This document shows, in pieces, positions 1 through 64,000 of a stretch of 64,000 nucleotides of DNA (its first letter is position 1; each line of letters opens with the position of its first letter). The stretch spans positions 1 to 64,000 of the forward strand of contig PWWL01000353.1 of assembly GCA_003561515.1 (NCBI GenBank), written 5' to 3'. The position numbers and the translations under genes are program-made. This DNA is from Balneolaceae bacterium. Its GTDB lineage: Bacteria > Bacteroidota > Rhodothermia > Balneolales > Balneolaceae. The notes under the pieces were generated by a model that saw only the letters and a program-made list of their open reading frames with translations, searched no databases and was not told where the DNA came from.

Positions 1-233
1 TGCTCTTCAAAGTACTTGGTAAATCGATATTCGTCCAAGAAAGTCAATTTTAATCATTAATACAGGCACACGCTTTAAAATAATCCCTTTAAATAATAAA
101 TCAATTCTGAGTGAACTTAATTGAGTATTTCAGAGATGTATAACATGATTTTAAAAGAAAGATGAACCAAAGAGTAACAAGTTTCTGTTATATTACCTTC
201 AAACAAAAGCATTCATAAAAATAGTAATACGCC
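1..233. other. AT-rich leader region, no gene seen
   Basis: AT-rich stretch before the first gene. I see no open frame longer than about ten codons, no precursor-peptide-like small gene and no convincing hairpin. It presumably holds the promoter of the asparagine-synthase-like gene that starts at 234, but I cannot place the promoter with confidence. Confidence 0.5.
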
Positions 234-1562
234 ATGCCAAAAGTAGTTCAGAAGCTCGATGATTTTGTAAACCTGATCGATCCGGATCAGAACCAAATTT
301 TTAACATGACCCAGGAAGAAGCCGAGGTCATCGTAGCAACCGGCGATCCGGAGCAGGTGAGGAAGATTGAGGGCAGTTTTGCCATTGTGACCAAAAAAGA
401 CGAGCAGGTGTATATGGCCCGCTCAATCGGCCGGCCGATGCGCTACTTTATGGCCAAGCAGGTTGCCGGCCCGTTGCTGATTGTGGCCGACCGTATTGAT
501 GATATTCATGAGTACCTCAAAGAGCTTGGCCTAGAGGATCAGTTCAGGCCCGATTACACTCGCATGGCGCCTGCCCACTATGTTACGAGGCTGGATGTGA
601 TCGGCTGTCCGGATCCCAACCCTGTACACAAGCGATATTTTACCCCGGAGCGCAACACCCTGAATGCCGACCTGGACAAGATCGGTGAGGCGTATGTGGG
701 GGCCATGGCTAAGGAGTGTGAAAAATGGCTCGATTCCATCCCGAAGGAAGAGCCAATCGGTGTGCTCTTTTCCGGCGGTATCGACAGCGGATCGGTGTTT
801 CTGGCACTGTATGATCTGCTGCTGAAAAGGGGAGAATCTCCCGCCAGGCTAAAGGCATTTACGCTTTCAGTGAATAACGGCCCCGACGCACAGCAGGCGT
901 TTGAATTCCTGGATAGGCTCGGGCTGAGCATGTTTCTGGAAGTGATAGAAGGTGAACTTTCTGATCTTGATTACAAAGAAACCATTCGCGTGATCGAAGA
1001 TTACAAGGCGCGTGATGTAGAGGCCGCAACCATGGCTCTTGCGCTCTGCAAGAAGATCCGTGAGCGCTATCCCGACTGGAAATACCTGGCCGATGGCGAC
1101 GGCGGCGATGAAAACTTGAAATCATACCCGATTGAAGACAACCCCGAGCTGACAATACGAAGCGTACTCAGTAATCCGCTGCTCTACCACGAAGGTTGGG
1201 GCGTGGATAAAATCAAGCACTCGCTCACGTATTCGGGCGGTCAGAGCCGGGGACACGTTCGCGTTTATGCAACGGCGGGCCGATACGGTTTCAAAGGGTT
1301 CAGTCCCTACACACTGCCCAATGTGATTGAAGTTTCGGAGGGCATTCCCTTTATCCAGCTTACCGACTGGAAGCATGAAGAACTCTATGCCCTGAAAGGA
1401 GAGGTTGTTCAGTGCGGAGTGAAAGCGGTGACCGGTCTGGATATGCCGGTATTCCCCAAGCGTCGTATGCAGCACGGAACTGTGGATATGAAAGATTTTA
1501 AGAAGGTGTTTGCTGAGGATGAGATGGTGTATCGTCGGTATTTTCAGTCTCTTTATTTGTGA
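234..1562 (+). CDS. Asparagine-synthase-family ATP-dependent amide ligase with inactive amidotransferase domain
   Basis: The 442-aa protein has the asparagine-synthase PP-loop fold. The ATP-binding loop SGGIDS is at residues 180-185 and the acidic DGDGGDE motif is at 287-293, the place of the SGDGGDE element of AsnB. Residues about 42-75 resemble the class II glutaminase domain (KIEGSFAIV, then ARSIGRPMRYF). The protein starts MPKVV, so the catalytic Cys2 of true glutaminases is missing. From family knowledge such proteins (AsnB, beta-lactam synthetase, lasso-peptide cyclase) adenylate a carboxylate and form an amide. Without the glutaminase, free ammonia or a substrate amine would be the nucleophile. 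A radical SAM gene follows 52 nt downstream on the same strand. The substrate is unknown, and no precursor peptide gene was found nearby. Confidence 0.85.
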   Translation: MPKVVQKLDDFVNLIDPDQNQIFNMTQEEAEVIVATGDPEQVRKIEGSFAIVTKKDEQVYMARSIGRPMRYFMAKQVAGPLLIVADRIDDIHEYLKELGLEDQFRPDYTRMAPAHYVTRLDVIGCPDPNPVHKRYFTPERNTLNADLDKIGEAYVGAMAKECEKWLDSIPKEEPIGVLFSGGIDSGSVFLALYDLLLKRGESPARLKAFTLSVNNGPDAQQAFEFLDRLGLSMFLEVIEGELSDLDYKETIRVIEDYKARDVEAATMALALCKKIRERYPDWKYLADGDGGDENLKSYPIEDNPELTIRSVLSNPLLYHEGWGVDKIKHSLTYSGGQSRGHVRVYATAGRYGFKGFSPYTLPNVIEVSEGIPFIQLTDWKHEELYALKGEVVQCGVKAVTGLDMPVFPKRRMQHGTVDMKDFKKVFAEDEMVYRRYFQSLYL

Positions 1563-1614
1563 CCGCTGATTTCGCAGATTGCGCTGATGTAGAATTTGAT
1601 TTTGTTGATGGATT

Positions 1615-2550
1615 ATGGATAGTGGGATAAGTAATGAGGTAGTTGAGGAGCTCAGGGGGGCGAAGGCGGGGGTGGATCCGTTAAGGCCGAACCTGTGGCT
1701 GCATGAGCAGGAGGTGCAGGCCGGGGGAGAGGTGAAGAGTGTGAACACGATTTTTCTTACCAACCGGGAGTGTCCGTTTAAGTGTACGATGTGCGATCTC
1801 TGGCGGCACACGCTCGATGAGCCAACCCCGAAAGGTGCTATACCGGTACAGATTGAATTTGCACATAATCGACTGCCGGAGGCTGAAGTTGTAAAACTCT
1901 ACAACAGCGGCAATTTTTTCGATGGGAAGGCGATTCCGCGATCTGATTACCACGCCATTGCAGGGCTGCTCTCGGAATACGAACATGTGATTGTGGAGAA
2001 TCACCCGAAGCTGATCGGCAGTTTCATTCCTGAATTCCGAGATATGCTCAGAGGCAGTTTTGAAATCGCCATGGGTCTGGAGAGCATTCATACCGTGGTG
2101 ATGCCGAAGCTGAACAAACAGATCACCCGCGAAAACTATCGCAAAGCATCTGAGTACTTGGTATCGGAGGGAATTGATGTGCGGGCGTTCATTTTGCTGA
2201 ATCCGCCATTTTTGACGGATACCATTGAGAATATAGAGTGGTGCCTTAAAACCGTGGAGTTTGCGTTCGATTGCGGAGCATCGGCCTGTTCCATCATCCC
2301 CACACGGGACGGTAACGGCATCATGGAGAAGCTGCGGGAGCAGGGTGAGTATGTGCCGCCAACGTTGGGTTCATTTGAGGAAGTGTTTAATCGTGCACTG
2401 AAGCTTAACCGCGGAAGGGTGTTTGCCGATCTATGGGACCTGGAGAAATTTTCTGACTGCAGTGAGTGTTTTGAGGCGCGCAGGCAGCGAATGGAAGAGA
2501 TGAACCTTGGCCAGGTGGTTTTGCAGAGGGTTCATTGTGAGTGCCAATGA
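1615..2550 (+). CDS. Radical SAM enzyme resembling archaeosine synthase subunit RaSEA
   Basis: 311 aa. The radical SAM cluster motif CPFKCTMC supplies C53, C57 and C60 in CX3CX2C spacing, followed by DLWRHT. The block KLYNSGNFFDGKAIP (about 94-108) and the VIVENHPKLIG stretch (about 125-135) resemble the TIGR01210/RaSEA type of radical SAM protein. In archaea RaSEA acts with ArcS to turn a lysine adduct of preQ0-tRNA into archaeosine. Four cysteines near the C terminus (C282, C285, C308, C310) could bind an additional metal cluster. No tRNA-guanine transglycosylase or other 7-deazaguanine gene is in the window. The gene lies 52 nt after the asparagine-synthase-like gene, so the two probably share a transcript. 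The radical SAM assignment is firm, the RaSEA relationship is by motif only, and the reaction is unknown. Confidence 0.8.
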   Translation: MDSGISNEVVEELRGAKAGVDPLRPNLWLHEQEVQAGGEVKSVNTIFLTNRECPFKCTMCDLWRHTLDEPTPKGAIPVQIEFAHNRLPEAEVVKLYNSGNFFDGKAIPRSDYHAIAGLLSEYEHVIVENHPKLIGSFIPEFRDMLRGSFEIAMGLESIHTVVMPKLNKQITRENYRKASEYLVSEGIDVRAFILLNPPFLTDTIENIEWCLKTVEFAFDCGASACSIIPTRDGNGIMEKLREQGEYVPPTLGSFEEVFNRALKLNRGRVFADLWDLEKFSDCSECFEARRQRMEEMNLGQVVLQRVHCECQ

Positions 2551-2569
2551 TTGTTTTAGACAGATTTTT

Positions 2570-2785
2570 AAAATCCCCTCTTGCCTGTCCCGAGCGCTTC
2601 GGGGAGAGGGGAAAAGGAAACACGAAAACGCGATGCGTGATTCGTGTTTCCGAGGGGTGTGTATTCGGGTTATGATTCGATAAGAAAGAATGGAAGTATA
2701 CATTGAACCCGTGAACACACCCCTCGCTTGCCGAACAGCACTTTGTGCTTTCAGCTTCACATTTCCCCTCTCAAGAGGGGATTTT
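2570..2785. repeat. Palindromic REPIN/MITE-like intergenic element
   Basis: A set of nested inverted repeats fills the gap between the radical SAM and flavoprotein genes. The outer arms are a perfect 13-bp pair at 2570-2582 and 2773-2785. Inside are a GGAAACACGAA/TTCGTGTTTCC hairpin (about 2605-2650) and a 12-bp pair CGAGGGGTGTGT/ACACACCCCTCG. The C-rich CCCCTCT edge is shared with elements at 50138-50315 and about 62050-62100, suggesting one family. No frame in it looks coding. It could terminate or stabilise transcripts. Confidence 0.7.
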
Positions 2786-2820
2786 CGTGCCGCCTGATTA
2801 TATAAGCAGATATTTACAGA

Positions 2821-4341
2821 ATGAAGAGATCAAAACAATATGATTTTCTGATTGTCGGTTCCGGTTTTGGAGGATCGATTATGGCGATGTGCCTGGCCAA
2901 ATCGGGGTACGAGGTTTGCCTGGTGGAAAAGGGGAGTCATCCCAGGTTTGCCATCGGTGAATCGTCGACTCCGGTTGCGGATATGATATTGAGGGACCTG
3001 GCTGACCAATATGACCTTCCTTTTCTGAATGAGATTTCGCGATACGGGGAGTGGCAGAAAAATCATCCAGAAGTAGTCTGTGGATTGAAGCGCGGATTCA
3101 GTTACTATCCTCACAAAAGCGGGGAACGGTTCAGCAGTGATGGTAATCACTCCAACGAGCTGCTTGTTGCGGCAAGCGTGGATGATGTAAATTCAGATAC
3201 CAATTGGCTTCGGAGCGATGTGGATCACTTTTTAGTGCAACAGGTTAAGCGACTTGGTATAGACTATTTCGATAACACCGAAATCAGCAGCCTCAAGCGT
3301 GAAGATCAAGTCTGGAAGGTGCAATGGAATCATGGAAAAGAAACCAGTGATCTGAGTATCCAGGCAAAGTGGATTATAGATGCCACGGGCTCACCGGCTT
3401 TTTCTGAAAAATTTTTCGGTACCGATTCTTCATCTTCAGGTTTTTATACAAATTCATCGGCCATCTATTCGCATTTTGAGGCTACAGAGAAATGGTTCGA
3501 TTATCTGCAGGAAAATGGATTCTACACTGATGATTATCCCTACAATCCCGATCATTCTGCGCTGCACCAACTGATTGATGAGGGCTGGATCTGGATGCTT
3601 CGATTCAATAATGACCTGCTCAGCGCGGGCATCGTATTTGATAATAATGATGGTGAGCCCGGTTGCGAATTAAACTCTGAGTCGGAATGGAACCGAATTC
3701 TTTCCAAATACCCATCTGTGCAAAAACTATTTGAATATTCAGTGATTTCAGAATCACCCGGCAAGCTGATTTACTCAGGAAGACTGCAGAGGCGGCTGAA
3801 CCGTACATTCGGGGACGGCTGGGTTGCACTAAACCATACGGCCGGATTTGTGGATCCGCTGCACAGTACAGGCATTGCCTTTACGCTGAGCGGTGTTGAA
3901 AGGCTTCTTCAGATTTTGAATGATTCAAAAGATGATGAAGACCGGATGCGATTGCTAAAGGTATTTGAAAGATCTTTATTTCGCGAATTGGAGCTGACAG
4001 ACAAGCTGGTATCGGCCTGTTACCTTTCACGAAGCCATTTCAGACCCTTTTCTGCATCTGTGATGCTCTACTTTGCAGCTACAATAAATTATGAGCAGAA
4101 AAGATTGTCCGGATATAAAACCCATTCTTTCCTATGTGCCGATGATGAAGAATTGACAGATATAGTCGAGGATTGTCATAAACAACTGCAGCACTGGAAC
4201 TGTTTAAGCGGCAGGGAAAAATCAAGACGTGCAGAAGAGCTCATTCAATTAATCAGAGAGCAAATTGTACCTTATAACAGTGCAGGCCTGATGGATAAAA
4301 ACAAGAAAAATATGTATTGGCACACAGCTGTGATGTTTTAA
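2821..4341 (+). CDS. Flavin-dependent halogenase-like FAD oxidoreductase
   Basis: 506 aa. The N-terminal dinucleotide fold has VGSGFGG at 12-18 and an acidic VEKG strand end near 35. GESSTP (46-51) matches the GExxxP element of tryptophan-halogenase-type flavoproteins, and K90 in GLKRGFSY sits where those enzymes carry their catalytic lysine. NHTAGFVDPLHSTGIAF, around residue 338-354, is the typical FAD/C-terminal motif of the family. The WxWxIP signature is altered to GWIWMLRF (255-262), so true halogenation is uncertain. Other possible chemistries are hydroxylation or oxidation of a carrier-bound or small substrate. No separate flavin reductase gene is nearby. It follows the palindromic element on the same strand as the two upstream enzymes, so a shared pathway is plausible but unproven. 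Confidence 0.8.
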   Translation: MKRSKQYDFLIVGSGFGGSIMAMCLAKSGYEVCLVEKGSHPRFAIGESSTPVADMILRDLADQYDLPFLNEISRYGEWQKNHPEVVCGLKRGFSYYPHKSGERFSSDGNHSNELLVAASVDDVNSDTNWLRSDVDHFLVQQVKRLGIDYFDNTEISSLKREDQVWKVQWNHGKETSDLSIQAKWIIDATGSPAFSEKFFGTDSSSSGFYTNSSAIYSHFEATEKWFDYLQENGFYTDDYPYNPDHSALHQLIDEGWIWMLRFNNDLLSAGIVFDNNDGEPGCELNSESEWNRILSKYPSVQKLFEYSVISESPGKLIYSGRLQRRLNRTFGDGWVALNHTAGFVDPLHSTGIAFTLSGVERLLQILNDSKDDEDRMRLLKVFERSLFRELELTDKLVSACYLSRSHFRPFSASVMLYFAATINYEQKRLSGYKTHSFLCADDEELTDIVEDCHKQLQHWNCLSGREKSRRAEELIQLIREQIVPYNSAGLMDKNKKNMYWHTAVMF

Positions 4342-4383
4342 GGCAATTTGAAATAAAGTTGAAAAACCGGGAGCAAAAGTGTA

Positions 4384-4408
4384 ATTTGTCGTAAATATAA
4401 CGACAAAT
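4384..4408. promoter_or_regulatory. Palindromic operator of the Xre-RES toxin-antitoxin pair
   Basis: A perfect 9-bp inverted repeat, ATTTGTCGT (4384-4392) and ACGACAAAT (4400-4408), separated by AAATATA. It ends 9 nt before the antitoxin ATG at 4418. Type II antitoxins usually repress their own operon through such palindromes, so this is the best candidate operator. The binding role is inferred from position and symmetry. Confidence 0.7.
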
Positions 4409-4417
4409 GCGCTTCAA

Positions 4418-4855
4418 ATGAGTGAATATACAATAAAAGATATTGTTGAGGAGCCCGGAGTGGCTTATGCTGCATCATCATCAACCCCGGAAATGCAGCT
4501 TGTTGAGATGGCACGTAATGGCATTTCAAAAAAAGCATTGCTGCGCATTGCAGAAATGAGCAACCTGTCCGTTAGCGAACTCACCAAATTGCTGCCTGTA
4601 TCTCTGCGCACCATTCAGCGATACAGCGACGATGATTTGCTCGATCGTGCCGTATCAGAGCATGCGCTCAATATTGCCGAAGTTATCTCCCACGGCACCC
4701 GGGTTTTTGGCGATCTCGAAAGTTTTCAGCGATGGCTGCATTCGCCGCTTCCCGCCCTTGGCCATCAAACGCCCGTCAGCTTTCTCGATACCGGTTTTGG
4801 AGCCCGCATGGTCTCTAATCTGCTGGGCCGTATCGAGTACGGTGTCTATTCGTAA
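4418..4855 (+). CDS. Xre/MbcA/ParS-family antitoxin
   Basis: 145 aa. It has the DUF2384-type layout: an N-terminal helical DNA-binding part (NLSVSELTKLLPVSLRTIQRY, about 48-68), then the C-terminal segment with ALNIAEVI, FGDLESFQRWL and a tail ending FLDTGFGARMVSNLLGRIEYGVYS-like residues. That tail is the part that plugs the RES toxin active site in characterised pairs. The gene is 5 nt upstream of the RES toxin gene and directly downstream of a 9-bp palindrome. From the family, it neutralises the toxin and represses the operon. The pair looks complete and intact. Confidence 0.9.
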   Translation: MSEYTIKDIVEEPGVAYAASSSTPEMQLVEMARNGISKKALLRIAEMSNLSVSELTKLLPVSLRTIQRYSDDDLLDRAVSEHALNIAEVISHGTRVFGDLESFQRWLHSPLPALGHQTPVSFLDTGFGARMVSNLLGRIEYGVYS

Positions 4856-4860
4856 AACTG

Positions 4861-5328
4861 ATGAATCTTTACAGAATCGCCAAACAAGCATTTGCGGATG
4901 ATCTCTCAGGAGAGGGAGCAAGGTTGTATGGCGGGAGATGGAACCGGCAGGGAGTTGCGGCGCTCTACACTTCGGAGAGCATCGCCCTGGCAGCAATGGA
5001 AGTTTTGGTTCATGTAGCAGCGGCGGACCTGCCCGACGATCTTCAGCTGGTTACTATACATGTGCCAGATGACGCTGCCATGAATGTTATCCAGCCGGAG
5101 GAACTGCCCGAAGGGTGGAGGCAGTATCCTCCGCCGGTAATAGTGAGTGAAATGGGTACTCAGTGGCTTGAAAAGAGAGAAAAACTGCTCCTGCGTATTC
5201 CTTCTGTGGTGATTCCACGCGAGTGGAATGTGCTTTTGAATCCGAAAAACCCGGAATTTACATCCGTGAAGATTCTCAGTGTCGAACCTTTCGGTTTTGA
5301 CAAACGGCTGAAAAAAGTATCAGGGTAA
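4861..5328 (+). CDS. RES-domain toxin (NAD+-degrading family)
   Basis: 155 aa, full length for the family. The conserved Arg, Glu and Ser that name the domain are visible: R5 in LYRIA, E47 in AAMEVLVH and S115 in RIPSVVIP. GGRWN (24-28), Y36 and the ending NVLLNPKNPEF are also typical. Characterised RES toxins degrade NAD+ and stop growth. The antitoxin is 5 nt upstream. The stop codon lies inside a strong hairpin (5324-5351). No truncation or frameshift is seen, so the toxin is probably functional. The pair may stabilise the accessory block it sits in. Confidence 0.92.
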   Translation: MNLYRIAKQAFADDLSGEGARLYGGRWNRQGVAALYTSESIALAAMEVLVHVAAADLPDDLQLVTIHVPDDAAMNVIQPEELPEGWRQYPPPVIVSEMGTQWLEKREKLLLRIPSVVIPREWNVLLNPKNPEFTSVKILSVEPFGFDKRLKKVSG

Positions 5329-5351
5329 TAAGAGACCCGTCTCTTATTACC
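5324..5351 (+). terminator. Hairpin overlapping the RES toxin stop codon
   Basis: A perfect 12-bp stem, GGTAATAAGAGA (5324-5335) with TCTCTTATTACC (5340-5351), and a CCCG loop. The TAA stop of the toxin gene is inside the left arm. There is no long U tract, so it is either a weak terminator or an mRNA 3'-end stabiliser for the toxin-antitoxin transcript. Confidence 0.6.
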
Positions 5352-5845
5352 GGGTCTGCATTAAATAGATTTTAAATTCTGATTACACTAATCATGTTGC
5401 TAATCCTATTTACACAGCATTATAGTTGCCATTTTTTAGAAATCATCCCATTAACAGCTTATTGTTTGTTCTTTTGTCTTGATACAAAAGAACGAAAAAA
5501 TCAAGGCGGTGAATTGCTTGGCGGCGGGTGCTGGCAAAGGACGGAAAAATTTCAAGGCCGATATAAACCGAGAACATTTAAGAAAATATAAGCGGCTGAT
5601 GAAATTTTTCAATTCGTCCTTCGCCAGTCACCCTTTTCCCGCCAATCAATTCAAGGCCAAAGTATTCTCGAAATTATAGGTAATTGTAGCTTTTAATTAT
5701 TTATGGACTTAGCGTAATCAATGTGCAAAATATTCTTAGACCTTGACAATAAAATTGAAAGCAAATTTATAACTGTGAATGATTTTGAAGGATAAAATTA
5801 AACCAACGGTATGCCAGTGCGCGGGCTTTACCGGTCAATCGATAA
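5352..5845. other. Gene-free stretch with large imperfect palindrome
   Basis: About 490 bp between the toxin gene and the 3' end of the amylosucrase gene. GTTCTTTTGT and ACAAAAGAAC form a hairpin at about 5468-5493. From about 5510 to 5680 there is a long imperfect inverted repeat. The GAATTGCTTGGCGG...GGACG...GAAAAATTTC side reappears in reverse complement as GAAATTTTTCAATTCGTCC...CCCGCCAATCAATTC. Short open frames here overlap the palindrome and do not look coding. This resembles the dispersed intergenic palindromes common in Bacteroidota. Confidence 0.55.
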
Positions 5846-7810
5846 CTACACCCCTTTCAGCCAGAGAATGCTGTAGGGCTCAATTTCGAGATGTTCATCG
5901 GCCTGCCTTACGTTGCCTGTAAGCAGATCATGGTACTTTACCGATTGAAGCTGGTCGGCAATCCAGCCGTTGTTGATGCTTCGCCGATGCTCACTGAAAT
6001 TCGCGATCACAAGAAGTTTGTTGGTACCGGTACCCCGAATGAACGTAAAAAGATGCGGATCAACCTGATTCGGAAAACGAGTGACCGATCCGCCGAAAAC
6101 AGGGTTGGATGCCCGTATTTGAGCCATTCTTTTAAAAAACTGTACAAGATTGTCTGCAGACTCATTATGCACCAGATTCGATTTGAGTCCCTTTCTGAGG
6201 TCAGGCCTGTGAACCCAGCGGCTGTCGTGGTTTTTTCCCGGATCATCTTTGTAGCTGTAATCGTTAAGTACAGCCCATTCATCACCCAGGTAGAGCAGCG
6301 GAATGCCGCCAATGCTGTAGGCTACTCCATACAGCATCTGAATCCGTTTAATGCTCAGATCGATTTCATTTTGATCGTTTTCATTCATTCCCTTTTCCAG
6401 CCCGGTCAGTGACGCAGCACTACCGCAGATTCGCATATCATCATTTGCAGGATTGTGCTGGAAGGGCACACCCCTTGAAAAACTTCCGGGAAATTTTCCG
6501 GAGTAGAATTGATTCAAAAAGTTTCGATGGTCATTGCCGTTGATGCCGAGTTCGGCGGCGTCTTCATCAGAGAAGGTCCACCCGATATCATCATGGCAGC
6601 GCACATAATTAACCCATGCGCACTTCTTATCGATCTGATACCGGTGTTTCATTGAATGGGAGAGAAGATTGGTTTCGCGCGTTGCGAGGCTTTCCCAGCT
6701 CAATGCCATCAGCAGCGGATTGTAGGATAGCTGACACTCGTCAAAATCGATGTACCTGTTTACCTCATCGGGATGAACAATGGCTTCCGACTTTAACAGA
6801 AGTCCCGGACAAACAATGGATGCAATGGCATTGAGTGCTTGTAGTAAGAAATGAGCCTCAGGCAGATTTTCACAATCCGTCCCCATTTTTTTCCATGTAA
6901 ATGCCACAGCGTCCATTCGAAGAACATCCACGCCCCGGTTGGCAAGCAGAAGCAGCTCTTCGGCCATGGCGTTGAATACGGCAGGATTACGGTAGTTCAG
7001 GTCCCACTGGTAGTTATGGAATGTGGTCCATACCCACCGGTCAATCTCTTCTCTCCACGAAAAATTACCATGACGTACTTCCGGGAAAATTGCCCGGAGC
7101 GTGTGATCGTACTGATCGGGCAGCGTCCTGTCGGGGAACATGTAGTAATGCTCCATATGCTCCTCATCACCCTCAAGGGCTTTTTTTGCCCAGATAAATT
7201 CGTCTGAAGTATGATTATTGATAAAATCGACCACAAGGTTGATTCCGTTCTCATGGAACTCACCTGCAAGTTTTTCAAGGTCTTTCATGGTACCGAGATC
7301 CTTGCGCACATCCCGGTAGCTGCTCACGGCATACCCGCCGTCATTCTCTTTTTCAGGACACTTAAAAAAGGGCATGAGATGCATGTAGGTAAGCCCCAAT
7401 TCACGGAAATAGGGGATTTTCTTCCGGAGCTTTTTCAGATCACCCGCATAAAGATCCACATAACAGATCCCCCCAATCATCTTTTCGGAAAGAAACCAGT
7501 CCGGATGTTTTTCTTTTTTCCTGTCGCGCTCTCTTAGTTCCAGCCTGCGTTTGGCATGGATTGCAGCCATTGTATGGAGAAGCTCTTCGAGGTGGAAGTA
7601 AAAATCGTACCGGTTACCGTAAAGATGATAAAGCGTTCTGAACAGGCGATTAAAATGTTTGTCGAGACGCTTAAAGAACAAATCTGCCTTTTTCCCGCCA
7701 CCGGCTTCACTTTTCGTAATGTTTGACACCAGCCTGTTATAGGTTTTTTCGGCTCTGCGGTCGATATCAGGCGGCAGCGGAATTTCAGGGGTTGTTTTAG
7801 GCTGATACAT
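5846..7810 (-). CDS. Amylosucrase (GH13 sucrose glucosyltransferase)
   Basis: 654 aa, close to the size of characterised amylosucrases. The GH13 catalytic residues are in place: nucleophile D300 in DVLRMDAVAF, acid/base E342 in KSEAIV and transition-state D407 in VRCHDDIGW. Each is 14 residues beyond the Neisseria enzyme positions D286, E328 and D393. DFINNHTS (195-202) and NYQWDLNYRNP (266-276) are also typical. The family transfers glucose from sucrose to an alpha-1,4-glucan and releases fructose. No signal peptide is present, so it acts in the cytoplasm. The PfkB kinase and a sodium symporter lie upstream on the same strand, giving import, glucan synthesis and fructose phosphorylation. Sucrose hydrolysis or isomerisation as the main activity cannot be excluded. 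Confidence 0.9.
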   Translation of the reverse strand: MYQPKTTPEIPLPPDIDRRAEKTYNRLVSNITKSEAGGGKKADLFFKRLDKHFNRLFRTLYHLYGNRYDFYFHLEELLHTMAAIHAKRRLELRERDRKKEKHPDWFLSEKMIGGICYVDLYAGDLKKLRKKIPYFRELGLTYMHLMPFFKCPEKENDGGYAVSSYRDVRKDLGTMKDLEKLAGEFHENGINLVVDFINNHTSDEFIWAKKALEGDEEHMEHYYMFPDRTLPDQYDHTLRAIFPEVRHGNFSWREEIDRWVWTTFHNYQWDLNYRNPAVFNAMAEELLLLANRGVDVLRMDAVAFTWKKMGTDCENLPEAHFLLQALNAIASIVCPGLLLKSEAIVHPDEVNRYIDFDECQLSYNPLLMALSWESLATRETNLLSHSMKHRYQIDKKCAWVNYVRCHDDIGWTFSDEDAAELGINGNDHRNFLNQFYSGKFPGSFSRGVPFQHNPANDDMRICGSAASLTGLEKGMNENDQNEIDLSIKRIQMLYGVAYSIGGIPLLYLGDEWAVLNDYSYKDDPGKNHDSRWVHRPDLRKGLKSNLVHNESADNLVQFFKRMAQIRASNPVFGGSVTRFPNQVDPHLFTFIRGTGTNKLLVIANFSEHRRSINNGWIADQLQSVKYHDLLTGNVRQADEHLEIEPYSILWLKGV

Positions 7811-7897
7811 TGGTCGTTAATCGTTGATTCGTATAATTGATTTTTTGTCAGATAGGCCGGGGATTAAGCGGCTTCAGCTTACCCTGGATCATGAAAG

Positions 7898-8755
7898 TTA
7901 TGTGCTGATCTGATCCATCCCTGGCATGCCGCCTTTTTGGGAGGCGACCGCTGCTGCGTACCGGTTGGCTTTTCTAAGCAGGTTTTCACCTTCTTCACCC
8001 TTTAAAAGCAGGTGAGTGATGCATGCCAGGAATGCATCTCCGACGCCTACAAAATCACCCTCACCGGAGATCGGGTATGCCTGATGTTCGAAATATCCTT
8101 TTTTGGTAAAAAGGGCACTGCCATCCCCGCCCAGGGTAAGCAGGATTTTCTTGGCGGGATCGTGCCTGAGCAGGTATGCAGGCAGGTTTTCAACATCCAG
8201 CCAATCCGACACCATATCGAGTTCGTCTTTGTTGAATTTGACCACATTGGCTTTTTCGATGGTAGTGAGTATGATATCCTGGTTGGTAAACGGAGGCCTC
8301 AGGTTCAGGTCGAATACTTTCAGACAGTTTTCAGGAATCGTATCAAGAATGTTCTGAAGCGTATTTGCCGACTTCTCTTCCCGCTGTGAAAGCGATGCAA
8401 AGCAGATTGCGTCCGCATCAGTCATAGCGGATTTCAGCTCATCGGACATCTCAATGTAATCCCAGGCAGCAGGTTTGTGGATAGTGTAGGAGGGTTCGTC
8501 TCCGGAGAAATGAACCGTAACCGTTCCGGTAGGCTGACGTGCATCTTTTTGAACATACTGCGTGGAAAGACCCTTTTCGGATATGAATTTCAGCAGCTCT
8601 TCTCCATGTTTGTCTTCTCCAATCCGGCTTACCAGGTATGATTTGTTTCCCAGAACGTGCAGATGATAAGCGAGGTTTGCCGGGGAACCTCCCGGCTTTT
8701 TGTAGTCCGGAAAGATATCCCACAAAATTTCACCGAAACTGAAAATGACTGACAT
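7898..8755 (-). CDS. PfkB-family sugar kinase, probable fructokinase
   Basis: 285 aa ribokinase-fold kinase. The N-terminal GGSPANLAYHLHVLG (22-36) is the sugar-binding signature. The C-terminal GEGDFVGVGDAFLA (231-244) holds the catalytic base D240; the usual T-G-A of DTxGAGD is V-G-V here. The gene is 87 nt upstream of amylosucrase and 104 nt downstream of the symporter on the same strand. Phosphorylating the fructose released by amylosucrase is therefore the most economical role. Specificity for another ketose or for adenosine-type substrates is possible, but the context argues for fructose. Confidence 0.87.
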   Translation of the reverse strand: MSVIFSFGEILWDIFPDYKKPGGSPANLAYHLHVLGNKSYLVSRIGEDKHGEELLKFISEKGLSTQYVQKDARQPTGTVTVHFSGDEPSYTIHKPAAWDYIEMSDELKSAMTDADAICFASLSQREEKSANTLQNILDTIPENCLKVFDLNLRPPFTNQDIILTTIEKANVVKFNKDELDMVSDWLDVENLPAYLLRHDPAKKILLTLGGDGSALFTKKGYFEHQAYPISGEGDFVGVGDAFLACITHLLLKGEEGENLLRKANRYAAAVASQKGGMPGMDQIST

Positions 8756-8798
8756 GAAGGTATCTGATAATGTCTATATGATTAAGAAACAGGTCGAA

Positions 8799-8841
8799 CT
8801 GCTGCGATAACCCGAAAATGCACTCGTAACCATCGCAGCAG
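8799..8841. other. Intercistronic hairpin in the sucrose cassette
   Basis: A perfect 10-bp inverted repeat, CTGCTGCGAT (8799-8808) and ATCGCAGCAG (8832-8841), with a 23-nt loop, lies between the symporter stop and the kinase start. No U tract follows on the minus strand. Likely uses are RNA processing or differential stability within the operon; an operator is also possible. Confidence 0.5.
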
Positions 8842-8859
8842 GGATCAACATTCATTTGT

Positions 8860-10461
8860 TTACCAGAACCAGATCACGAGAGCTGCTGTAATAATCAGAA
8901 TGATAACAGATTGTACGCGATAGTTCTTGTACCAGGGTTTTTCGGCCAGTTCTTTGGTTTCCTCATCATATGAATCTTTCGTCCAGAGAAAACCTTCAAT
9001 ATCCTCGCGCGATTGTTTGGTTTCTGTGACCAGTGAAATGATGATCATGAGCGAAACACTTACTACAAAGAGAATCGGAGCCACATAGAGAAAATGGATG
9101 TCAATTACTCCAAATACCATATTGGCGACAAAAAGCCCCGCAGAGGCAATGTGCCCGCCTAAAAGCCCCCAAAATGCAGCTTTACGATTGGCTCCGGCCC
9201 AGAAGATTCCCACCAGGAATGCGGCCACAAATGGCGGACTCTGATATGCCAGAATCGATTGCAGGTATTCCCAAAGCGACGGGAAGTTGGTAATCATTGG
9301 CGCCCAGGCAGCGGCGATAATCATGAATACGAACGTGGTAACGCGGCCGGCCATGAGAAGCTGCTTTTCACCCCATTCCGGCTTCAGTGGTTTGGCGAAG
9401 TCCATGGTAACAAGGGTGGATGCGGAGTTCAGCGTGGAGTCGATCGACGACATGATTGCCGCAATGAGGGCCACCAATATGAGTCCGCGCAGGCCAATTG
9501 GGAGCAGATCAAAAAGAAGTACCGGGAAAATGAGATCGGGTGTAAAGCCTTCCATTGTTGGCAGGTCAGGGTAGATCAGCAATGCAAAAATACCCGGAAG
9601 AACCATGATGAAAAGGATGGGGAGTTTCAGGAATCCGGCAAAAAGTGCGCCCCATCGTCCGTGATCGAGACTTTTTGCTCCCAGCACCCGCTGCACCATA
9701 AACTGATTGGTACACCAGAAATAAAAGCCAAGCAGCGGAACACCAAAGAGAAGACCCGGCCAGGGCAGGAAGGGGTCATCAGCTGGTTTCATAAGGTTCA
9801 GCATGCCATCATCCACTCCTGTGGTTACGGCTTCCCATGAACCAATTTGATTGAAGGCAAGGGCTGAAATAAGAAACGCTCCAAAGAGAAGTAGTACAGC
9901 CTGAATCGTATCGGTGTAAACAACGGCTTTGAGTCCGCCAAGAATGGTATAAGCGCCTGCAAGTATTGCTAAAATGATTACTGACAGCGCAAAGGGTACT
10001 TCCGGATAGAGAAGGAAAATCACAAGTGCACCGGCATACAGAGCTCCTGCAGTATCAATGAAGATATTTCCCATGATGGTGAATCCGGAGAAATAATACC
10101 GGGATCGGCGGTCGAAACGCCGCTCAAGAAATTCAGGCATTGTAAATACACCACTCTTCAGAAGCAGAGGCAGCAGGAAAATGGTAAAGAAGACAAGAAT
10201 AATGGCGGCCATCCATTCATAATTGAAAACGGATATACCCGTGCCATAGGCGCTGCCCGCCATCCCGATCAGGCTGGTGGATGACATATTGGAGGCAAGC
10301 AGGGAAAAACCGATCAGGTACCAGGTGAGGGAACGGCCGGCGAGAAAGTAATCTTCGGTGTCGTCGGTGTTTTTTGATACCCAGAAACCGATCCAGAGAA
10401 TCACCACGATGTAAACTGCAATCACGATGATGTCGATCAGGTGAAGCGAAAAATCAGGCAT
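8860..10461 (-). CDS. Sodium:solute symporter (SSS family), probable sucrose or hexose importer
   Basis: 533 aa with about 13-14 hydrophobic segments. The start FSLHLIDIIVIAVYIVVIL, then FWVSKNTDDTEDYFLAGRSLTWYLIGFSLLASNMSS-type residues, is the SSS signature. GGLKAVVYTDTIQ follows (about residue 175-187), and SSIDSTLNSASTL (about 345-357) is the classic SGLT-like motif. The family couples inward sodium flow to uptake of sugars, amino acids or other solutes. It is the first gene of a minus-strand run with PfkB kinase and amylosucrase, so sucrose is the likely substrate. The upstream 265 bp probably carry the operon promoter, and no regulator gene adjoins it. Confidence 0.88.
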   Translation of the reverse strand: MPDFSLHLIDIIVIAVYIVVILWIGFWVSKNTDDTEDYFLAGRSLTWYLIGFSLLASNMSSTSLIGMAGSAYGTGISVFNYEWMAAIILVFFTIFLLPLLLKSGVFTMPEFLERRFDRRSRYYFSGFTIMGNIFIDTAGALYAGALVIFLLYPEVPFALSVIILAILAGAYTILGGLKAVVYTDTIQAVLLLFGAFLISALAFNQIGSWEAVTTGVDDGMLNLMKPADDPFLPWPGLLFGVPLLGFYFWCTNQFMVQRVLGAKSLDHGRWGALFAGFLKLPILFIMVLPGIFALLIYPDLPTMEGFTPDLIFPVLLFDLLPIGLRGLILVALIAAIMSSIDSTLNSASTLVTMDFAKPLKPEWGEKQLLMAGRVTTFVFMIIAAAWAPMITNFPSLWEYLQSILAYQSPPFVAAFLVGIFWAGANRKAAFWGLLGGHIASAGLFVANMVFGVIDIHFLYVAPILFVVSVSLMIIISLVTETKQSREDIEGFLWTKDSYDEETKELAEKPWYKNYRVQSVIILIITAALVIWFW

Positions 10462-10726
10462 GGTGAATGATATTAAGATTTGTCGGCTGTGTTGCCTTGC
10501 ACATATTAACCTGCCTAATTAAAGGAAAAAAAAGTATTGCTGAAAATAGAATATGGACACCCTGGAAAATGTGATAAGCCACTGTCAGGTTAATGATTGA
10601 CGGGAGTTTACGAAACAGCAGAGCATTTCACCCAAAAAGGCTTTCAGCTCAAAGAGTGAATAAAAATTGGAAATACGCTTTCAATTGCCGGTAGAAGAAG
10701 GAGTGAAATCTTAGATAGATCTGATG

Positions 10727-11437
10727 TTAGAGTGCATGGATCAGAAATAGAGCAGGGATTTTCTGCAGATCGGGTGCCTCTGCATGCTTCCATTTTTGGA
10801 CCTCTTGATTTTTTAGATATTCATCAGGCTGAGTCAGGTTTGCTGCGATACAGAGCCGTGTTCCGGGCCTCAATGTTTCAAGCAGCTGTTTGAAGAGCAC
10901 TCCATTTCGATGAGGCGTTTCCATAAAGATCTGGGTCTGGTTGTTTCGCGATGACTCTTGTTCAAGCTCAGAGATTTGTTTAACCCTTTTATTATCATCG
11001 AGCGAGAGATACCCGTGGAAAGCAAATTTTTGTCCGTTCATACCAGATCCCATCAGAGCAAGTAAAATCGACGAAGGGCCAACCAGTGGCACTACGGAGA
11101 TACCATTTTCGTGTGCCAGTTTCACCAGCTTGGCTCCAGGATCCGCAACTGCAGGAGCCCCGGCTTCCGACATAAGGCCAACGTCCTGCTCATTCAAAAG
11201 CCGAAGAAAGCTGAATATCTCCTGGTCTGGTGTCTTTTTGTTGAGCACACGCATGGTTAATTGGTAAGCGGGCTCAGGGTGATCAATCCACTGCAAAAAA
11301 CCTTGAGCAGTTTGAGGCTTTTCTACAATGAAGCACTTCAGTGTATGAATTACATCGATGGTGTATTGGGGCAGAACCAAGTTCTCTTTACGTTTACCGA
11401 TGGGTGTCGGGATCAGAAATAATTTCCTGGTATTCAT
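10727..11437 (-). CDS. RsmI-like SAM-dependent rRNA methyltransferase family protein
   Basis: 236 aa, the short form of the tetrapyrrole-methylase fold found in Bacteroidota. The N terminus reads KLFLIPTPIGKR in place of the LYLVATPIGN of canonical RsmI. The SAM-binding GLMSEAGAPAVADPG (about 127-141) and VPLVGPSSILLALMGSG (about 155-171) are conserved. RsmI 2'-O-methylates C1402 of 16S rRNA. This shorter subfamily is less well characterised, so the exact target is inferred. Its ATG overlaps by one base the TAA stop of the preceding membrane-protein gene, implying translational coupling. Confidence 0.8.
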   Translation of the reverse strand: MNTRKLFLIPTPIGKRKENLVLPQYTIDVIHTLKCFIVEKPQTAQGFLQWIDHPEPAYQLTMRVLNKKTPDQEIFSFLRLLNEQDVGLMSEAGAPAVADPGAKLVKLAHENGISVVPLVGPSSILLALMGSGMNGQKFAFHGYLSLDDNKRVKQISELEQESSRNNQTQIFMETPHRNGVLFKQLLETLRPGTRLCIAANLTQPDEYLKNQEVQKWKHAEAPDLQKIPALFLIHAL

Positions 11438-11943
11438 TATGCGGGTTCCTTCACATCCTCCAAATCGACTCGTTCAAAAATCAGCGTTTCGTCCCCGTGT
11501 TTTATACGCCTCCGCGCATATCTTGAAGCGAACAAGGCAATTATTACAGTTACAACCAAACCGAAACCCGTAACACCTAGATTTACCCGCACCACCTTTT
11601 TTTGAAGTTCATAGGTTGGCATCATAACAATTGGATTGAATGAACTTTCCAGATAGCGGACGGGTATGAGTTCCGACTCCATGATTACCTGTGCCATTTG
11701 AACAGGAAGAGTTAACTTTCTTTCAACCACCTCTTCATCGATGGTAGAAAACTTCAAGACTACGTAGCCATTTGTCTGAGCAGCAATCTGTTTTACATCA
11801 AAGTCAACCACTTCTGCCATGTAGCTGCTTCCATTATCGTAGGTATTGCTGACGCCCTGAAGTGTAGCAAGCTGGTAGAATGCCTGAAAGAGAAAGTAGA
11901 GAGGAAGCAGCCAGATCAGATAGACAAAATAGTACTTATTCAT
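11437..11943 (-). CDS. Two-TM membrane protein, DUF3592-like layout
   Basis: 168 aa. A first membrane span (about 4-26) is followed by a soluble stretch of about 90 residues predicted to be beta-rich. A short VRYLESSFNPIVM segment, recalling the V.Y.P.NP element of DUF3592 proteins, precedes a second span (about 122-141) and a basic RYARRRIKHG tail. The function is unknown. Its stop overlaps the start of the RsmI-like gene by one base, and a serine-hydrolase-like gene ends 31 nt upstream on the same strand, so the three are probably cotranscribed. Confidence 0.7.
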   Translation of the reverse strand: MNKYYFVYLIWLLPLYFLFQAFYQLATLQGVSNTYDNGSSYMAEVVDFDVKQIAAQTNGYVVLKFSTIDEEVVERKLTLPVQMAQVIMESELIPVRYLESSFNPIVMMPTYELQKKVVRVNLGVTGFGLVVTVIIALFASRYARRRIKHGDETLIFERVDLEDVKEPA

Positions 11944-11974
11944 GATTCAATTGCAGGATAGGTTTAAATGTATT

Positions 11975-13201
11975 TTACCGGTACTCAGAAACAACATTCT
12001 GTTCAAGGCTATGAACAATTTCTCTCAGCCGGTCGATCATTGCTGGATCAAAAATTAATCGCTGTTGAAAATCCTGATGCATGTGATTGCTCGACATGTG
12101 AAACCAGAAAGCGATGGGGAGACGATCAAAAAACACTGCCTGAACAGTTGTTTCACCGGTATATGCAGACGTTCCAAAATCGATTCCATTGAGCAATCCG
12201 AGGCGGTTATCGAACATAGCTCCGTAATCGCTGAAATCGCGTCGTACTTCGCGCTGCTGCTCAAGCGGCCAGCGCATCCAGTCTTTCATGAGACGTGAAG
12301 CTTCCTGGCTTACTGTTTCAGCCAGCCAAATGTTCTTCATGAGGCCGGCCATTTCACGTGCAGTTGTTTTGGGAAACAAGATCATTGCATTTCGTTCTTC
12401 AATAAAAGTGCCACCCAGCCGGTTTCGTTTCAGATATGTTGAAAACTGCTCACGTTTATCTGGTTTTTCTGCAAAGCTTCTTGAAAGTTCTATGACGTGA
12501 TCGCGCCATTGCTCACCACTTTCAGACTGCCAGCGCTGCACAATCTCATCGCCGCTCATTTCAGCTATGCCCGGAGCGATGGCGAGATACAGGCCTGAAA
12601 AAGGTAGAGGCGCGTCAGTTTGATTCAGATTTAGCTGTTCCAGTAATTTAGGCCAGTGATCCGGGCCAAGATGCCACCATAAGTAGTCGGAAATTGCCAG
12701 GTTATTGTACTGTGCAAGAAGCTTCAATGCGTGTGCAACAGAAATAGACTCTTCGACCATCCACCCGCGATTTTTCGCTGTTCTGTATGAGTTTTGGTGA
12801 ATAGAAGCTTCAACATCCGGCAGCTGAAACTGCGAGATGTCGGCCCATGAGAGCATCTTATCAGGTGATTCCTGACCGGATGCAATTTTCTCAGCCCAGG
12901 CCAGCAGCAGCAGATAATTCGTGGTTGTGCCCATTACACGGCGCACGTCGGGCTGGTACAGAATAAGTGAGTCGGGATGTTCCACGACTATGCTCGCAAT
13001 TGAAATGTTTTGAGGATTCTCGGCAATGAATTCACTGAGACCTCTGAGGGAGTAAGTTTTCTCAACCCATTCGCTGCCTTCGGCCATAGCTTCCCGATTT
13101 TCAATAAATGTGCTAAACGACTTCCAGTTTAAACCGAAGACAAATGCAAATATCAGTATCGCAGTGACGAAGAATGCGGCAAAAAACTTCAGAATTCTCA
13201 T
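11975..13201 (-). CDS. Membrane-anchored degenerate serine beta-lactamase-like protein
   Basis: 408 aa with an N-terminal membrane anchor or uncleaved signal (3-23). The order of elements recalls class A beta-lactamase/serine hydrolase folds: VMGTTTNYLLLLAWAEK (90-105) where the S-x-x-K helix belongs, a central helical part with AQYNNLAISDYLW, and a late GTSAYTGETTVQAVFF strand where KTG would be. The catalytic serine and lysine of SxxK are not present and the KTG lysine is replaced, so hydrolase activity is unlikely. A non-catalytic envelope role is possible. The fold assignment is by pattern only; otherwise treat it as a hypothetical periplasmic protein. Confidence 0.5.
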   Translation of the reverse strand: MRILKFFAAFFVTAILIFAFVFGLNWKSFSTFIENREAMAEGSEWVEKTYSLRGLSEFIAENPQNISIASIVVEHPDSLILYQPDVRRVMGTTTNYLLLLAWAEKIASGQESPDKMLSWADISQFQLPDVEASIHQNSYRTAKNRGWMVEESISVAHALKLLAQYNNLAISDYLWWHLGPDHWPKLLEQLNLNQTDAPLPFSGLYLAIAPGIAEMSGDEIVQRWQSESGEQWRDHVIELSRSFAEKPDKREQFSTYLKRNRLGGTFIEERNAMILFPKTTAREMAGLMKNIWLAETVSQEASRLMKDWMRWPLEQQREVRRDFSDYGAMFDNRLGLLNGIDFGTSAYTGETTVQAVFFDRLPIAFWFHMSSNHMHQDFQQRLIFDPAMIDRLREIVHSLEQNVVSEYR

Positions 13202-13302
13202 GTGGAATGTTTATGAATCTGTTTTAGAAAAAAATGCAAAATGCCAATATAGATCGTTTTTGTGTATATGGAGTGAAAACGATTTGCATGGCCTAACAAT
13301 AT

Positions 13303-14637
13303 TTATGACCCGGCGAAAAAGTGATTCATCTGTAACAGCCTGTAAATGTTTCTGGTTGGATCCCGGAAATATACCAATGCATGGTACTCTTGCCGTGTAT
13401 TTCTGAAGAGATCATCGAATGCAAGATCGTTTACCCTGTTATCTTGTAACTTAACAAACTTATAGTGATACTGGCCCTGTTTTATAACTGCCGATCCCTG
13501 CCAGCGCCTGATATCCTCAAGGTATTGCATCCTCATCCCTGGATGGATCGCCCAGTTGTTGAAATCTCCGGTTACGTAGATAGCAGCATCAGTGCCTATC
13601 TCTTCGGCTGGGTCGAATCTAAAGTGTACATTGGCATATTCGGCCGTGAGTGATGTTTCGGGCCTTCCGGTTCGACCTGCGCCAGCAGGTAGCGCGATCA
13701 GTGAAAACCCTTCAGGGTCATCGATAAGTATAACCAAAGGGGGGATCTCAGTCGGGTCATAAGAATAAATCTGTGGATTTGTCTGGGAAAGCACCGATAG
13801 ATCCAGAAATCTGAACTCATAATCTCCAATAAAGCTCCGCCTGCTCCTGGTTTCGAATCCGGCTTCTACAGGTGATGAAAAGTCAAGTTCATCGGCTTCT
13901 AAAGCCCGCCCCCAGAACCTGTTTTGGACATAGTAGAATTTCAGATCAAATCGCGGATACTCAATGAAATCAGGATAAACGTATCTGCTTACGGTACGGT
14001 GGGTAATTCTGAGGTTATGCCTCGGAGCTAAGGTAGTTTCGACGGAAGAGCGGATTGTACCCCGGTTTTCATAAATAAAAAAAGGCATTGTAAACATCAG
14101 ATTTCCTGAATCTGAGTCTTCAACTCTGATCATGTAGTTCCCGCTGAAACGAAAGTCAAAATCGCGGTTGGGTAAATCGAACGTGAACCTTCTGTAGCAC
14201 GGCCTGCAGTTTGTGCTTAAGTCGCCGCCGCTAATGGTCTGTGTTTGAAAGCCAGTTATAAAAGCTTCAGGTGGAAGGGGCGACCTGCTCCAGTCGGGAT
14301 TGTGATGGGTAAACGAGACCCTGAACTGACGCGAATCCGATCCAAGCATTTCAAAGGCCAGGCGAAGTTTGTCATCTGATCCAAGTTCAAGAAAAGGAGA
14401 CGATAAAGGGTTCTCTATAGGGTGAAGGTGAATTGAATGGACATCTTCTCCTGCAATGAGTTGTGAGGGAGGGTTAAAAAGATTTTGAATCCCGGAAGGT
14501 GAGGTATAGGTGTCGCGGTGAGGCACGGATCCGGTGTCGAACAGGCCACATCCTGAAATGGTAAACAGTGCAAGCACCGAATACAAGAAAAAAGATAAAG
14601 AGCTTTTATCAAAAATGATATTGACCTTCAAAAACAA
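13303..14637 (-). CDS. Type IX secretion system plug-domain (DUF5103) lipoprotein
   Basis: About 444 aa. A hydrophobic leader ends in the lipobox FTISGC, so it is probably an outer-membrane lipoprotein. The body matches DUF5103: an early IHLHPIENPLSSPFLELG segment, the SFTHHNPDW block, and the GNYMIRVEDSDSGNLMF strand pair. The C-terminal part is a CBM48-like sandwich (GDFNNW, then YHYKFVKL). In Flavobacterium the plug protein closes the SprA translocon pore. The start is uncertain: the frame opens at TTG codons (14637 or 14631) inside the 3' end of dapF, and no ATG precedes the lipobox. Two T9SS-type cargo proteins in this window (41789-44266 and 53648-55558) fit its role. Confidence 0.82.
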   Translation of the reverse strand: MFLKVNIIFDKSSLSFFLYSVLALFTISGCGLFDTGSVPHRDTYTSPSGIQNLFNPPSQLIAGEDVHSIHLHPIENPLSSPFLELGSDDKLRLAFEMLGSDSRQFRVSFTHHNPDWSRSPLPPEAFITGFQTQTISGGDLSTNCRPCYRRFTFDLPNRDFDFRFSGNYMIRVEDSDSGNLMFTMPFFIYENRGTIRSSVETTLAPRHNLRITHRTVSRYVYPDFIEYPRFDLKFYYVQNRFWGRALEADELDFSSPVEAGFETRSRRSFIGDYEFRFLDLSVLSQTNPQIYSYDPTEIPPLVILIDDPEGFSLIALPAGAGRTGRPETSLTAEYANVHFRFDPAEEIGTDAAIYVTGDFNNWAIHPGMRMQYLEDIRRWQGSAVIKQGQYHYKFVKLQDNRVNDLAFDDLFRNTRQEYHALVYFRDPTRNIYRLLQMNHFFAGS

Positions 14638-15436
14638 ACGTTGCAGGGCCCTCGAGTTTAATGTTGGAATAGGTTTTCGTCTTCTTAAAAAACGAAAAAT
14701 AGGTCAAGAGATTTCCCCCTCTCACTTTAACATTATACTTGAAATCTCCATCACCTTTTTGCTGCAAATAGTGCCATGCAAGCGCTGAGGCTATTGCGCC
14801 TGTGCCGCAGGCGAGAGTTAAATTTTCAACTCCGCGCTCGTATGTTTGCAGGCAGAGATTGGTCGCATTTATACCCGCAATAAAGTTCACGTTGGTTCCT
14901 GCCGGCTTAAATTTCTCATGATAACGCAGGTAGCGCCCTTCCGACACGAGATTTGTTTCATCCTCAAGTTTATCAGTTGTACCTGGCCATACAATGTGCT
15001 CCGTATTTGTATAGACACTCATTACATGCTCGCCGCCTACCTGAATTTCTTTTACTTTTGTTTCGAGAGGAAAATGGATTACAACACTTTTTTTCTTCAC
15101 TTTGGCCCTGTAGATATTATCATGAACCCTGAACGTAAAGTTTTTTGGCGAACCAAGCGTAACTGCAAATGCTGCGAAACAACGGGCACCGTTACCGCAC
15201 ATTCCCGCATCACTTCCATCTGGGTTTTTATAATTCATGACTAAATCCGCCTCTTTTGTATCATCAAAGTTAAGGGCAATAATTCCGTCTCCGCCAATGC
15301 CGAACTTGCGATTACAAAGCATGGGCGCCAATTCCGTCAATCGCTCATTGCTCATTTTAAGGGTGCGATTGTCAAACAAGATGAAGTCGTTACCTGCACC
15401 CTGCATCTTAATAAATGAAAGCGTGTTTTCTGCCAT
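14609..15436 (-). CDS. dapF: Diaminopimelate epimerase
   Basis: 275 aa, normal length. Both catalytic cysteines are present: C80 in DAGMCGNGARC and C210 in TLACGTGA. The N terminus FIKMQGAGNDFILFD is diagnostic. The enzyme converts LL-DAP to meso-DAP for lysine and peptidoglycan synthesis in the cytoplasm. It lies 12 nt downstream of holB, and its end overlaps the start of the T9SS plug gene by up to 29 nt, so ccmB-holB-dapF-plug probably form one transcript. Confidence 0.97.
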   Translation of the reverse strand: MAENTLSFIKMQGAGNDFILFDNRTLKMSNERLTELAPMLCNRKFGIGGDGIIALNFDDTKEADLVMNYKNPDGSDAGMCGNGARCFAAFAVTLGSPKNFTFRVHDNIYRAKVKKKSVVIHFPLETKVKEIQVGGEHVMSVYTNTEHIVWPGTTDKLEDETNLVSEGRYLRYHEKFKPAGTNVNFIAGINATNLCLQTYERGVENLTLACGTGAIASALAWHYLQQKGDGDFKYNVKVRGGNLLTYFSFFKKTKTYSNIKLEGPATFVFEGQYHF

Positions 15437-15448
15437 AAGCGTATTCCT

Positions 15449-16648
15449 CTAGGATGTTATAGCAGGCATATGGCGCCATGTTTCATCGTTTTTAATAACT
15501 GGATCTGCGCCACGCATCAAGTGAGCATATCGCAGAGAAAGAGCGGTAAAAATGTATTTAAACTGTACGTTTTGATAAAGAAGCTTTTTTAGCTCATTTA
15601 AATGCTCAATCATTTCTTCAATCCGCGCGTCCCGCATGGTATCGCAAAATTTTCGTATTACTTCGATCTGGTCAATATTATTTACCAGATGTTCATTTCC
15701 CGATTCCCTGAAAATCAGGATATCCCGGAGAATCTGTTCGAGTGTATTGCAAAGTGCAATCTGATTCTCTGTGTTTAGGCTGCTATTCCAGTCTTTAATC
15801 ATTTTCAGCAGAACCGCTACATCCTGTGTGTAAGAATAGCGTAAAAAATCTATCACTTCGCTTCGTGTTTGCTGCATTGTGGGTACGTCATAAAAACGGG
15901 TTATGGCGTAGTTACCGTCCGATAAGCGTGCAAGATATGAGGCGTTTTCTTCAGATAAGCCATCATACTCCATGAGCCCCGACTTGATATCTTCCTCACC
16001 AAGCGGGCTCAATCGGATATGCTGGCAGCGCGAAATAATCGTAGGCAGCAGCTGATCAGTTTTGGAGGCGGTTAGTATGAATAAAACACTATCTGACGGC
16101 TCTTCAAGCAGTTTCAAAAAGGCGTTGGCTGATTCTTTTCGCATGGTGTCGATCCCTGTAATGATGATCACCGTTTTCCGGCCCTCATTGGGTTTGTACA
16201 CCGATTTCGGCCTTATTTCTCCGTGATAATATTCAATGGAGTAGAACGCGCGTCGATTTTTCGATGACTCCGTATCGGTGAGTGCCGGCCTGAGCGTGAA
16301 ATCAACTATTTCGTAAGGATCTTTTGACAGCAGTTCCAGCCTGGCCTGAAGTTCCGAAGCTCCAACCGTTGACGGCATTGGCAGAAAGAGATGAATATCC
16401 GGATGAGTGTACCAGCTAGATTTTTTTGATATCGCTGTGCCCTTTAAATCGGTTAAATGATCAACGCCGTTCACGATTTCGGCCAATGTTAGTGCAAATG
16501 CAGTTTTGCCGCTGCCGTCAGGTCCTGTAATCAAATAAGCATGACTCAGGCGCTCATTTAAAAGCATTTGTTGAGCTTGAGCACGGGCGTTTTTCTGTCC
16601 CACCAAGCGCCGGTCGCCAAAACGGATATGTTCGTTGATAAATTTCAT
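15449..16648 (-). CDS. holB: DNA polymerase III delta prime subunit
   Basis: 399 aa from the preferred ATG at 16648. That start is 7 nt after the ccmB stop and has a GGGAGGA ribosome site about 10 nt upstream; a longer frame opening at 16678 would overlap ccmB. The Walker A loop GPDGSGKT is at 42-49. TVIIITGIDTMRKESANAFLKLLEEP and the SRCQHIRL motif are typical of clamp-loader subunits. The cysteine zinc module of E. coli delta prime is missing. The role is assembly of the sliding-clamp loader. Confidence 0.9.
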   Translation of the reverse strand: MKFINEHIRFGDRRLVGQKNARAQAQQMLLNERLSHAYLITGPDGSGKTAFALTLAEIVNGVDHLTDLKGTAISKKSSWYTHPDIHLFLPMPSTVGASELQARLELLSKDPYEIVDFTLRPALTDTESSKNRRAFYSIEYYHGEIRPKSVYKPNEGRKTVIIITGIDTMRKESANAFLKLLEEPSDSVLFILTASKTDQLLPTIISRCQHIRLSPLGEEDIKSGLMEYDGLSEENASYLARLSDGNYAITRFYDVPTMQQTRSEVIDFLRYSYTQDVAVLLKMIKDWNSSLNTENQIALCNTLEQILRDILIFRESGNEHLVNNIDQIEVIRKFCDTMRDARIEEMIEHLNELKKLLYQNVQFKYIFTALSLRYAHLMRGADPVIKNDETWRHMPAITS

Positions 16649-16655
16649 GTTAGTG

Positions 16656-17318
16656 TCAGTCCTCCCATACATAGTCAAAAAGCATGATGCCTGCTGTAAT
16701 TGTGACGCCGCAATATCCGATCAGTGCAAACAGATCATTCAGCTCAGAGCCATCGGGTCCGTCAACGAGAGCAATTCTGGTAGTGCGTGTTAAAATGAGA
16801 AGCAGCGGAACCAGTAAGGGTATACAAAGTACGGAAAAAACCGCACCCTTTCGGTCGGCTTTTGCAATCATTGCGGATGTAAGCGTTGTTACCGAGGCAA
16901 TACCCGCAGCGCCAAAAAGGATGGAGGAAACAAGGTAGGCGGCATTTATAATCGGCAGATCCATCATCACCATGTAAAAGAAGAACGTAAATAGATGCAG
17001 AATCAGAAGAAACATGAAGTTATAGAGTAGTTTCCCTACGTATACATCGGTTGGCGCGGCGTTGAGCTGAAGCAAGTCCCAGGTTTTTTTTTCTGTTTCC
17101 TGAACGAACGAGCGCATCATGCCGGTCATCGCTGCAAAGAGTACGATAATCCAAACCAGGCCGCTTTTGGGTGTAGGGTCGAGTTGCTGTGCCCTGAGGG
17201 TAAATAAGACGAGAAGAAGTGCGGAACCGGTAAAAGCCAATAAAGTATTAATGGCATACTTTGTTCGAAGCTCTTGCGTGATCTCTTTTCGAAGTATGGT
17301 ATAGGAGGTGCGGATCAT
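16656..17318 (-). CDS. ccmB: Heme exporter protein B (ABC membrane subunit)
   Basis: 220 aa, six hydrophobic segments. The start LRKEITQELRTKYAINTLLAFT and the block AAMTGMMRSFVQETEKKTWDLLQLNA (given here in part) match CcmB. With CcmA it forms the ABC unit that acts with CcmC and CcmE in cytochrome c maturation. It is 10 kb from the ccmC-ccmD-ccmE-ccmF cluster and on the opposite strand, upstream of holB. ccmA is not in the window. The split layout is a local peculiarity. Confidence 0.9.
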   Translation of the reverse strand: MIRTSYTILRKEITQELRTKYAINTLLAFTGSALLLVLFTLRAQQLDPTPKSGLVWIIVLFAAMTGMMRSFVQETEKKTWDLLQLNAAPTDVYVGKLLYNFMFLLILHLFTFFFYMVMMDLPIINAAYLVSSILFGAAGIASVTTLTSAMIAKADRKGAVFSVLCIPLLVPLLLILTRTTRIALVDGPDGSELNDLFALIGYCGVTITAGIMLFDYVWED

Positions 17319-17457
17319 AAAATCAGGTTAAATCGTCGCATTTAAAGTACCAAAAAAAGCAGAGAGCTGAGGAAAGATTTAACCTTTTCTTTTTAAGAAA
17401 TTGCGAATAGCTCATTATATTGCACGATTGAGAAATACTGATTCTGAAAACCTATTT

Positions 17458-17928
17458 ATGAATATCTATTCACTCCTCGGCAGTTCAACCATTTTGGCAA
17501 ATCTAAAGGTTCAATCAAAAGATGAATTGCTTAATGAAATGATAGATTCTCTCGCCGATATGGTGAGCAGTGAGCAGCTCGATGAGATTAGAAAATCGGT
17601 TTTCGATCGGGAGGAGATAATGTCGACCGGGGTAGGCAAGAACCTGGCTATCCCTCATGGTAAAGTCAAATCAATTGAGCAGAACTATGCCAGTTTTGCA
17701 ATCTTAGACGAACCTATTGATTACGATTCGATTGACGGTGAGCCTGTTAAAATGGTTTTTTTGCTAGCCGGACCGGAGGCTAAAAACAGTACTCATATAA
17801 AACTTTTGAGCCGCATTTCGAGGCTTATGAACAGTACCGCATTCAGGGATGCACTTAATGAATGTGAAACAGCCGAACAGATTTACGAAGTGTTCCACAA
17901 AGAAGAGGAACGCTATTTCAGTAACTGA
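17458..17928 (+). CDS. PTS IIA domain protein (fructose/nitrogen type)
   Basis: 156 aa from the ATG at 17458; an upstream TTG at 17401 would add 19 residues absent from the family. The phosphorylatable histidine is H67 in AIPHGKV. The MSTGVGKNLA block and the VFLLAGPE strand are typical of EIIA-Fru/Ntr. No EIIB or EIIC partner is close, so a regulatory PtsN-like role is more likely than transport. It is 11 nt upstream of dacB. Confidence 0.88.
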   Translation: MNIYSLLGSSTILANLKVQSKDELLNEMIDSLADMVSSEQLDEIRKSVFDREEIMSTGVGKNLAIPHGKVKSIEQNYASFAILDEPIDYDSIDGEPVKMVFLLAGPEAKNSTHIKLLSRISRLMNSTAFRDALNECETAEQIYEVFHKEEERYFSN

Positions 17929-17939
17929 TCCCTTTCCAG

Positions 17940-19397
17940 ATGAAAATCCAATATGCAGTAAAACAGATACTCTGTGCCCTCTGCATTCTGCCTCTTTTTG
18001 CTGTTTGTGCCGAAGCTCAGGTATCATCGCAGATTGAACATGCCATCGAGAGCAGCCAGGCCCGCCATGCATTTTGGGCAGTCCAGGTTCGCGACAGCCT
18101 CGGAAATATTCTTGAGGACCTGAATGGCGACAAACTTGTAAGGCCGGCGTCGAACATGAAGCTGGTCAGCTCGGGTGCATTTCTTGAATATCTGGGCCCC
18201 GAATACACCTTTACAACCACATTATACGGCAGGGGTGAACAAGACGGTGACCGCTGGCGGGGTGACCTCATTATTAAAGGAAGCGGAGATCCATCCGTCA
18301 GTGGTGATTTTTTTGATGATCCTCTTTTTCTTTTTGAAAAGTGGTATCAGCTGTTCGATTCTCTGGGAATACGCCATATCGATGGCAATATCATTGCCTA
18401 CGAAGGCTTGTTTGATGATGTTCCGTATCCCCGAGGTTGGGAGTGGGACGACCTCTCATACTATTACGCTCCGGAAATTGGCGCGCTTTCATTTAACTCG
18501 AATGTGGTGAACCTGGAGGTAAGAGCCGATGGACCCGTGGGTTCCACTCCGTCAATCCAGTGGTTTCCGTTTAACACGCCTTACGTCGACTTTGTGAATG
18601 AGCAGGTGATAACACCCCGCACGGCCCGGTTTCATGAATCATATCGGCGCATTCTAGGCACAAACACAATTGTCTTAAGAAGTACGCTGCCTAGCGGTTA
18701 TTATGAAACGGAACCGCTATCAGTTATGGCTCCCGGACTCTATTTTATTGACACGTTCTCGCGATATCTTGCCAATGCAGGGATACAATTCAGGGGGCAG
18801 CTCCTCACCGAAGGCGACTTTTATGCATGGTCGGACCAAAATCTGCAGGTTTTGGATTCACACGTTTCCGGCCCACTTCATGAAATGGTAACCTGGTTAA
18901 ACCGGGAAAGCGACAATTTCGTGACTGAAATGCTTTCCAAGAAAATTGGCGCGGAACGCTACAATGTTCAGGGCACCACGGATCTCGGTCTTCAGATGAT
19001 TCGCGAGTTTATGCACTCTACCGGTTTCGATACGCTTGCCGTTACTTTGAGGGACGCATCCGGTATGGCACCGGCTACCCTGGTAAACGTATCAGATTTA
19101 AACAGATACCTTGTAAACATACAGGAGAAGCCGTGGTTCGATTATCTCTATAACTCACTATCGATCGGCGGAGTAAATGGAACCCTTGGTCACCGTTTCA
19201 GGGAAAGTTCGTTCAATGAGCGATTTTATGGTAAATCCGGTTTTGTATCGGGAGTGCGATCCTTAAGTGGCTATCTTGAAACTAAATCGGGGCAGCGACT
19301 TGCTGTCACCATTGTCACGAATAACTACGCTGTTCGGACTGCCAATGTAGACTGGGTGCACGAACGCATTCTTGAGTATGTATTCAACAGCTATTGA
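17940..19397 (+). CDS. dacB: D-alanyl-D-alanine carboxypeptidase/endopeptidase, PBP4 type
   Basis: 485 aa with a cleavable signal peptide (about 1-26, ending AEA). The penicillin-binding triad is complete: S71-x-x-K74 in RPASNMKL, SDN in NRESDNFVTE and KSG in FYGKSGF. The domain of about 170 residues inserted after SxxK is characteristic of class C PBP4. It acts in the periplasm, trimming or cutting cross-linked peptidoglycan. It sits between a PTS IIA gene (11 nt) and an NtrC-type regulator gene (12 nt), probably in one operon. Confidence 0.93.
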   Translation: MKIQYAVKQILCALCILPLFAVCAEAQVSSQIEHAIESSQARHAFWAVQVRDSLGNILEDLNGDKLVRPASNMKLVSSGAFLEYLGPEYTFTTTLYGRGEQDGDRWRGDLIIKGSGDPSVSGDFFDDPLFLFEKWYQLFDSLGIRHIDGNIIAYEGLFDDVPYPRGWEWDDLSYYYAPEIGALSFNSNVVNLEVRADGPVGSTPSIQWFPFNTPYVDFVNEQVITPRTARFHESYRRILGTNTIVLRSTLPSGYYETEPLSVMAPGLYFIDTFSRYLANAGIQFRGQLLTEGDFYAWSDQNLQVLDSHVSGPLHEMVTWLNRESDNFVTEMLSKKIGAERYNVQGTTDLGLQMIREFMHSTGFDTLAVTLRDASGMAPATLVNVSDLNRYLVNIQEKPWFDYLYNSLSIGGVNGTLGHRFRESSFNERFYGKSGFVSGVRSLSGYLETKSGQRLAVTIVTNNYAVRTANVDWVHERILEYVFNSY

Positions 19398-19409
19398 TAC
19401 CTGATAACC

Positions 19410-20780
19410 ATGCCTGAAAAGCCGCAGATATTGATTACAGATGATGAAAAGAGCATCCGCAATATTCTGCGCGACATACTTGAGTTCGAGAAGTATAGGG
19501 TGGTTGAGGCGGAGAATGGGGAAGAGGCACTCCAAATAACTGAAATCAAGGAGATTGACCTTGTTATTCTTGACATCAAAATGAAAGGGATGGACGGAAT
19601 TGAAGTTCTGGAAAAGCTGAAAGAGAGACAACCGGAGCTTCCTGTAATCATGATTTCGGGACACGGCACCATTCAAATCGCGGTAGATGCTACACGGAAA
19701 GGTGCCTATGATTTTATTGAGAAACCTCCGGATTTGAACCGCCTTCTTATCACCGTACGGAATGCGCTCAATTCGAGTGAGTTAATACGGGAGAATCGCC
19801 AGATGCGCACCGAGCTACACGGTGCTAAGGATATAATGGGGAATAGCCCGGTAATTACTCAAATTAAAAAAACGATTGATAAAATTGCCCCAAGCAGCAG
19901 CCGGGTATTGATTACAGGTGAAAACGGCACGGGAAAAGAGCTGGTTGCCCGATCTATCCATAATTTGAGTAAGCGTGCATCCAAACGTTTTGTGGACGTG
20001 AACTGCGCCGCGATACCATCTGAACTCCTTGAAAGTGAACTATTTGGACATGAGAAAGGAGCCTTTACCGGAGCATCGGAGCGCAGAATTGGCAAGTTTG
20101 AACTGGCTGATGGCGGTACCCTGTTCCTGGACGAGATTGGCGATATGAGCCACGACGCGCAGGCAAAAGTGCTTCGGGCCCTGCAGGAAAACCAAATTAT
20201 CCGGGTAGGAGGATCAGAAACCATTGATGTGGATGTAAGAATCATTTCTGCAACAAACAAAGATTTGCAGTCCGAAATTGATAAATCAAATTTCAGAGAA
20301 GACTTGTTTCACCGCTTGAGTGTGATTCCCATCCATCTGCCGCCGTTGCGTGAACGAAAGGAAGATATACCCGTACTGGCAAAAGCATTCCTGGAGCGGT
20401 TGGGAAAAAACGACATTGTTTTTGCCGGTAAAACATTTTCCGATGACGCCCTTAAACTATTATCAGAGCAGCAATGGACCGGTAATATCCGCGAACTTCA
20501 AAACGTGGTTGAACGTCTATCTCTGCTGTCACCCGGTGATGAAATTAAAGTTCGTGACGTAGAGCAGCTGGTGGTGAACCGCAAGTCATCAAAGAAAGTC
20601 ATGAACGAGCTGATTGATGAGATCGAAACCTTCCAGGAGTACAAAGAAGAAGCTGAACGTCTCTTTTTGCTGAAGAAACTCGAAAAGTACGACTGGAATG
20701 TATCAGCCACCGCCGACGCCATCGACATCCAGCGAAGCCACATCTATAACAAGATGAAGAAGTATGACATTGAAAGATAG
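19410..20780 (+). CDS. Sigma-54-dependent NtrC-family response regulator
   Basis: 456 aa with three domains. The receiver (about 5-120) has acidic D11/D12 and phospho-acceptor D55 in LVILDIK. The AAA+ domain has Walker A GENGTGKE (170-177), the sigma-54 contact loop GAFTGA (217-222) and Walker B FLDEIGD. The C-terminal Fis-type helix-turn-helix is NVSATADAIDIQRSHIY (about 432-448). It activates sigma-54 promoters when phosphorylated. No sensor kinase is adjacent. Its position directly after dacB suggests envelope or starvation signals, but that is inference. Confidence 0.95.
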   Translation: MPEKPQILITDDEKSIRNILRDILEFEKYRVVEAENGEEALQITEIKEIDLVILDIKMKGMDGIEVLEKLKERQPELPVIMISGHGTIQIAVDATRKGAYDFIEKPPDLNRLLITVRNALNSSELIRENRQMRTELHGAKDIMGNSPVITQIKKTIDKIAPSSSRVLITGENGTGKELVARSIHNLSKRASKRFVDVNCAAIPSELLESELFGHEKGAFTGASERRIGKFELADGGTLFLDEIGDMSHDAQAKVLRALQENQIIRVGGSETIDVDVRIISATNKDLQSEIDKSNFREDLFHRLSVIPIHLPPLRERKEDIPVLAKAFLERLGKNDIVFAGKTFSDDALKLLSEQQWTGNIRELQNVVERLSLLSPGDEIKVRDVEQLVVNRKSSKKVMNELIDEIETFQEYKEEAERLFLLKKLEKYDWNVSATADAIDIQRSHIYNKMKKYDIER

Positions 20781-20850
20781 ATTTATGATTTAGAAACTAT
20801 TAAATATAGATAAATATTTGATAAATATACACATGTGTTTAATTATTATT

Positions 20851-20895
20851 GCACCTTACACCTTACACCTTGCACCTTGAACCTTGAACCTGAAA
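20851..20895 (+). repeat. Short degenerate heptanucleotide tandem repeat
   Basis: Six to seven tandem copies of a CACCTTA/CACCTTG/AACCTTG heptamer, drifting along their length, end about 8 nt before the folD ATG. Units differ at the first and last positions. The array lies in the 5' untranslated region, so copy-number change could alter folD expression. Confidence 0.7.
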
Positions 20896-20902
20896 CCAGC
20901 AA

Positions 20903-21793
20903 ATGAGCGCACAGATTATAGATGGCAAAAAAGTAGCCGGTGAACTGAAATTACAGATCCGGGAGGATGTTGAGAATTGGGTGAAAGCCGGGAACCGGCG
21001 GCCTTTTCTGAAAGTACTGCAGGTGGGCACTGATCCGGCGTCAACGGCGTACATCGGTGCCAAGACACGATCTTGCAATGAAGTGGGAATTGACACGGAT
21101 ACCACTCACCTTCCTGACACGGTTTCTGCCAAAGAGTTAAAGTCCGTCATCAAATCATTTAATGAAAATGATGGTATCGACGGCATCCTGGTTCAGCTTC
21201 CGCTGCCATCTCATCTTTCATCCCATGACGTGATTGAAAGTATTGACCATCGAAAAGACGTTGATGGCTTTCACCCTATGAATGTGGGGAGGCTTGCGGT
21301 TGACCAGCCGACATTTAAATCATGCACGCCTGCAGGCATTTTTGAACTTTTCAAATACTACAGCATTCCCACCAAGGGGAAGCATGCTGTTGTTGTTGGA
21401 GCCAGTAATATCGTGGGTACACCAATGTCGGTAATGCTATCCCGTGAAAGTTCAACCGGGAAGGCAACTACCACCATATGCCACAAATATACTCGCGACA
21501 TTACCGTACACACCATTGCTGCCGATATTCTTGTTGTAGCTGCCGGACAGCCTAACCTGATCAAAGCAGAGATGGTGAAAGAGGGAGCTGTTGTGATTGA
21601 TGTTGGAATTAACCGCGTAGCGGACGAAACCAGAGAAAGGGGATATAAACTTGTGGGAGACTGTGATTTTGAGGGGCTCAAACAGAAAGTTAGCTGGATT
21701 ACCCCGGTTCCTGGCGGAGTGGGACCGATGACGGTTGCAATGCTGATGAAAAATACATTGCTTGCTGCCAAGAAATCGATCTATCCGGATTAA
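20903..21793 (+). CDS. folD: Bifunctional methylenetetrahydrofolate dehydrogenase/cyclohydrolase
   Basis: 296 aa, normal size. The substrate-site motif DPASTAYIGAKTRSC (44-58), GILVQLPLPSHL and the C-terminal PVPGGVGPMTVAML signature are all present; VVGASNIVGTP is the NADP-binding loop. The cytoplasmic enzyme interconverts methylene-, methenyl- and 10-formyl-tetrahydrofolate for purine and formyl-Met synthesis. It lies 122 nt after the NtrC-type gene, with a heptamer array in between. Confidence 0.97.
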   Translation: MSAQIIDGKKVAGELKLQIREDVENWVKAGNRRPFLKVLQVGTDPASTAYIGAKTRSCNEVGIDTDTTHLPDTVSAKELKSVIKSFNENDGIDGILVQLPLPSHLSSHDVIESIDHRKDVDGFHPMNVGRLAVDQPTFKSCTPAGIFELFKYYSIPTKGKHAVVVGASNIVGTPMSVMLSRESSTGKATTTICHKYTRDITVHTIAADILVVAAGQPNLIKAEMVKEGAVVIDVGINRVADETRERGYKLVGDCDFEGLKQKVSWITPVPGGVGPMTVAMLMKNTLLAAKKSIYPD

Positions 21794-21819
21794 CAAGGCA
21801 ATTCAACTGAATTTGATTT

Positions 21820-22479
21820 ATGAAGTCTGTGCTGACATCTATACTGTTCCTGTTTATGATTGTCCTGGCGGATACAGGAAATGTAATGGCACAAAATGAT
21901 CCGGATCCTGCCGGCGCATTTATCCGGTCGCTTGCTGTACCCGGTTGGGGCCATTTTTACACGGGAAGCGATCATCGTACGAGGGGAGGAGTTCATCTGG
22001 GCACAGACCTTGTTCTTATTGGAACTCTCTTCGGTTTTAACGCTCGGGCCATAAACCTTAAGGAGCATTACACTACGCTATCAAATCTCAGGGCAGGGGT
22101 GGACATCAGCGGTCGCGATCGTTCGTTCCAACTGGCAGTTGGAGATTTCCTTTCACTTCAGGAGTACAACGATTTTCAGCTGCGAACCAGAAATTGGAAT
22201 CGCCTCATTGAAGATATTCCCCCGAATCGCTGGTCGTGGGACAGTAATGACGACAGGATTCGATATCGGCAGCTCAGATCCAGCCGTGATCGTATTCGAA
22301 ATCAGCTGCCTGCCATTGCTGCCCTTATGGCAGTGAATAGAGTGATTAGCGGTATCAGTGCATACAATAGGGCTGGAAACGAACAAAACAGAGCCGGTTT
22401 ATCGATGATAGGTATACTACCTGTGCAAAATGATTTCACCATAACCGGTTCTGTTGCAGTGGTTAGTATAAATTTTTAA
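21820..22479 (+). CDS. DUF5683-like exported protein
   Basis: 219 aa with a signal peptide (about 1-25, ending VMA). The block IRSLAVPGWGHFYTGS (35-50), followed by a hydrophobic helix TDLVLIGTLFGF, is the DUF5683-type PGxGxxYxG motif. A second hydrophobic stretch is near 165-185, and the C terminus ends in alternating beta-like residues with terminal F, as in outer-membrane-associated proteins. The function is unknown. It follows folD by 26 nt and faces the DUF5723 gene. Confidence 0.65.
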   Translation: MKSVLTSILFLFMIVLADTGNVMAQNDPDPAGAFIRSLAVPGWGHFYTGSDHRTRGGVHLGTDLVLIGTLFGFNARAINLKEHYTTLSNLRAGVDISGRDRSFQLAVGDFLSLQEYNDFQLRTRNWNRLIEDIPPNRWSWDSNDDRIRYRQLRSSRDRIRNQLPAIAALMAVNRVISGISAYNRAGNEQNRAGLSMIGILPVQNDFTITGSVAVVSINF

Positions 22480-22619
22480 GAAAATTTCTCTTCGAAACTC
22501 ACTTCGGTTTAGAATTCATTTAGTAGTGTACCTGTTTGCCAAAGGAATCATTTTGTGAGAAGGGGGAACTGTGAGACCTCCGATACTTGAATCAAATTCA
22601 CATACAGAGAGAAATCAGA

Positions 22620-24182
22620 TCAAAAGTGAAAGACCAAGCCCGACCAAGCCATACCTATGCCGGCACCGTTCTTTCGGGATGAAGCAGTTGTGGCAGCCCC
22701 GATACTAAACTCAAAGTTTCTCAATTCAATCCCTGTACCGACATGCCATGTGGTGCTGTAAAGTCCGCCGGTACGATACCCAGCCCGCAACGGAATACGG
22801 TTAAAAAATCTGTATTCTGTACCCATGGACAAGTGCGGCCTGAGGCTGTTTGTTCCCCGGCTATTCAATCCGATCCCAGCATCTGCGGCAACGGCAAACC
22901 TTCCAAGCTTTAATTGACTGCCGAGCCTCAGCATGGTTGGCAAACCGACCGAATGTCTGTTTTTAGTAACTGTTCTGAAATCGCCATAGATATCGCTCCC
23001 AATACTGTCTCTTAGCACCGACTCAAAATAATCACTCTCGTCACCATCGAACTGTTCGTCGATGATCTCACGGTCGTAGCTGAATCCCTGCCACTCGAGG
23101 ATATTATCGGCGGTAAATGTGCGTGCACGGTCAGAAAACATTAGTGATCCAAGGTCGGTAAGTGACAAGCCAACGGTGAGTGATTTTTTGCCGCGAAATA
23201 TGCCCAGATCTGATAAGGCTTTGTCACTGAATTCCATTTCCGCGTTTACCCCCAAATCTAAACCCAGAGAGAAGCCCCGAATACCCCTGAAGTCGTTTAC
23301 ATCGGGATCTAGGTAGTCATTCAAATCGGGTTCTAGGCCGGCCACGCGGTCGCGGTTATACTCCTCGAGCCGGGATGCGCGCTTGCCCGCTGTGTCAAGC
23401 CGATAGACAAAGTCGTGTATGATTTCACCGCCTCTTTCTTCTGTTGCACCTAAAATTGTTAAGTCTGACTGAAGCAAAAAGGAGGTGTAATCGTTTGAGA
23501 AAGTAAGTTTTGGTGCAGCTCCAACATAGATTCGGAGGTTCTTAGCAAACCCAAATAGACCGGTATTCTGATAAATGACGCGTGCATATCCAATCGACCA
23601 TTCATTCCATGCGTAGTATTCATTCAAGGTATTTACGGCCGCCGGTGTACTGAAATAGTCGGAGTCAAGTCCCCTGAAAAGGAGATCGGCAAATGCCCGT
23701 GAAACTTCGGCTTTACCGGCAACTCGAACCCTGTACGCAAAGCTCAGGGTCCAATTGTCGCCTCGATAGACTGATCCGAATGGAACAACTCCAACATCCA
23801 TGGCCACTGAACTTACGTTGGCGGGAGATGACCCAAACCATTCATTCATCAGACTTTCCCGTACATCACCCTCAATTACAAACCCGCTGGTGAGGTATTC
23901 ATTATAAGCGGAGATATTTACCAAACTGCCTCCGGTATGTGCATAAAGACCTCCTACAACTCCAATCGTAATTTTTGGCCTTGTATCATGATTGAGCATC
24001 AGGTTAGCAGGATTCACAAAATTGGCGTGATAGAGATCTTGATAGGCTGTACCGCCGCCGCCAAGTGCCCAATTCCAGGCAGTAAGATGAGATGACTGGG
24101 CAGAAAGTTTACAAACTGAGAGCACGAAAATGAACAGTATCATCACAGATGTTGAGGCGATATGCAGCAGAATCCTCTTCAT
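22620..24182 (-). CDS. DUF5723-type outer-membrane beta-barrel protein
   Basis: 520 aa. It has a signal peptide (about 1-28), then LGGGGTAYQDLYHANFVNPANL (in part), the N-terminal pattern of PorV/FadL-like Bacteroidota barrels of the DUF5723 family. Many amphipathic strands with aromatic girdles follow, and the C terminus is WSGLVFHF, ending in Phe as outer-membrane barrels do. It starts 1 nt after the stop of a 751-aa lipoprotein gene, so the two are almost certainly translated together and may work as a complex at the cell surface. The cargo or substrate is unknown. Confidence 0.8.
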   Translation of the reverse strand: MKRILLHIASTSVMILFIFVLSVCKLSAQSSHLTAWNWALGGGGTAYQDLYHANFVNPANLMLNHDTRPKITIGVVGGLYAHTGGSLVNISAYNEYLTSGFVIEGDVRESLMNEWFGSSPANVSSVAMDVGVVPFGSVYRGDNWTLSFAYRVRVAGKAEVSRAFADLLFRGLDSDYFSTPAAVNTLNEYYAWNEWSIGYARVIYQNTGLFGFAKNLRIYVGAAPKLTFSNDYTSFLLQSDLTILGATEERGGEIIHDFVYRLDTAGKRASRLEEYNRDRVAGLEPDLNDYLDPDVNDFRGIRGFSLGLDLGVNAEMEFSDKALSDLGIFRGKKSLTVGLSLTDLGSLMFSDRARTFTADNILEWQGFSYDREIIDEQFDGDESDYFESVLRDSIGSDIYGDFRTVTKNRHSVGLPTMLRLGSQLKLGRFAVAADAGIGLNSRGTNSLRPHLSMGTEYRFFNRIPLRAGYRTGGLYSTTWHVGTGIELRNFEFSIGAATTASSRKNGAGIGMAWSGLVFHF

Positions 24183-24183
24183 G

Positions 24184-26439
24184 TCAGTTCACGCTGTTTA
24201 GAATTTTGAAGCTGCCATTAATGCTAATGGTCACATCATCAGTTTCACGAATCCTTACTTCACCAGCGGATGCCGACTGTATTCGGGCATTGATCCGGAT
24301 GTCACGCGTGAGGTAGAGGACGTCGAGCTGTGCCCTTGAAAGTTGTATCGCGGAGTTGCCAGCCGCAGTTTCTGCTGAGATTCCCGATTTATCAACACCA
24401 GCTGCACCGAAATTGAATTCAGGCTGGTCGGGGAGCGGCAATGTTGTTAGTGATGAACCTTCTTCATCTAGAAATTCGAGTTCGAGCGAAAATCCGAGTG
24501 GAATATTATTGAAGTACTGTATAATGAGCGATCCTTCTTCAATCAGCGCGTCATCATCGGGTGAGGGCAGATTGCCCAGATCTCTTGAGGTTGTATCGGT
24601 ATACGCAGCATTTTCTGCCTTGATAGCCAACGGTACATTTAATTCAATTTCGGGTTCGAAGTTGAAGGGAACGCGTACCGTGCCTTCTATCTGCTCATTA
24701 TTTACCACTGCAACCCCGATAAACCTTATTTCTACCGGCAGTCGGCTAAAAAACTCATTGATTCCTGAATTTTCACTGTCAAAGACCACCATGCCGAAGC
24801 TGTCGCGATTGATCCGGAATTTGATCAGATCATTCAGCGGTATCGGATCCCCGTCAATCCTGAGCACCTCGGCAGGCTGAAAATTGGTAACTGTTTTTTC
24901 ATTGAGACCCTGCAAAAAAAACCGGTTGCCATCGGCGTCGATACCCATAAATGCCGCTGTAATTTCAACCGGGATATCAATATTGGTGGTATAGTTAAGG
25001 TTTAGTGAGGCTCGCGTAAATTCGATACCGTTGATCCGGGAGGAAAGGTCGGCAAGGCCTTCAATCTCAATCAGTTCAGATTCATTCTCATTGGTCAGGT
25101 CAATAAACCCGGGAGTAGCACTGTCGTTGTTATTCAGGAACAGCTGCTGTCTTGCAGTTACACCAAAAGCTTCTGTAACCTGAAGATTTTCGATGGAAAT
25201 GGTTGCTTCTATACCATCGGTTTCACGAATAGTGCGGATGCTTCCCTCATCGGTTTGGGTGTTTTCAGAAACTGCAAAGATGTTGTAATCAATTCGATTA
25301 TCCAGTGCATAAAGCCTGGTGCCCGACAGGTTGATTATACTTGAAACGGGGGAGGATAGATTTCGAATAATGGCATTTTCATCGGAAAATTCAATGATCA
25401 GAGAATCACCCTCAGCGAACTCCGGACCCTGTCGAATGTCGGGAAATGAGAGTATAAAAGACACGATATCCACGTCTACAGTGCTGGTCAACACCTCAAT
25501 CGAAATGGTTCCAGAACCAAATTCCGTGTAGTGATCGTCAGTTAGGAAGCGAAATTCATCATCAGAAAAATCAAACGAGTTGCTCATCTCAAACTGTTGT
25601 GAAGGAATTTGTGCTATGATTTCGGAGGCAATCAGATTCCGGCCCTGCAGATCATTTACAACAAGGTTTCCGGCATCTCCCTGCATCTGTTGTTCCGGCC
25701 AGGAGATTTCAACACTCACGCTGAGGTTCTCAAGTACAACTTCGGGATCAGTGTTGGGATCCTCAACAATCACTATTTCACCGCTCCTCACTGTCTCTTG
25801 GTTGAAATCAAAAAACTGGAGACTGCCTACAAACGCTGTGCCGCTGAAAAGCTCAAGGTTCAGTTCATCGATATTGAACCCAAGTTCGTTCCGAAGGGAA
25901 ATTTCGATGCTTCCATCCCTGATGGTCGCAGATTCAAAGTAGTCGGTATCGAGGGGAATTGAGACCGGCGTTGGTGACTGTGCCGCCGGAATAGTCTCAC
26001 CGGGCTCAGGGGCAACTCCAACTCCAGTCAGATCATCAAAACCTGCCGAGCCAATATTGCCATCGGCATCCTGAGAAGAGAAGTCTTCGATTACGATTTC
26101 ACCAATCTCGGTTTCGAAGAAAACAGGATCAATTTGCAGATCGGGTACTACGTCATCGAGTTCATCGAATGTAAGAGACTCTTGTCTTACAATCGTTACT
26201 ACGCGGTCGGCGTCTGATGAGAATAGATTCTGAAGATCTTCCGAGGTTGTATCGATCAGTGCATTGCTTCCACCGAGAAACTGAAAATTGCTTTCTGCAA
26301 TTAAAGGAGCATCAATCTTGTGCGAGAGTGTAAAGTCAGGACTTTTGGGCAGCTCACACTGCGTCAAAACCAAAAGAGCTGCGAGTGCAAGGAGAGAGGT
26401 TGGTATAAGATTTTTTATTTCTGAGTGTAAAAACCACAT
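24184..26439 (-). CDS. Large beta-rich lipoprotein paired with an outer-membrane barrel
   Basis: 751 aa. A hydrophobic N terminus ends in the lipobox LVLTQC (about 23-28). The rest is acidic, rich in Asp, Glu, Asn, Ile and Leu, and low in Cys and Trp, with repeated stretches such as DGSIEISLRNELGF and INLSGTRLYALDNRIDY that look like consecutive beta-sandwich modules. I recognise no enzyme motif. Its stop is 1 nt before the start of the DUF5723 barrel gene. The likely site is the outer membrane. The function is unknown; an adhesin-like or accessory role is speculation. Confidence 0.75.
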   Translation of the reverse strand: MWFLHSEIKNLIPTSLLALAALLVLTQCELPKSPDFTLSHKIDAPLIAESNFQFLGGSNALIDTTSEDLQNLFSSDADRVVTIVRQESLTFDELDDVVPDLQIDPVFFETEIGEIVIEDFSSQDADGNIGSAGFDDLTGVGVAPEPGETIPAAQSPTPVSIPLDTDYFESATIRDGSIEISLRNELGFNIDELNLELFSGTAFVGSLQFFDFNQETVRSGEIVIVEDPNTDPEVVLENLSVSVEISWPEQQMQGDAGNLVVNDLQGRNLIASEIIAQIPSQQFEMSNSFDFSDDEFRFLTDDHYTEFGSGTISIEVLTSTVDVDIVSFILSFPDIRQGPEFAEGDSLIIEFSDENAIIRNLSSPVSSIINLSGTRLYALDNRIDYNIFAVSENTQTDEGSIRTIRETDGIEATISIENLQVTEAFGVTARQQLFLNNNDSATPGFIDLTNENESELIEIEGLADLSSRINGIEFTRASLNLNYTTNIDIPVEITAAFMGIDADGNRFFLQGLNEKTVTNFQPAEVLRIDGDPIPLNDLIKFRINRDSFGMVVFDSENSGINEFFSRLPVEIRFIGVAVVNNEQIEGTVRVPFNFEPEIELNVPLAIKAENAAYTDTTSRDLGNLPSPDDDALIEEGSLIIQYFNNIPLGFSLELEFLDEEGSSLTTLPLPDQPEFNFGAAGVDKSGISAETAAGNSAIQLSRAQLDVLYLTRDIRINARIQSASAGEVRIRETDDVTISINGSFKILNSVN

Positions 26440-26544
26440 CGTGGGTTGATTCGTCTGAAGATTTGAACATCATCGATGATAGCGAAGTAGCTACCTAAAA
26501 GATACTTCGGTTATCGAAGCGTTACGCACAATTCTTTAGCAAAA

Positions 26545-27063
26545 TCACTCAAAATGTTTTTTTTCTTTTTGATAGTCTTCATCTGACAATAGACCCTGCT
26601 GCCAGAGTCCGGTCAGGTAATCAAGTTTATCAAGTGTAAGCGATGGTTTTTCTCTGTCAGGTTTAACTTCTTTTTCGATTGTTTTTATACGCTGTCGTTC
26701 TGACTCTGCAGCTTTCAGTATCATCTCAGCCAGCTGATTCGGCTGCTCCATTCCTGCCAGAGTAATAGCGCGATCCGGTGTTTTAAGCGTGAGGTTACCG
26801 ATTTTGAACTGCCTGTCGATCCATCTCTGGTTAACATCTACGCTTTCAATATTGGCAATATCAATTTTGGCGCTGGTTCGATGGTCTTTAGCGGTGATCG
26901 TTCTCTCAGCTATAATGTATTGAACCGGTTTATGAGCGGTGTAAAAGCGATAAATTAAATAGATGCCGATACCGAAAAGCGGGATCAGCAGCAGGCCAAG
27001 CATGTACCACCAAAAAAGGGATTTGTGTGAGGGAGAAAGCGTAATTTGTTTTCCTTCAGTCAT
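26545..27063 (-). CDS. Membrane-anchored PH-like protein with C-terminal SHOCT domain
   Basis: 172 aa. A hydrophobic hairpin (about 17-42) is followed by a bacterial PH-like segment (about 46-120, with YIIAERTITAKDHRTSAKIDIANIESV), a basic linker, and a terminal SHOCT motif (LDKLDYLTGLWQQGLLSDEDYQKEK-type residues at about 145-170). SHOCT modules occur at the ends of proteins where they are thought to mediate oligomerisation. The function is unknown. It is transcribed away from the ccm cluster, with 183 nt between the starts. Confidence 0.75.
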   Translation of the reverse strand: MTEGKQITLSPSHKSLFWWYMLGLLLIPLFGIGIYLIYRFYTAHKPVQYIIAERTITAKDHRTSAKIDIANIESVDVNQRWIDRQFKIGNLTLKTPDRAITLAGMEQPNQLAEMILKAAESERQRIKTIEKEVKPDREKPSLTLDKLDYLTGLWQQGLLSDEDYQKEKKHFE

Positions 27064-27246
27064 TTGTGAAATTGTTGATCGTTACGTGATTTACATTCAT
27101 TGTCATCAAGATTTTTGCCTGCAGAACGAGTTGGCTCAGGCCGGAAACCTTTGCGCCAGGCTTCACATACAATTCATATAAATCTCATTCATTTTGTGTA
27201 TCTTAAAGACTAAGCAAAAATCCCTTTTAAACCGTTTCTTTGCCAC

Positions 27247-27909
27247 TTGAAGCTCTGGAAGTATATCGTTGCCGTTTGGATGACACTCGTCATTATATTC
27301 GGCTTTTCCATCAAGATACCTGAGATTGCCATACTTGAGCAAACTGCCCGAAATTTGTTTCTGCATGTACCCATGTGGTTTACAATGATGATCGCCTTTG
27401 CTATGGCGTTTTATTACAGTATAAGGTACTTGAATGATGAAACTCTTAATTGGGACAGAAAGGCTGAGACAGCCACTGCAGTAGGGCTCGCTTTTGGCGT
27501 GTGCGGTTTATTAACCGGCTCGTTGTGGGCCCGATTTACGTGGGGTACATGGTGGACCTTCGCCGAACCGAGGATGAATCTCTCGGCATTGGCGATGATG
27601 ATTTTTGTAGCCTATTTTATTCTCAGAACCGCGTTTAATGATCCTGAAAAACGCGCAAAGACCTCAGCTGTATATAATATTTTTGGAGTAACAACAATCC
27701 CATTTTTGCTATACATCATCCCGAGGCAACTTCCCAGCCTGCACCCGGGCGCTGACGGCAATCCTGCTTTTAGTGATCTTACCGCACCGGAATTGAGATT
27801 GATTTTTTATCCGGCTGTAATTGGGTTTATCGGGTTGGCTTTCTGGATGATGGATATTGTAAATCGCTACAAGCGAGTAAAACATTTTACAGAAACCGGG
27901 TATGAGTAA
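27247..27909 (+). CDS. ccmC: Heme exporter protein C (CcsA/CcmC family)
   Basis: 220 aa with six membrane spans. The heme-binding tryptophan-rich loop is TWGTWWTFAEPRMN (about 98-111). Flanking histidines are in LFLHVPMW and LPSLHPG. The protein handles heme together with CcmB/CcmD/CcmE. I chose the TTG at 27247 because KLWKYIVAVW completes the first span; the next candidate is ATG 27280, inside that span. Its 3' end overlaps the ccmD-like gene by 8 nt. Confidence 0.93.
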   Translation: MKLWKYIVAVWMTLVIIFGFSIKIPEIAILEQTARNLFLHVPMWFTMMIAFAMAFYYSIRYLNDETLNWDRKAETATAVGLAFGVCGLLTGSLWARFTWGTWWTFAEPRMNLSALAMMIFVAYFILRTAFNDPEKRAKTSAVYNIFGVTTIPFLLYIIPRQLPSLHPGADGNPAFSDLTAPELRLIFYPAVIGFIGLAFWMMDIVNRYKRVKHFTETGYE

Positions 27910-28171
27910 CGATTTTACACAAGAAGCCGGCTCTGTCGCCGTTGACACCCTAACTCAAATCTATTCAGATCGATGGGAAGGAGTAGAAGGAACCGAGCAG
28001 GCATCAGCCTTCATTCAGTTTATGGCTTCAAACGATCTGATTTATGTAGTGCTTGGCGTAAGTCTGATAATCTGGTTTGTGTTGCTATTTTTCATGGTAA
28101 GAGTTGATCGAAATGTTGCAAAGCTTGAAGAAACTCTTGATCAGGCAAGTAAAAAAACTAACGAATCATAA
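27902..28171 (+). CDS. ccmD: CcmD-like small membrane protein
   Basis: 89 aa. It has one membrane span (about 47-69, DLIYVVLGVSLIIWFVLLFF-type), followed by a charged VDRNVAKLEETL helix. This matches the single-span, basic-coiled tail layout of CcmD proteins, which release holo-CcmE from CcmC. It is longer than E. coli CcmD because of a 45-residue N-terminal extension. It overlaps ccmC by 8 nt and precedes ccmE by 15 nt, which supports the assignment more than sequence does. Confidence 0.75.
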   Translation: MSNDFTQEAGSVAVDTLTQIYSDRWEGVEGTEQASAFIQFMASNDLIYVVLGVSLIIWFVLLFFMVRVDRNVAKLEETLDQASKKTNES

Positions 28172-28186
28172 CTAAGGACAGTAAAG

Positions 28187-28576
28187 ATGAAACCAAAACT
28201 GGTCGTAGGTGTCGTTTCTATCGTGGCATTCACATCACTGTTGATGTATAATTTCGGCAACAGCATCAGCTCATATGTTACATTCGAACAAGCTGCTGAA
28301 CGATCTAACTCTCATGTAGTTGGCACGTGGGACAGCTCACAAGCCTACGGGTTTTCCCGGGAAACGATGCAGTTCTCTTTTTATATGAAAGATCAGGATG
28401 GCATTGTAAGGCGGGTAGTTTATCCGCGCCCCAAACCGAATAACTTTGAAGAAGCCACACAACTTGTTGTAATCGGTGAAATGCGAAATAACGTGTTTCA
28501 TGCAAACGACATGCTCATGAAGTGTCCGTCGAAATACAATGACGGCAGTGAACTTCTGAACGCGCAGGAGAGCTGA
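28187..28576 (+). CDS. ccmE: Cytochrome c maturation heme chaperone, CxxxY variant
   Basis: 129 aa with an N-terminal membrane anchor (about 5-21) and an OB-fold body. The usual heme-binding histidine of the HxxxY motif is replaced: MKCPSKY gives C113 and Y117, the CxxxY form known from Desulfovibrio and archaeal System I* proteins. It carries heme from CcmC to CcmF in the periplasm. The spacing of 15 nt to ccmD and 7 nt to ccmF shows an operon. The substitution is the notable point. Confidence 0.93.
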   Translation: MKPKLVVGVVSIVAFTSLLMYNFGNSISSYVTFEQAAERSNSHVVGTWDSSQAYGFSRETMQFSFYMKDQDGIVRRVVYPRPKPNNFEEATQLVVIGEMRNNVFHANDMLMKCPSKYNDGSELLNAQES

Positions 28577-28583
28577 TAGTTAC

Positions 28584-31076
28584 ATGATTTCAACAATAGG
28601 CCAGCTTTTTCTCAGTGGCGCTTTCATCGCATCCATCGGTGCCATGGTGCTTTATGCCATGGCTGCTTACAAGGAAGACCTGAAACTGGAGAGCATCTCA
28701 CACTGGTTTTGGTATGCCAAAGGTATTTTTCTACTCATCGCCTCCGGGGCGCTGGTATACCTTATTATGACTCACCAGTTCCAGTACTACTATGTCTGGA
28801 ATTACACCAGTCTAGATCTTGAAACAAAGTATCTTTTCTCTGCATTTTATGGCGGTCAGGAAGGAAGTTTCATGCTCTGGATACTATGCGCGTTTGTTGT
28901 GGGCATTGGATTGATCCGCTGGACACGCAAGCCCTACAAGTCTCCGGTGATGTTTGTAATGACGTTGACTCAATTTTTCCTGCTGTCGATGGTAGTTGGG
29001 TGGGACCTGAATTTCACTCAAATAGGCGCAACCCCGTTTCGCACTATCGCACAGGAAATGCCAAACGCACCATTTATCCAGGCAAATCCTGATTTTGTGC
29101 CTGCCGACGGTTCAGGACTGAATGATCTGCTGAAAAGTCCATGGATGATGATTCATCCACCGATAATTTTTGTCGGATTTGCCATGATGACCGTACCATT
29201 TGCCTTTGCCATAGCCTCGCTTTGGACCAAGACCTATCATGAGTGGATTCGTCCCGCCTTACCCTGGACACTCGCTGCTAACCTGTCGCTTCTCACCGCA
29301 ATATTTCTTGGCGGATATTGGGCATACGAAACTCTCTCATTTGGAGGATATTGGGCGTGGGATCCAGTCGAAAATGCATCCCTTGTTCCATGGTTAATTG
29401 GTACAGCCGGTATCCATGCCATGATTATCCAAAGGAAAAGTTCAAGAGCTCATAAGGCATCTCTATTTTTTGCAATTTTGGCCTATGTGGGAATCGTCTA
29501 CCAAACGTTCCTAACGCGATCAGGTGTGCTTGCTGAACAGTCTGTTCACAGCTTTGTTGATCTGGGACTCTATGGACAGCTGCTGCTTTTTATACTCGTG
29601 ATGACCATAATGGGAATTGGCTTTTATCTCTACAGATACAGAGAAATCCCAAGCCCGGAAAAAGAGTCAACATTTTTGAGCAAAGAGTTTATGACCTTTA
29701 CCGGGTCTATACTTCTGTTCATTTTGGGTATTGTAATTATAGTGGGCACAAGTTCACCAATTATAGGGCGATTTTTTGTTGAGAATCCAACCCCGCCCGA
29801 AATCCAGTTCTATAACGACTGGAGCATGCCGATTGCCATTATCATGGCGTTGGCAACGGTTGTGGGGCAGTATCTTTTCTGGCAGAAACATACATGGGAG
29901 TCTCTGGCCGGTGTGCTTATTATGCCACTGCTTTTTACCTCAATTGCAACGGTGGCTTCTGTTGTACTTGGAGAAGTACGTAATCTCTATTACATGATTT
30001 ACATCTTCGCAGCATGGTTTACGGTGATTGGAAATGCTGCAGTCATGTTCCACCTAATAAGAAAAAACCCAAAGTTAATTGGCGGTACGCTTACTCACGT
30101 CGGTTTCGGCGCTCTTTTACTAGGCGTAATTGCATCTTCCGTTTACACAGAGCCATTGTTAGACAGAAATACGGCTGCCTTTAATGCCCGTATTGCTGCC
30201 GGTGAGGTGTATGATGAGGAAGGGTTTCCTGTAACCGATCGGAGAGACATGTTCATTCTTGATATTGACAGGCCAACACTTGTTAATGAAAAATACATGG
30301 TTACATACGTAGGGTACGAATTATCCGATTCTCCAAGACCCGGCCAGCAAACCTACAGGCTTCGTTTTGAGCCAATAGACGGCGGGAGAATCTTTTACAT
30401 GAATCCTGAAGTGTACCCGATGCTCACCACGTCATCGCGGGATAATATTGATTGGTCGGTCGATCCTCATGTTAGAACAGGCTGGTTTAGTGATTACTAT
30501 TTATACGTAGCAGGCAGCCGCTATGTAGAACGCAGGAATAACGAGCTGGAGCGACAAAACACAGTGCAAGGTATGGTGCCTGCAAGCGCAGTTGAAGAGG
30601 AGGAAATACGTTCTATTGAAATTATGCAGGGAGAAACCATCAACGCCGGACCATTTAGCTTTACCTTTTTAAACTATATGCCGGCAGCTGAAGCGGCTTT
30701 ACCAGAGAATACGCAGATCGGAATACGCTCTTTGATTCGTGTGGAACACGAGCCAAGCGGAAACGCTTACGAGGTTGAGCCACTTTTTGCGGTGTATACT
30801 GACGATGGTCAGAGTTACATTTATGCACCACCTCTTGAGATTGAGAGATGGGGGATGGAGGTTAGTTTTACACGAATACATCCGGAGTCTGATTCGATCG
30901 AGTTAACCGTTGAGGGGCTTGATACCGAATTTGAAGAAGACTGGGTGCTTATTGTGGCAGAAAAAAAGCCATTTGTTTCTGTAGTCTGGTTTGGTACGTT
31001 TCTGCTGATGGCCGGGTTCACAATCTCCATCTTCAGGCACTGGAACCGCGAAAAGAATACGGTAGAGAAGAGATAA
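28584..31076 (+). CDS. ccmF: Cytochrome c heme lyase CcmF
   Basis: 830 aa, at the long end for the family. The WWD domain is GGYWAWDPVENASLVPWL (about 252-269), preceded by WMMIHPPIIFVG and followed by HKASLFFAILAYVGIVYQTFLTRSGVL (in part), all typical. A periplasmic beta-rich region (about 520-790) lies before the last membrane span. The protein attaches heme to apocytochromes c. No CcmG or CcmH gene follows in this window; System I* sets lack these. Confidence 0.95.
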   Translation: MISTIGQLFLSGAFIASIGAMVLYAMAAYKEDLKLESISHWFWYAKGIFLLIASGALVYLIMTHQFQYYYVWNYTSLDLETKYLFSAFYGGQEGSFMLWILCAFVVGIGLIRWTRKPYKSPVMFVMTLTQFFLLSMVVGWDLNFTQIGATPFRTIAQEMPNAPFIQANPDFVPADGSGLNDLLKSPWMMIHPPIIFVGFAMMTVPFAFAIASLWTKTYHEWIRPALPWTLAANLSLLTAIFLGGYWAYETLSFGGYWAWDPVENASLVPWLIGTAGIHAMIIQRKSSRAHKASLFFAILAYVGIVYQTFLTRSGVLAEQSVHSFVDLGLYGQLLLFILVMTIMGIGFYLYRYREIPSPEKESTFLSKEFMTFTGSILLFILGIVIIVGTSSPIIGRFFVENPTPPEIQFYNDWSMPIAIIMALATVVGQYLFWQKHTWESLAGVLIMPLLFTSIATVASVVLGEVRNLYYMIYIFAAWFTVIGNAAVMFHLIRKNPKLIGGTLTHVGFGALLLGVIASSVYTEPLLDRNTAAFNARIAAGEVYDEEGFPVTDRRDMFILDIDRPTLVNEKYMVTYVGYELSDSPRPGQQTYRLRFEPIDGGRIFYMNPEVYPMLTTSSRDNIDWSVDPHVRTGWFSDYYLYVAGSRYVERRNNELERQNTVQGMVPASAVEEEEIRSIEIMQGETINAGPFSFTFLNYMPAAEAALPENTQIGIRSLIRVEHEPSGNAYEVEPLFAVYTDDGQSYIYAPPLEIERWGMEVSFTRIHPESDSIELTVEGLDTEFEEDWVLIVAEKKPFVSVVWFGTFLLMAGFTISIFRHWNREKNTVEKR

Positions 31077-31701
31077 AGCTCGCTAGAGGTTAATCGTGTA
31101 TCTGCCAATTAGCAAATAGCCATTACACGATTATTGGAATCCACAACAAGAGTGGTTGCCGGAAAACTCATCATCGATTCCGTAAATTTCGAAGCAGCAT
31201 TCTGGAAATTGCGGACAACTCTCCGGATTATGCTTCCGTTGTTTTTCGAAGATCGCGCCCGGAGATGGCAGGGTCGGGCACCGCTTGTGCTATCGACCAG
31301 ACGTTCCCTTCCATACCGTAGCTTCCATGGAAATAAGTCGATTCATGTGATTGCTCGTATTCTAATCATAGGTAATCGTCTGAGGCTGAAGACATGACAC
31401 AACACAGCCAGGGAGTAACGTCCCGGGTAAACGGTCTGAGTTGTCAAGCCCCGAATCTTGATCCTTATCAACGCCCAATATCAAGCCGAGGGGTTGATGG
31501 GAAAACCCATCTAAGGTGTGCAGTTCCCTTTTAGTTTCGCTTCGACATTAAAAGGTGCAAAGTAATATCAAAAACATTATCGATACCGGTCCTTTTTTAA
31601 TTCAGGATGTTGATGTTCAAGTAAAAAAAAGCCCCGATAGGTTAATATCGGGGCTTTCAATATATAAATTAAATCTACCACGCAACGGTAGAATCAGGCC
31701 A
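31077..31701. repeat. Intergenic region with dispersed mosaic repeat, copy A
   Basis: No gene. A 10-bp inverted repeat at 31091-31100/31124-31133 follows ccmF and may end its transcript. At about 31197-31310 a block (GAAATTGCGGACAACTCTCC..., CTATCGACCAGACGTTCC) matches 46810-46930. At 31444-31503 a second block begins with CCCCGA and ends CAAGCCGAGGGGTTGATGG; it matches 46716-46778 and 47194-47257. Module order differs from the other copies. Confidence 0.65.
31628..31657 (-). terminator. Rho-independent terminator of citrate synthase
   Basis: The stem AGCCCCGATA/TATCGGGGCT has a short loop and, read on the minus strand, is followed by eight T residues (complement of 31623-31630). It lies 45 nt after the gltA stop. 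This is the clearest intrinsic terminator in the window. Confidence 0.9.
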
Positions 31702-32871
31702 TCATCGATCTTCGAGCGGCACCCAATCGAGATTTTTTTCGCCGATGTAGAGAGCTCTCGGTCGAATCAATCTGTTATTGGCAGCCTGCTCGATATAGTG
31801 AGCCGACCATCCAGAAACCCTGCTCATTGTGAAAATACAAGTGTACAGATCGGGCTTGATTCCAATGGAATAGTAGACGGTCGCTGAAAAGAAATCTACG
31901 TTTGGATCTATATTCTTTTCATTCTTCATGGTTTTTAGCATGGCTTCAGACCAGTCGTATAGTTTTTCCTGACCGGTTTCCTCAGACAGCTGTTTCGACA
32001 TTTTTTGAAGGTGAAAAGCGCGCGGATCAAAGGTTTTGTATACACGGTGTCCAAAGCCCATAATTTTTTCTTTTCTGGCAAGCTTTTCTTTTGTGAATGC
32101 TACAGGATCGGCTTTACCGTTCTGTTTTTGAAGTTCAAGAAGTGTATTCATTACGGCAGTGTTTGCACCCCCGTGAAGTGGTCCTTTAAGAGCTCCGATA
32201 GCGCCGGTCACAGCGGAGAACATATCAGACTCGGTTGCACAAATGGTACGTGCGGTAAAAGTGGAGGCATTCATGCCATGTTCGGCGTGCAGAATCAGGC
32301 AGAGATCCATCGTTTTCTCAGCTGCGGTTCCTGGTTTTTCACCATTCAGCATGTAGAGAAAGTTAAATGCCGTACTTCCTTCATTAAGTGGAGCAACAAT
32401 CTCCAGGCCATTTCGAGCTCTGTCGAAAGCCGCAATGATCGTCGGCATTTGAGCCGTCATTGCTACAGCATGCTTCAAATTTTCTTCTTCCGAACCTTTT
32501 CCCTTCACTGCTTGAAAATCGGCAAGCATAGATACTGCCGAGCGGAGAACCGACATGGGCTCGGCATCTTTATTCGTTGTTTTGATATACTCAAGAACAG
32601 GCGACGGCAGTTCGCGCTGAGCGATGAGATCACTTTTTAACTCTTCGAGCTCACTGCTGTTTGGCAGGCGGTCGTGCCATAAAAGAAAACATACTTCTTC
32701 GAATGTTGCGTTTTCAGCCAGTGTATCAATGTTATAACCCGAATAAATGAGCTCTCCTTTCTGGCCGTCGATAAAACTTTTTGTTGTCGAAAATGCGACG
32801 ATGCCATCAAGGCCTTTGTTTATATGTGGATACTCGCTTGTATCTACGTTTTCCAGATTGTGCTGCGCCAT
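31702..32871 (-). CDS. gltA: Citrate synthase
   Basis: 389 aa, the short dimeric type. The catalytic residues are visible: H233 in LKGPLHGGAN, H275 in MGFGHRVYK and D326 in NVDFFSA. LHAEHGMNASTF (195-206) is a further signature. The enzyme condenses oxaloacetate with acetyl-CoA as the entry step of the TCA cycle. Methylcitrate synthases share this fold, but no prp genes adjoin it. It is monocistronic: a strong terminator follows and 430 bp of non-coding DNA precede. Confidence 0.95.
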   Translation of the reverse strand: MAQHNLENVDTSEYPHINKGLDGIVAFSTTKSFIDGQKGELIYSGYNIDTLAENATFEEVCFLLWHDRLPNSSELEELKSDLIAQRELPSPVLEYIKTTNKDAEPMSVLRSAVSMLADFQAVKGKGSEEENLKHAVAMTAQMPTIIAAFDRARNGLEIVAPLNEGSTAFNFLYMLNGEKPGTAAEKTMDLCLILHAEHGMNASTFTARTICATESDMFSAVTGAIGALKGPLHGGANTAVMNTLLELQKQNGKADPVAFTKEKLARKEKIMGFGHRVYKTFDPRAFHLQKMSKQLSEETGQEKLYDWSEAMLKTMKNEKNIDPNVDFFSATVYYSIGIKPDLYTCIFTMSRVSGWSAHYIEQAANNRLIRPRALYIGEKNLDWVPLEDR

Positions 32872-33301
32872 TCTTCTATTTATTCCTTTTAAATTTTATT
32901 CTATTTGGGATAACTGCGTGATTAGGTCATGTACCGGAAGGTGACCGCTGTCGGGTGAAGGAAAGGAATCTTCGGCCTTTCTGAGTATTAACAGCCAGCG
33001 TATCAATTTCAACTAACGCAGAATTCGCTTTTTGTACAGAATTAACAAAATACAAAACAACAGGCGTTTTTAGAAGCGGTTTCATAAGCTTATTCTGTAA
33101 AGAGTGGTAATAAAATATGCCTTAATTAGTACTCAGAAGTAGATATAAGGCAAAAGACTTTTTATTACCGCCGCATCATTTTTAGCCTTGAAGCATGAGC
33201 AAGCCGGAAGTATCATTTGGGGGCTCATATGTGCGGCAGACAGGGCTTAAGAAGCATCGTTGGCATGCGTTTTGAATAAGCAAGTCTTTTTTTCCATTTA
33301 C
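32872..33301. other. Gene-free stretch upstream of gltA with one hairpin
   Basis: 430 bp without a credible gene. A two-part hairpin is formed by GGTAATAAAA (33106-33115) with TTTTATTACC (33160-33169) and, inside it, GCCTTA (33119-33124) with TAAGGC (33146-33151). It lies between the gltA start and the mazG stop, both on the minus strand, so it may end mazG transcription. The gltA promoter should be in the part near 32872-33000. Confidence 0.5.
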
Positions 33302-34075
33302 TTAATCACGCGTCTTGGTTTTTTTTGCTTCTTCCCAGAGCAAATCCATTTCAACGAGGGATGAGTCCACGACGGTTTTTCCCTGTTCGCCAAGCTCATT
33401 CTCTATATAACGAAACCTGTACTCAAATTTTCTATTGGCGGATCTGATTGATTCCTCAGCGTGCAGCCCCATAAGCCGGCCAACATTTACCAGGCTGAAC
33501 AATAAATCGCCAAATTCATCTTTTCTTTGTTCCATATCCTGAGACTGGACGGCTTCGCGCCATTCATCGATCTCTTCGTTCAGCTTCTCCCATGCGAGTT
33601 GCCATTCAGCCCAGTCGAAGCCCACATTGGCTGCCTTTTCCTGCATTCGCTGCGCACGTATCAGTCCGGGCAGATGTGCAGGTACACCATCCAGAATTGA
33701 CTTTTTACCTTCTTTCAGCTTAATAGCTTCCCAATTGGCGGCAACTTCCGACTCTTTACCGGCAACGGTATCTCCAAATACGTGCGGGTGACGCCGAATC
33801 AGCTTCTCCGATATGGAATAGATGACATCCTCAATGGTAAATGATTCCGTTTCGGTAGCCATTCGACTTTGAAAGATGACATGCAACAGCAGATCGCCAA
33901 GTTCTTTCTTCAGTTCCTCTAGATCGTTTTTTTCAATCGCTTCTACCGCTTCGTAAGCCTCTTCTATCAGATTATCTTTAATTGAGTGGTGAGTCTGCTT
34001 CATGTCCCACGGACACTTCTTCCTTAGTACAGAGATGAGTTCAACGAGATCTTTAAAATTCGACGATGGTTTCAT
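33302..34075 (-). CDS. mazG: Nucleoside triphosphate pyrophosphohydrolase
   Basis: 257 aa, normal for the two-domain MazG. The N terminus LISVLRKKCPWDMKQTHHSI and the metal-binding helix pair LIEEAYEAVEAI and ELGDLLLHVIFQ (about 36-70) are diagnostic; the C-terminal half repeats the fold with KDEFGDLLFSLVNVGR. It hydrolyses dNTPs and NTPs to monophosphates and is linked to house-cleaning and stringent-response control in other bacteria. It stands alone, with no mazEF genes nearby. Confidence 0.95.
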   Translation of the reverse strand: MKPSSNFKDLVELISVLRKKCPWDMKQTHHSIKDNLIEEAYEAVEAIEKNDLEELKKELGDLLLHVIFQSRMATETESFTIEDVIYSISEKLIRRHPHVFGDTVAGKESEVAANWEAIKLKEGKKSILDGVPAHLPGLIRAQRMQEKAANVGFDWAEWQLAWEKLNEEIDEWREAVQSQDMEQRKDEFGDLLFSLVNVGRLMGLHAEESIRSANRKFEYRFRYIENELGEQGKTVVDSSLVEMDLLWEEAKKTKTRD

Positions 34076-34248
34076 TTACTGATGCTCACTATCGGTTTGG
34101 TTTCGGGATATGGAGTAATACTACAGAGCCACAATTTTTGGTGTGGTGAGGGTGGTCAAAATATACAGCCTATTTACCTTAAGAATGGCAAAGTCTTCAT
34201 TTTAGCAAAGACGATCGTAAGCCTTGCTTACACGCAGAAAAAAACTGT

Positions 34249-35517
34249 TTACGTCTGCCTTTTCTTTTGTTCAGCTGCAGGGAAGAGGATATTGTTTAGA
34301 ATGAGGCGGTAACCGGGGCTGTTGGGATGCAGGCTAAGGTCGGTTGGCGGATCACCGACCCTGTGTGTGTAATCTTCGGGATCATGGCCGCCATAAAAGG
34401 TAAATGTACCCTGTCCGTGATTGCCGTGAAGATATTTCACATGGTCACGTCCAGGTGATTCTGCCAGTATAACCACACTGCTTTTGATGGTATTGCGATG
34501 AAATGCGGTTGCCTGACCATAGAAACCGCGAATACTGCTTACATGATTTTGTGTGAGCATGGTTGGCACCGGATCCCATTTAGCTGAAAAATCAAACAGG
34601 GTGAAATAGTCGAGGCTTTCACTGATTCGATTCAGGTCAACCTCAATATCGATCGTTGCGTGCTCATAAATATAAGGATCGTTGATCAGCTCGAAGTTTT
34701 CGAACGCAAAGGTATTGGTGAAATCAAGCCGGTTGTTTATATCGGGTGACAGTGGAGTACCGTCGATTTCAGGGGGTACGATATTCAGGCCCTTTGAGGC
34801 CAGCGCTATGTCGAATGTGTCGGTTGCCGAACACATCGCAAACATAAATCCGCCGTTGGCGACGAAGTCTCTGATTTCGAGAACTACGTCGAGTTTTAGC
34901 TCTCTGACAGTCTCATATCCAAATTCGCGGGCAATAGCTTCGAGATTCTTCACGCGATTGATATACCATGGAGCATTACGGTATATGGACCAGAACTTTC
35001 CAAATTGTCCGGTAAAATCTTCATGATGCAAGTGAAGCCAGTCGTAGTTTGAAAGTTCTCCCGTTAAAACCTCCTTGTCGTATACACGATCATAAGGTAT
35101 CTCGGCATAATCAAGGGCAAGAACCACAGCATCATCCCACGGCAAGGCACCAGGCGGTGTGTAGACAGCGATAGATGGAGCTGCTTCCAGGTTGACCGCT
35201 GCCATATTTACATTGGGACGCTCAACTTCCTGCACAATTTCCGCAGCCTCTATTTCTGAAATCACCTCCACGCGTACATTCCTGACCCGGGCTTTTCTTA
35301 CAATATCATGTTGGTTCGATGTGAGGAAACTGCCGCCTCGATAGTTCAAAAGCCACTGGCCTGTCTCGCCATCAACCAGGTGATTAAAGATGATGCCATA
35401 CGCTTTAAGATGATTGGTCTGGGAGCCGTCCATCGGTATTAGAACACGTTCTTGTGCATTCAGCGACAGTGTACCGAAAAAAACAAACACCAAAATGATT
35501 GATAACGAGTTCTTCAT
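34249..35517 (-). CDS. Exported protein of the family often mislabelled asparagine synthetase B
   Basis: 422 aa with a signal peptide (1-21, ending LNA). The start RVLIPMDGSQTNHLKAYG and the block LLNYRGGSFLT are conserved in Bacteroidota proteins commonly annotated asparagine synthetase B. There is no PP-loop or glutaminase motif, so that name is not supported. The middle (PPGALPWDDAVVLALDYAEIPYD) and VANGGFMFAMCSATDTF look like a class I amidotransferase-like flavodoxin fold. It is probably periplasmic. The next gene upstream, the TPR gene, is 18 nt away on the same strand. The function is unknown. Confidence 0.7.
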   Translation of the reverse strand: MKNSLSIILVFVFFGTLSLNAQERVLIPMDGSQTNHLKAYGIIFNHLVDGETGQWLLNYRGGSFLTSNQHDIVRKARVRNVRVEVISEIEAAEIVQEVERPNVNMAAVNLEAAPSIAVYTPPGALPWDDAVVLALDYAEIPYDRVYDKEVLTGELSNYDWLHLHHEDFTGQFGKFWSIYRNAPWYINRVKNLEAIAREFGYETVRELKLDVVLEIRDFVANGGFMFAMCSATDTFDIALASKGLNIVPPEIDGTPLSPDINNRLDFTNTFAFENFELINDPYIYEHATIDIEVDLNRISESLDYFTLFDFSAKWDPVPTMLTQNHVSSIRGFYGQATAFHRNTIKSSVVILAESPGRDHVKYLHGNHGQGTFTFYGGHDPEDYTHRVGDPPTDLSLHPNSPGYRLILNNILFPAAEQKKRQT

Positions 35518-35535
35518 GCTGCTATGTGTCGTGGT

Positions 35536-37500
35536 TTACAGGTATGTTAATTCTGCTGACTTAAGTTTTTCACGCGCAAAAGATGCGTAAAAACCATCTG
35601 GAAACTGTAGTATAAGTTCTTCAAACAGATCTGAAACGAATTGGCGGTCTATTTGTACGGGTTGTGAACCTCTTCCAAAGAAGTGATCCTCATTCGACAG
35701 ATGAACTTCCAGTGTACTCTCGGCGTCCATAAAGCTAAAGATGTATGGCGACTCGCTGAGGTTATAAGACACGCCCTGCTGATACATCTGTTCGGCAATA
35801 ACAGCGCGATCCCACATCAATCTCTCAAGCAGGGGAGATTGTGATCCGGAATTAATCTGTCTTTCGATCAGATATAGAAGTATACTATGATATTCGGAGG
35901 GTAGGAGGCTTGCCAATTCTGCCGTTATATCGTCTGCAAATGGATTTCTGGGATTGGCAAGAATCGGTTCCAAAACCGGCAGCGCATCCTGATAATTGCC
36001 CGTGTGGATGGAAAAAAGCCCCTCACCAATCGCTTTCAGTACCGAGCCGGTGGTATCTGCTCGCTGTCCGTTACGTATCCACATTCTAAGTTTTATGGCA
36101 TCATTGGCATAGAATGATGTATGTCTGCGTTCCAGTGATCGGAGTTGTATTTCCGCGAAATCGTAGTCTCCGGCAAAAAAATCGGCCAGGCTTAAATAGT
36201 ACCTTGCCCTTTCAGATAGATTGGCGTTATCTGTGGCGCGGTCGGCCCGGGTCAGGGCTTGTCTTGCTGTAACATAATTCTTGCTAAAAAGAGCAAGTCG
36301 CCCCTCTGCGTAATAGGTATACGCTTTTTCTGCTGAAGGATGTTGGCTCATTGCCGTAAACCATTTTTCCGCTTTTTCAGAATTTTTAAAACGATCGAGC
36401 GAGAGATCAAGCAGCAGGGCGTAAACGCGGTTTGCACGATCGTAGGCGGGTGCCTGTTCAATGATAGCCTGTGCTGTTTCATAGGCCTGCAGATAAAGCT
36501 CTTGCCGGCGAAGTTCATTTTCGAGATTATGCAGGCCAAGGTACCGCGCCCACGAATTGTATGTTCGGGCCAGCTCTTCCATCGCTCTGTACTTATTCGC
36601 ACCCCGGCTGTTTTCAACGTAAAACCCAAATGCCTCAGCAGCATAGGGATACTGACCCGCAGAAAGCAGCTGATGCCCGAGTGACATCAGGGAAAATATG
36701 GTGTACGATGTTTCATTTTCGTAGTGACGGGCAAAATTGATTGCCCTCTGATATTCCTGCGTTTCGAGCAGGAGCCAGGTAAGCAGCTGGTAGAGTTGTG
36801 AGTATGCAGAATGTCCCATATCGAGATCAAATAGCATATCTTCGAGTTCGAAAGCCGCAATTTCATAAAGACGCTGATCACGCATTCGTAAGAACCGCTG
36901 CTGTACCATGCCCATTTGATCTGGCATCGCTATCACAAGTCTGTAAAACTCTTTTACCGACTCTTCGAAACGGCCCGCCTGCATGTAGGCATTGGCCAGT
37001 TCATTTAGAAAGAGAGTTGAATTGCCCATTCGATCGCGTGCAAGCTTGTACACATCGATCGCCTGATTATACTCGCGACGCTTTATCATAGATGAGGCAA
37101 CTGAGTAGTAGGTTTGCATATTTTCGCGGCCATCTTCCAGCGCTTGCTGCCATAAGTTTGCAGCTTCTTCTCTTTCTCGCATAAGATGCAGCACTTCTGC
37201 AAGTCGAAGCGTTGTTAGCAAGCGTGAGTGGTTGCGCTCAATTTGACGCCGTGCTGCCTGCTCTGCCTCATCAAGCATATCGAGGTTTATGAGGCATTCA
37301 ACATATCGGTCGAAAAAAATATGCGCGCCGGGATTGTTCTCGTGCAGATCTCGAAGAATAGGCAAGGCTTCATCATACTGTTGCTGCTGCATCATTCGAT
37401 TGGCAATCTGAAAGTCGGCACTCTGCGCTTGTAAACCGGATGATATCAACAGGATTGCAGAGATCGCTATCGAAATGATAAGGAGGAAATGTTTATGCAT
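35536..37500 (-). CDS. Exported TPR-repeat protein
   Basis: 654 aa from ATG 37500; a TTG at 37509 is less likely. The signal peptide is residues 1-26 (ending LQA). Multiple tetratricopeptide-like helix pairs run through the protein, for example QQQYDEALPILRDLHENNP, EYNQAIDVYKLARDRMG and GRFEESVKEFYRLVIAMP. TPR arrays are protein-binding scaffolds; this one is probably periplasmic or outer-membrane associated. Its start overlaps the maf stop by 8 nt and the secreted protein gene follows by 18 nt, so maf-TPR-exported protein form an operon. Confidence 0.8.
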   Translation of the reverse strand: MHKHFLLIISIAISAILLISSGLQAQSADFQIANRMMQQQQYDEALPILRDLHENNPGAHIFFDRYVECLINLDMLDEAEQAARRQIERNHSRLLTTLRLAEVLHLMREREEAANLWQQALEDGRENMQTYYSVASSMIKRREYNQAIDVYKLARDRMGNSTLFLNELANAYMQAGRFEESVKEFYRLVIAMPDQMGMVQQRFLRMRDQRLYEIAAFELEDMLFDLDMGHSAYSQLYQLLTWLLLETQEYQRAINFARHYENETSYTIFSLMSLGHQLLSAGQYPYAAEAFGFYVENSRGANKYRAMEELARTYNSWARYLGLHNLENELRRQELYLQAYETAQAIIEQAPAYDRANRVYALLLDLSLDRFKNSEKAEKWFTAMSQHPSAEKAYTYYAEGRLALFSKNYVTARQALTRADRATDNANLSERARYYLSLADFFAGDYDFAEIQLRSLERRHTSFYANDAIKLRMWIRNGQRADTTGSVLKAIGEGLFSIHTGNYQDALPVLEPILANPRNPFADDITAELASLLPSEYHSILLYLIERQINSGSQSPLLERLMWDRAVIAEQMYQQGVSYNLSESPYIFSFMDAESTLEVHLSNEDHFFGRGSQPVQIDRQFVSDLFEELILQFPDGFYASFAREKLKSAELTYL

Positions 37501-38107
37501 CTGTCCCAAAGAATATCGTTTGATGTATGCCTGGCATTACCGCTCTCAGATTCTGATAAAAAGAGTTCATCGGAAACCCTACCACGTTGTAATAGTCGCC
37601 TGAAATTTTTTTCACAAAAAGTGCTCCGTAATCGTCTTGTATTCCATACGCCCCGGCTTTGTCGAGCGGACTTCCACCGGAAACATACGAATCGATTTCA
37701 CTTTGCGATAACGGTGAAAATGTAACTTTTGTTCTATCAGAAAATGAAAAAGAGATTTCAATTGCACCGGCATCATTTACAAAAGCTACCCAAACGCCGC
37801 TGTGAACGAAATGTGATCGTCCGCTTAGACGATTCAGCATGTCTGATGCATCTTCAGCGTTTGCCGGTTTTCCCAAAATCTGTTGATCCAAACACACAAT
37901 TGTATCTGCAGCCACTACAAGTGCATTCTTATGGCGTGAGGCTACATCCTCGCCTTTTAGTGAGGCAAGGCGTTTCACAAGCTTTTTTGGAGACAGTCCA
38001 TCATGGCCGTTTTCATCCACATCAGACGGATCAATTATAAATGTCAGGTTCATTTGCCTGAAAAGCTCCGCTCTTCGAGGGCTCGCCGATGCCAGGATTA
38101 TGTTCAT
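37493..38107 (-). CDS. maf: Maf nucleotide pyrophosphatase
   Basis: 204 aa. SASPRRAELF (7-16) and VVAADTIVCLD (about 64-74) are the Maf signatures; the SGGSPLDKAGAYGIQ block is the C-terminal substrate site. Maf proteins hydrolyse non-canonical or canonical pyrimidine nucleotides (dTTP/UTP) and protect nucleotide pools. The last 8 nt overlap the TPR gene start. It is divergent from the small DUF3098 gene. Confidence 0.93.
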   Translation of the reverse strand: MNIILASASPRRAELFRQMNLTFIIDPSDVDENGHDGLSPKKLVKRLASLKGEDVASRHKNALVVAADTIVCLDQQILGKPANAEDASDMLNRLSGRSHFVHSGVWVAFVNDAGAIEISFSFSDRTKVTFSPLSQSEIDSYVSGGSPLDKAGAYGIQDDYGALFVKKISGDYYNVVGFPMNSFYQNLRAVMPGIHQTIFFGTDA

Positions 38108-38264
38108 GAATTTGTGAAAGTAGATCCGGTTTTTTTGTTAACGCGTTTTGAATAACTTAACACTTCAATCGTCATCAATAAAGCAAATTGTAGTTCCGGT
38201 TAAAACGAACTCAATTTTTGAGGCGGCCATCAGCATAAACATTGAATAATCTCATTTTAGAGCA

Positions 38265-38546
38265 ATGAAAGCCCAGAAAAAACGAAGAAATAAAAAGAAG
38301 GAATCTAAACCTATGCTATTTTCCGCGCTCAATTATAAGCTGATGGGGTTGGGCGCTCTGCTTGTGCTTATTGGCTTTACGGCCATGAGGCTTGAAAACG
38401 AGGCGCATGGGTTTGTATCTCTTTACATATCTCCGGTGGTGATTATGAGCGGATACATTTTTGTGATTTATGCAATTCTGAAGCGGGATCACAAATTGGA
38501 GGATACGGCATCCGGCAAAGCAAACGAAAAGGCTTCAGCATCGTAA
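38265..38546 (+). CDS. DUF3098 small membrane protein
   Basis: 93 aa. It has a basic N terminus (KKRRNKKKESK), then two membrane spans (about 26-44 and 52-72) and a polar tail. The layout and the NYKLMGLGALLVLIGF pattern fit DUF3098, a family restricted to Bacteroidota and relatives and usually placed near cell-division or undecaprenyl-phosphate genes. The function is unknown. It is 10 nt upstream of the DUF92 gene. Confidence 0.75.
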   Translation: MKAQKKRRNKKKESKPMLFSALNYKLMGLGALLVLIGFTAMRLENEAHGFVSLYISPVVIMSGYIFVIYAILKRDHKLEDTASGKANEKASAS

Positions 38547-38556
38547 CCGATCTAAC

Positions 38557-39402
38557 TTGGACAGGCTTACCACTTATATTTTCGGGTTCATCGTCATCTT
38601 CCTGTTCATTCTGGAGGGAAAGGCCAATGACCATTTCATGATATTATCCGGAGTTGCACTCTCGGTTCCCGTTGCATACTCTGCCTTTCTTGCCGGATGG
38701 ATAACGCTCGATGCCACAAAATCGGCGATTATACTGGGTACGATAACTCTTGGTTTTGGCGGCTGGTGGCTTGCTTTTGCGCTCATCTTTTTTTTCGTCA
38801 GCAGCAGCTATTTATCCGTTCTGAGAAAAAGAAAAATTACGGATACACGGGAAACAGAAAGTTTATGGTACAAAAGCAGTGATGAACGCCGCGACGGTTT
38901 CCAGGTATGGTCGAACGGGTTCTGGCTTGCTTTCTTTCTCATCCTTTGGTTTATAACAGGCCAACAGGCCATGCTTTTGGCTGCATTTGCAGCCGTTGCC
39001 GTTGCCACTGCCGACACCTGGGCAACAGAACTTGGATCATTGGTGCCCGGGAAAACAAGAATAATTACGAATTTCAGCGTAGTGGAGCCAGGAACTGATG
39101 GCGGTGTAAGTTTGAAGGGAACGGCCGCTGCCTTCGCAGGCAGTTTTTTTGGGGCTCTTTTTTTGCTTCCCACAGACCTTTTTTCTCCGGGGTTGATTGC
39201 GACGGTTTTCTTTGCCGGAGTTATCGGTTCGTTTGCTGATTCGTATGCCGGAGCCTATCTTCAATCGTCAAACGTTGCCGCGGTTCGCCCGTACGGCTTT
39301 ACTAAAACATCACAGGCTTTTAAAAATAACTTTGTGAACTGGCTATCTACCGGAATTGGAGGATTAGTCGCATTTCTGGTTGCAAACTTTTTCTTCTTAT
39401 GA
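38557..39402 (+). CDS. DUF92 integral membrane protein
   Basis: 281 aa with about seven spans. The signature region DTWATELGSLVPGKTRII (about 151-168), followed by PGTDGGVSLKGT and later GSFADSYAGAYLQ, is typical of DUF92/TMEM19-type proteins. The plant member VTE6 is a phytyl-phosphate kinase, so a lipid-phosphate kinase role is possible. The start is the TTG at 38557, which keeps the first span intact; the next ATG is 81 nt further in. The stop overlaps the symporter ATG (ATGA). Confidence 0.82.
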   Translation: MDRLTTYIFGFIVIFLFILEGKANDHFMILSGVALSVPVAYSAFLAGWITLDATKSAIILGTITLGFGGWWLAFALIFFFVSSSYLSVLRKRKITDTRETESLWYKSSDERRDGFQVWSNGFWLAFFLILWFITGQQAMLLAAFAAVAVATADTWATELGSLVPGKTRIITNFSVVEPGTDGGVSLKGTAAAFAGSFFGALFLLPTDLFSPGLIATVFFAGVIGSFADSYAGAYLQSSNVAAVRPYGFTKTSQAFKNNFVNWLSTGIGGLVAFLVANFFFL

Positions 39403-40715
39403 AATGGTATAAAAAATTACACTGGCAGATCATCATTGGATTAATCCTCGGACTCATCTGGGGCCTCATCTCGAGCGCTGTGGGACTGAATCAATTCACA
39501 AGCGACTTTATCCGGCCATTCGGTACCATATTTGTTGACCTGCTGAAACTGATAGCCATTCCTCTTGTTTTGGCATCGCTGGTGGTAGGCGTATCAAATC
39601 TGAACGATATGGCCAAGCTTTCGCGGATGGGCGGTAAAACGATTGGTATTTACATGATTACAACCACCCTTGCCATCGTGATCGGGCTAACTATCGTAAA
39701 CGTTATGCAGCCTGGCAAGGCACTTCCCGAAGAGACCCGTATGTCGCTTATGGAGAGTTACACCGAAGTTGTTGATGATCGTGACCAGGCAGCGCAGCAG
39801 GTGCTAGATCGAAGTCCGCTACAATTTCTTGTGGATATTGTTCCGGAAAACTTTTTTGAAGCCGCTTCCGACAATGCGAATATGCTTCAGGTTGTATTTA
39901 TAGCAATCATTCTGGGCCTTGGAATCATCAACATACCCGTTCAGAAAGGGAGGGCCTTAATCAACGTGTTCGAGGCACTGAATGATGTGATCATCAAAAT
40001 CGTGGATCTCATTATGAAGATGGCGCCCTACGGGGTTTTTGCTCTTATGGCGGTGGTAATCATCGACCTGGCAGGGGATGATCTGTCGCAAGCACTGAAT
40101 CTTCTTCGGGCGTTGGGATGGTACTGCCTGGCGGTGGCTATCGGGCTTTTATTACACGTGCTGATTGTTTACAGCAGCCTCTTCAAAATTTTTAGCAAGA
40201 TGAAGCTTCGCGATTTCTTTAAGGCCATACAGCCTGCCGTGCTTCTTGGATTCAGCACAAGTTCAAGCGCAGCTACACTGCCTGTAACCATGGAAAGGGT
40301 TGAAAAAAATCTTGGTGTCGAAGAAGAAGTTTCCAGTTTTGTACTTCCGGTCGGAGCCACCATCAACATGGACGGTACCAGTCTCTATCAGGCGGTCGCT
40401 GCTGTTTTCATAGCGCAGGCTCTTGGTATGGACCTGACCATAGCGCAGCAGCTTACAATTGTGCTGACGGCTACGCTGGCTTCGATTGGCGCTGCCGGAG
40501 TTCCGGGTGCCGGTATTATCATGCTTGTGATTGTTCTGCAGGCCATTCAAGTACCTGTAGAAGGTATCGCATTAATCCTCGGTGTTGACCGAATTCTGGA
40601 TATGTTGCGTACGGCAGTCAATATTACAGGGGATGCAGCCGTTTCCGTAGCAGTGGCACACACCGAAGGTAAACTCGGCAAGCTTCATTTCGACGACGAA
40701 TCAGACATTAATTGA
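39399..40715 (+). CDS. Dicarboxylate/amino acid:cation symporter (DAACS)
   Basis: 438 aa with eight spans and two re-entrant loops. The diagnostic serine-rich loop FSTSSSAATLPVTMERVEK (about 285-303) and INMDGTSLYQAVAAVFIAQ (about 322-340) are intact, as is NITGDAAVSVAVAH near the end. The family imports glutamate, aspartate, serine or C4-dicarboxylates with sodium or protons. It overlaps the DUF92 gene by 4 nt, implying translational coupling. Substrate choice cannot be read from the sequence. Confidence 0.92.
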   Translation: MKWYKKLHWQIIIGLILGLIWGLISSAVGLNQFTSDFIRPFGTIFVDLLKLIAIPLVLASLVVGVSNLNDMAKLSRMGGKTIGIYMITTTLAIVIGLTIVNVMQPGKALPEETRMSLMESYTEVVDDRDQAAQQVLDRSPLQFLVDIVPENFFEAASDNANMLQVVFIAIILGLGIINIPVQKGRALINVFEALNDVIIKIVDLIMKMAPYGVFALMAVVIIDLAGDDLSQALNLLRALGWYCLAVAIGLLLHVLIVYSSLFKIFSKMKLRDFFKAIQPAVLLGFSTSSSAATLPVTMERVEKNLGVEEEVSSFVLPVGATINMDGTSLYQAVAAVFIAQALGMDLTIAQQLTIVLTATLASIGAAGVPGAGIIMLVIVLQAIQVPVEGIALILGVDRILDMLRTAVNITGDAAVSVAVAHTEGKLGKLHFDDESDIN

Positions 40716-40781
40716 AACTTGTTTCATTGAATAAGGTTAGATCATCTGCATAATTACAGCATTTATTAAATAATAAAACCC

Positions 40782-41711
40782 ATGGTATTTATTCTAACAG
40801 CGGCATTATCATTTCTGTTAGCCCAGCCACAGCCGGCTGCAGCAGGCGGTGCAGCATTTTCAGATTCGACTTCTGAAGTATCTGACGAATACGGTAAAAA
40901 ACTGGATAAGGGCGTAGATGCATTTTACCGGACAGACTGGGAGACAGCATCCGCTATATTTACAGAATTGAATATGCAAAATCCTGAAGATCCAATGCCG
41001 GTATTTTTCCAGTCGATGCTTCCTTTTTGGGAATATTTTTTCATTGACCAGAGATCGGAATCTGCAGAGCAATTTCTAAAAATATCAGAACAAGCGGTTT
41101 CCCTAAGCCGTGAGAGGCTCGAGAAATCTCCCGGTGATACCACGATGGTGCTGATGTTGAGCGGCTTGTATGGATACCGCAGCCTCGTTGCTGCCGGAGA
41201 GAGCAACTATCGCACTGCCATGCAAAACGGCGTTACCGGATTCAGCTACACACGCAGGCTCCTTTCATTAGGCAGCGACAGGCCGGATGCAAGAATAGGA
41301 CGTGGGATGTTTTATTACATGGTTGGCAGTATACCAAGCGGGATGCGATGGGCTACCAACATGGCAGGTCTGAGGGGAGATGTGGAGCAGGGTTTTTCTG
41401 AACTTAAAATTGCAGCCGAAAGTGACAGTTATGTCAGCAATGATGCAAAAATGATGCTGATGTACCTTTACGATAAGGAGGGCAGATTCATCGAAGCATT
41501 GACGTATGCCGAACTTCTAACTGCAAAATTTCCGGAGAATGTCATCTTCAAATTTAAAAAAGCACAGATTCATGAAAATGCCGGCAACATAGACCATGCC
41601 GCCGCGTTGTACAGCGAGATTATCAAAATGGATAACCCAAGCTTTAATCGTTTAACGCAGAACAGTAAAGAGCGAATGTCTGAGCTTGATAAAATCAGCC
41701 ATAAACATTAG
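40782..41711 (+). CDS. Exported TPR-like protein
   Basis: 309 aa with a signal peptide (about 1-20, ending AAA). TPR-like units include GVDAFYRTDWETASAIFTEL (about 46-65) and, near the C terminus, EGRFIEALTYAELLTAKFPEN and NIDHAAALYSEIIKMD. A central segment, GMFYYMVGSIPSGMRWAT, is conserved-looking but unassigned. It is probably periplasmic. It follows the symporter by 66 nt. The function is unknown. Confidence 0.72.
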   Translation: MVFILTAALSFLLAQPQPAAAGGAAFSDSTSEVSDEYGKKLDKGVDAFYRTDWETASAIFTELNMQNPEDPMPVFFQSMLPFWEYFFIDQRSESAEQFLKISEQAVSLSRERLEKSPGDTTMVLMLSGLYGYRSLVAAGESNYRTAMQNGVTGFSYTRRLLSLGSDRPDARIGRGMFYYMVGSIPSGMRWATNMAGLRGDVEQGFSELKIAAESDSYVSNDAKMMLMYLYDKEGRFIEALTYAELLTAKFPENVIFKFKKAQIHENAGNIDHAAALYSEIIKMDNPSFNRLTQNSKERMSELDKISHKH

Positions 41712-41788
41712 AAATATGCTTGAGCTGTGTTGTTTTATTCCGAACTTCATTAAATAACTAACGTACTTCAATACATGAAAAGCTGCCT

Positions 41789-44266
41789 ATGGGGGTAATG
41801 TTACCGTATAAGAAATTTATTGTTTCTTCTTTACTTGCGGTTATTACTGTGGGCTTTTCTTTCTATTCTGTCAACGCCCAGGTACCCATAACGGATAACA
41901 GCCGCTTCGATGTTACCTTCACTCTGGGAGAAACTGTAAAGGAAAAACAGTCTGTCGCACTATCGATCGGTGATTTGAAATTGCTTACAGGAGCAGATAC
42001 CGCTGTATCAATCCGGGACTGGAATGAACGTAACGATCATGGGTTTTTTGTGAACGATAACTCCGGGATGGTGGCCATTAATGGTCTTCGGCCCGGTTCT
42101 CAAAACGACGGTATATATGCCGTACTGCAGTTCATAAATGAGTCTCGCTCTGATTTCGATGCTTTTGAAATCGCATTTGATTTTCTCTACAAAAAAGAAC
42201 CGGACATTCGCGGTGAACTCAAACTCTACTACAGGGTAAATCAAAACGCCTGGAATGAACTTGCCGGTACTGCTGTATCAATGTCCTCATTACAGAGCAG
42301 CGGCACATCATGGAGCTCCTTCTCCATACAATCCCACATAGATGGGATCTACCTGAGGCACGGTGATATACTTGAGTTTGCCTGGATTCCTGATAATTTA
42401 TTGACCGAAGAGTCGTCTCATTTGCCCATCGCGCTTCAGCAGATCGAACTAAGACCGGCCGTAACACGTCCTGAACCACCGGCACGCGGAAGCATCATCA
42501 TAACCGAGATTTTAACGTCTGACCCACAAAGCAGCTTGCCTGAGTACATCGAGGTCTACAATCCTACCGGCGATGCGGTTCCGCTTAAGGGGATGGTAAT
42601 AGCAACCGGTTCAGGAGAAATTGTGGTGCAGGGGCAGAAGTATGTGGATCCATATTCATTCTTTGTACTTGCAACAACAGGCGGAGCAGAGTCAATTCCG
42701 TTTGATTACGATTACCGCTATCCAATAAAGCTGCTCGCACCCGGAAGCGCTTTTGTTGAACTGCGCTTCGGTGATACGGAAACCGCGAAAGCAACATACA
42801 ATCAGGCACAAGCAGGCGTTGCTCTCGAGCTCGATCAGGTATCCAATGCATTCGACGGATACACAAGCATGCAGCATTTCGCAAACTCGCCATTCGAGAT
42901 TGAGCGCGGTTTGCATGGTACACCGGGCAGGAGAGGCACCACATCCAGGATGTTTTCACACGCTATTCAATATCCCGGCTGGCATATAGTTTCGCTTCCC
43001 GGCATACATAACAGCAGGCTGAACCGAAACAGCGACCTTGACTACAGAGATCTTTCAGGCGATGAAATCGTACCCTCGGTTGACGATCTGCGTAAGCCAA
43101 TTCTTGTGTACGCGGATGAAGAGTCGCTATCTAAACCGTTATTCGTAGACGAAAACGGGAGCACGTCAGATCAGTTTATGCGCTCGGATTTTGGGCAAGA
43201 TGTGGGGTTTTCACTCATTTCACTGCCCGGCTACAACAGCATACGTCTTGGCAGCATTGCCAACGAAATGAATCTGCCCGTTACCCCTGCAGTACAGGTT
43301 TGGGATGCTTCTGAACAAGCTTTTCGGGTGAAATTCGGCAGTGATGCTGAATTAAACCCATGGAGCCCCATCATCATTAACAGCGAAGTACAAACGCCGG
43401 CACACGTGCTGGATGAATCGAGAATTTCATCTGCCGCAGAACTTGACAGATTTATCAGGATCAGACTTTTTGAAGAAGAGACGGGCAGAAGAGACGGATT
43501 AAAAGACGAGCTGGTTTTGGGTTTCTCGGATTCCCGCATGTTGAGAACCGATCGCAGGTTCGATCTGCCAAAGCTGTTTCCCATCCTGCATCCTGAAGAG
43601 GTACAAAATGAAATAACCCTTTTGTATGCTGGCAATACGCTGAGCCGACACAGGGCTAACAGCTTTACCCATCTGCCTCATGAACTTGATGACACTTATC
43701 AAATCGGTGTAGGTATAGCCACCTCAAAAAGTGTAATTCAGGGTGTGCTCGACTGGTCGGCAATGCAGGATATCCCGGATGAGTGGGTTTTGACACTTGA
43801 AGACCGAGTAACAGGGAACAGTATCGATATGAGGGAGCATGCCAACTACCGCTTCAGGTACACTTCCTCAGCTGAAATAGATCGCGAAGAGATAGCAGAG
43901 AACCCACTAACTCCCGTTACACCCCACCAAAACGAGCGGTTTGTAATTACGATAAAGCCATACAAGTCGGCACTTGATTCGTTTGGTGATAGTGTAAGGC
44001 CGGGAAGTGTTGAACTGAGACAGAATTTCCCGAATCCGTTCAATCCTGCCACAAACATTGTTTATTACCTGCCTGAAGAGACTCATGTGCGCATTGGCAT
44101 CTGGAATGTTGTTGGCCAGCAGGTAGCACTTCTTGTTGATGATACCATGAGAGCCGGAGAAAATTCTGTATCATGGAATGCTGCCGATATGCCGAGCGGC
44201 ATCTACATCGTGCAGCTAGAGACGGGGAACCGAATTTTTACGAGAAAAATAACATTGATAAAATAA
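41789..44266 (+). CDS. T9SS-exported protein with lamin-tail domain
   Basis: 825 aa. The signal peptide ends SVNA. A lamin-tail (LTD) domain is at about 232-320: RGSIIITEILTSDPQ, LPEYIEVYNPTGDAVPLKGM. The last 80 residues are a type A T9SS sorting domain: LRQNFPNPFNPATNIVYYL, then GQQVALL, MPSGIYIVQLETG and ITLIK. Such proteins cross the outer membrane through T9SS and are released or surface-attached. LTD domains are common in secreted nucleases and polymer-binding proteins. No catalytic motif is seen, so a binding or structural role is most likely. ATG 41798 is an alternative start. Confidence 0.85.
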   Translation: MGVMLPYKKFIVSSLLAVITVGFSFYSVNAQVPITDNSRFDVTFTLGETVKEKQSVALSIGDLKLLTGADTAVSIRDWNERNDHGFFVNDNSGMVAINGLRPGSQNDGIYAVLQFINESRSDFDAFEIAFDFLYKKEPDIRGELKLYYRVNQNAWNELAGTAVSMSSLQSSGTSWSSFSIQSHIDGIYLRHGDILEFAWIPDNLLTEESSHLPIALQQIELRPAVTRPEPPARGSIIITEILTSDPQSSLPEYIEVYNPTGDAVPLKGMVIATGSGEIVVQGQKYVDPYSFFVLATTGGAESIPFDYDYRYPIKLLAPGSAFVELRFGDTETAKATYNQAQAGVALELDQVSNAFDGYTSMQHFANSPFEIERGLHGTPGRRGTTSRMFSHAIQYPGWHIVSLPGIHNSRLNRNSDLDYRDLSGDEIVPSVDDLRKPILVYADEESLSKPLFVDENGSTSDQFMRSDFGQDVGFSLISLPGYNSIRLGSIANEMNLPVTPAVQVWDASEQAFRVKFGSDAELNPWSPIIINSEVQTPAHVLDESRISSAAELDRFIRIRLFEEETGRRDGLKDELVLGFSDSRMLRTDRRFDLPKLFPILHPEEVQNEITLLYAGNTLSRHRANSFTHLPHELDDTYQIGVGIATSKSVIQGVLDWSAMQDIPDEWVLTLEDRVTGNSIDMREHANYRFRYTSSAEIDREEIAENPLTPVTPHQNERFVITIKPYKSALDSFGDSVRPGSVELRQNFPNPFNPATNIVYYLPEETHVRIGIWNVVGQQVALLVDDTMRAGENSVSWNAADMPSGIYIVQLETGNRIFTRKITLIK

Positions 44267-44393
44267 ATGTCAATGCGGCTTCACCCCGCTGATACTGCAG
44301 TAAATCTCAGTTACATGATTCTTTTGAAAGAAAAGGTCATTTCGATTCTCAATTTAGACTCAATAGTACGTTCAGAAAAACCCCAACACTTTT

Positions 44394-45212
44394 ATGCAGC
44401 ATAAATCGATCCAGGGAATTGATGTGCCGGAAATAGGACTTGGCACATACAAACTTTACGGCAAAGAGTGCATGAAAACGGTTACCGATGCCATTTCGAT
44501 GGGATACAGGCATATAGACACAGCCCAGATGTACAAAAATGAAAAAGAAATCGGAGACGCGATTTATGGATCGGGTATTGACCGTGAAGAATTTTTCATT
44601 ACAACAAAAATCTGGCATACCAATCTCGATCACGATGATGTGCTTCAAACCGTTGAAGACAGCCTCCGCGAACTTCGCTCTCCCTATGTTGATCTTTTGT
44701 TGATTCATTGGCCTAACAGTCAGTATCCTCTTGAGCAGACGCTTGAGGCCATGATGGTGCTGCGCGATCAGGGTAAGGCAGAATCCATCGGGATCAGCAA
44801 TTTCCCTCTTTCGATGACAAAATCCGTAATCGAAGACCTGCGTATCCCAATTCTCTGTAACCAGGTTGAATATCACCCTTACCTCGCACAGTTCGACCTT
44901 TTAGACTACTCGTACGACAACGAAATTCTAATTGGTGCTTACAGTCCTCTTGCTCAGGGTAAGGTTTTTCAGGACGAGGTACTTGCCCGGATAGGCAGTG
45001 AATATGGCAAAACTGCGGGGCAGGTTGCATTGCGCTGGCTCATAGAGCAAGAGAATGTTATAGCCATCCCAAAGGCCACATCTTCTGAACACCTTCGCGA
45101 AAATCTGGACATATTTGATTTTCAACTAAGCGACGAGCACTTCGAATCGATAGACACTCTCGCCAGAAATCTGCGGCTTGTGAGTCCTTCATTCGCTCCG
45201 GAATGGGAGTAA
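44394..45212 (+). CDS. Aldo/keto reductase
   Basis: 272 aa, the short AKR5-like type. The catalytic tetrad is complete: D42 and Y47 in HIDTAQMYKNE, K72 in TTKIW and H105 in LLLIHWP. IGISNFPLSM (about 132-141) and AIPKATSSEHLRENL (about 224-238) are the family signatures and part of the NADPH site. It reduces aldehydes or ketones in the cytoplasm; 2,5-diketo-gluconate reductase-like activity is the usual guess. It is probably monocistronic. Confidence 0.93.
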   Translation: MQHKSIQGIDVPEIGLGTYKLYGKECMKTVTDAISMGYRHIDTAQMYKNEKEIGDAIYGSGIDREEFFITTKIWHTNLDHDDVLQTVEDSLRELRSPYVDLLLIHWPNSQYPLEQTLEAMMVLRDQGKAESIGISNFPLSMTKSVIEDLRIPILCNQVEYHPYLAQFDLLDYSYDNEILIGAYSPLAQGKVFQDEVLARIGSEYGKTAGQVALRWLIEQENVIAIPKATSSEHLRENLDIFDFQLSDEHFESIDTLARNLRLVSPSFAPEWE

Positions 45213-45303
45213 TTCACTGCTACACAACAAGCTAAGGTGTCAGGGAACGAATCAGGCGTGAACATTCTTTTATTTGGTATACAGCTAACTAAAAACATGA
45301 TTC

Positions 45304-45480
45304 ATGCTTAAGACTTCCGATTACTTCATTCTATTTGCAGCTTTGATTTCCATGGCTCTCTCCATCTTCCTGTGGTTTAGCGGTGACACGGATGCAGGCC
45401 TGTTTGTAGGCATATGGGTTCCTTCAATACTTGGTTTTGGAGCATATTTCAAAATTATTAAATACAGGAGCCAGCTATGA
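45304..45480 (+). CDS. Small membrane protein, 58 aa
   Basis: A short gene, ATG 45304 to TGA 45480. The product begins MLKTSDYFILFAALISMALS and continues with LWFSGDTDAGLFVGIWVPSI, so it has two membrane spans (about 6-25 and 32-50) and a short basic tail. The pattern resembles small proteins seen in many Bacteroidota genomes. Its stop overlaps the start of the next small gene by ATGA. The function is unknown. Confidence 0.7.
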   Translation: MLKTSDYFILFAALISMALSIFLWFSGDTDAGLFVGIWVPSILGFGAYFKIIKYRSQL

Positions 45481-45656
45481 GCGTCCCATTTATTTTCACG
45501 TCGGGGATTATTGTAGTCATACTTTTTCTCATCCGGCTGATATACACCATGAAAGAATTTAAAGACATGGAAAAAAATCCCGATGCGTATCGCCGTTCCA
45601 GATCTTCGGATCCTAAGATTGTGGGGAGGAGTAAGGAGTCCGACTCCAGTTCGTAA
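45477..45656 (+). CDS. Small membrane protein, 59 aa, coupled to the preceding gene
   Basis: ATG 45477 to TAA 45656. It has one membrane span (about 5-23, FIFTSGIIVVILFLIRLIY), then a charged MKEFKDMEKNPDAYRRSRSS-type tail ending in serines. The ATGA overlap with the 58-aa gene argues for coupled translation and for both being real. Its last 44 nt overlap the 3' end of the convergent thioesterase gene. The function is unknown. Confidence 0.6.
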   Translation: MSVPFIFTSGIIVVILFLIRLIYTMKEFKDMEKNPDAYRRSRSSDPKIVGRSKESDSSS

Positions 45657-46407
45657 TTGCCGCAGCTACAGGCTGATACCGGTCATTTTTAAAAAGTGTG
45701 TGGACAATCTTTAATCCATCCTCGGTTTCCGAATACTGCAGGGTTTGATAAATAGCATCACCAGCACCGCATTCGGCTATATATTGGATGTGTATCTTAT
45801 GGCAAGTGAGACCAGAAATTCGTTCTTCAGGTATATATCCTGTAAACCAATCAATGTATGTCACGTTATTTACATGATTGTTCATGTCCAGGTCATGGTA
45901 TCCTGACGTCGTAGTAAATTTTGCATTATCTGCCTGAAGTACCTTCAGAGATTTCGTGTCCGGCTCTATCACATGATTGTCACTGCTGAATCCAAGATTC
46001 AGAATCTCATCCGGAATGCGTACGGGACGCTTTGTTTTCGTGTTGAGAACCATCCACTGGCTTACAGCCGCAGCAAGCCGGTTTTCGTTGTTATCCAGCA
46101 ATTCGTAATCCCTGAATGCTCTTATACCATCGCCTGCTGAAGGTTTTGTTCGGACCAAAACTTTGTCCCATCGTTTCGGGTAGCGTTGAACCTTTACCTG
46201 CATTTTATAAAGCACCCACGTGAGACCCTTTTCCTGCAGTTGATTGATGTCGAAGTTTAGGTAATCGGCGTGAATTCCGGCAGCCTCCTGGAAGTAGTTG
46301 CAGATGTTAGACAGTGTAACGACGCCATTGGCGGTCACCTCGTACGAGCGTACGGTAAATGGTACAGTATATTCGGTGGATAAGGCAGACTTGGCTGTTT
46401 TCTTCAT
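45613..46407 (-). CDS. Acyl-ACP thioesterase
   Basis: 264 aa, a tandem hot-dog fold. The first domain starts YTVPFTVRSYEVTANGVVTL; the second has DLDMNNHVNNVTYIDW (about 173-188), the Asn-His signature of FatA/FatB-type thioesterases. It hydrolyses acyl-ACP to free fatty acids, ending or diverting fatty-acid synthesis in the cytoplasm. The TAG stop lies inside the convergent 59-aa gene, giving a 44-nt overlap. Confidence 0.9.
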   Translation of the reverse strand: MKKTAKSALSTEYTVPFTVRSYEVTANGVVTLSNICNYFQEAAGIHADYLNFDINQLQEKGLTWVLYKMQVKVQRYPKRWDKVLVRTKPSAGDGIRAFRDYELLDNNENRLAAAVSQWMVLNTKTKRPVRIPDEILNLGFSSDNHVIEPDTKSLKVLQADNAKFTTTSGYHDLDMNNHVNNVTYIDWFTGYIPEERISGLTCHKIHIQYIAECGAGDAIYQTLQYSETEDGLKIVHTLFKNDRYQPVAAAITNWSRTPYSSPQS

Positions 46408-47334
46408 ATTACATGCATGATAGTATATTTACCCAGGAAATTCAGGCCGATGTAATGATTTATGATGGTGTTAACGTTTAATCTTATCGTTAATAGTTAA
46501 TTGCGTTTTTCACAATACTGATAACGAGCCGGTGTAAGGTGCTTGACTAAGCAACTGACCAATTGCTCCGTCCGGAACGTATTCGCCATGAGAATCAGAA
46601 CGGTTTATGCATTTAGTTGTATTTAAAAATTCATTGGCAAAAAACCGACGCTGAAGGCGTCAGATAACATCCCGAGAATTCGGGAGGGCAACGCCCCGGG
46701 TTAACGGATCAAGAATTTCAAACCCCGAGATGAGATGCAGATCATCGATGCGATTGCAACCGAGGGGTTGACGGGAAAGTCCGGCAACGGAAATGGGTAC
46801 CACGGATCCCATTCCGGAGATTGCGGACAAACCTCCGGATTATGATTTCATGGTTTTCCGCAGATCGCGGCTGGAGGTGGAGGCTTCGCGGTCCAAATCC
46901 CGGTGCTACCGACCAGTCGTTCCGTCCGGACCGCATTCGATACAATGGTTACAGTTTAGCTAATTTATCAAATTGTCTTTTGTAAATGGCTTACCCAGTT
47001 ATCCAACAAATCGCACAGCTCCGGAGGAGCCACCGGGTTGTAGAAATTGAATTGAATACGAACCCATAAATCCTGAGTCCGTATATCGAACTATGACCGG
47101 AACTATATGGATTTCAACAAAATATTTCATCAGAGTTATTGAACACGTTTCAGAGAAACGTCTGGTCGGTAGCATTAAAATGGATTCAATCCCCGAAACC
47201 CCGAGCCCATATTTTGATCAACGCCATGATTCAAGCCGAGGGGTTGACGGGAAAGCCCGGCAACGGGTATGGGGTACGTGGCTCCCATTCCGGAGATTTG
47301 GGACTGTTTGGTCCTGAATTAGCAGCTATACCAA
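46408..47334. repeat. Gene-free region with mosaic repeat copies B and C
   Basis: About 930 bp without a credible gene. Copy B (about 46640-46940) carries the hairpins GACGCTGAAGGCGTC and CCCGAGAATTCGGG, then the ACCCCGAG...CGAGGGGTTGACGGGAAA block (46716-46778), the ATTCCGGAGATTGCGGAC block (from about 46811) and GCTACCGACCAGTCGTTCC (from about 46905). Copy C (about 47155-47310) has the last block reversed (AACGTCTGGTCGGTAGCA), then ACCCCGAG...GAGGGGTTGACGGGAAA (47194-47257) and a partial CCATTCCGGAGATT. A further fragment (GACCAATTGCTCCGTCCGGA) lies near 46557. Confidence 0.7.
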
Positions 47335-47365
47335 TAAAAAACCCGGTATGGTAACACACCGGGCT
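47335..47365 (-). terminator. Terminator of pckA
   Basis: The stem CCCGGT (47342-47347) and ACCGGG (47358-47363) with a 10-nt loop is followed on the minus strand by a T-rich tract (complement of 47335-47341). It sits 35 nt after the pckA stop. Confidence 0.8.
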
Positions 47366-47400
47366 ATAGGGTCAAACATATATCATATGTTGGAAAAAAA

Positions 47401-49005
47401 TCAGATAACCGGACCCGCTTCAACCAGTTCTTTGCTGGCCAGTTTCGAGAATTTTTCAAAATTGGAATTAAACATAGCTGCCAGCTCGGCGGCTTTTTTG
47501 TCGTAGGCGTTTTTGTCGCTCCAGGTATTTCTCGGATTCAATATGCTCGATGGCACACCTTCAACCGATTCCGGAATCTGCAGGCCGAACACCGGCTCTG
47601 TGAAATAGTTTGCATCATCCAGATTGCCGTCAATCGCTTCGTTGAGCATTTGCCGGGTGTGGGAAAGTTTCATCCGCTTGCCTTCCCCGTACATACCGCC
47701 GGTCCAGCCGGTATTAACCAGCCACACCTTTGAGTTATGTTTTCTGATTTTCTCAGCCAGAAGCTCTGCATATACGGTGGGATGAAGCGGCATGAACGGG
47801 GCCCCAAAACAGGCCGAAAATGTGGCCTGTGGCTCGGTTACTCCGCGCTCGGTACCAGCAACTTTCGCTGTATATCCACTGATGAAATGGTACATCGCCT
47901 GCTCAGGAGTCAGGCGTGAAATGGGAGGAAGAACGCCGAAAGCATCGGCGGTGAGAAAGATGATGTTTTCGGGATGGCCCCCAATGCCGGTGTCACTGGC
48001 GTTCGGTATGTACGAAATCGGGTAGGCACAACGGGTGTTTTGTGTGAGGGAGTCGTCATCAAAGTCGGGAACGCGGTCTTTATTCACAACCACATTCTCA
48101 AGGATGGTGCCGGGCATCTGGGTTGTGTCGAAAATTTCGGGTTCATGCTCCCTGCTCAGGTTGATGGTCTTCGCGTAACAACCTCCCTCAAAGTTAAAAA
48201 TACCGTCGTCGCTCCATCCGTGTTCGTCATCACCTATCAGTGTTTTGGATGAATCGGCAGACAGCGTTGTTTTGCCCGTTCCTGAAAGCCCGAAGAAAAC
48301 AGCCGTTTTACCTTCCTTGTCCATATTAGCCGAGCAGTGCATCGGCATTACATCTTTTTTGGGCAGCAGGTAATTGAGTACTCCGAAAATGCCTTTTTTC
48401 ACCTCACCCGAATAGAGTGTACCGCCTATCAAAATGATTTTCTTTTCGAGGCTGCAGAGAATAAATGTGTTTGTTCTTGTACCGTCAACTTCCGGATCAG
48501 CCTGAAACTTTGGTGCTGCAAGTACGGTAAATCCGGGCTCAATATTGAGCAAATCTTTGTCAGGGGGATTGATGAACATATTATGAGCAAAAAGTGCATG
48601 ATAGGCAGCTTCACTCACCACACGTACGTTGAGGCGGTAGGAGGGATCGGCACCTGCATAAAGATCCTTCACATAAATTTTTTTGTCTGCCAGGTAATCG
48701 ACCACTTTTTTGTGAAGATTCTCAAATATCTCTTTGGAAATTGGCTGGTTGAATCCACCCCAATCGATGTCATTTATACTCGATTCTTCTTCAACGGTAA
48801 ATTTATCTTTGGGGGACCGGCCTGTGTATTTGCCGGTATGCACGAGAAGCGCATGTTTGTCTGTAAGAATGGCTTCCTCATTGCAAATAGCCTGTTCGTA
48901 GAGTTCAGTCGGGTTCAGGTTCCAGAGAACATTTTCGCATTCTTTTAATCCAAGGTATTCGAGCCCGATTTTACTTGTTGGCTGATTGTCGTAGCTGTTT
49001 TTCAT
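47401..49005 (-). CDS. pckA: Phosphoenolpyruvate carboxykinase (ATP)
   Basis: 534 aa, normal size. The kinase loop GLSGTGKTT (239-247) and the PMHCSANM, LIGDDEHGW and FNFEGGCYAKTINL motifs identify the ATP-dependent type. HTGKYTGRSPKDKF (56-69) is the substrate-binding signature. It converts oxaloacetate and ATP to PEP, carbon dioxide and ADP, the first step of gluconeogenesis. It is monocistronic, with its own terminator, and divergent from aguB. Confidence 0.97.
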   Translation of the reverse strand: MKNSYDNQPTSKIGLEYLGLKECENVLWNLNPTELYEQAICNEEAILTDKHALLVHTGKYTGRSPKDKFTVEEESSINDIDWGGFNQPISKEIFENLHKKVVDYLADKKIYVKDLYAGADPSYRLNVRVVSEAAYHALFAHNMFINPPDKDLLNIEPGFTVLAAPKFQADPEVDGTRTNTFILCSLEKKIILIGGTLYSGEVKKGIFGVLNYLLPKKDVMPMHCSANMDKEGKTAVFFGLSGTGKTTLSADSSKTLIGDDEHGWSDDGIFNFEGGCYAKTINLSREHEPEIFDTTQMPGTILENVVVNKDRVPDFDDDSLTQNTRCAYPISYIPNASDTGIGGHPENIIFLTADAFGVLPPISRLTPEQAMYHFISGYTAKVAGTERGVTEPQATFSACFGAPFMPLHPTVYAELLAEKIRKHNSKVWLVNTGWTGGMYGEGKRMKLSHTRQMLNEAIDGNLDDANYFTEPVFGLQIPESVEGVPSSILNPRNTWSDKNAYDKKAAELAAMFNSNFEKFSKLASKELVEAGPVI

Positions 49006-49286
49006 GGCCTGATTTGTTCTGGAAAATTTTTAAATGAAAATGAAATGATTAAAACAAAAAATGGCAGAGAATTAGAACAACCCTATCTTACCGGATCAGC
49101 GAGCTGTTAGCTTTTCAATACATAAACAGTCAAAGTAGGGCTTTCCCCCATTTATTTGAAGAAAAAAGCGCTTTTTTGAAACAATTAACTGATTTCCACC
49201 TCCAGGGTTTAAATGGGATTCAGAATCAAATTGCTTACTTTGATTTCTTAAAAATTACCACCCAAAACCTTCAATTATCTCTGACT

Positions 49287-50135
49287 GTGAAATTTGCCGC
49301 CATTCAATTCGCCTGCTCAGAAAATATCAATGAAAACACCGAACGTGCAGAGCACCTTGTACAGTCGGCAGCTAAAGAGAGAGCAAATGTGATCGCACTG
49401 CAAGAGCTTTTTAACACCACCTATTTCTGCAAGGAAATAGATCAGAAGTTTTTCAGCTGGGCACAGCCTGTTCCGGGTCCGGTAACTGACCGTTTTTGTG
49501 CTCTGGCCAAAAAGCTGGGTGTAGTGATACTTCTTCCGCTGTTCGAGAAGAAGGCCGCCGGAGTTTACTTCAACACTATGGCCGTGATCGAAAAAGAAGG
49601 CAGTCTGGCCGGTATTTACAGAAAGATGCACATTCCCGACGATCCGGGATTTTACGAGAAATACTACTTCTCGCCGGGCGATCTCGGCTTTAAGGTGTTT
49701 GATACATCGGCAGGTAAAATCGGAACACTGATTTGCTGGGACCAGTGGTTTCCTGAAGCCGCCCGGCTCACGGCGATGGCCGGTGCCGATATCCTTGTGT
49801 ACCCGACCGCAATTGGCACACTGCCCGAGGAGAGCGATACCGACAAGAAAGAGTTCATGGACGCCTGGAAAACGATCCAGCGGAGCCACGCCATCGCCAA
49901 CGGCTGTTTTGTGGCCAGCATCAATCGAGTGGGCGTGGAAGGCGGGTCCAAATTCTGGGGCAATTCCTTCGTCTGCGGCCCATTCGGGCAAATTCTCGCA
50001 GAAGCAGGAGAGGGAGAAGAGATCATCCATGCGGAACTGGATCTGGCATCCATCGAAAACCACCGGCAGATCTGGCCGTTTTTCAGGGACAGGAGAGTGG
50101 ATGAATTTGGGGATGTGGTGAAGAGGTATTTGTGA
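49287..50135 (+). CDS. aguB: N-carbamoylputrescine amidase (nitrilase superfamily)
   Basis: 282 aa from GTG 49287, which gives the family-typical start MKFAAIQFAC; an upstream TTG frame adds residues not seen in the family. The catalytic triad is E40 (ALQELF), K113 (YRKMHIPDDP) and C150 (LICWDQWFPEAAR). GFYEKYYFSPGDLGFKVF and the IGTLPEES region are characteristic of AguB. It hydrolyses N-carbamoylputrescine to putrescine in polyamine synthesis. The agmatine deiminase gene aguA, its usual partner, is not in the window. Confidence 0.9.
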   Translation: MKFAAIQFACSENINENTERAEHLVQSAAKERANVIALQELFNTTYFCKEIDQKFFSWAQPVPGPVTDRFCALAKKLGVVILLPLFEKKAAGVYFNTMAVIEKEGSLAGIYRKMHIPDDPGFYEKYYFSPGDLGFKVFDTSAGKIGTLICWDQWFPEAARLTAMAGADILVYPTAIGTLPEESDTDKKEFMDAWKTIQRSHAIANGCFVASINRVGVEGGSKFWGNSFVCGPFGQILAEAGEGEEIIHAELDLASIENHRQIWPFFRDRRVDEFGDVVKRYL

Positions 50136-50137
50136 CG

Positions 50138-50315
50138 GACTCACCCCCTGTCCCCCTCTCTTCGAACCGCCGAAGGCGGATTCGAAAAGAGGGGGGACTC
50201 CTTAACTAAGATTTGGCTGTAAAACAATTTAGGAGTTCCCCCTCTTTTCCAAGGCGCGCATCCGCCGCACAGGCGGATAGGGCGTCTTGAAAGAGAGGGG
50301 GACAGGGGGTGAGTC
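50138..50315. repeat. Palindromic MITE-like element with perfect 25-bp terminal repeats
   Basis: The outer arms at 50138-50162 and 50291-50315 are exact reverse complements. Inside them a second pair, AAAAGAGGGGGGACTCCT (about 50184-50201) and AGGAGTTCCCCCTCTTTT (about 50231-50248), nests, together with small hairpins CCGCCGAAGGCGG and CCGCCGCACAGGCGG. The element starts 3 nt after the aguB stop and ends 91 nt before leuS. A long leuS-frame extension reads through part of it but is not a believable protein. Confidence 0.85.
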
Positions 50316-50406
50316 GGGGGTGAGTCCCAAGCTTTTTTTCCCTATCTTTCCAAGCTGTCCAAACTATTTAATTTTAAATAAAACACCGCAGGCTGAAAGC
50401 ACGCTG

Positions 50407-52995
50407 ATGAGCATCTACAAACCTTCAGAAATTGAACCCCGTTGGCAGAAGTACTGGCTAGAGAAGAAAACGTTTAAAACCCCGGAAAACCACGACAGGC
50501 CTAAGTATTACATTCTCGATATGTTTCCCTACCCGAGCGGCTCGGGCCTGCATGTGGGGCACCCGGAAGGTTACACGGCTACAGATATTCTGGCTCGTTA
50601 CAAGAGGATGATGGGCTACAACGTGTTACACCCGATTGGGTGGGACGCTTTCGGCCTGCCTGCCGAGCAGTATGCGGTAAAAACAGGAACGCATCCGCGC
50701 ATTACCACGGAGAAGAATATCATACGCTTCAGGGAGCAGCTGCAGATGCTCGGCTTTTCGTACGACTGGGACCGAGAGGTGGACACTACCGACCCAAACT
50801 ACTACAAATGGACCCAGTGGATTTTCCTGAAACTGTTTGAGATGGGGCTGGCCTACGAAGACGAGCAGCCGGTGAACTGGTGCCCCGAACTGGGTACCGT
50901 ACTTGCCAACGAAGAGGTGATTGACGGAAAGAGCGAAGTTGGCGGTTATCCCGTGGTGCGGCGGCCTATGCGCCAGTGGGTGCTGAAAATCACCGCCTAT
51001 GCCGATCGATTGCTCGAGGATCTCGACGGACTGGAATGGCCTGAATCCACCAAAGAGATGCAGCGCAACTGGATCGGTAAATCGATCGGAGCGGAAATCG
51101 ATTTCCAGGTTCATCAGCACGATGAAAAGATCCGCGTATTCACTACACGGCCCGACACCATTTTCGGGGCCACCTACATGGTGCTCGCGCCCGAACATCA
51201 CCTGGTAGAGCAGATCACCACTGCCGAACAAAAAGCGGCTGTGGAAGCATACCGCGAAAAAGCCGCCCAGAAATCGGACCTGGAGCGGCAGGAACTCACC
51301 AAGGAGAAAACCGGGGTGTTTACGGGGGCTTACGCGATCAACCCGGCCAACAACAAGGCGATCCAGATCTGGATCGCCGACTATGTTCTCGCACACTACG
51401 GAACCGGGGCGATCATGGCCGTACCGGGCGAAGATGAGCGCGACTGGGAATTTGCCGAAATGTTTGATCTGCCCATTGTCCGCACGGTTCAGCCACCGGA
51501 TGATTTTGAGGGCAAAGCGTACACCGAAGACGGGCCGAGTATCAACAGTGACTTCCTGAACGGTCTGCATATCACAGAAGCCAAGCAGAAAATAATTGAA
51601 TGGCTTGAAAAGAACGGGGTTGGCAGCAAGAGCGTGAACTATAAGCTGCGCGACTGGCTCTTTTCACGGCAGCGCTATTGGGGGGAGCCGTTCCCCATCA
51701 TCCATGTGGATGGCAAGCCGAAGGCCGTACCCGAAAGCGAGCTGCCCGTCACCCTGCCCGAGGTGGACGATTTCCAGCCCACCAAAACCGGTGAACCGCC
51801 GCTTGCGCGTGCCGCAGAATGGATTGAAACCACCGATCCCGAAACCGGCAAGAAAGCCCTGCGCGAAACCAACACAATGCCGCAATGGGCCGGTTCGTGC
51901 TGGTACTACCTGCGCTATATCAGCCCCGATTTTGACGGCGGACCGGTGGATAAAGGCGAAGAGAAGTACTGGATGCCGGTGGACCTCTACGTGGGCGGCT
52001 CCGAGCATTCCGTTCTGCACCTGCTCTATGCGCGCTTCTGGCACAAGGTGCTTTACGACTGCGGCGTGGTCTCAACCAAAGAGCCGTTCCAGAAGCTTGT
52101 GCACCAGGGGATGATCCTGGGCGAGGTGGAGTACACCGCATATGAAAAAGACGGTAAGATCATCAGCGCGGAACAGGCCGATGGAGATGAGGGACTGAAG
52201 CGGGTTCCGCTGGCTGAGTCGGACGTGGAGAAAAAGGGCGAGCGTTTTGTGATGAAGGGCACAGAGATTGTTGTGGATGCGCGGGCTCACAAGATGTCGA
52301 AATCGCGAGGCAATGTGATCAACCCGGACGATGTGGTGAAGAAATACGGGGCCGACTCGCTGCGGCTCTACGAAATGTTTATGGGTCCGCTGGAGCAGGT
52401 GAAGCCCTGGAGCACCAAAGGGGTGGAGGGAGTAAACCGCTTCCTGAACCGAACCTGGAGGCTCTTTTTCGGTGATGGAGAAGAGGAAAGGCTGAACGTC
52501 TCGGAAGATGAGCCCACCCGCGACCAGTTCAGAGTGCTGCACGAGGCCATCAAAAAAGTGACCGATGACATTGACGGGATGCGGTTCAACACCGGCATAT
52601 CGGCTCTGATGATTTTTGTGAACGAAGCCAACCAGTGGAAGAGCGTGCCGAGAGCGGTTGCCGATCCGTTCGTACTGCTGCTGTCACCGTTTGCCCCGCA
52701 TATTGCCGAGGAAATCTGGAACAAGCTTGGCCATAAAGAAAGCCTTGCGTACGAGGAGTGGCCGCAATACAGTGAAGAGTACCTGAAGAGCGACATTGTG
52801 GAGTACCCCGTTCAGGTGAACGGCAAGGTGCGTGCCAACATCGAGGTTCCGGCGGATCAGGCAAAAAACAAAGACTTTGTGCTGGGGCTGGCCAAGCAGC
52901 AGAAGAACGTGCAAAAACACCTCGACGGAACCACCATCATCAAAGAGATTTTTGTGCCGGGTCGGATTGTGAATTTGGTGGTGAAGCCGGGGTAG
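50407..52995 (+). CDS. leuS: Leucyl-tRNA synthetase
   Basis: 862 aa from ATG 50407, giving the expected start [17 protein letters not shown]. The class I motifs are [15 protein letters not shown] (41-55) and HKMSKSRGN with KMSKS at about 629-633. The CP1 editing domain has [19 protein letters not shown]. The protein charges tRNA-Leu. Local GC is higher than in its neighbours, normal for a highly expressed gene. No T-box or attenuator is seen; upstream is the palindromic element. Confidence 0.97.
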
Positions 52996-53296
52996 GGAAT
53001 CCGCATCTCCGGTCAGGTTACAGACGGAATAATATTTATCGTGAGTTTCCAGACGGATTCCGATCGCATGGACTTATTTTGTGAGGATGACTATCTGTAT
53101 CGACATTAACAGATCTGTAAAGTCCTGAAGGGACATCCAGCAATAGCATAGGACGGAGTCCTATGTTTTAGAGATCTACCCCCTCAAAAATAAGCCCTGA
53201 AAGGGCGTCAGCCTTGTTGCAAATAATCTCTTAGGCTAGCGCCCACTCAGGGCTTTTCTGATTTGAGGCACTTTTATTCATAGGATCCCGTCGCCG
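52996..53296. other. Intergenic hairpins downstream of leuS
   Basis: No gene. A tight hairpin, CATAGGAC/GTCCTATG with a GGA loop, is at 53147-53165. An imperfect 22-bp inverted repeat, AGCCCTGAAAGGGCGTCAGCCT (53193-53214) style arm and its partner 53233-53254, ends in GGCTTTTCTG and could terminate leuS transcription. The CCTGAAGGGAC wording resembles dispersed Bacteroidota repeats. Confidence 0.55.
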
Positions 53297-53525
53297 CTCT
53301 GGTTTACAATCGCCGGCCTGACCCTGGCTTACATTCCCATGGCCTACCTGGCAGGCAAGCTTGCGCTTCGCGGAGTTGATCAGCAATGATTGAGATTTTA
53401 TACTGCCCAGTGCTTACACTTATTCGGAGAGAAGAGGAGTGCCGGTTTACAATCAATCAGGGAAACAGCACAACATTACAATAAACTTTGGGTTCTTGCC
53501 ATTTTGGTTGGTTTGGAATATTGTG
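53297..53525 (+). repeat. Direct repeat copy 1, carries a membrane-protein gene tail
   Basis: A 229-bp segment repeated, roughly 85% identical by eye, at 55628-55855. Its first 90 bp read in one frame as WFTIAGLTLAYIPMAYLAGK..., ending RGVDQQ and a stop, the C terminus of a membrane protein whose upstream part is missing. The rest (from CTTACACTTATTCGGAG to GGTTTGGAATATTGTG) is of unknown nature. The pair brackets the S41 protease gene. Confidence 0.75.
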
Positions 53526-53647
53526 TGAGGAGTGGAATTGAAGAGGTGCAGTCGTGCAATTATGTGTCATTTGGTATGCCAGCCTCTGAAATTGGCCGGT
53601 GATTTATGTTGATACCATTCTATTAAATCTGATTAAGTCACGGAGTA

Positions 53648-55558
53648 ATGAGAGCAGCAATAAAATATCTGTTGTTATTCATTTTGATGCTGTTGCCTTT
53701 CGGTGTGCAGTCTCAAGTAACTGATGAAATCTACCATGAACGTCTTTTTTACACGGCCAAATTATGGGGTCACGTCAAATATTTTCACTCAGCCATGGCG
53801 GGGTACATGGTAGATTGGGACGATGTGCTGCTGAATTCGCTGGATGACATACGCAACGCACCGGATAATGAATCATTTAATCAAGCCCTATTGGATATGA
53901 TTCATGAAGCCGGGCCTATGGAAACGGGCTCAACTCTCTTGCCGGATTTTCCGGATAGCCTGAACAACAACAACGATACATCTTGGTTTTACGCCTCTAA
54001 ACTTTCTGAAGATGTAAGCGCGGCTCTTGATACAATCAGGGTGCGTTTCAGACCACAAAACAATCGATATGTAAGCGAGCAGTGGAACAATGGCCCGCCT
54101 GCATTTTTAGTTGACTCGAAATATGAAAGTGTTGAAGGCCTGCCTGATGAAAACATGAGAATACTTGCACTGTTCAGGTATTGGAACATCATTCACTATT
54201 TCTTTCCCTACAAGTACATCATGGACCAGGATTGGGATGAAACCCTTGCTGAATTTATTCCAAAAATTGTGGAAGCTGAGGATGCTTTAACCTACCACCT
54301 GACCTTTAAAAAGCTGACCACAAGAATCAACGATTCGCACGCTTTTTTCAGCAGTCCGGTGTTTAATGCATGGCAGGGCTTTGCTTTCCCGCCATTTCTT
54401 GCAAGGTATATCGAAAATCAGATGGTCGTCACCCAGGTTTTACCCGAAGTGGATATTGCCCCGGGTGATGTGATTAAAAGAATTGATAACGAGGAGATTG
54501 ATGAGTTAAGAGGCCGTCTCAGAAAGTATGCGCATGGTTCAAACGATGAAATCATTGAAAGAACGATTAACGATTTTATTTTATGGGGTCAGGGCGGGGA
54601 ATTTTCCATAACGGTTTCTGACGGCAGTACCGAACGGACATTGAACCTAAACAGAAACTCGAGCAATTTTAACCTTTTAAATTTCGATGATAGCCCTGTT
54701 TGGTCCGAAACGTTTTCCGATGATGGGTGCCACTTTGGGATAGTTGATATGGGCAGGCTCGAAGTCAATCAGGTAGCATCCATGTTTAATGATTTATGGA
54801 ATACGGATGCGATCGTTTTTGATATAAGACACTATCCAAGGGGAACTCTGTGGACTATTGTAAACTATTTGTATCGATCCTCAATTAATAATGCAAATTT
54901 TACCCAACCTGATTCAAACTTTCCCGGCAGGTTAGTTTGGGTCTATTCTAATATCGGTGAAGGAACTTCCTCGCCTTATTCCGGAAAAGTGATCATTTTG
55001 TTTGATGAACGAACGCAAAGCCATGCTGAATACACCGTGATGGGGCTGGAACGCTATCATAGTTCCATAAAAATAGGAAGTACAACCGCCGCCGCTGACG
55101 GCAACATTGCACAAATTTCGCTGCCCGGCCAAATCCGCACTGCTGCAACATTTCTTGGTGTTTACTATCCTGATTATACACCAACGCAGAGAATTGGGAT
55201 TATACCCGATATTGAAGTGCGGCCAACCATCCAGGGAATCCGGAATTTGCAGGATGAGGTTATGAATCATGCTTTACAGTGTGATGTACTCATGCATACC
55301 AGTGATCCTGATGAGCGTGGCAGTATCTCGGTGTACCCGAATCCCGTTCATGGTGAAATAAACTATGAATTGTCCACAGAGTTTCCGGGGGCGTTTTCAA
55401 TTGATATCTATGACATTCTTGGGCGAAAGGTTTTAAGCGTTAATCAATCGACTTCTTCAGGCACCATTGACGTGTCGGGCCTGGCAAACGGAGTTTATTT
55501 TATCCAGGCCAGTTTTTTTGATATTACGCAGACAGGAAAATTTGTTAAGGTCGATTAA
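53648..55558 (+). CDS. S41-family C-terminal processing peptidase with T9SS sorting domain
   Basis: 636 aa with a signal peptide (about 1-23, ending VQS). A degenerate PDZ-like part (PGDVIKRIDNEEIDELRGRL, about 278-297) precedes the S41 core: IVDMGRLE, AIVFDIRHYPRG, and VIILFDERTQSHAEYTVM with the probable nucleophile S458. The end is a T9SS type A sorting domain: VYPNPVHGEINY, GRKVLSV, LANGVYFIQ, GKFVKVD. It is probably secreted or surface-bound and degrades peptides. It lies between two ~230-bp direct repeats, and its AT-rich character contrasts with leuS. Confidence 0.87.
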   Translation: MRAAIKYLLLFILMLLPFGVQSQVTDEIYHERLFYTAKLWGHVKYFHSAMAGYMVDWDDVLLNSLDDIRNAPDNESFNQALLDMIHEAGPMETGSTLLPDFPDSLNNNNDTSWFYASKLSEDVSAALDTIRVRFRPQNNRYVSEQWNNGPPAFLVDSKYESVEGLPDENMRILALFRYWNIIHYFFPYKYIMDQDWDETLAEFIPKIVEAEDALTYHLTFKKLTTRINDSHAFFSSPVFNAWQGFAFPPFLARYIENQMVVTQVLPEVDIAPGDVIKRIDNEEIDELRGRLRKYAHGSNDEIIERTINDFILWGQGGEFSITVSDGSTERTLNLNRNSSNFNLLNFDDSPVWSETFSDDGCHFGIVDMGRLEVNQVASMFNDLWNTDAIVFDIRHYPRGTLWTIVNYLYRSSINNANFTQPDSNFPGRLVWVYSNIGEGTSSPYSGKVIILFDERTQSHAEYTVMGLERYHSSIKIGSTTAAADGNIAQISLPGQIRTAATFLGVYYPDYTPTQRIGIIPDIEVRPTIQGIRNLQDEVMNHALQCDVLMHTSDPDERGSISVYPNPVHGEINYELSTEFPGAFSIDIYDILGRKVLSVNQSTSSGTIDVSGLANGVYFIQASFFDITQTGKFVKVD

Positions 55559-55627
55559 GTGTGATTGACACTAAAATTCGCTCGCAAATGCTATACTTGT
55601 TATCGGTTCCGGGAAGGAGACGAACCA

Positions 55628-55855
55628 CTCTGGTTTACCGTCGCCGGCCTGACCCTGGCTTAAATTCCCATGGCCTTCCTGGCAGGCAGGGTTGCACTTC
55701 GCGGAGTTGATCAGCATTGATTGAGTTTTGATTGTACCCGGTGCTTACACTTATTCGGAGGGGAGGCGAGTGGCTGGTTTACAAACAACCGGGAAACCAA
55801 ACAAAATTATAATAAACTTTGGGTTCTTGCCATTTTAGTGGTTTGGAATATTGTG
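55628..55855 (+). repeat. Direct repeat copy 2
   Basis: The second copy of the 53297-53525 segment. Here the membrane-protein tail is broken by a stop (GGCTTACATT in copy 1 is GGCTTAAATT here), and a 1-bp deletion lies near the end (ATTTTAGTGG against ATTTTGGTTGG). It is more decayed than copy 1. The remaining 170 bp up to the antitoxin gene hold nothing I recognise. Confidence 0.75.
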
Positions 55856-56028
55856 CGGCAGATAAGGGTGATGGAGGTTTTGACGATCAATTATATGACA
55901 CAGGGTGAATCAAGTTGCAATGAGCAATCCTTATTTTAGTGAAGTCATTAAATTGGAATAAAATCGAATTGCCATGAAAGCTAACTACTTAAAAATAATT
56001 GATCATTCTGAAATAAAGACTGCTTCTT

Positions 56029-56319
56029 ATGGAAGTGCATAATATGATAATTACCTTGAAAGATCTGATTTCCGAGTTCCGTAAAAAGTCGGCTGATTTT
56101 ATAAAGTGTCTCAAAAAAGATAAACAACCGATCATTCTTACCCTGCACGGTAAAAGTGCGGCAGTTTTGGTGGATGTGTCCGTATATCAGCAAATGGTTA
56201 ACAAACTTGAACTGATGGAAGAGCTGCTTGAGGCGAAACAACAAATAGAAAGGGGTGCATTCGTTTCCCATGATGAAGCCAAAAAGCGGATTGAAGAACA
56301 CCTGGGCAAGTGGAAATAG
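56029..56319 (+). CDS. Phd/YefM-family antitoxin
   Basis: 96 aa; ATG 56044 (MIITLKDLIS) is an alternative start nearer the family norm. It has the Phd/YefM layout: an N-terminal DNA-binding half with KKDKQPIILTLHGKSAAVLVDVSVYQQMV, then a charged C-terminal toxin-binding helix ending HLGKWK. Its partner toxin should overlap or follow directly, but only a stub is seen (56310-56354). It may be a solitary leftover or a regulator. Confidence 0.82.
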   Translation: MEVHNMIITLKDLISEFRKKSADFIKCLKKDKQPIILTLHGKSAAVLVDVSVYQQMVNKLELMEELLEAKQQIERGAFVSHDEAKKRIEEHLGKWK

Positions 56320-56354
56320 ACCGGGCCAATCAGGCTTTGAACAACCAGGCATGA
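56310..56354 (+). pseudogene. Remnant of a RelE/ParE-type toxin start
   Basis: A GTG at 56310, overlapping the antitoxin stop, opens the frame VEIDRANQALNNQA and then stops at 56354. The position and the wording (E-I-D-x-A-x-x-A-L) resemble the start of ParE/RelE toxins. The remaining ~80 codons are missing. The match is short, so the identification is tentative. Confidence 0.35.
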
Positions 56355-56530
56355 CATGAATTGAGCTTTTAAAAATCCGGATTTGTTAATTGGTTCATCC
56401 CGAGTAAATTCATTTCAGTCAGAATTCCGGCATGGAGGTTTAGGCGGTGAGCGTTTTGTGAGCTCCGTTCAAGACGGAAGTACATTTCACAAATCAAACT
56501 CTCAATTTTTTTCACTAAAAAAACCAAGCA

Positions 56531-56893
56531 ATGAAACCAATAAATACCGGCCGGCTGAACGAAGAAGACTGGATAAATCCCCCTTCACCGGACCCAATTT
56601 TGCTAGCTCAACTCTGAGCTGACCAGTTCCGGCACATTACAACCCTGGGCGTTGCAGGAGCTGGTGGTGTACTAATCCTTTTACAAGCCGAAATCATGTA
56701 CTTGCAGGATAACTGGCTGGCAGCTCTTGGTTGCTTCACGATTGCAGCTGTATTCGGCATGTATGGGCAGATTGCTGTGGTTGACGATGCATCTAGCGGC
56801 GAACCGCCGGGAAAAAAGGCCCGAACTCTGCGTGTAATGGCGCTCGCATAGTTGGGTGCGGCTGGAGGCGCCGCAATCGTATTCCTTTTTTAG
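56531..56893 (+). pseudogene. Small membrane protein gene broken by two in-frame stops
   Basis: One frame runs 120 codons from ATG 56531 to TAG 56891-56893, interrupted by TGA at 56615-56617 (codon 29) and TAG at 56849-56851 (codon 107). The translation is coherent: MKPINTGRLNEEDW near the start, FRHITTLGVAGAGGVLILLQ and LAALGCFTIAAVFGMYGQ as spans, and GAAGGAAIVFLF at the end. The first stop needs a single C-to-T change from CGA. I do not recognise the family. The gene is recently dead or the stops are sequencing errors. Confidence 0.7.
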
Positions 56894-57047
56894 CTCCAGT
56901 ACTTTCGCTGTACTTTCTTTAAAGCTGTCACTTCAGGCTCTTAAAATATAGAGGCTCATTAGCTATGGCTTTTCCGTTACATCACCAAATTCAAGGATCC
57001 TTTCTCGCCAGTCACAAACGATTCCGGGGACTTAGCTTAGGCCGGCA
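56894..57047. other. Short gene-free spacer
   Basis: Separates the membrane-protein pseudogene from the convergent glutathione peroxidase gene. The rest of the surrounding non-coding DNA (56355-56530) is also empty of recognisable features. No terminator with a clear T tract was found. Confidence 0.4.
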
Positions 57048-57653
57048 TCAATGTATCCCGCCCCTAATCTCATCACACAGCGGAGAAATCGACGGGCCGA
57101 AATAGTGGGTGAGTGTTCCCTGTTCATCAATCAGGTATTTCCCAAAGTTCCAGTCGGGGGTATGGTTGTTCCAGCCATTGAGGCTGCTGTCGGTAAGCCA
57201 TTCAAAAACGGGCTGCTGATCCTGCTTTTTTATCACTCGGCCTTTTGCCGCAACCGGAAAGGTAACTCCGTAGTTAATTCTGCAGAATTGGGCAATTTCG
57301 TCATCGCTGCCTTTTTCCTGGCCGGCAAAATCATTGGCAGGAAATGCGATGATCCGGAGCTTGTCCTTCAATCGCTCATGCAGAGACTGGAGTTCATCAT
57401 ACTGCCCTGTGTATCCGCAGTCTAATGCGGTATTCACCAGCATCACTTTCTTCCCCTTCAGCTCTGAAAAATCGAGACGCGTACCGTTGTTGAGCGTTAC
57501 CGAAAGGTCGTAAAACGAGGCGTTGGGAGATGTATCCTCTGTATTCTTTAGCACTGTTCCGTTCTTTCCCTGCTTGCCCATCTTCATCGCAATGGGGTAC
57601 ATCTTACGAAGCATTTTTTGTTTAAAGCTCTCTTTCATAGTTGAGGATGTCAT
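57048..57653 (-). CDS. Glutathione peroxidase-family protein
   Basis: 201 aa. The peroxidatic cysteine is C79 in VNTALDCGYTGQYDEL; the glutamine of the tetrad is Q112 in FAGQEKG, and the tryptophan is in PDWNFGKYLI. The usual FPCNQF is FPANDF here, so the cysteine of that motif is missing, and the Asn of the WNF block is kept. A 45-residue N-terminal extension without a signal peptide precedes the fold. It reduces peroxides with thioredoxin or glutathione. It stands alone. Confidence 0.88.
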   Translation of the reverse strand: MTSSTMKESFKQKMLRKMYPIAMKMGKQGKNGTVLKNTEDTSPNASFYDLSVTLNNGTRLDFSELKGKKVMLVNTALDCGYTGQYDELQSLHERLKDKLRIIAFPANDFAGQEKGSDDEIAQFCRINYGVTFPVAAKGRVIKKQDQQPVFEWLTDSSLNGWNNHTPDWNFGKYLIDEQGTLTHYFGPSISPLCDEIRGGIH

Positions 57654-57863
57654 TATTTTATTACGTTTATGTGTTTCTTTTGCAGGGCGATATTAACCAT
57701 ACAAGAGTGATCGCTTCCGTTTCAAACATCAGGGAGGGGTAATTTCGTTTGGCGGGAATGAACAGCAGGTATGCGGATTAGCCGGAACCGGGAACATTGA
57801 AAATATTTCTGACTTAATTCAGTTTAGAATTAAATCGTTAAATCAAAATGACATAGCAGCAGG

Positions 57864-58898
57864 ATGAATCGAACAAAGATAGTTTTACTGTTCAGTGCAA
57901 GAATTCTCTTTTTTGCAGGTTGTGGAACTGAAAGCACACCAGAGCACGATTGGCAGGAAATGTTTATAAAGCATCCATCACCGGTTTGGGAAGGTAACTG
58001 GCTTGCCGGTGATCCTTCTGTTATCAAAGTGGATGACACGTACCTGATGTACTACACGTCACTGCTTATCACCGGAGACGGCGATGGCGACAATCCCGAG
58101 AACCTTCAGGTAGTAATTAGTGTGGCTGAATCGAGCGATGGAATCAACTGGGATCATGCTACACCGCTAACTTTTGGAGAAAGCGTTGCGCTGATGAATG
58201 ATAATGATTCGTGGGACCGTGTGCTGGAAACTGCATTTGTAGTGCGGCATGAAGACCGGTTTCGCATGTATTACACAGGGTACGAAGAAGGGGCCGATGG
58301 TGTGAATGTAATCGTATCCAGAGGCAGGATCGGATTGGCAGAATCTGAGGACGGACTTGAATTTACGAGATTTTCTGCCGAGCCTCTTATCGATACCGAT
58401 GAGCCTTTCGAAAGCGATGGCGTTTTCAGCCCGACCATCGTCCAAAGTGAGGGCCTTTACTATATGGTTTACACAGGATGGTCGCTGGATAAATTCGGGT
58501 ACGGTCTTTTTGGAGCAACGTCGGAGGATGGAATTACCTGGCAAAAACAGGGTGATTTACTCATTTCAGAAGAAGATGTCTCATGGTCTCTTGACAATCC
58601 GCGTGAGTCTGAACTCGTGAAAGGCCCTGACGGTATGTTCTATCTCTTCTTTACCAGTGATACAGATCAGAATATGTCGTCTATCGGGCTGGCACGTTCC
58701 CCCGAGCCTTTTGGACCCTGGGAGGTTTATCAGCAACCTTTGGTGTTCAAAACAAAATCGTGGGAAGAATCCGGGTTGATTGCACCAGCGGTTCTGATTG
58801 AAGACGGATCCATCAGGATTTGGTACATGGCCGAGACCGGTGGGTTCAGCAATTTTTATGTTGGGTACGCTGAGCTCGACTTTCCGCTGGATTGGTAA
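57864..58898 (+). CDS. Five-bladed beta-propeller lipoprotein, GH43/GH32-like fold
   Basis: 344 aa with a lipobox (RILFFAGC, cysteine near 20). Repeated blades have the pattern D-P/S-x-x-x-x-D-x-Y-x-M-x-Y: GDPSVIKVDDTYLMYYTS, ETAFVVRHEDRFRMYYTG, SPTIVQSEGLYYMVYTG, GPDGMFYLFFTSD and APAVLIEDGSIRIWYMA. These match glycosyl hydrolases of clans GH43/GH32 and GH130-type phosphorylases. I cannot name catalytic residues with certainty, so substrate and activity are open. It is probably attached to the outer membrane. Confidence 0.7.
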   Translation: MNRTKIVLLFSARILFFAGCGTESTPEHDWQEMFIKHPSPVWEGNWLAGDPSVIKVDDTYLMYYTSLLITGDGDGDNPENLQVVISVAESSDGINWDHATPLTFGESVALMNDNDSWDRVLETAFVVRHEDRFRMYYTGYEEGADGVNVIVSRGRIGLAESEDGLEFTRFSAEPLIDTDEPFESDGVFSPTIVQSEGLYYMVYTGWSLDKFGYGLFGATSEDGITWQKQGDLLISEEDVSWSLDNPRESELVKGPDGMFYLFFTSDTDQNMSSIGLARSPEPFGPWEVYQQPLVFKTKSWEESGLIAPAVLIEDGSIRIWYMAETGGFSNFYVGYAELDFPLDW

Positions 58899-59176
58899 TT
58901 CCAGATTACAAAGGGAAAGTGAATCAGGTCATGAGATGAAGATGACTCCACACAGTGATACCATTAGCTCATCATTTGCAACTGACTTTTATATCAAAAT
59001 TTTCGGGACATGCGCGCTTTTTAATTGTCTTCGAAATCAAACTCAGCTAGAAAACCCGTTTCAAAAGTTTTATACTCTAACTTGCGTGAAGCTCAATCAC
59101 TTCTTATTTACTCGTAAACGAAGAGGGATCTTCAATAAGAATAATGGCCCAGATCCAAAATTTATTTAACTGACAG
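58899..59176. other. Gene-free spacer before the three-span protein
   Basis: 278 bp, AT-rich in the middle. Short frames are shadows of the propeller gene or of low complexity. No hairpin with a T tract was seen. Confidence 0.4.
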
Positions 59177-59677
59177 ATGGACGCATATTTGCTATATGCC
59201 GTAGGTATTCTCGGACTCATTGAATTTACACTGTCCGTGTTATGGACGGGGCCCTATTTCCGTTTTGGTATCCCTGTTTACAGGAGAAAGTTATCTGTCG
59301 GCCGGTTCAGGCCGGGTCTTGCCGATGAACTTGAAAGATATCAGGATTCAGGTGGGGCGCGTCCGTTGATATTCAGGGCACTCTCATCTGATGAAATAGC
59401 ATTTCGCGAAAAGGCATATGGTCTATACTGGGTTGATTATGCACCGGTTATGCGCGGACTCATTCACCGCTCAGCAAACAGGAGAGAAATGATGCTGACT
59501 GCAAAACTAAACTGGTATGTGATGATACTTCCCGTGGTTATGATTTTTCTGGTTCAGTCAGTGAGTGAATTTATGTTTGTACCACTGGTACTTCTGATAT
59601 TGTTTGCGATTTACAAGTTTCAAAGCTACAGATTTAACGCAGTGGCTGATTTATTGGAAAAAAGGGCAAAAGCCTGA
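59177..59677 (+). CDS. Hypothetical membrane protein
   Basis: 166 aa. One span at the N terminus (about 4-24), a soluble middle of about 85 residues with RRKLSVGRFRPGLADELERYQ, and two spans near 110-145, then a basic tail (EKRAKA). I do not recognise the family. It is 92 nt upstream of the GWxTD gene frame and may share its transcript. Confidence 0.6.
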   Translation: MDAYLLYAVGILGLIEFTLSVLWTGPYFRFGIPVYRRKLSVGRFRPGLADELERYQDSGGARPLIFRALSSDEIAFREKAYGLYWVDYAPVMRGLIHRSANRREMMLTAKLNWYVMILPVVMIFLVQSVSEFMFVPLVLLILFAIYKFQSYRFNAVADLLEKRAKA

Positions 59678-59823
59678 ACCCCGGATCTAGTGCGTAAGGT
59701 TGTTTTTATGGAAGATTCTGCTAATTTAAGGATGCACAATCTTCTGTAAATGGTCCCACTGCGGGCCGGGTGATTCTCATGAACGCTGCATCTTTGGTTC
59801 ATCTTCGTTTTTCGTATCCTTTT

Positions 59824-61869
59824 ATGTCGAAGGCGATTCTGTATACGCTGATTCCGTTCTTCTCAATCACCATCAGCCTTTCTTATCCGGAGAATACAGC
59901 AGCGCAACGGCTTACTCAGACTGGTGAAACCAAAGCCGATACCTACCGGTCGGCTTCGGAGTTTCTCTTTACGGTTGCTTCCGAAGCGGATGAAGAAAAT
60001 TTTGCAGAGGCCACGCTGCGGTTTTTCTCCGCCCTTGAAAGGGATGATTTTTCGAAGAGGGATGCCGAATGGCTTAACGATGATTTCCTGTTACTTCTGC
60101 TCCTCAAAGAAACCGGATTGCCGGGTTCAGGTGCCCTTCAGCAAAACATGGAAGCGCAGGAGATTGCCGCTGAAATGCGGCGATTCTGGATCAGGAAAGA
60201 TCCGACACCGGGTATGATAGCCAACGAGCGGTTGATCGAGCACTTTGCAAGGGTGAACTACGCCAGAGAAAACTATCCATACGAAGGAGATGCGACAGGG
60301 CTGGATGTGCGCGGAAAAATCTACGTGCGATATGGCAGCCCCGACTTTACGTTCGATCAGCCCATACACATCACAAGGGCTGATCTCTACGAATTTGTAT
60401 CGGATATTGAATTTGTGCTCAGCGAAGCACCAACTACATACTCTGTTGGTATTTTTGGAGGTGGCGGTGATAGTGAAGGAGACTCAGAAAGCATGTCGGC
60501 CTCCAGGATTTCTGCCGGTACCGCATCGGTGGGGCGCACGTCAATTGAACAATCCAATGTAATTGCCGAACAGCTCGAACTTGCCATTGCATCGAATCCT
60601 TTTACCTCTTCACTTCAAATCTGGATTTATGAGCGGTTTGAGCCGGATGTTGAGAACAACCTGGTCTTCTATTTCAGGGAGGAGGAAAAGGACGTGTACA
60701 GCCTGCTGCCCTCACTCGATTATTGGATTCCCCGAAGCCTTTTTACACCCTCACGTTCTTTCAGGGGACTATACGCCCCCGCACTGGCTCTCCAGTTTAT
60801 TGTTTACCGGAAGCTGATGCACCTGGATGATCAGATCAGACGGGCTTACAGCCGGATGGAGCGCGATCTGTTTTATTCTTCCGTTCCTCGAAGCGAGTCA
60901 CAGATCGGCCAACTTGCCCTCAATCACCGCGTTCACAATCATCAGGAAACGTTTCTTGCAACCGTGAACGCACCGTCAGAACGATCGGAAGAGCAGCTGA
61001 AACTTGAAGAGATCCCGCTTGAGGTGTACCAGTACCGGCTGCTAAATGAAGATAACGAACCAGTTTTTGCCACGTTTATCGAAAGCCGGCCAGTAATAGG
61101 TTTGCTGCAGGATATGGCCAGGAATTATGACAGAATGAACCTGGGAGAGCTTGTTGCATCGGAGGAGATGGGCAACTGGTACAGGTTTGAGGTGGGTACC
61201 GAGCTGTACCGTGAGAATATGAAGCAGGCCGGGCGGCTGAGAACATTCCCGGAAGTGATGACCGATGAGTACCGGGATCTGCCTTCGGTGGTTTTGAAGG
61301 ATGTTCCCTGGCTGGGAGAGGGTGCCGTGCAGAAGTTTTATGCCTACCTGAAAAATGAGCATCCGGAATCGATCCAGTCGGATGAGAAATCGATATTCCC
61401 GAATGAGCTGAGAGCCACCGGAAGCAAAACTATCGAGCAACCCGCCCATTTCGAAAGCGTGGAAGGGCTGATTCTCAGCGACCTGCTGTTCGGCGCGGGA
61501 CGGCTGATTGAGGATGACGGCCTGCGATTTCCGTTTATGGTGAAGCACGACAGAGTCATTGGCCCGAATGATATCCCCGCAATTCATTTCGAGGTGTACG
61601 GACTTTCGCGCAGCGAGTCGGGATTTTCGGAGTTTGAAGTGGAGTACACGTTTGAGCCGGAAAGACGAACAAGCGGATTATTCAGGCGCAGCAACGGCAC
61701 GCAGTCGGGAATGCTGCACTTTAGCAGCGCCGGCAGCCGTTTTGCCGAGAGTGTGGAGATCGACAATCTGCGTCTGCGCGAAGGCGGGTACAGTCTCACC
61801 TGGAAAATCACCGACCTGAACAGTGGGGAGTCGGCAGAGCGAAGAATCGGGTTCAGGGTGGAGGAGTAG
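59824..61869 (+). CDS. GWxTD domain-containing exported protein
   Basis: 681 aa from ATG 59824, which gives a clean signal peptide (SKAILYTLIPFFSITISLSY, cut near TAAQ); GTG 59770 and ATG 59779 would put extra residues before it. The block RRFWIRKDPTPGMIANERLIEHF and GLDVRGKIYVRYGSPDFTF form the GWxTD domain, although the name-giving motif reads GLDVRG. A serine/glycine-rich linker near residue 215-240 separates an all-beta C-terminal half. GWxTD proteins are widespread in Bacteroidota and have no settled function. Confidence 0.82.
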   Translation: MSKAILYTLIPFFSITISLSYPENTAAQRLTQTGETKADTYRSASEFLFTVASEADEENFAEATLRFFSALERDDFSKRDAEWLNDDFLLLLLLKETGLPGSGALQQNMEAQEIAAEMRRFWIRKDPTPGMIANERLIEHFARVNYARENYPYEGDATGLDVRGKIYVRYGSPDFTFDQPIHITRADLYEFVSDIEFVLSEAPTTYSVGIFGGGGDSEGDSESMSASRISAGTASVGRTSIEQSNVIAEQLELAIASNPFTSSLQIWIYERFEPDVENNLVFYFREEEKDVYSLLPSLDYWIPRSLFTPSRSFRGLYAPALALQFIVYRKLMHLDDQIRRAYSRMERDLFYSSVPRSESQIGQLALNHRVHNHQETFLATVNAPSERSEEQLKLEEIPLEVYQYRLLNEDNEPVFATFIESRPVIGLLQDMARNYDRMNLGELVASEEMGNWYRFEVGTELYRENMKQAGRLRTFPEVMTDEYRDLPSVVLKDVPWLGEGAVQKFYAYLKNEHPESIQSDEKSIFPNELRATGSKTIEQPAHFESVEGLILSDLLFGAGRLIEDDGLRFPFMVKHDRVIGPNDIPAIHFEVYGLSRSESGFSEFEVEYTFEPERRTSGLFRRSNGTQSGMLHFSSAGSRFAESVEIDNLRLREGGYSLTWKITDLNSGESAERRIGFRVEE

Positions 61870-61894
61870 TTTGTTTCTTGGGAAGGTAGCGGAT

Positions 61895-61975
61895 AAAACC
61901 CGCAATGTTTTTTTATCAAGAACCTAATAATCTTTTTAATAACATCCATTTTCGAAAGGAAACATTGCGGGTTTT
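61895..61975. repeat. Perfect 16-bp inverted repeat with long spacer
   Basis: AAAACCCGCAATGTTT (61895-61910) and its exact reverse complement (61960-61975) flank 49 AT-rich bases. Both arms have T tracts on the outward or inward side, so it can act as a bidirectional terminator between the GWxTD gene and the convergent permease gene. The long loop is unusual for a simple terminator. Confidence 0.7.
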
Positions 61976-62151
61976 TGTACGGGCTTATATTCTATTCAGT
62001 GAATTTCACATTACGAATAAAACTTGCTCTGACAGCTTCAACCACCGCCGGCCCTCTCCCAAAGTCTCGGGATCAAAAGAGACTTGGAAAGGAGGGGAGA
62101 TATTTGCCTTTATTTAATTTCGAAGCATGCCATCAATAATCATCCACCACC

Positions 62152-63513
62152 TCACCCCACAAAGAAACTGAGGGTTAGGGCCAGCAGCAGGCCCATTACG
62201 GCGACGATGGTGGCCATTACGGTCCACGAGTTCAGGGTGTCTTTTTCGCTCATGCCGAAGTAGCGGTTTACCAGCCAGAAGCCGCTGTCGTTTACATGCG
62301 AGAGGATGGTGGCCCCGGCGGCAATGGAAAGAACAACCAGCGCCTTGTAGGGTTCGCTGAAGTCAAAGTTGATCATAATCGGGTAAACGATTCCCGCCGC
62401 GGTAATCATGGCCACGGTTGCCGAGCCCTGGGTGATCCGAACAGCCGCCGCAATGAGCCATGCCAGCACAATCACCGGCAGGCCGATTTCCGCCATGTTG
62501 GTGGCCAGCATTTCGCCCACACCGCTGTCTACCAGCACCTCCTTGAAAACCCCGCCTGCACCGGTAATGAGTATGATAACCCCGGCCGGTTTCATAGACT
62601 CCATGCTGATTTTTGATAACTGCTCCCTGGTTGCGCCTCTCCGCGTTCCTAGCCAGTAGAGCGCAATCAGAACGGCGATGGTGAGCGCAATAAACGGATG
62701 CCCGATGAACATAATGGCCGAAGAAAGAAAACCCGGTTGGATAGAGCCTTGGGCTACAAATGCAGCCGTCAGCGTATTTCCAAGAATGAGAATAAGCGGC
62801 ACGGAGATGATGCTGATTAGCAGCCAGAAGGGGGGCAGTGTATCATCATCGGGCTGATCACCTTCATCCAGCATCATGTATTCGGGCACAGGCACATGGA
62901 TTTTGCTGCCGATATACCTGCCGAACAGGGGACCTGCAACCACTGCAGTGGGTATGCCGATGATGAACCCGAACAGGATGATCCAACCGAGATCGGCGCC
63001 GAGGATGTCGGCCACTGCGATTGGTCCGGGCGTGGGAGGGATGAATGCGTGGGTTACGGCCAGCCCCGTAAGCAGCGGAATGCCGTAGTAGAGCAGCGAT
63101 CGGCCGGTATCGCGTCCCAGCGCATACACAAGCGGCACCAGGATGATGAAGGCCACATCAAAAAAGACGGGGATGGCGACGAAGAAACCCGTAATCACCA
63201 TCGCCCACGATGCATTTTTATTCCCGAACTTTTTGAGCATGGTTCTGGCAACCGCTTCGGCACCGCCCGAGTGCTGCAGGATCTGCCCGAAGATGGCACC
63301 GAGGCCAACCACGGTTGCCACAAATCCGAGTGTGCCGCCCATACCGGTCTGCATGCTGTCGATGATAGCATATGCCGGCATCCCAGCGGCAAGTCCCACA
63401 AAAATGCTGGCGATTAGCAGTGCGATAAAGGCATTCAGCTTCACTTTTGTAACCAAAAATAAAAGAAGAGCGATGCCGGCAAGTGTAGCTATGATAAGCT
63501 GAAGATCGTGCAT
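62152..63513 (-). CDS. Gluconate:H+ symporter (GntP family)
   Basis: 453 aa with about 12-14 spans. VVGLGAIFGQILQHSGGAEAVARTML (in part), THAFIPPTPGPIAVADILGADLG (in part) and the ending MSEKDTLNSWTVMATIVAVMGL are GntP signatures. The family imports gluconate or related sugar acids with protons. It lies 31 nt after the 6-phosphogluconate dehydrogenase gene on the same strand, which supports gluconate as substrate. Confidence 0.92.
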   Translation of the reverse strand: MHDLQLIIATLAGIALLLFLVTKVKLNAFIALLIASIFVGLAAGMPAYAIIDSMQTGMGGTLGFVATVVGLGAIFGQILQHSGGAEAVARTMLKKFGNKNASWAMVITGFFVAIPVFFDVAFIILVPLVYALGRDTGRSLLYYGIPLLTGLAVTHAFIPPTPGPIAVADILGADLGWIILFGFIIGIPTAVVAGPLFGRYIGSKIHVPVPEYMMLDEGDQPDDDTLPPFWLLISIISVPLILILGNTLTAAFVAQGSIQPGFLSSAIMFIGHPFIALTIAVLIALYWLGTRRGATREQLSKISMESMKPAGVIILITGAGGVFKEVLVDSGVGEMLATNMAEIGLPVIVLAWLIAAAVRITQGSATVAMITAAGIVYPIMINFDFSEPYKALVVLSIAAGATILSHVNDSGFWLVNRYFGMSEKDTLNSWTVMATIVAVMGLLLALTLSFFVG

Positions 63514-63544
63514 ACGAAGTCAGGGGTTTATCTTCAGGCTGCGA

Positions 63545-64000
63545 TCATTCATCCATTTCTGTTTCATCAAAAAAACCGGAAGTATCCTTCTCTGATTCTG
63601 AAGCCACAGCCTCTTTCCACTGCAAATGTTGAACTTCGCCTGTGGAGTCATCCGCGAATTTGATACCGTGGGCACCAAAGTAATCACGCTGGGCTTGAAT
63701 AAGATTTGAAGGCAGTTTTGGGGATCTGAGAGTATCGTACTGCGCCAATGCCGAGGTTAACACGGGTACGGGAATGCCTGAAGAAATCGCCAATGAGGCT
63801 GTTTTACGCCATCCGCTCTGGAGTTTTCTGAACCGATTGGCATAAATTGGTGACTGCAGAAGGCTGGTGAGGTTGGATCCCTGCTCGTATGCAGCCACTA
63901 TATTGCGCAGCAGCTCCGATCGGATAATGCACCCTCCCTGCCAGATTCGCGCAACGGCAACAGGATCTATATTCCACTTTCTTTGCTCCGAGGTTTGGGT
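63545..64000 (-). CDS. gnd: 6-phosphogluconate dehydrogenase, C-terminal part, cut by the window end
   Basis: About 152 residues are visible; the 5' part lies beyond base 64000. The reading frame is open to the window edge and gives VAVARIWQGGCIIRSELL, then ANRFRKLQ, NLIQAQRDYFGAHGI and a stop, matching the C-terminal all-helical domain of Gnd. The tail is about 25 residues longer and more acidic than usual. The enzyme oxidises 6-phosphogluconate to ribulose 5-phosphate. It pairs with the gluconate permease. Confidence 0.9.
   Translation of the reverse strand, partial: TQTSEQRKWNIDPVAVARIWQGGCIIRSELLRNIVAAYEQGSNLTSLLQSPIYANRFRKLQSGWRKTASLAISSGIPVPVLTSALAQYDTLRSPKLPSNLIQAQRDYFGAHGIKFADDSTGEVQHLQWKEAVASESEKDTSGFFDETEMDE

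Follow-up and report, generated by a model that had tools for sequence, protein, structure and literature searches.

Decayed attI-type sites flanking a predicted secreted protease gene in a Balneolaceae bacterium, probable members of a dispersed family of integron receiver sites

Background

Integrons are usually pictured as a single attI site located beside a single integrase gene. Clusters of attC sites that lack an integrase are termed CALINs. In a class 1 integron study, a gene positioned between two attI sites was efficiently excised when both the sites and the integrase were intact (PMC12901181). Genomic integration sites for cassettes, as outlined in the sources that discuss them, have been named attG (Loot et al. 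2024, cited in PMC11023631; PMC12901181). A literature search for Balneolaceae integrons and for orphan attI sites retrieved no useful paper.

The window analyzed here is a stretch of 64,000 nucleotides from a Balneolaceae bacterium, in which a protease gene lies between two direct repeats. These repeats quite probably consist of the 3'-terminal part of a lost gene (gene X) followed by a decayed attI-type integron receiver site, the latter belonging to a family that is scattered and mostly situated away from integrase genes.

Results and discussion

Direct repeats and gene X remnants

The features of the locus are arranged in the order X remnant-site A, protease, X remnant-site B and phd. The direct repeats bracketing a secreted protease gene, as described in an earlier note on this DNA, were recovered by each method used. 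An ungapped search places them at 53294-53513 and 55625-55844, while BLAST aligns 53294-53525 with 55625-55855 (86.7% identity, E-value: 2e-72). A gapped alignment of 53291-53525 with 55622-55855 has 202 identities in 234 positions, and its longest uninterrupted match is 26 nt. When the more divergent stretch belonging to the element family is included, the repeat units reach approximately 53571 and 55902; the right halves of sites A and B differ strongly. Another dispersed repeat of approximately 110 bp (75-76% identity; 46720-46828, 47196-47304 and 31198-31307) is unrelated to those flanking the protease gene.

The earlier note was also correct that both repeats open with the C-terminal codons of one membrane-protein gene and that the donor gene is missing. 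The remnant in copy A (53256..53389, plus strand) encodes the C-terminus of X, a membrane protein of approximately 140 aa. Its homology to X is clear from 53285, with 53285-53389 translating as IPSPLWFTIAGLTLAYIPMAYLAGKLALRGVDQQ-stop, and its upstream part is degenerate and contains a stop. The remnant in copy B (55622..55720, plus strand) translates as PLWFTVAGLTLA*IPMAFLAGRVALRGVDQH-stop and contains an in-frame TAA. Copy A probably extends further upstream than copy B, to approximately 53256 (FLI*GTFIHRIPSP), so that B would fall within the extent of A, and the breakpoints of the two copies may differ. The remnants show up to 65% identity over approximately 30 aa to the C-termini of the membrane proteins of sister genera. 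Intact X, which has no Pfam family, is present in sister genera and in other families of the order, while in the window genome no intact copy was found, only a divergent paralogue on contig C344. The idea that the donor gene lies beside the element elsewhere was rejected, as the element is absent from all 16 intact X loci.

Upstream, the copy A remnant abuts a palindromic repeat (53192..53255; inverted repeat, 83% complementary). In the interval between leuS and the X remnant, this hairpin comes after a near-threshold match to the Acido-Lenti-1 RNA on the minus strand (53121-53165; 36.2 bits, gathering threshold 37). That match is the sole near-threshold one and lies outside the repeat, over which no known RNA family was found. 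The region downstream of leuS is not conserved in the genus, and synteny there was of no use for locating an empty site.

A dispersed family of attI-type elements

The non-coding half of the repeat belongs to a dispersed family. An initial model, built from both window copies together with one from contig C257 of the same genome, found relatives throughout the genus. A second model, built from 22 copies, has approximately 63 matches in 19 of 28 genus genomes; searched across the order, it has matches in 25 of 129 genomes from five genera, many of the genomes compared being draft MAGs. The DNA pattern of the 3' half has no match in viral contigs. Alignment of the 22 copies shows that the TTG and ATA of a pair of promoter-like hexamers are among the invariant columns. 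Of the 32 ORFs that begin no more than 400 bp downstream of a site, 29 share its orientation. Toxin-antitoxin and defence genes are recurrent behind family copies, including ParE, PemK and PIN-type toxins and DRT type 3 reverse transcriptase (identified by Pfam or PADLOC). The DRT type 3 reverse transcriptase Drt3a (E-value: 7.6e-111; L049 135-1469, G012:C1) is encoded directly behind an orphan attI-type site. At another locus (L178, G021:C111), attI-type elements themselves recur between toxin-antitoxin pairs, all in one direction, as if replacing most attC sites.

To avoid circularity, the profile was rebuilt with all sequence of the window genome excluded. Homology to the family was found for both window sites: site A (53467..53571, plus strand; E-value: 1.9e-14), which is degenerate and also matches the 22-copy model, and site B (55798..55902, plus strand; E-value: 2.8e-8), which is more degenerate. 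Markov-resampled window sequence scores at best an E-value of 2.7 against the same profile. When the seed is reduced to three integrase-adjacent sites, A is still recovered (E-value: 2.2e-5), while B is non-significant (E-value: 1.1). The profile also recovers further copies on contigs C257 (E-value: 1.7e-17) and C169 (E-value: 5.5e-9) of the window genome. The former (1894-2003, L021) lies behind a YfcC-like transporter gene and the latter (15491-15606, L096) behind an alanine:sodium-symporter-like gene, in both cases with hypothetical genes after the site.

Both window sites retain a promoter-like sequence on the plus strand, TTGCCA-17-TATTGT in site A (53496..53524) and TTGCCA-16-TATTGT in site B (55827..55854). 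The core triplet is altered in both: judged from the alignment of 22 copies, GTT is replaced by GTC in site A (53566..53568) and by GAC in site B (55897..55899). Because the GTT core is gone from A and B, they are classed as relics and not as functional attI sites.

Integrase neighbourhood

An integron integrase scoring above the curated cut-off is encoded by 15 of the 28 genus genomes. At three loci (G009:C87, G004:C119 and G021:C35), and with a weak match at a fourth (G020:C25), the element separates the first cassette from a divergent integrase gene, on whose upstream side it lies. It also adjoins truncated integrase genes at G006:C80 and G006:C37. Thus, four copies are located beside a full intI and two beside fragments, amounting to only six of approximately 63, and most copies are far from any integrase gene. 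Other integrase-adjacent regions are too divergent for the model, and these often have a similar ..ATGTTA motif at their end. A further candidate neighbour at G019:C27 was dropped, its recombinase gene being cargo that lies downstream of the site in the same orientation. Two near-complete genomes, G005 and G012, carry eight and four copies, respectively, and have no integrase above the cut-off. The window genome (84.5% complete) likewise has no integrase above the cut-off.

The ends of the repeat pair in some copies, and identity as an attC site was considered. It was rejected because the copies have no consensus fold, some lie beside intI and true attC sites in the genus are hairpin-like and quite unlike the element.

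Cassette boundaries

Comparison of orthologous sites indicates where cargo is joined. At a site behind the same GNAT gene in three species (G009, G024 and G019), 84-89% identity is conserved upstream and through the element, divergence begins directly after ATATGTTA and the cargo differs. Similarity stops at the same boundary in three further pairs (G012/G005, G024/G019 and G005/G005). Two cassettes common to different sites give the same boundary, G|TTA. One, starting with TTAACG, occurs beside an integrase fragment in G006 and behind sdhB in G019 (86.5% identity over 697 bp). The cassette next to it in G019, TTAAGTGGCTCAATGAA, begins after an attC site, and in G021:C111 it begins directly on the site core. 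Joining at the GTT core is thus seen in four orthologous-site comparisons and two common cassettes. Duplicated segments comprising flank and site also occur, with 98.5% identity in G006 and 95% over 1.5 kb in G005; the cargo differs in both cases.

On the downstream side of 42 distinct copies, a scan gave eight attC-like hits in the orientation of the site and none in the opposite one; the upstream side gave one plus one. Cassettes bearing attC are therefore present downstream, though at only eight of the 42 distinct sites. In the window, no attC was detected within 53000-57100 by a scan that recovers three of three sites in a control locus, and none was found anywhere by a search for end motifs.

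Protease and antitoxin genes

The gene at 53648..55558 (plus strand) occupies the cassette position of site A on the same strand. Its 636-aa product is a predicted type-IX-secreted S41-family protease, with an S41 domain (PF03572; 35.9 bits, cut-off 24) and a T9SS C-terminal sorting domain (PF18962, 51 bits, cut-off 27; TIGR04183). No attC lies behind it, unlike in a canonical gene cassette. Its closest homologue, in G014, is at a different location without the element. Beginning three bases ahead of the start codon and ending at the stop, the DNA of the two genes is 81% identical, and outside these limits the two loci have nothing in common; the G014 copy (L020 6162-8107) is split by a frameshift. 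More distant protease homologues likewise lack the element. Given that a close homologue exists in a relative without the repeats, arrival of the protease gene as a cassette is possible but rather doubtful. The earlier note had proposed insertion by duplication or recombination, and had named two observations that would speak against its reading: that the repeats are common independent elements, and that relatives have the gene without them. The first holds for the non-coding part and the second for G014. What stands of the insertion proposal is that the repeats belong to a family of sites at which cassettes are received precisely; the tie between the protease and the repeats does not.

Behind site B is a gene for a Phd/YefM antitoxin (56029..56319, plus strand; PF02604), with no recognizable toxin gene adjoining it. 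The same gene is found behind sites at G019:C6 and G006:C37, the window protein sharing 67% aa identity with the G006 homologue. Because of this recurrence, site B resembles a loaded site that has since decayed, although the start of the match does not coincide with the core. In the related phd cassette of G019, a second small gene precedes the attC site. The predicted promoter of site A probably still serves the protease gene, and that of site B the orphan antitoxin gene.

Proposed model and alternatives

The proposed model is as follows. In this order, attI-type sites carrying a predicted rightward-firing promoter would be scattered over the chromosome, most of them immediately following an ordinary gene's 3' end, at a distance from any integrase gene. 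Cassettes would join at the core ...ATATG|TTA and presumably be read from the site promoter, which is likely to be active. The joining was presumably performed by an integron integrase, acting in trans in the case of orphan sites. The window would hold two tandem decayed copies that have become relics with the loss of both GTT cores. The X-site tandem may derive from two variants of a single site that recombined, a history in better agreement than a fresh duplication with sites that are 13% diverged and lead into different cargo.

A rival reading gives integrons no role and sees in the repeat a plain segmental duplication, comprising the end of a gene and the promoter downstream of it. This would account for the X coding sequence inside the repeat, and duplicated segments are common. 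The lack of attC in the window and of an integrase above the cut-off in the window genome is in keeping with it. It is nevertheless disfavoured by the family evidence and appears unlikely: relatives of the non-coding half occur in 19 of 28 genomes, in some cases adjacent to integrase genes, with cargo that switches at one precise base, and site A matches the integrase-adjacent sites on their own (E-value: 2.2e-5). Slightly less credible still is the idea of a MITE-like promoter element, mobile or conserved, that lies beside integrase genes by chance and is no recombination site. The dispersal of the family, its conserved promoter-like pair and the detection of attC-like sites downstream of only eight of 42 distinct copies are compatible with such an element. 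A MITE, however, would be expected to move itself and leave target duplications, while orthologous copies stay put as the DNA downstream switches exactly after ATATGTTA, and the cassette starts equal attC-bounded starts elsewhere.

The protease gene could also be an unusual attI-flanked cassette (attI-gene-attI), captured by an integrase and still excisable. Its architecture is that of attI1-aadB-attI1, which is fully excised by IntI1 if the sites are intact (PMC12901181), and the gene is in the cassette position on the same strand as site A. Set against this are the GTC and GAC cores, the 13% divergence of the sites and the strong difference between their right halves, as well as the lack of an integrase above the cut-off and the presence of the gene elsewhere without the sites. 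This reading is about as improbable as the MITE-like one. The class 1 precedent for excision presupposes intact sites and an intact integrase, and probably does not carry over to the window. The suggestion in the earlier note that the repeats could still excise the cassette is likewise not borne out. Site-specific excision today is unlikely because the core triplet is mutated in both sites, no integrase exceeds the cut-off and at most 26 bases in a row are identical. The only route left for deletion between A and B would be rare homologous recombination.

Extending the preferred reading, that of decayed attI-type receiver sites, it seems somewhat favoured that Balneolales possess 'multi-port' integrons, in which several promoter-bearing orphan attI sites swap toxin-antitoxin and defence cassettes in trans at an exact base, the window being a decayed port. 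Each port would be fixed behind an ordinary gene, and the integrase would be encoded elsewhere or be present only transiently. Were a chromosome to carry many attI sites, each with a promoter and open to loading in trans, more than one cassette at a time could occupy the first, expressed position, and cassette capture would not be bound to a single locus. G005 and G012 are nearly complete and rich in sites, with no integrase detected in either, and would allow the origin, persistence and decay of the sites to be tested.

Comparison with known systems

The relic in the window is itself minor; the surprise is the dispersed orphan attI-type sites. As far as the searched literature shows, such sites with exact cassette exchange are new, and searches for attI that are confined to the surroundings of intI would overlook them. 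The family resembles CALINs in having cassettes without a neighbouring integrase. CALINs, however, are defined by their attC clusters, whereas here an attI-type site is retained and attC is often not found. The attI site and Pc promoter of class 1 and sedentary chromosomal integrons share with the family a receiver beside intI (in the family, for a few copies), G|TT insertion, a promoter directed into the first cassette and downstream cassettes ending in attC. Here, in contrast, most copies have no nearby intI, there are several per genome and the window pair is coreless. As attG sites are described in the sources cited above, they too place cassettes outside an integron. They are characterized there as strongly diverged from classical att sites (PMC12901181), whereas the orphan sites are recognizable attI homologues with a predicted promoter. 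The closest parallel to the window in arrangement is with unusual attI-flanked cassettes of the delta-attI type, in which a gene is likewise enclosed by two directly oriented attI sites (PMC12901181). Those cassettes are recent, belong to class 1 and 2 integrons and have been shown to recombine, while the sites described here are diverged relics accompanied by a gene remnant.
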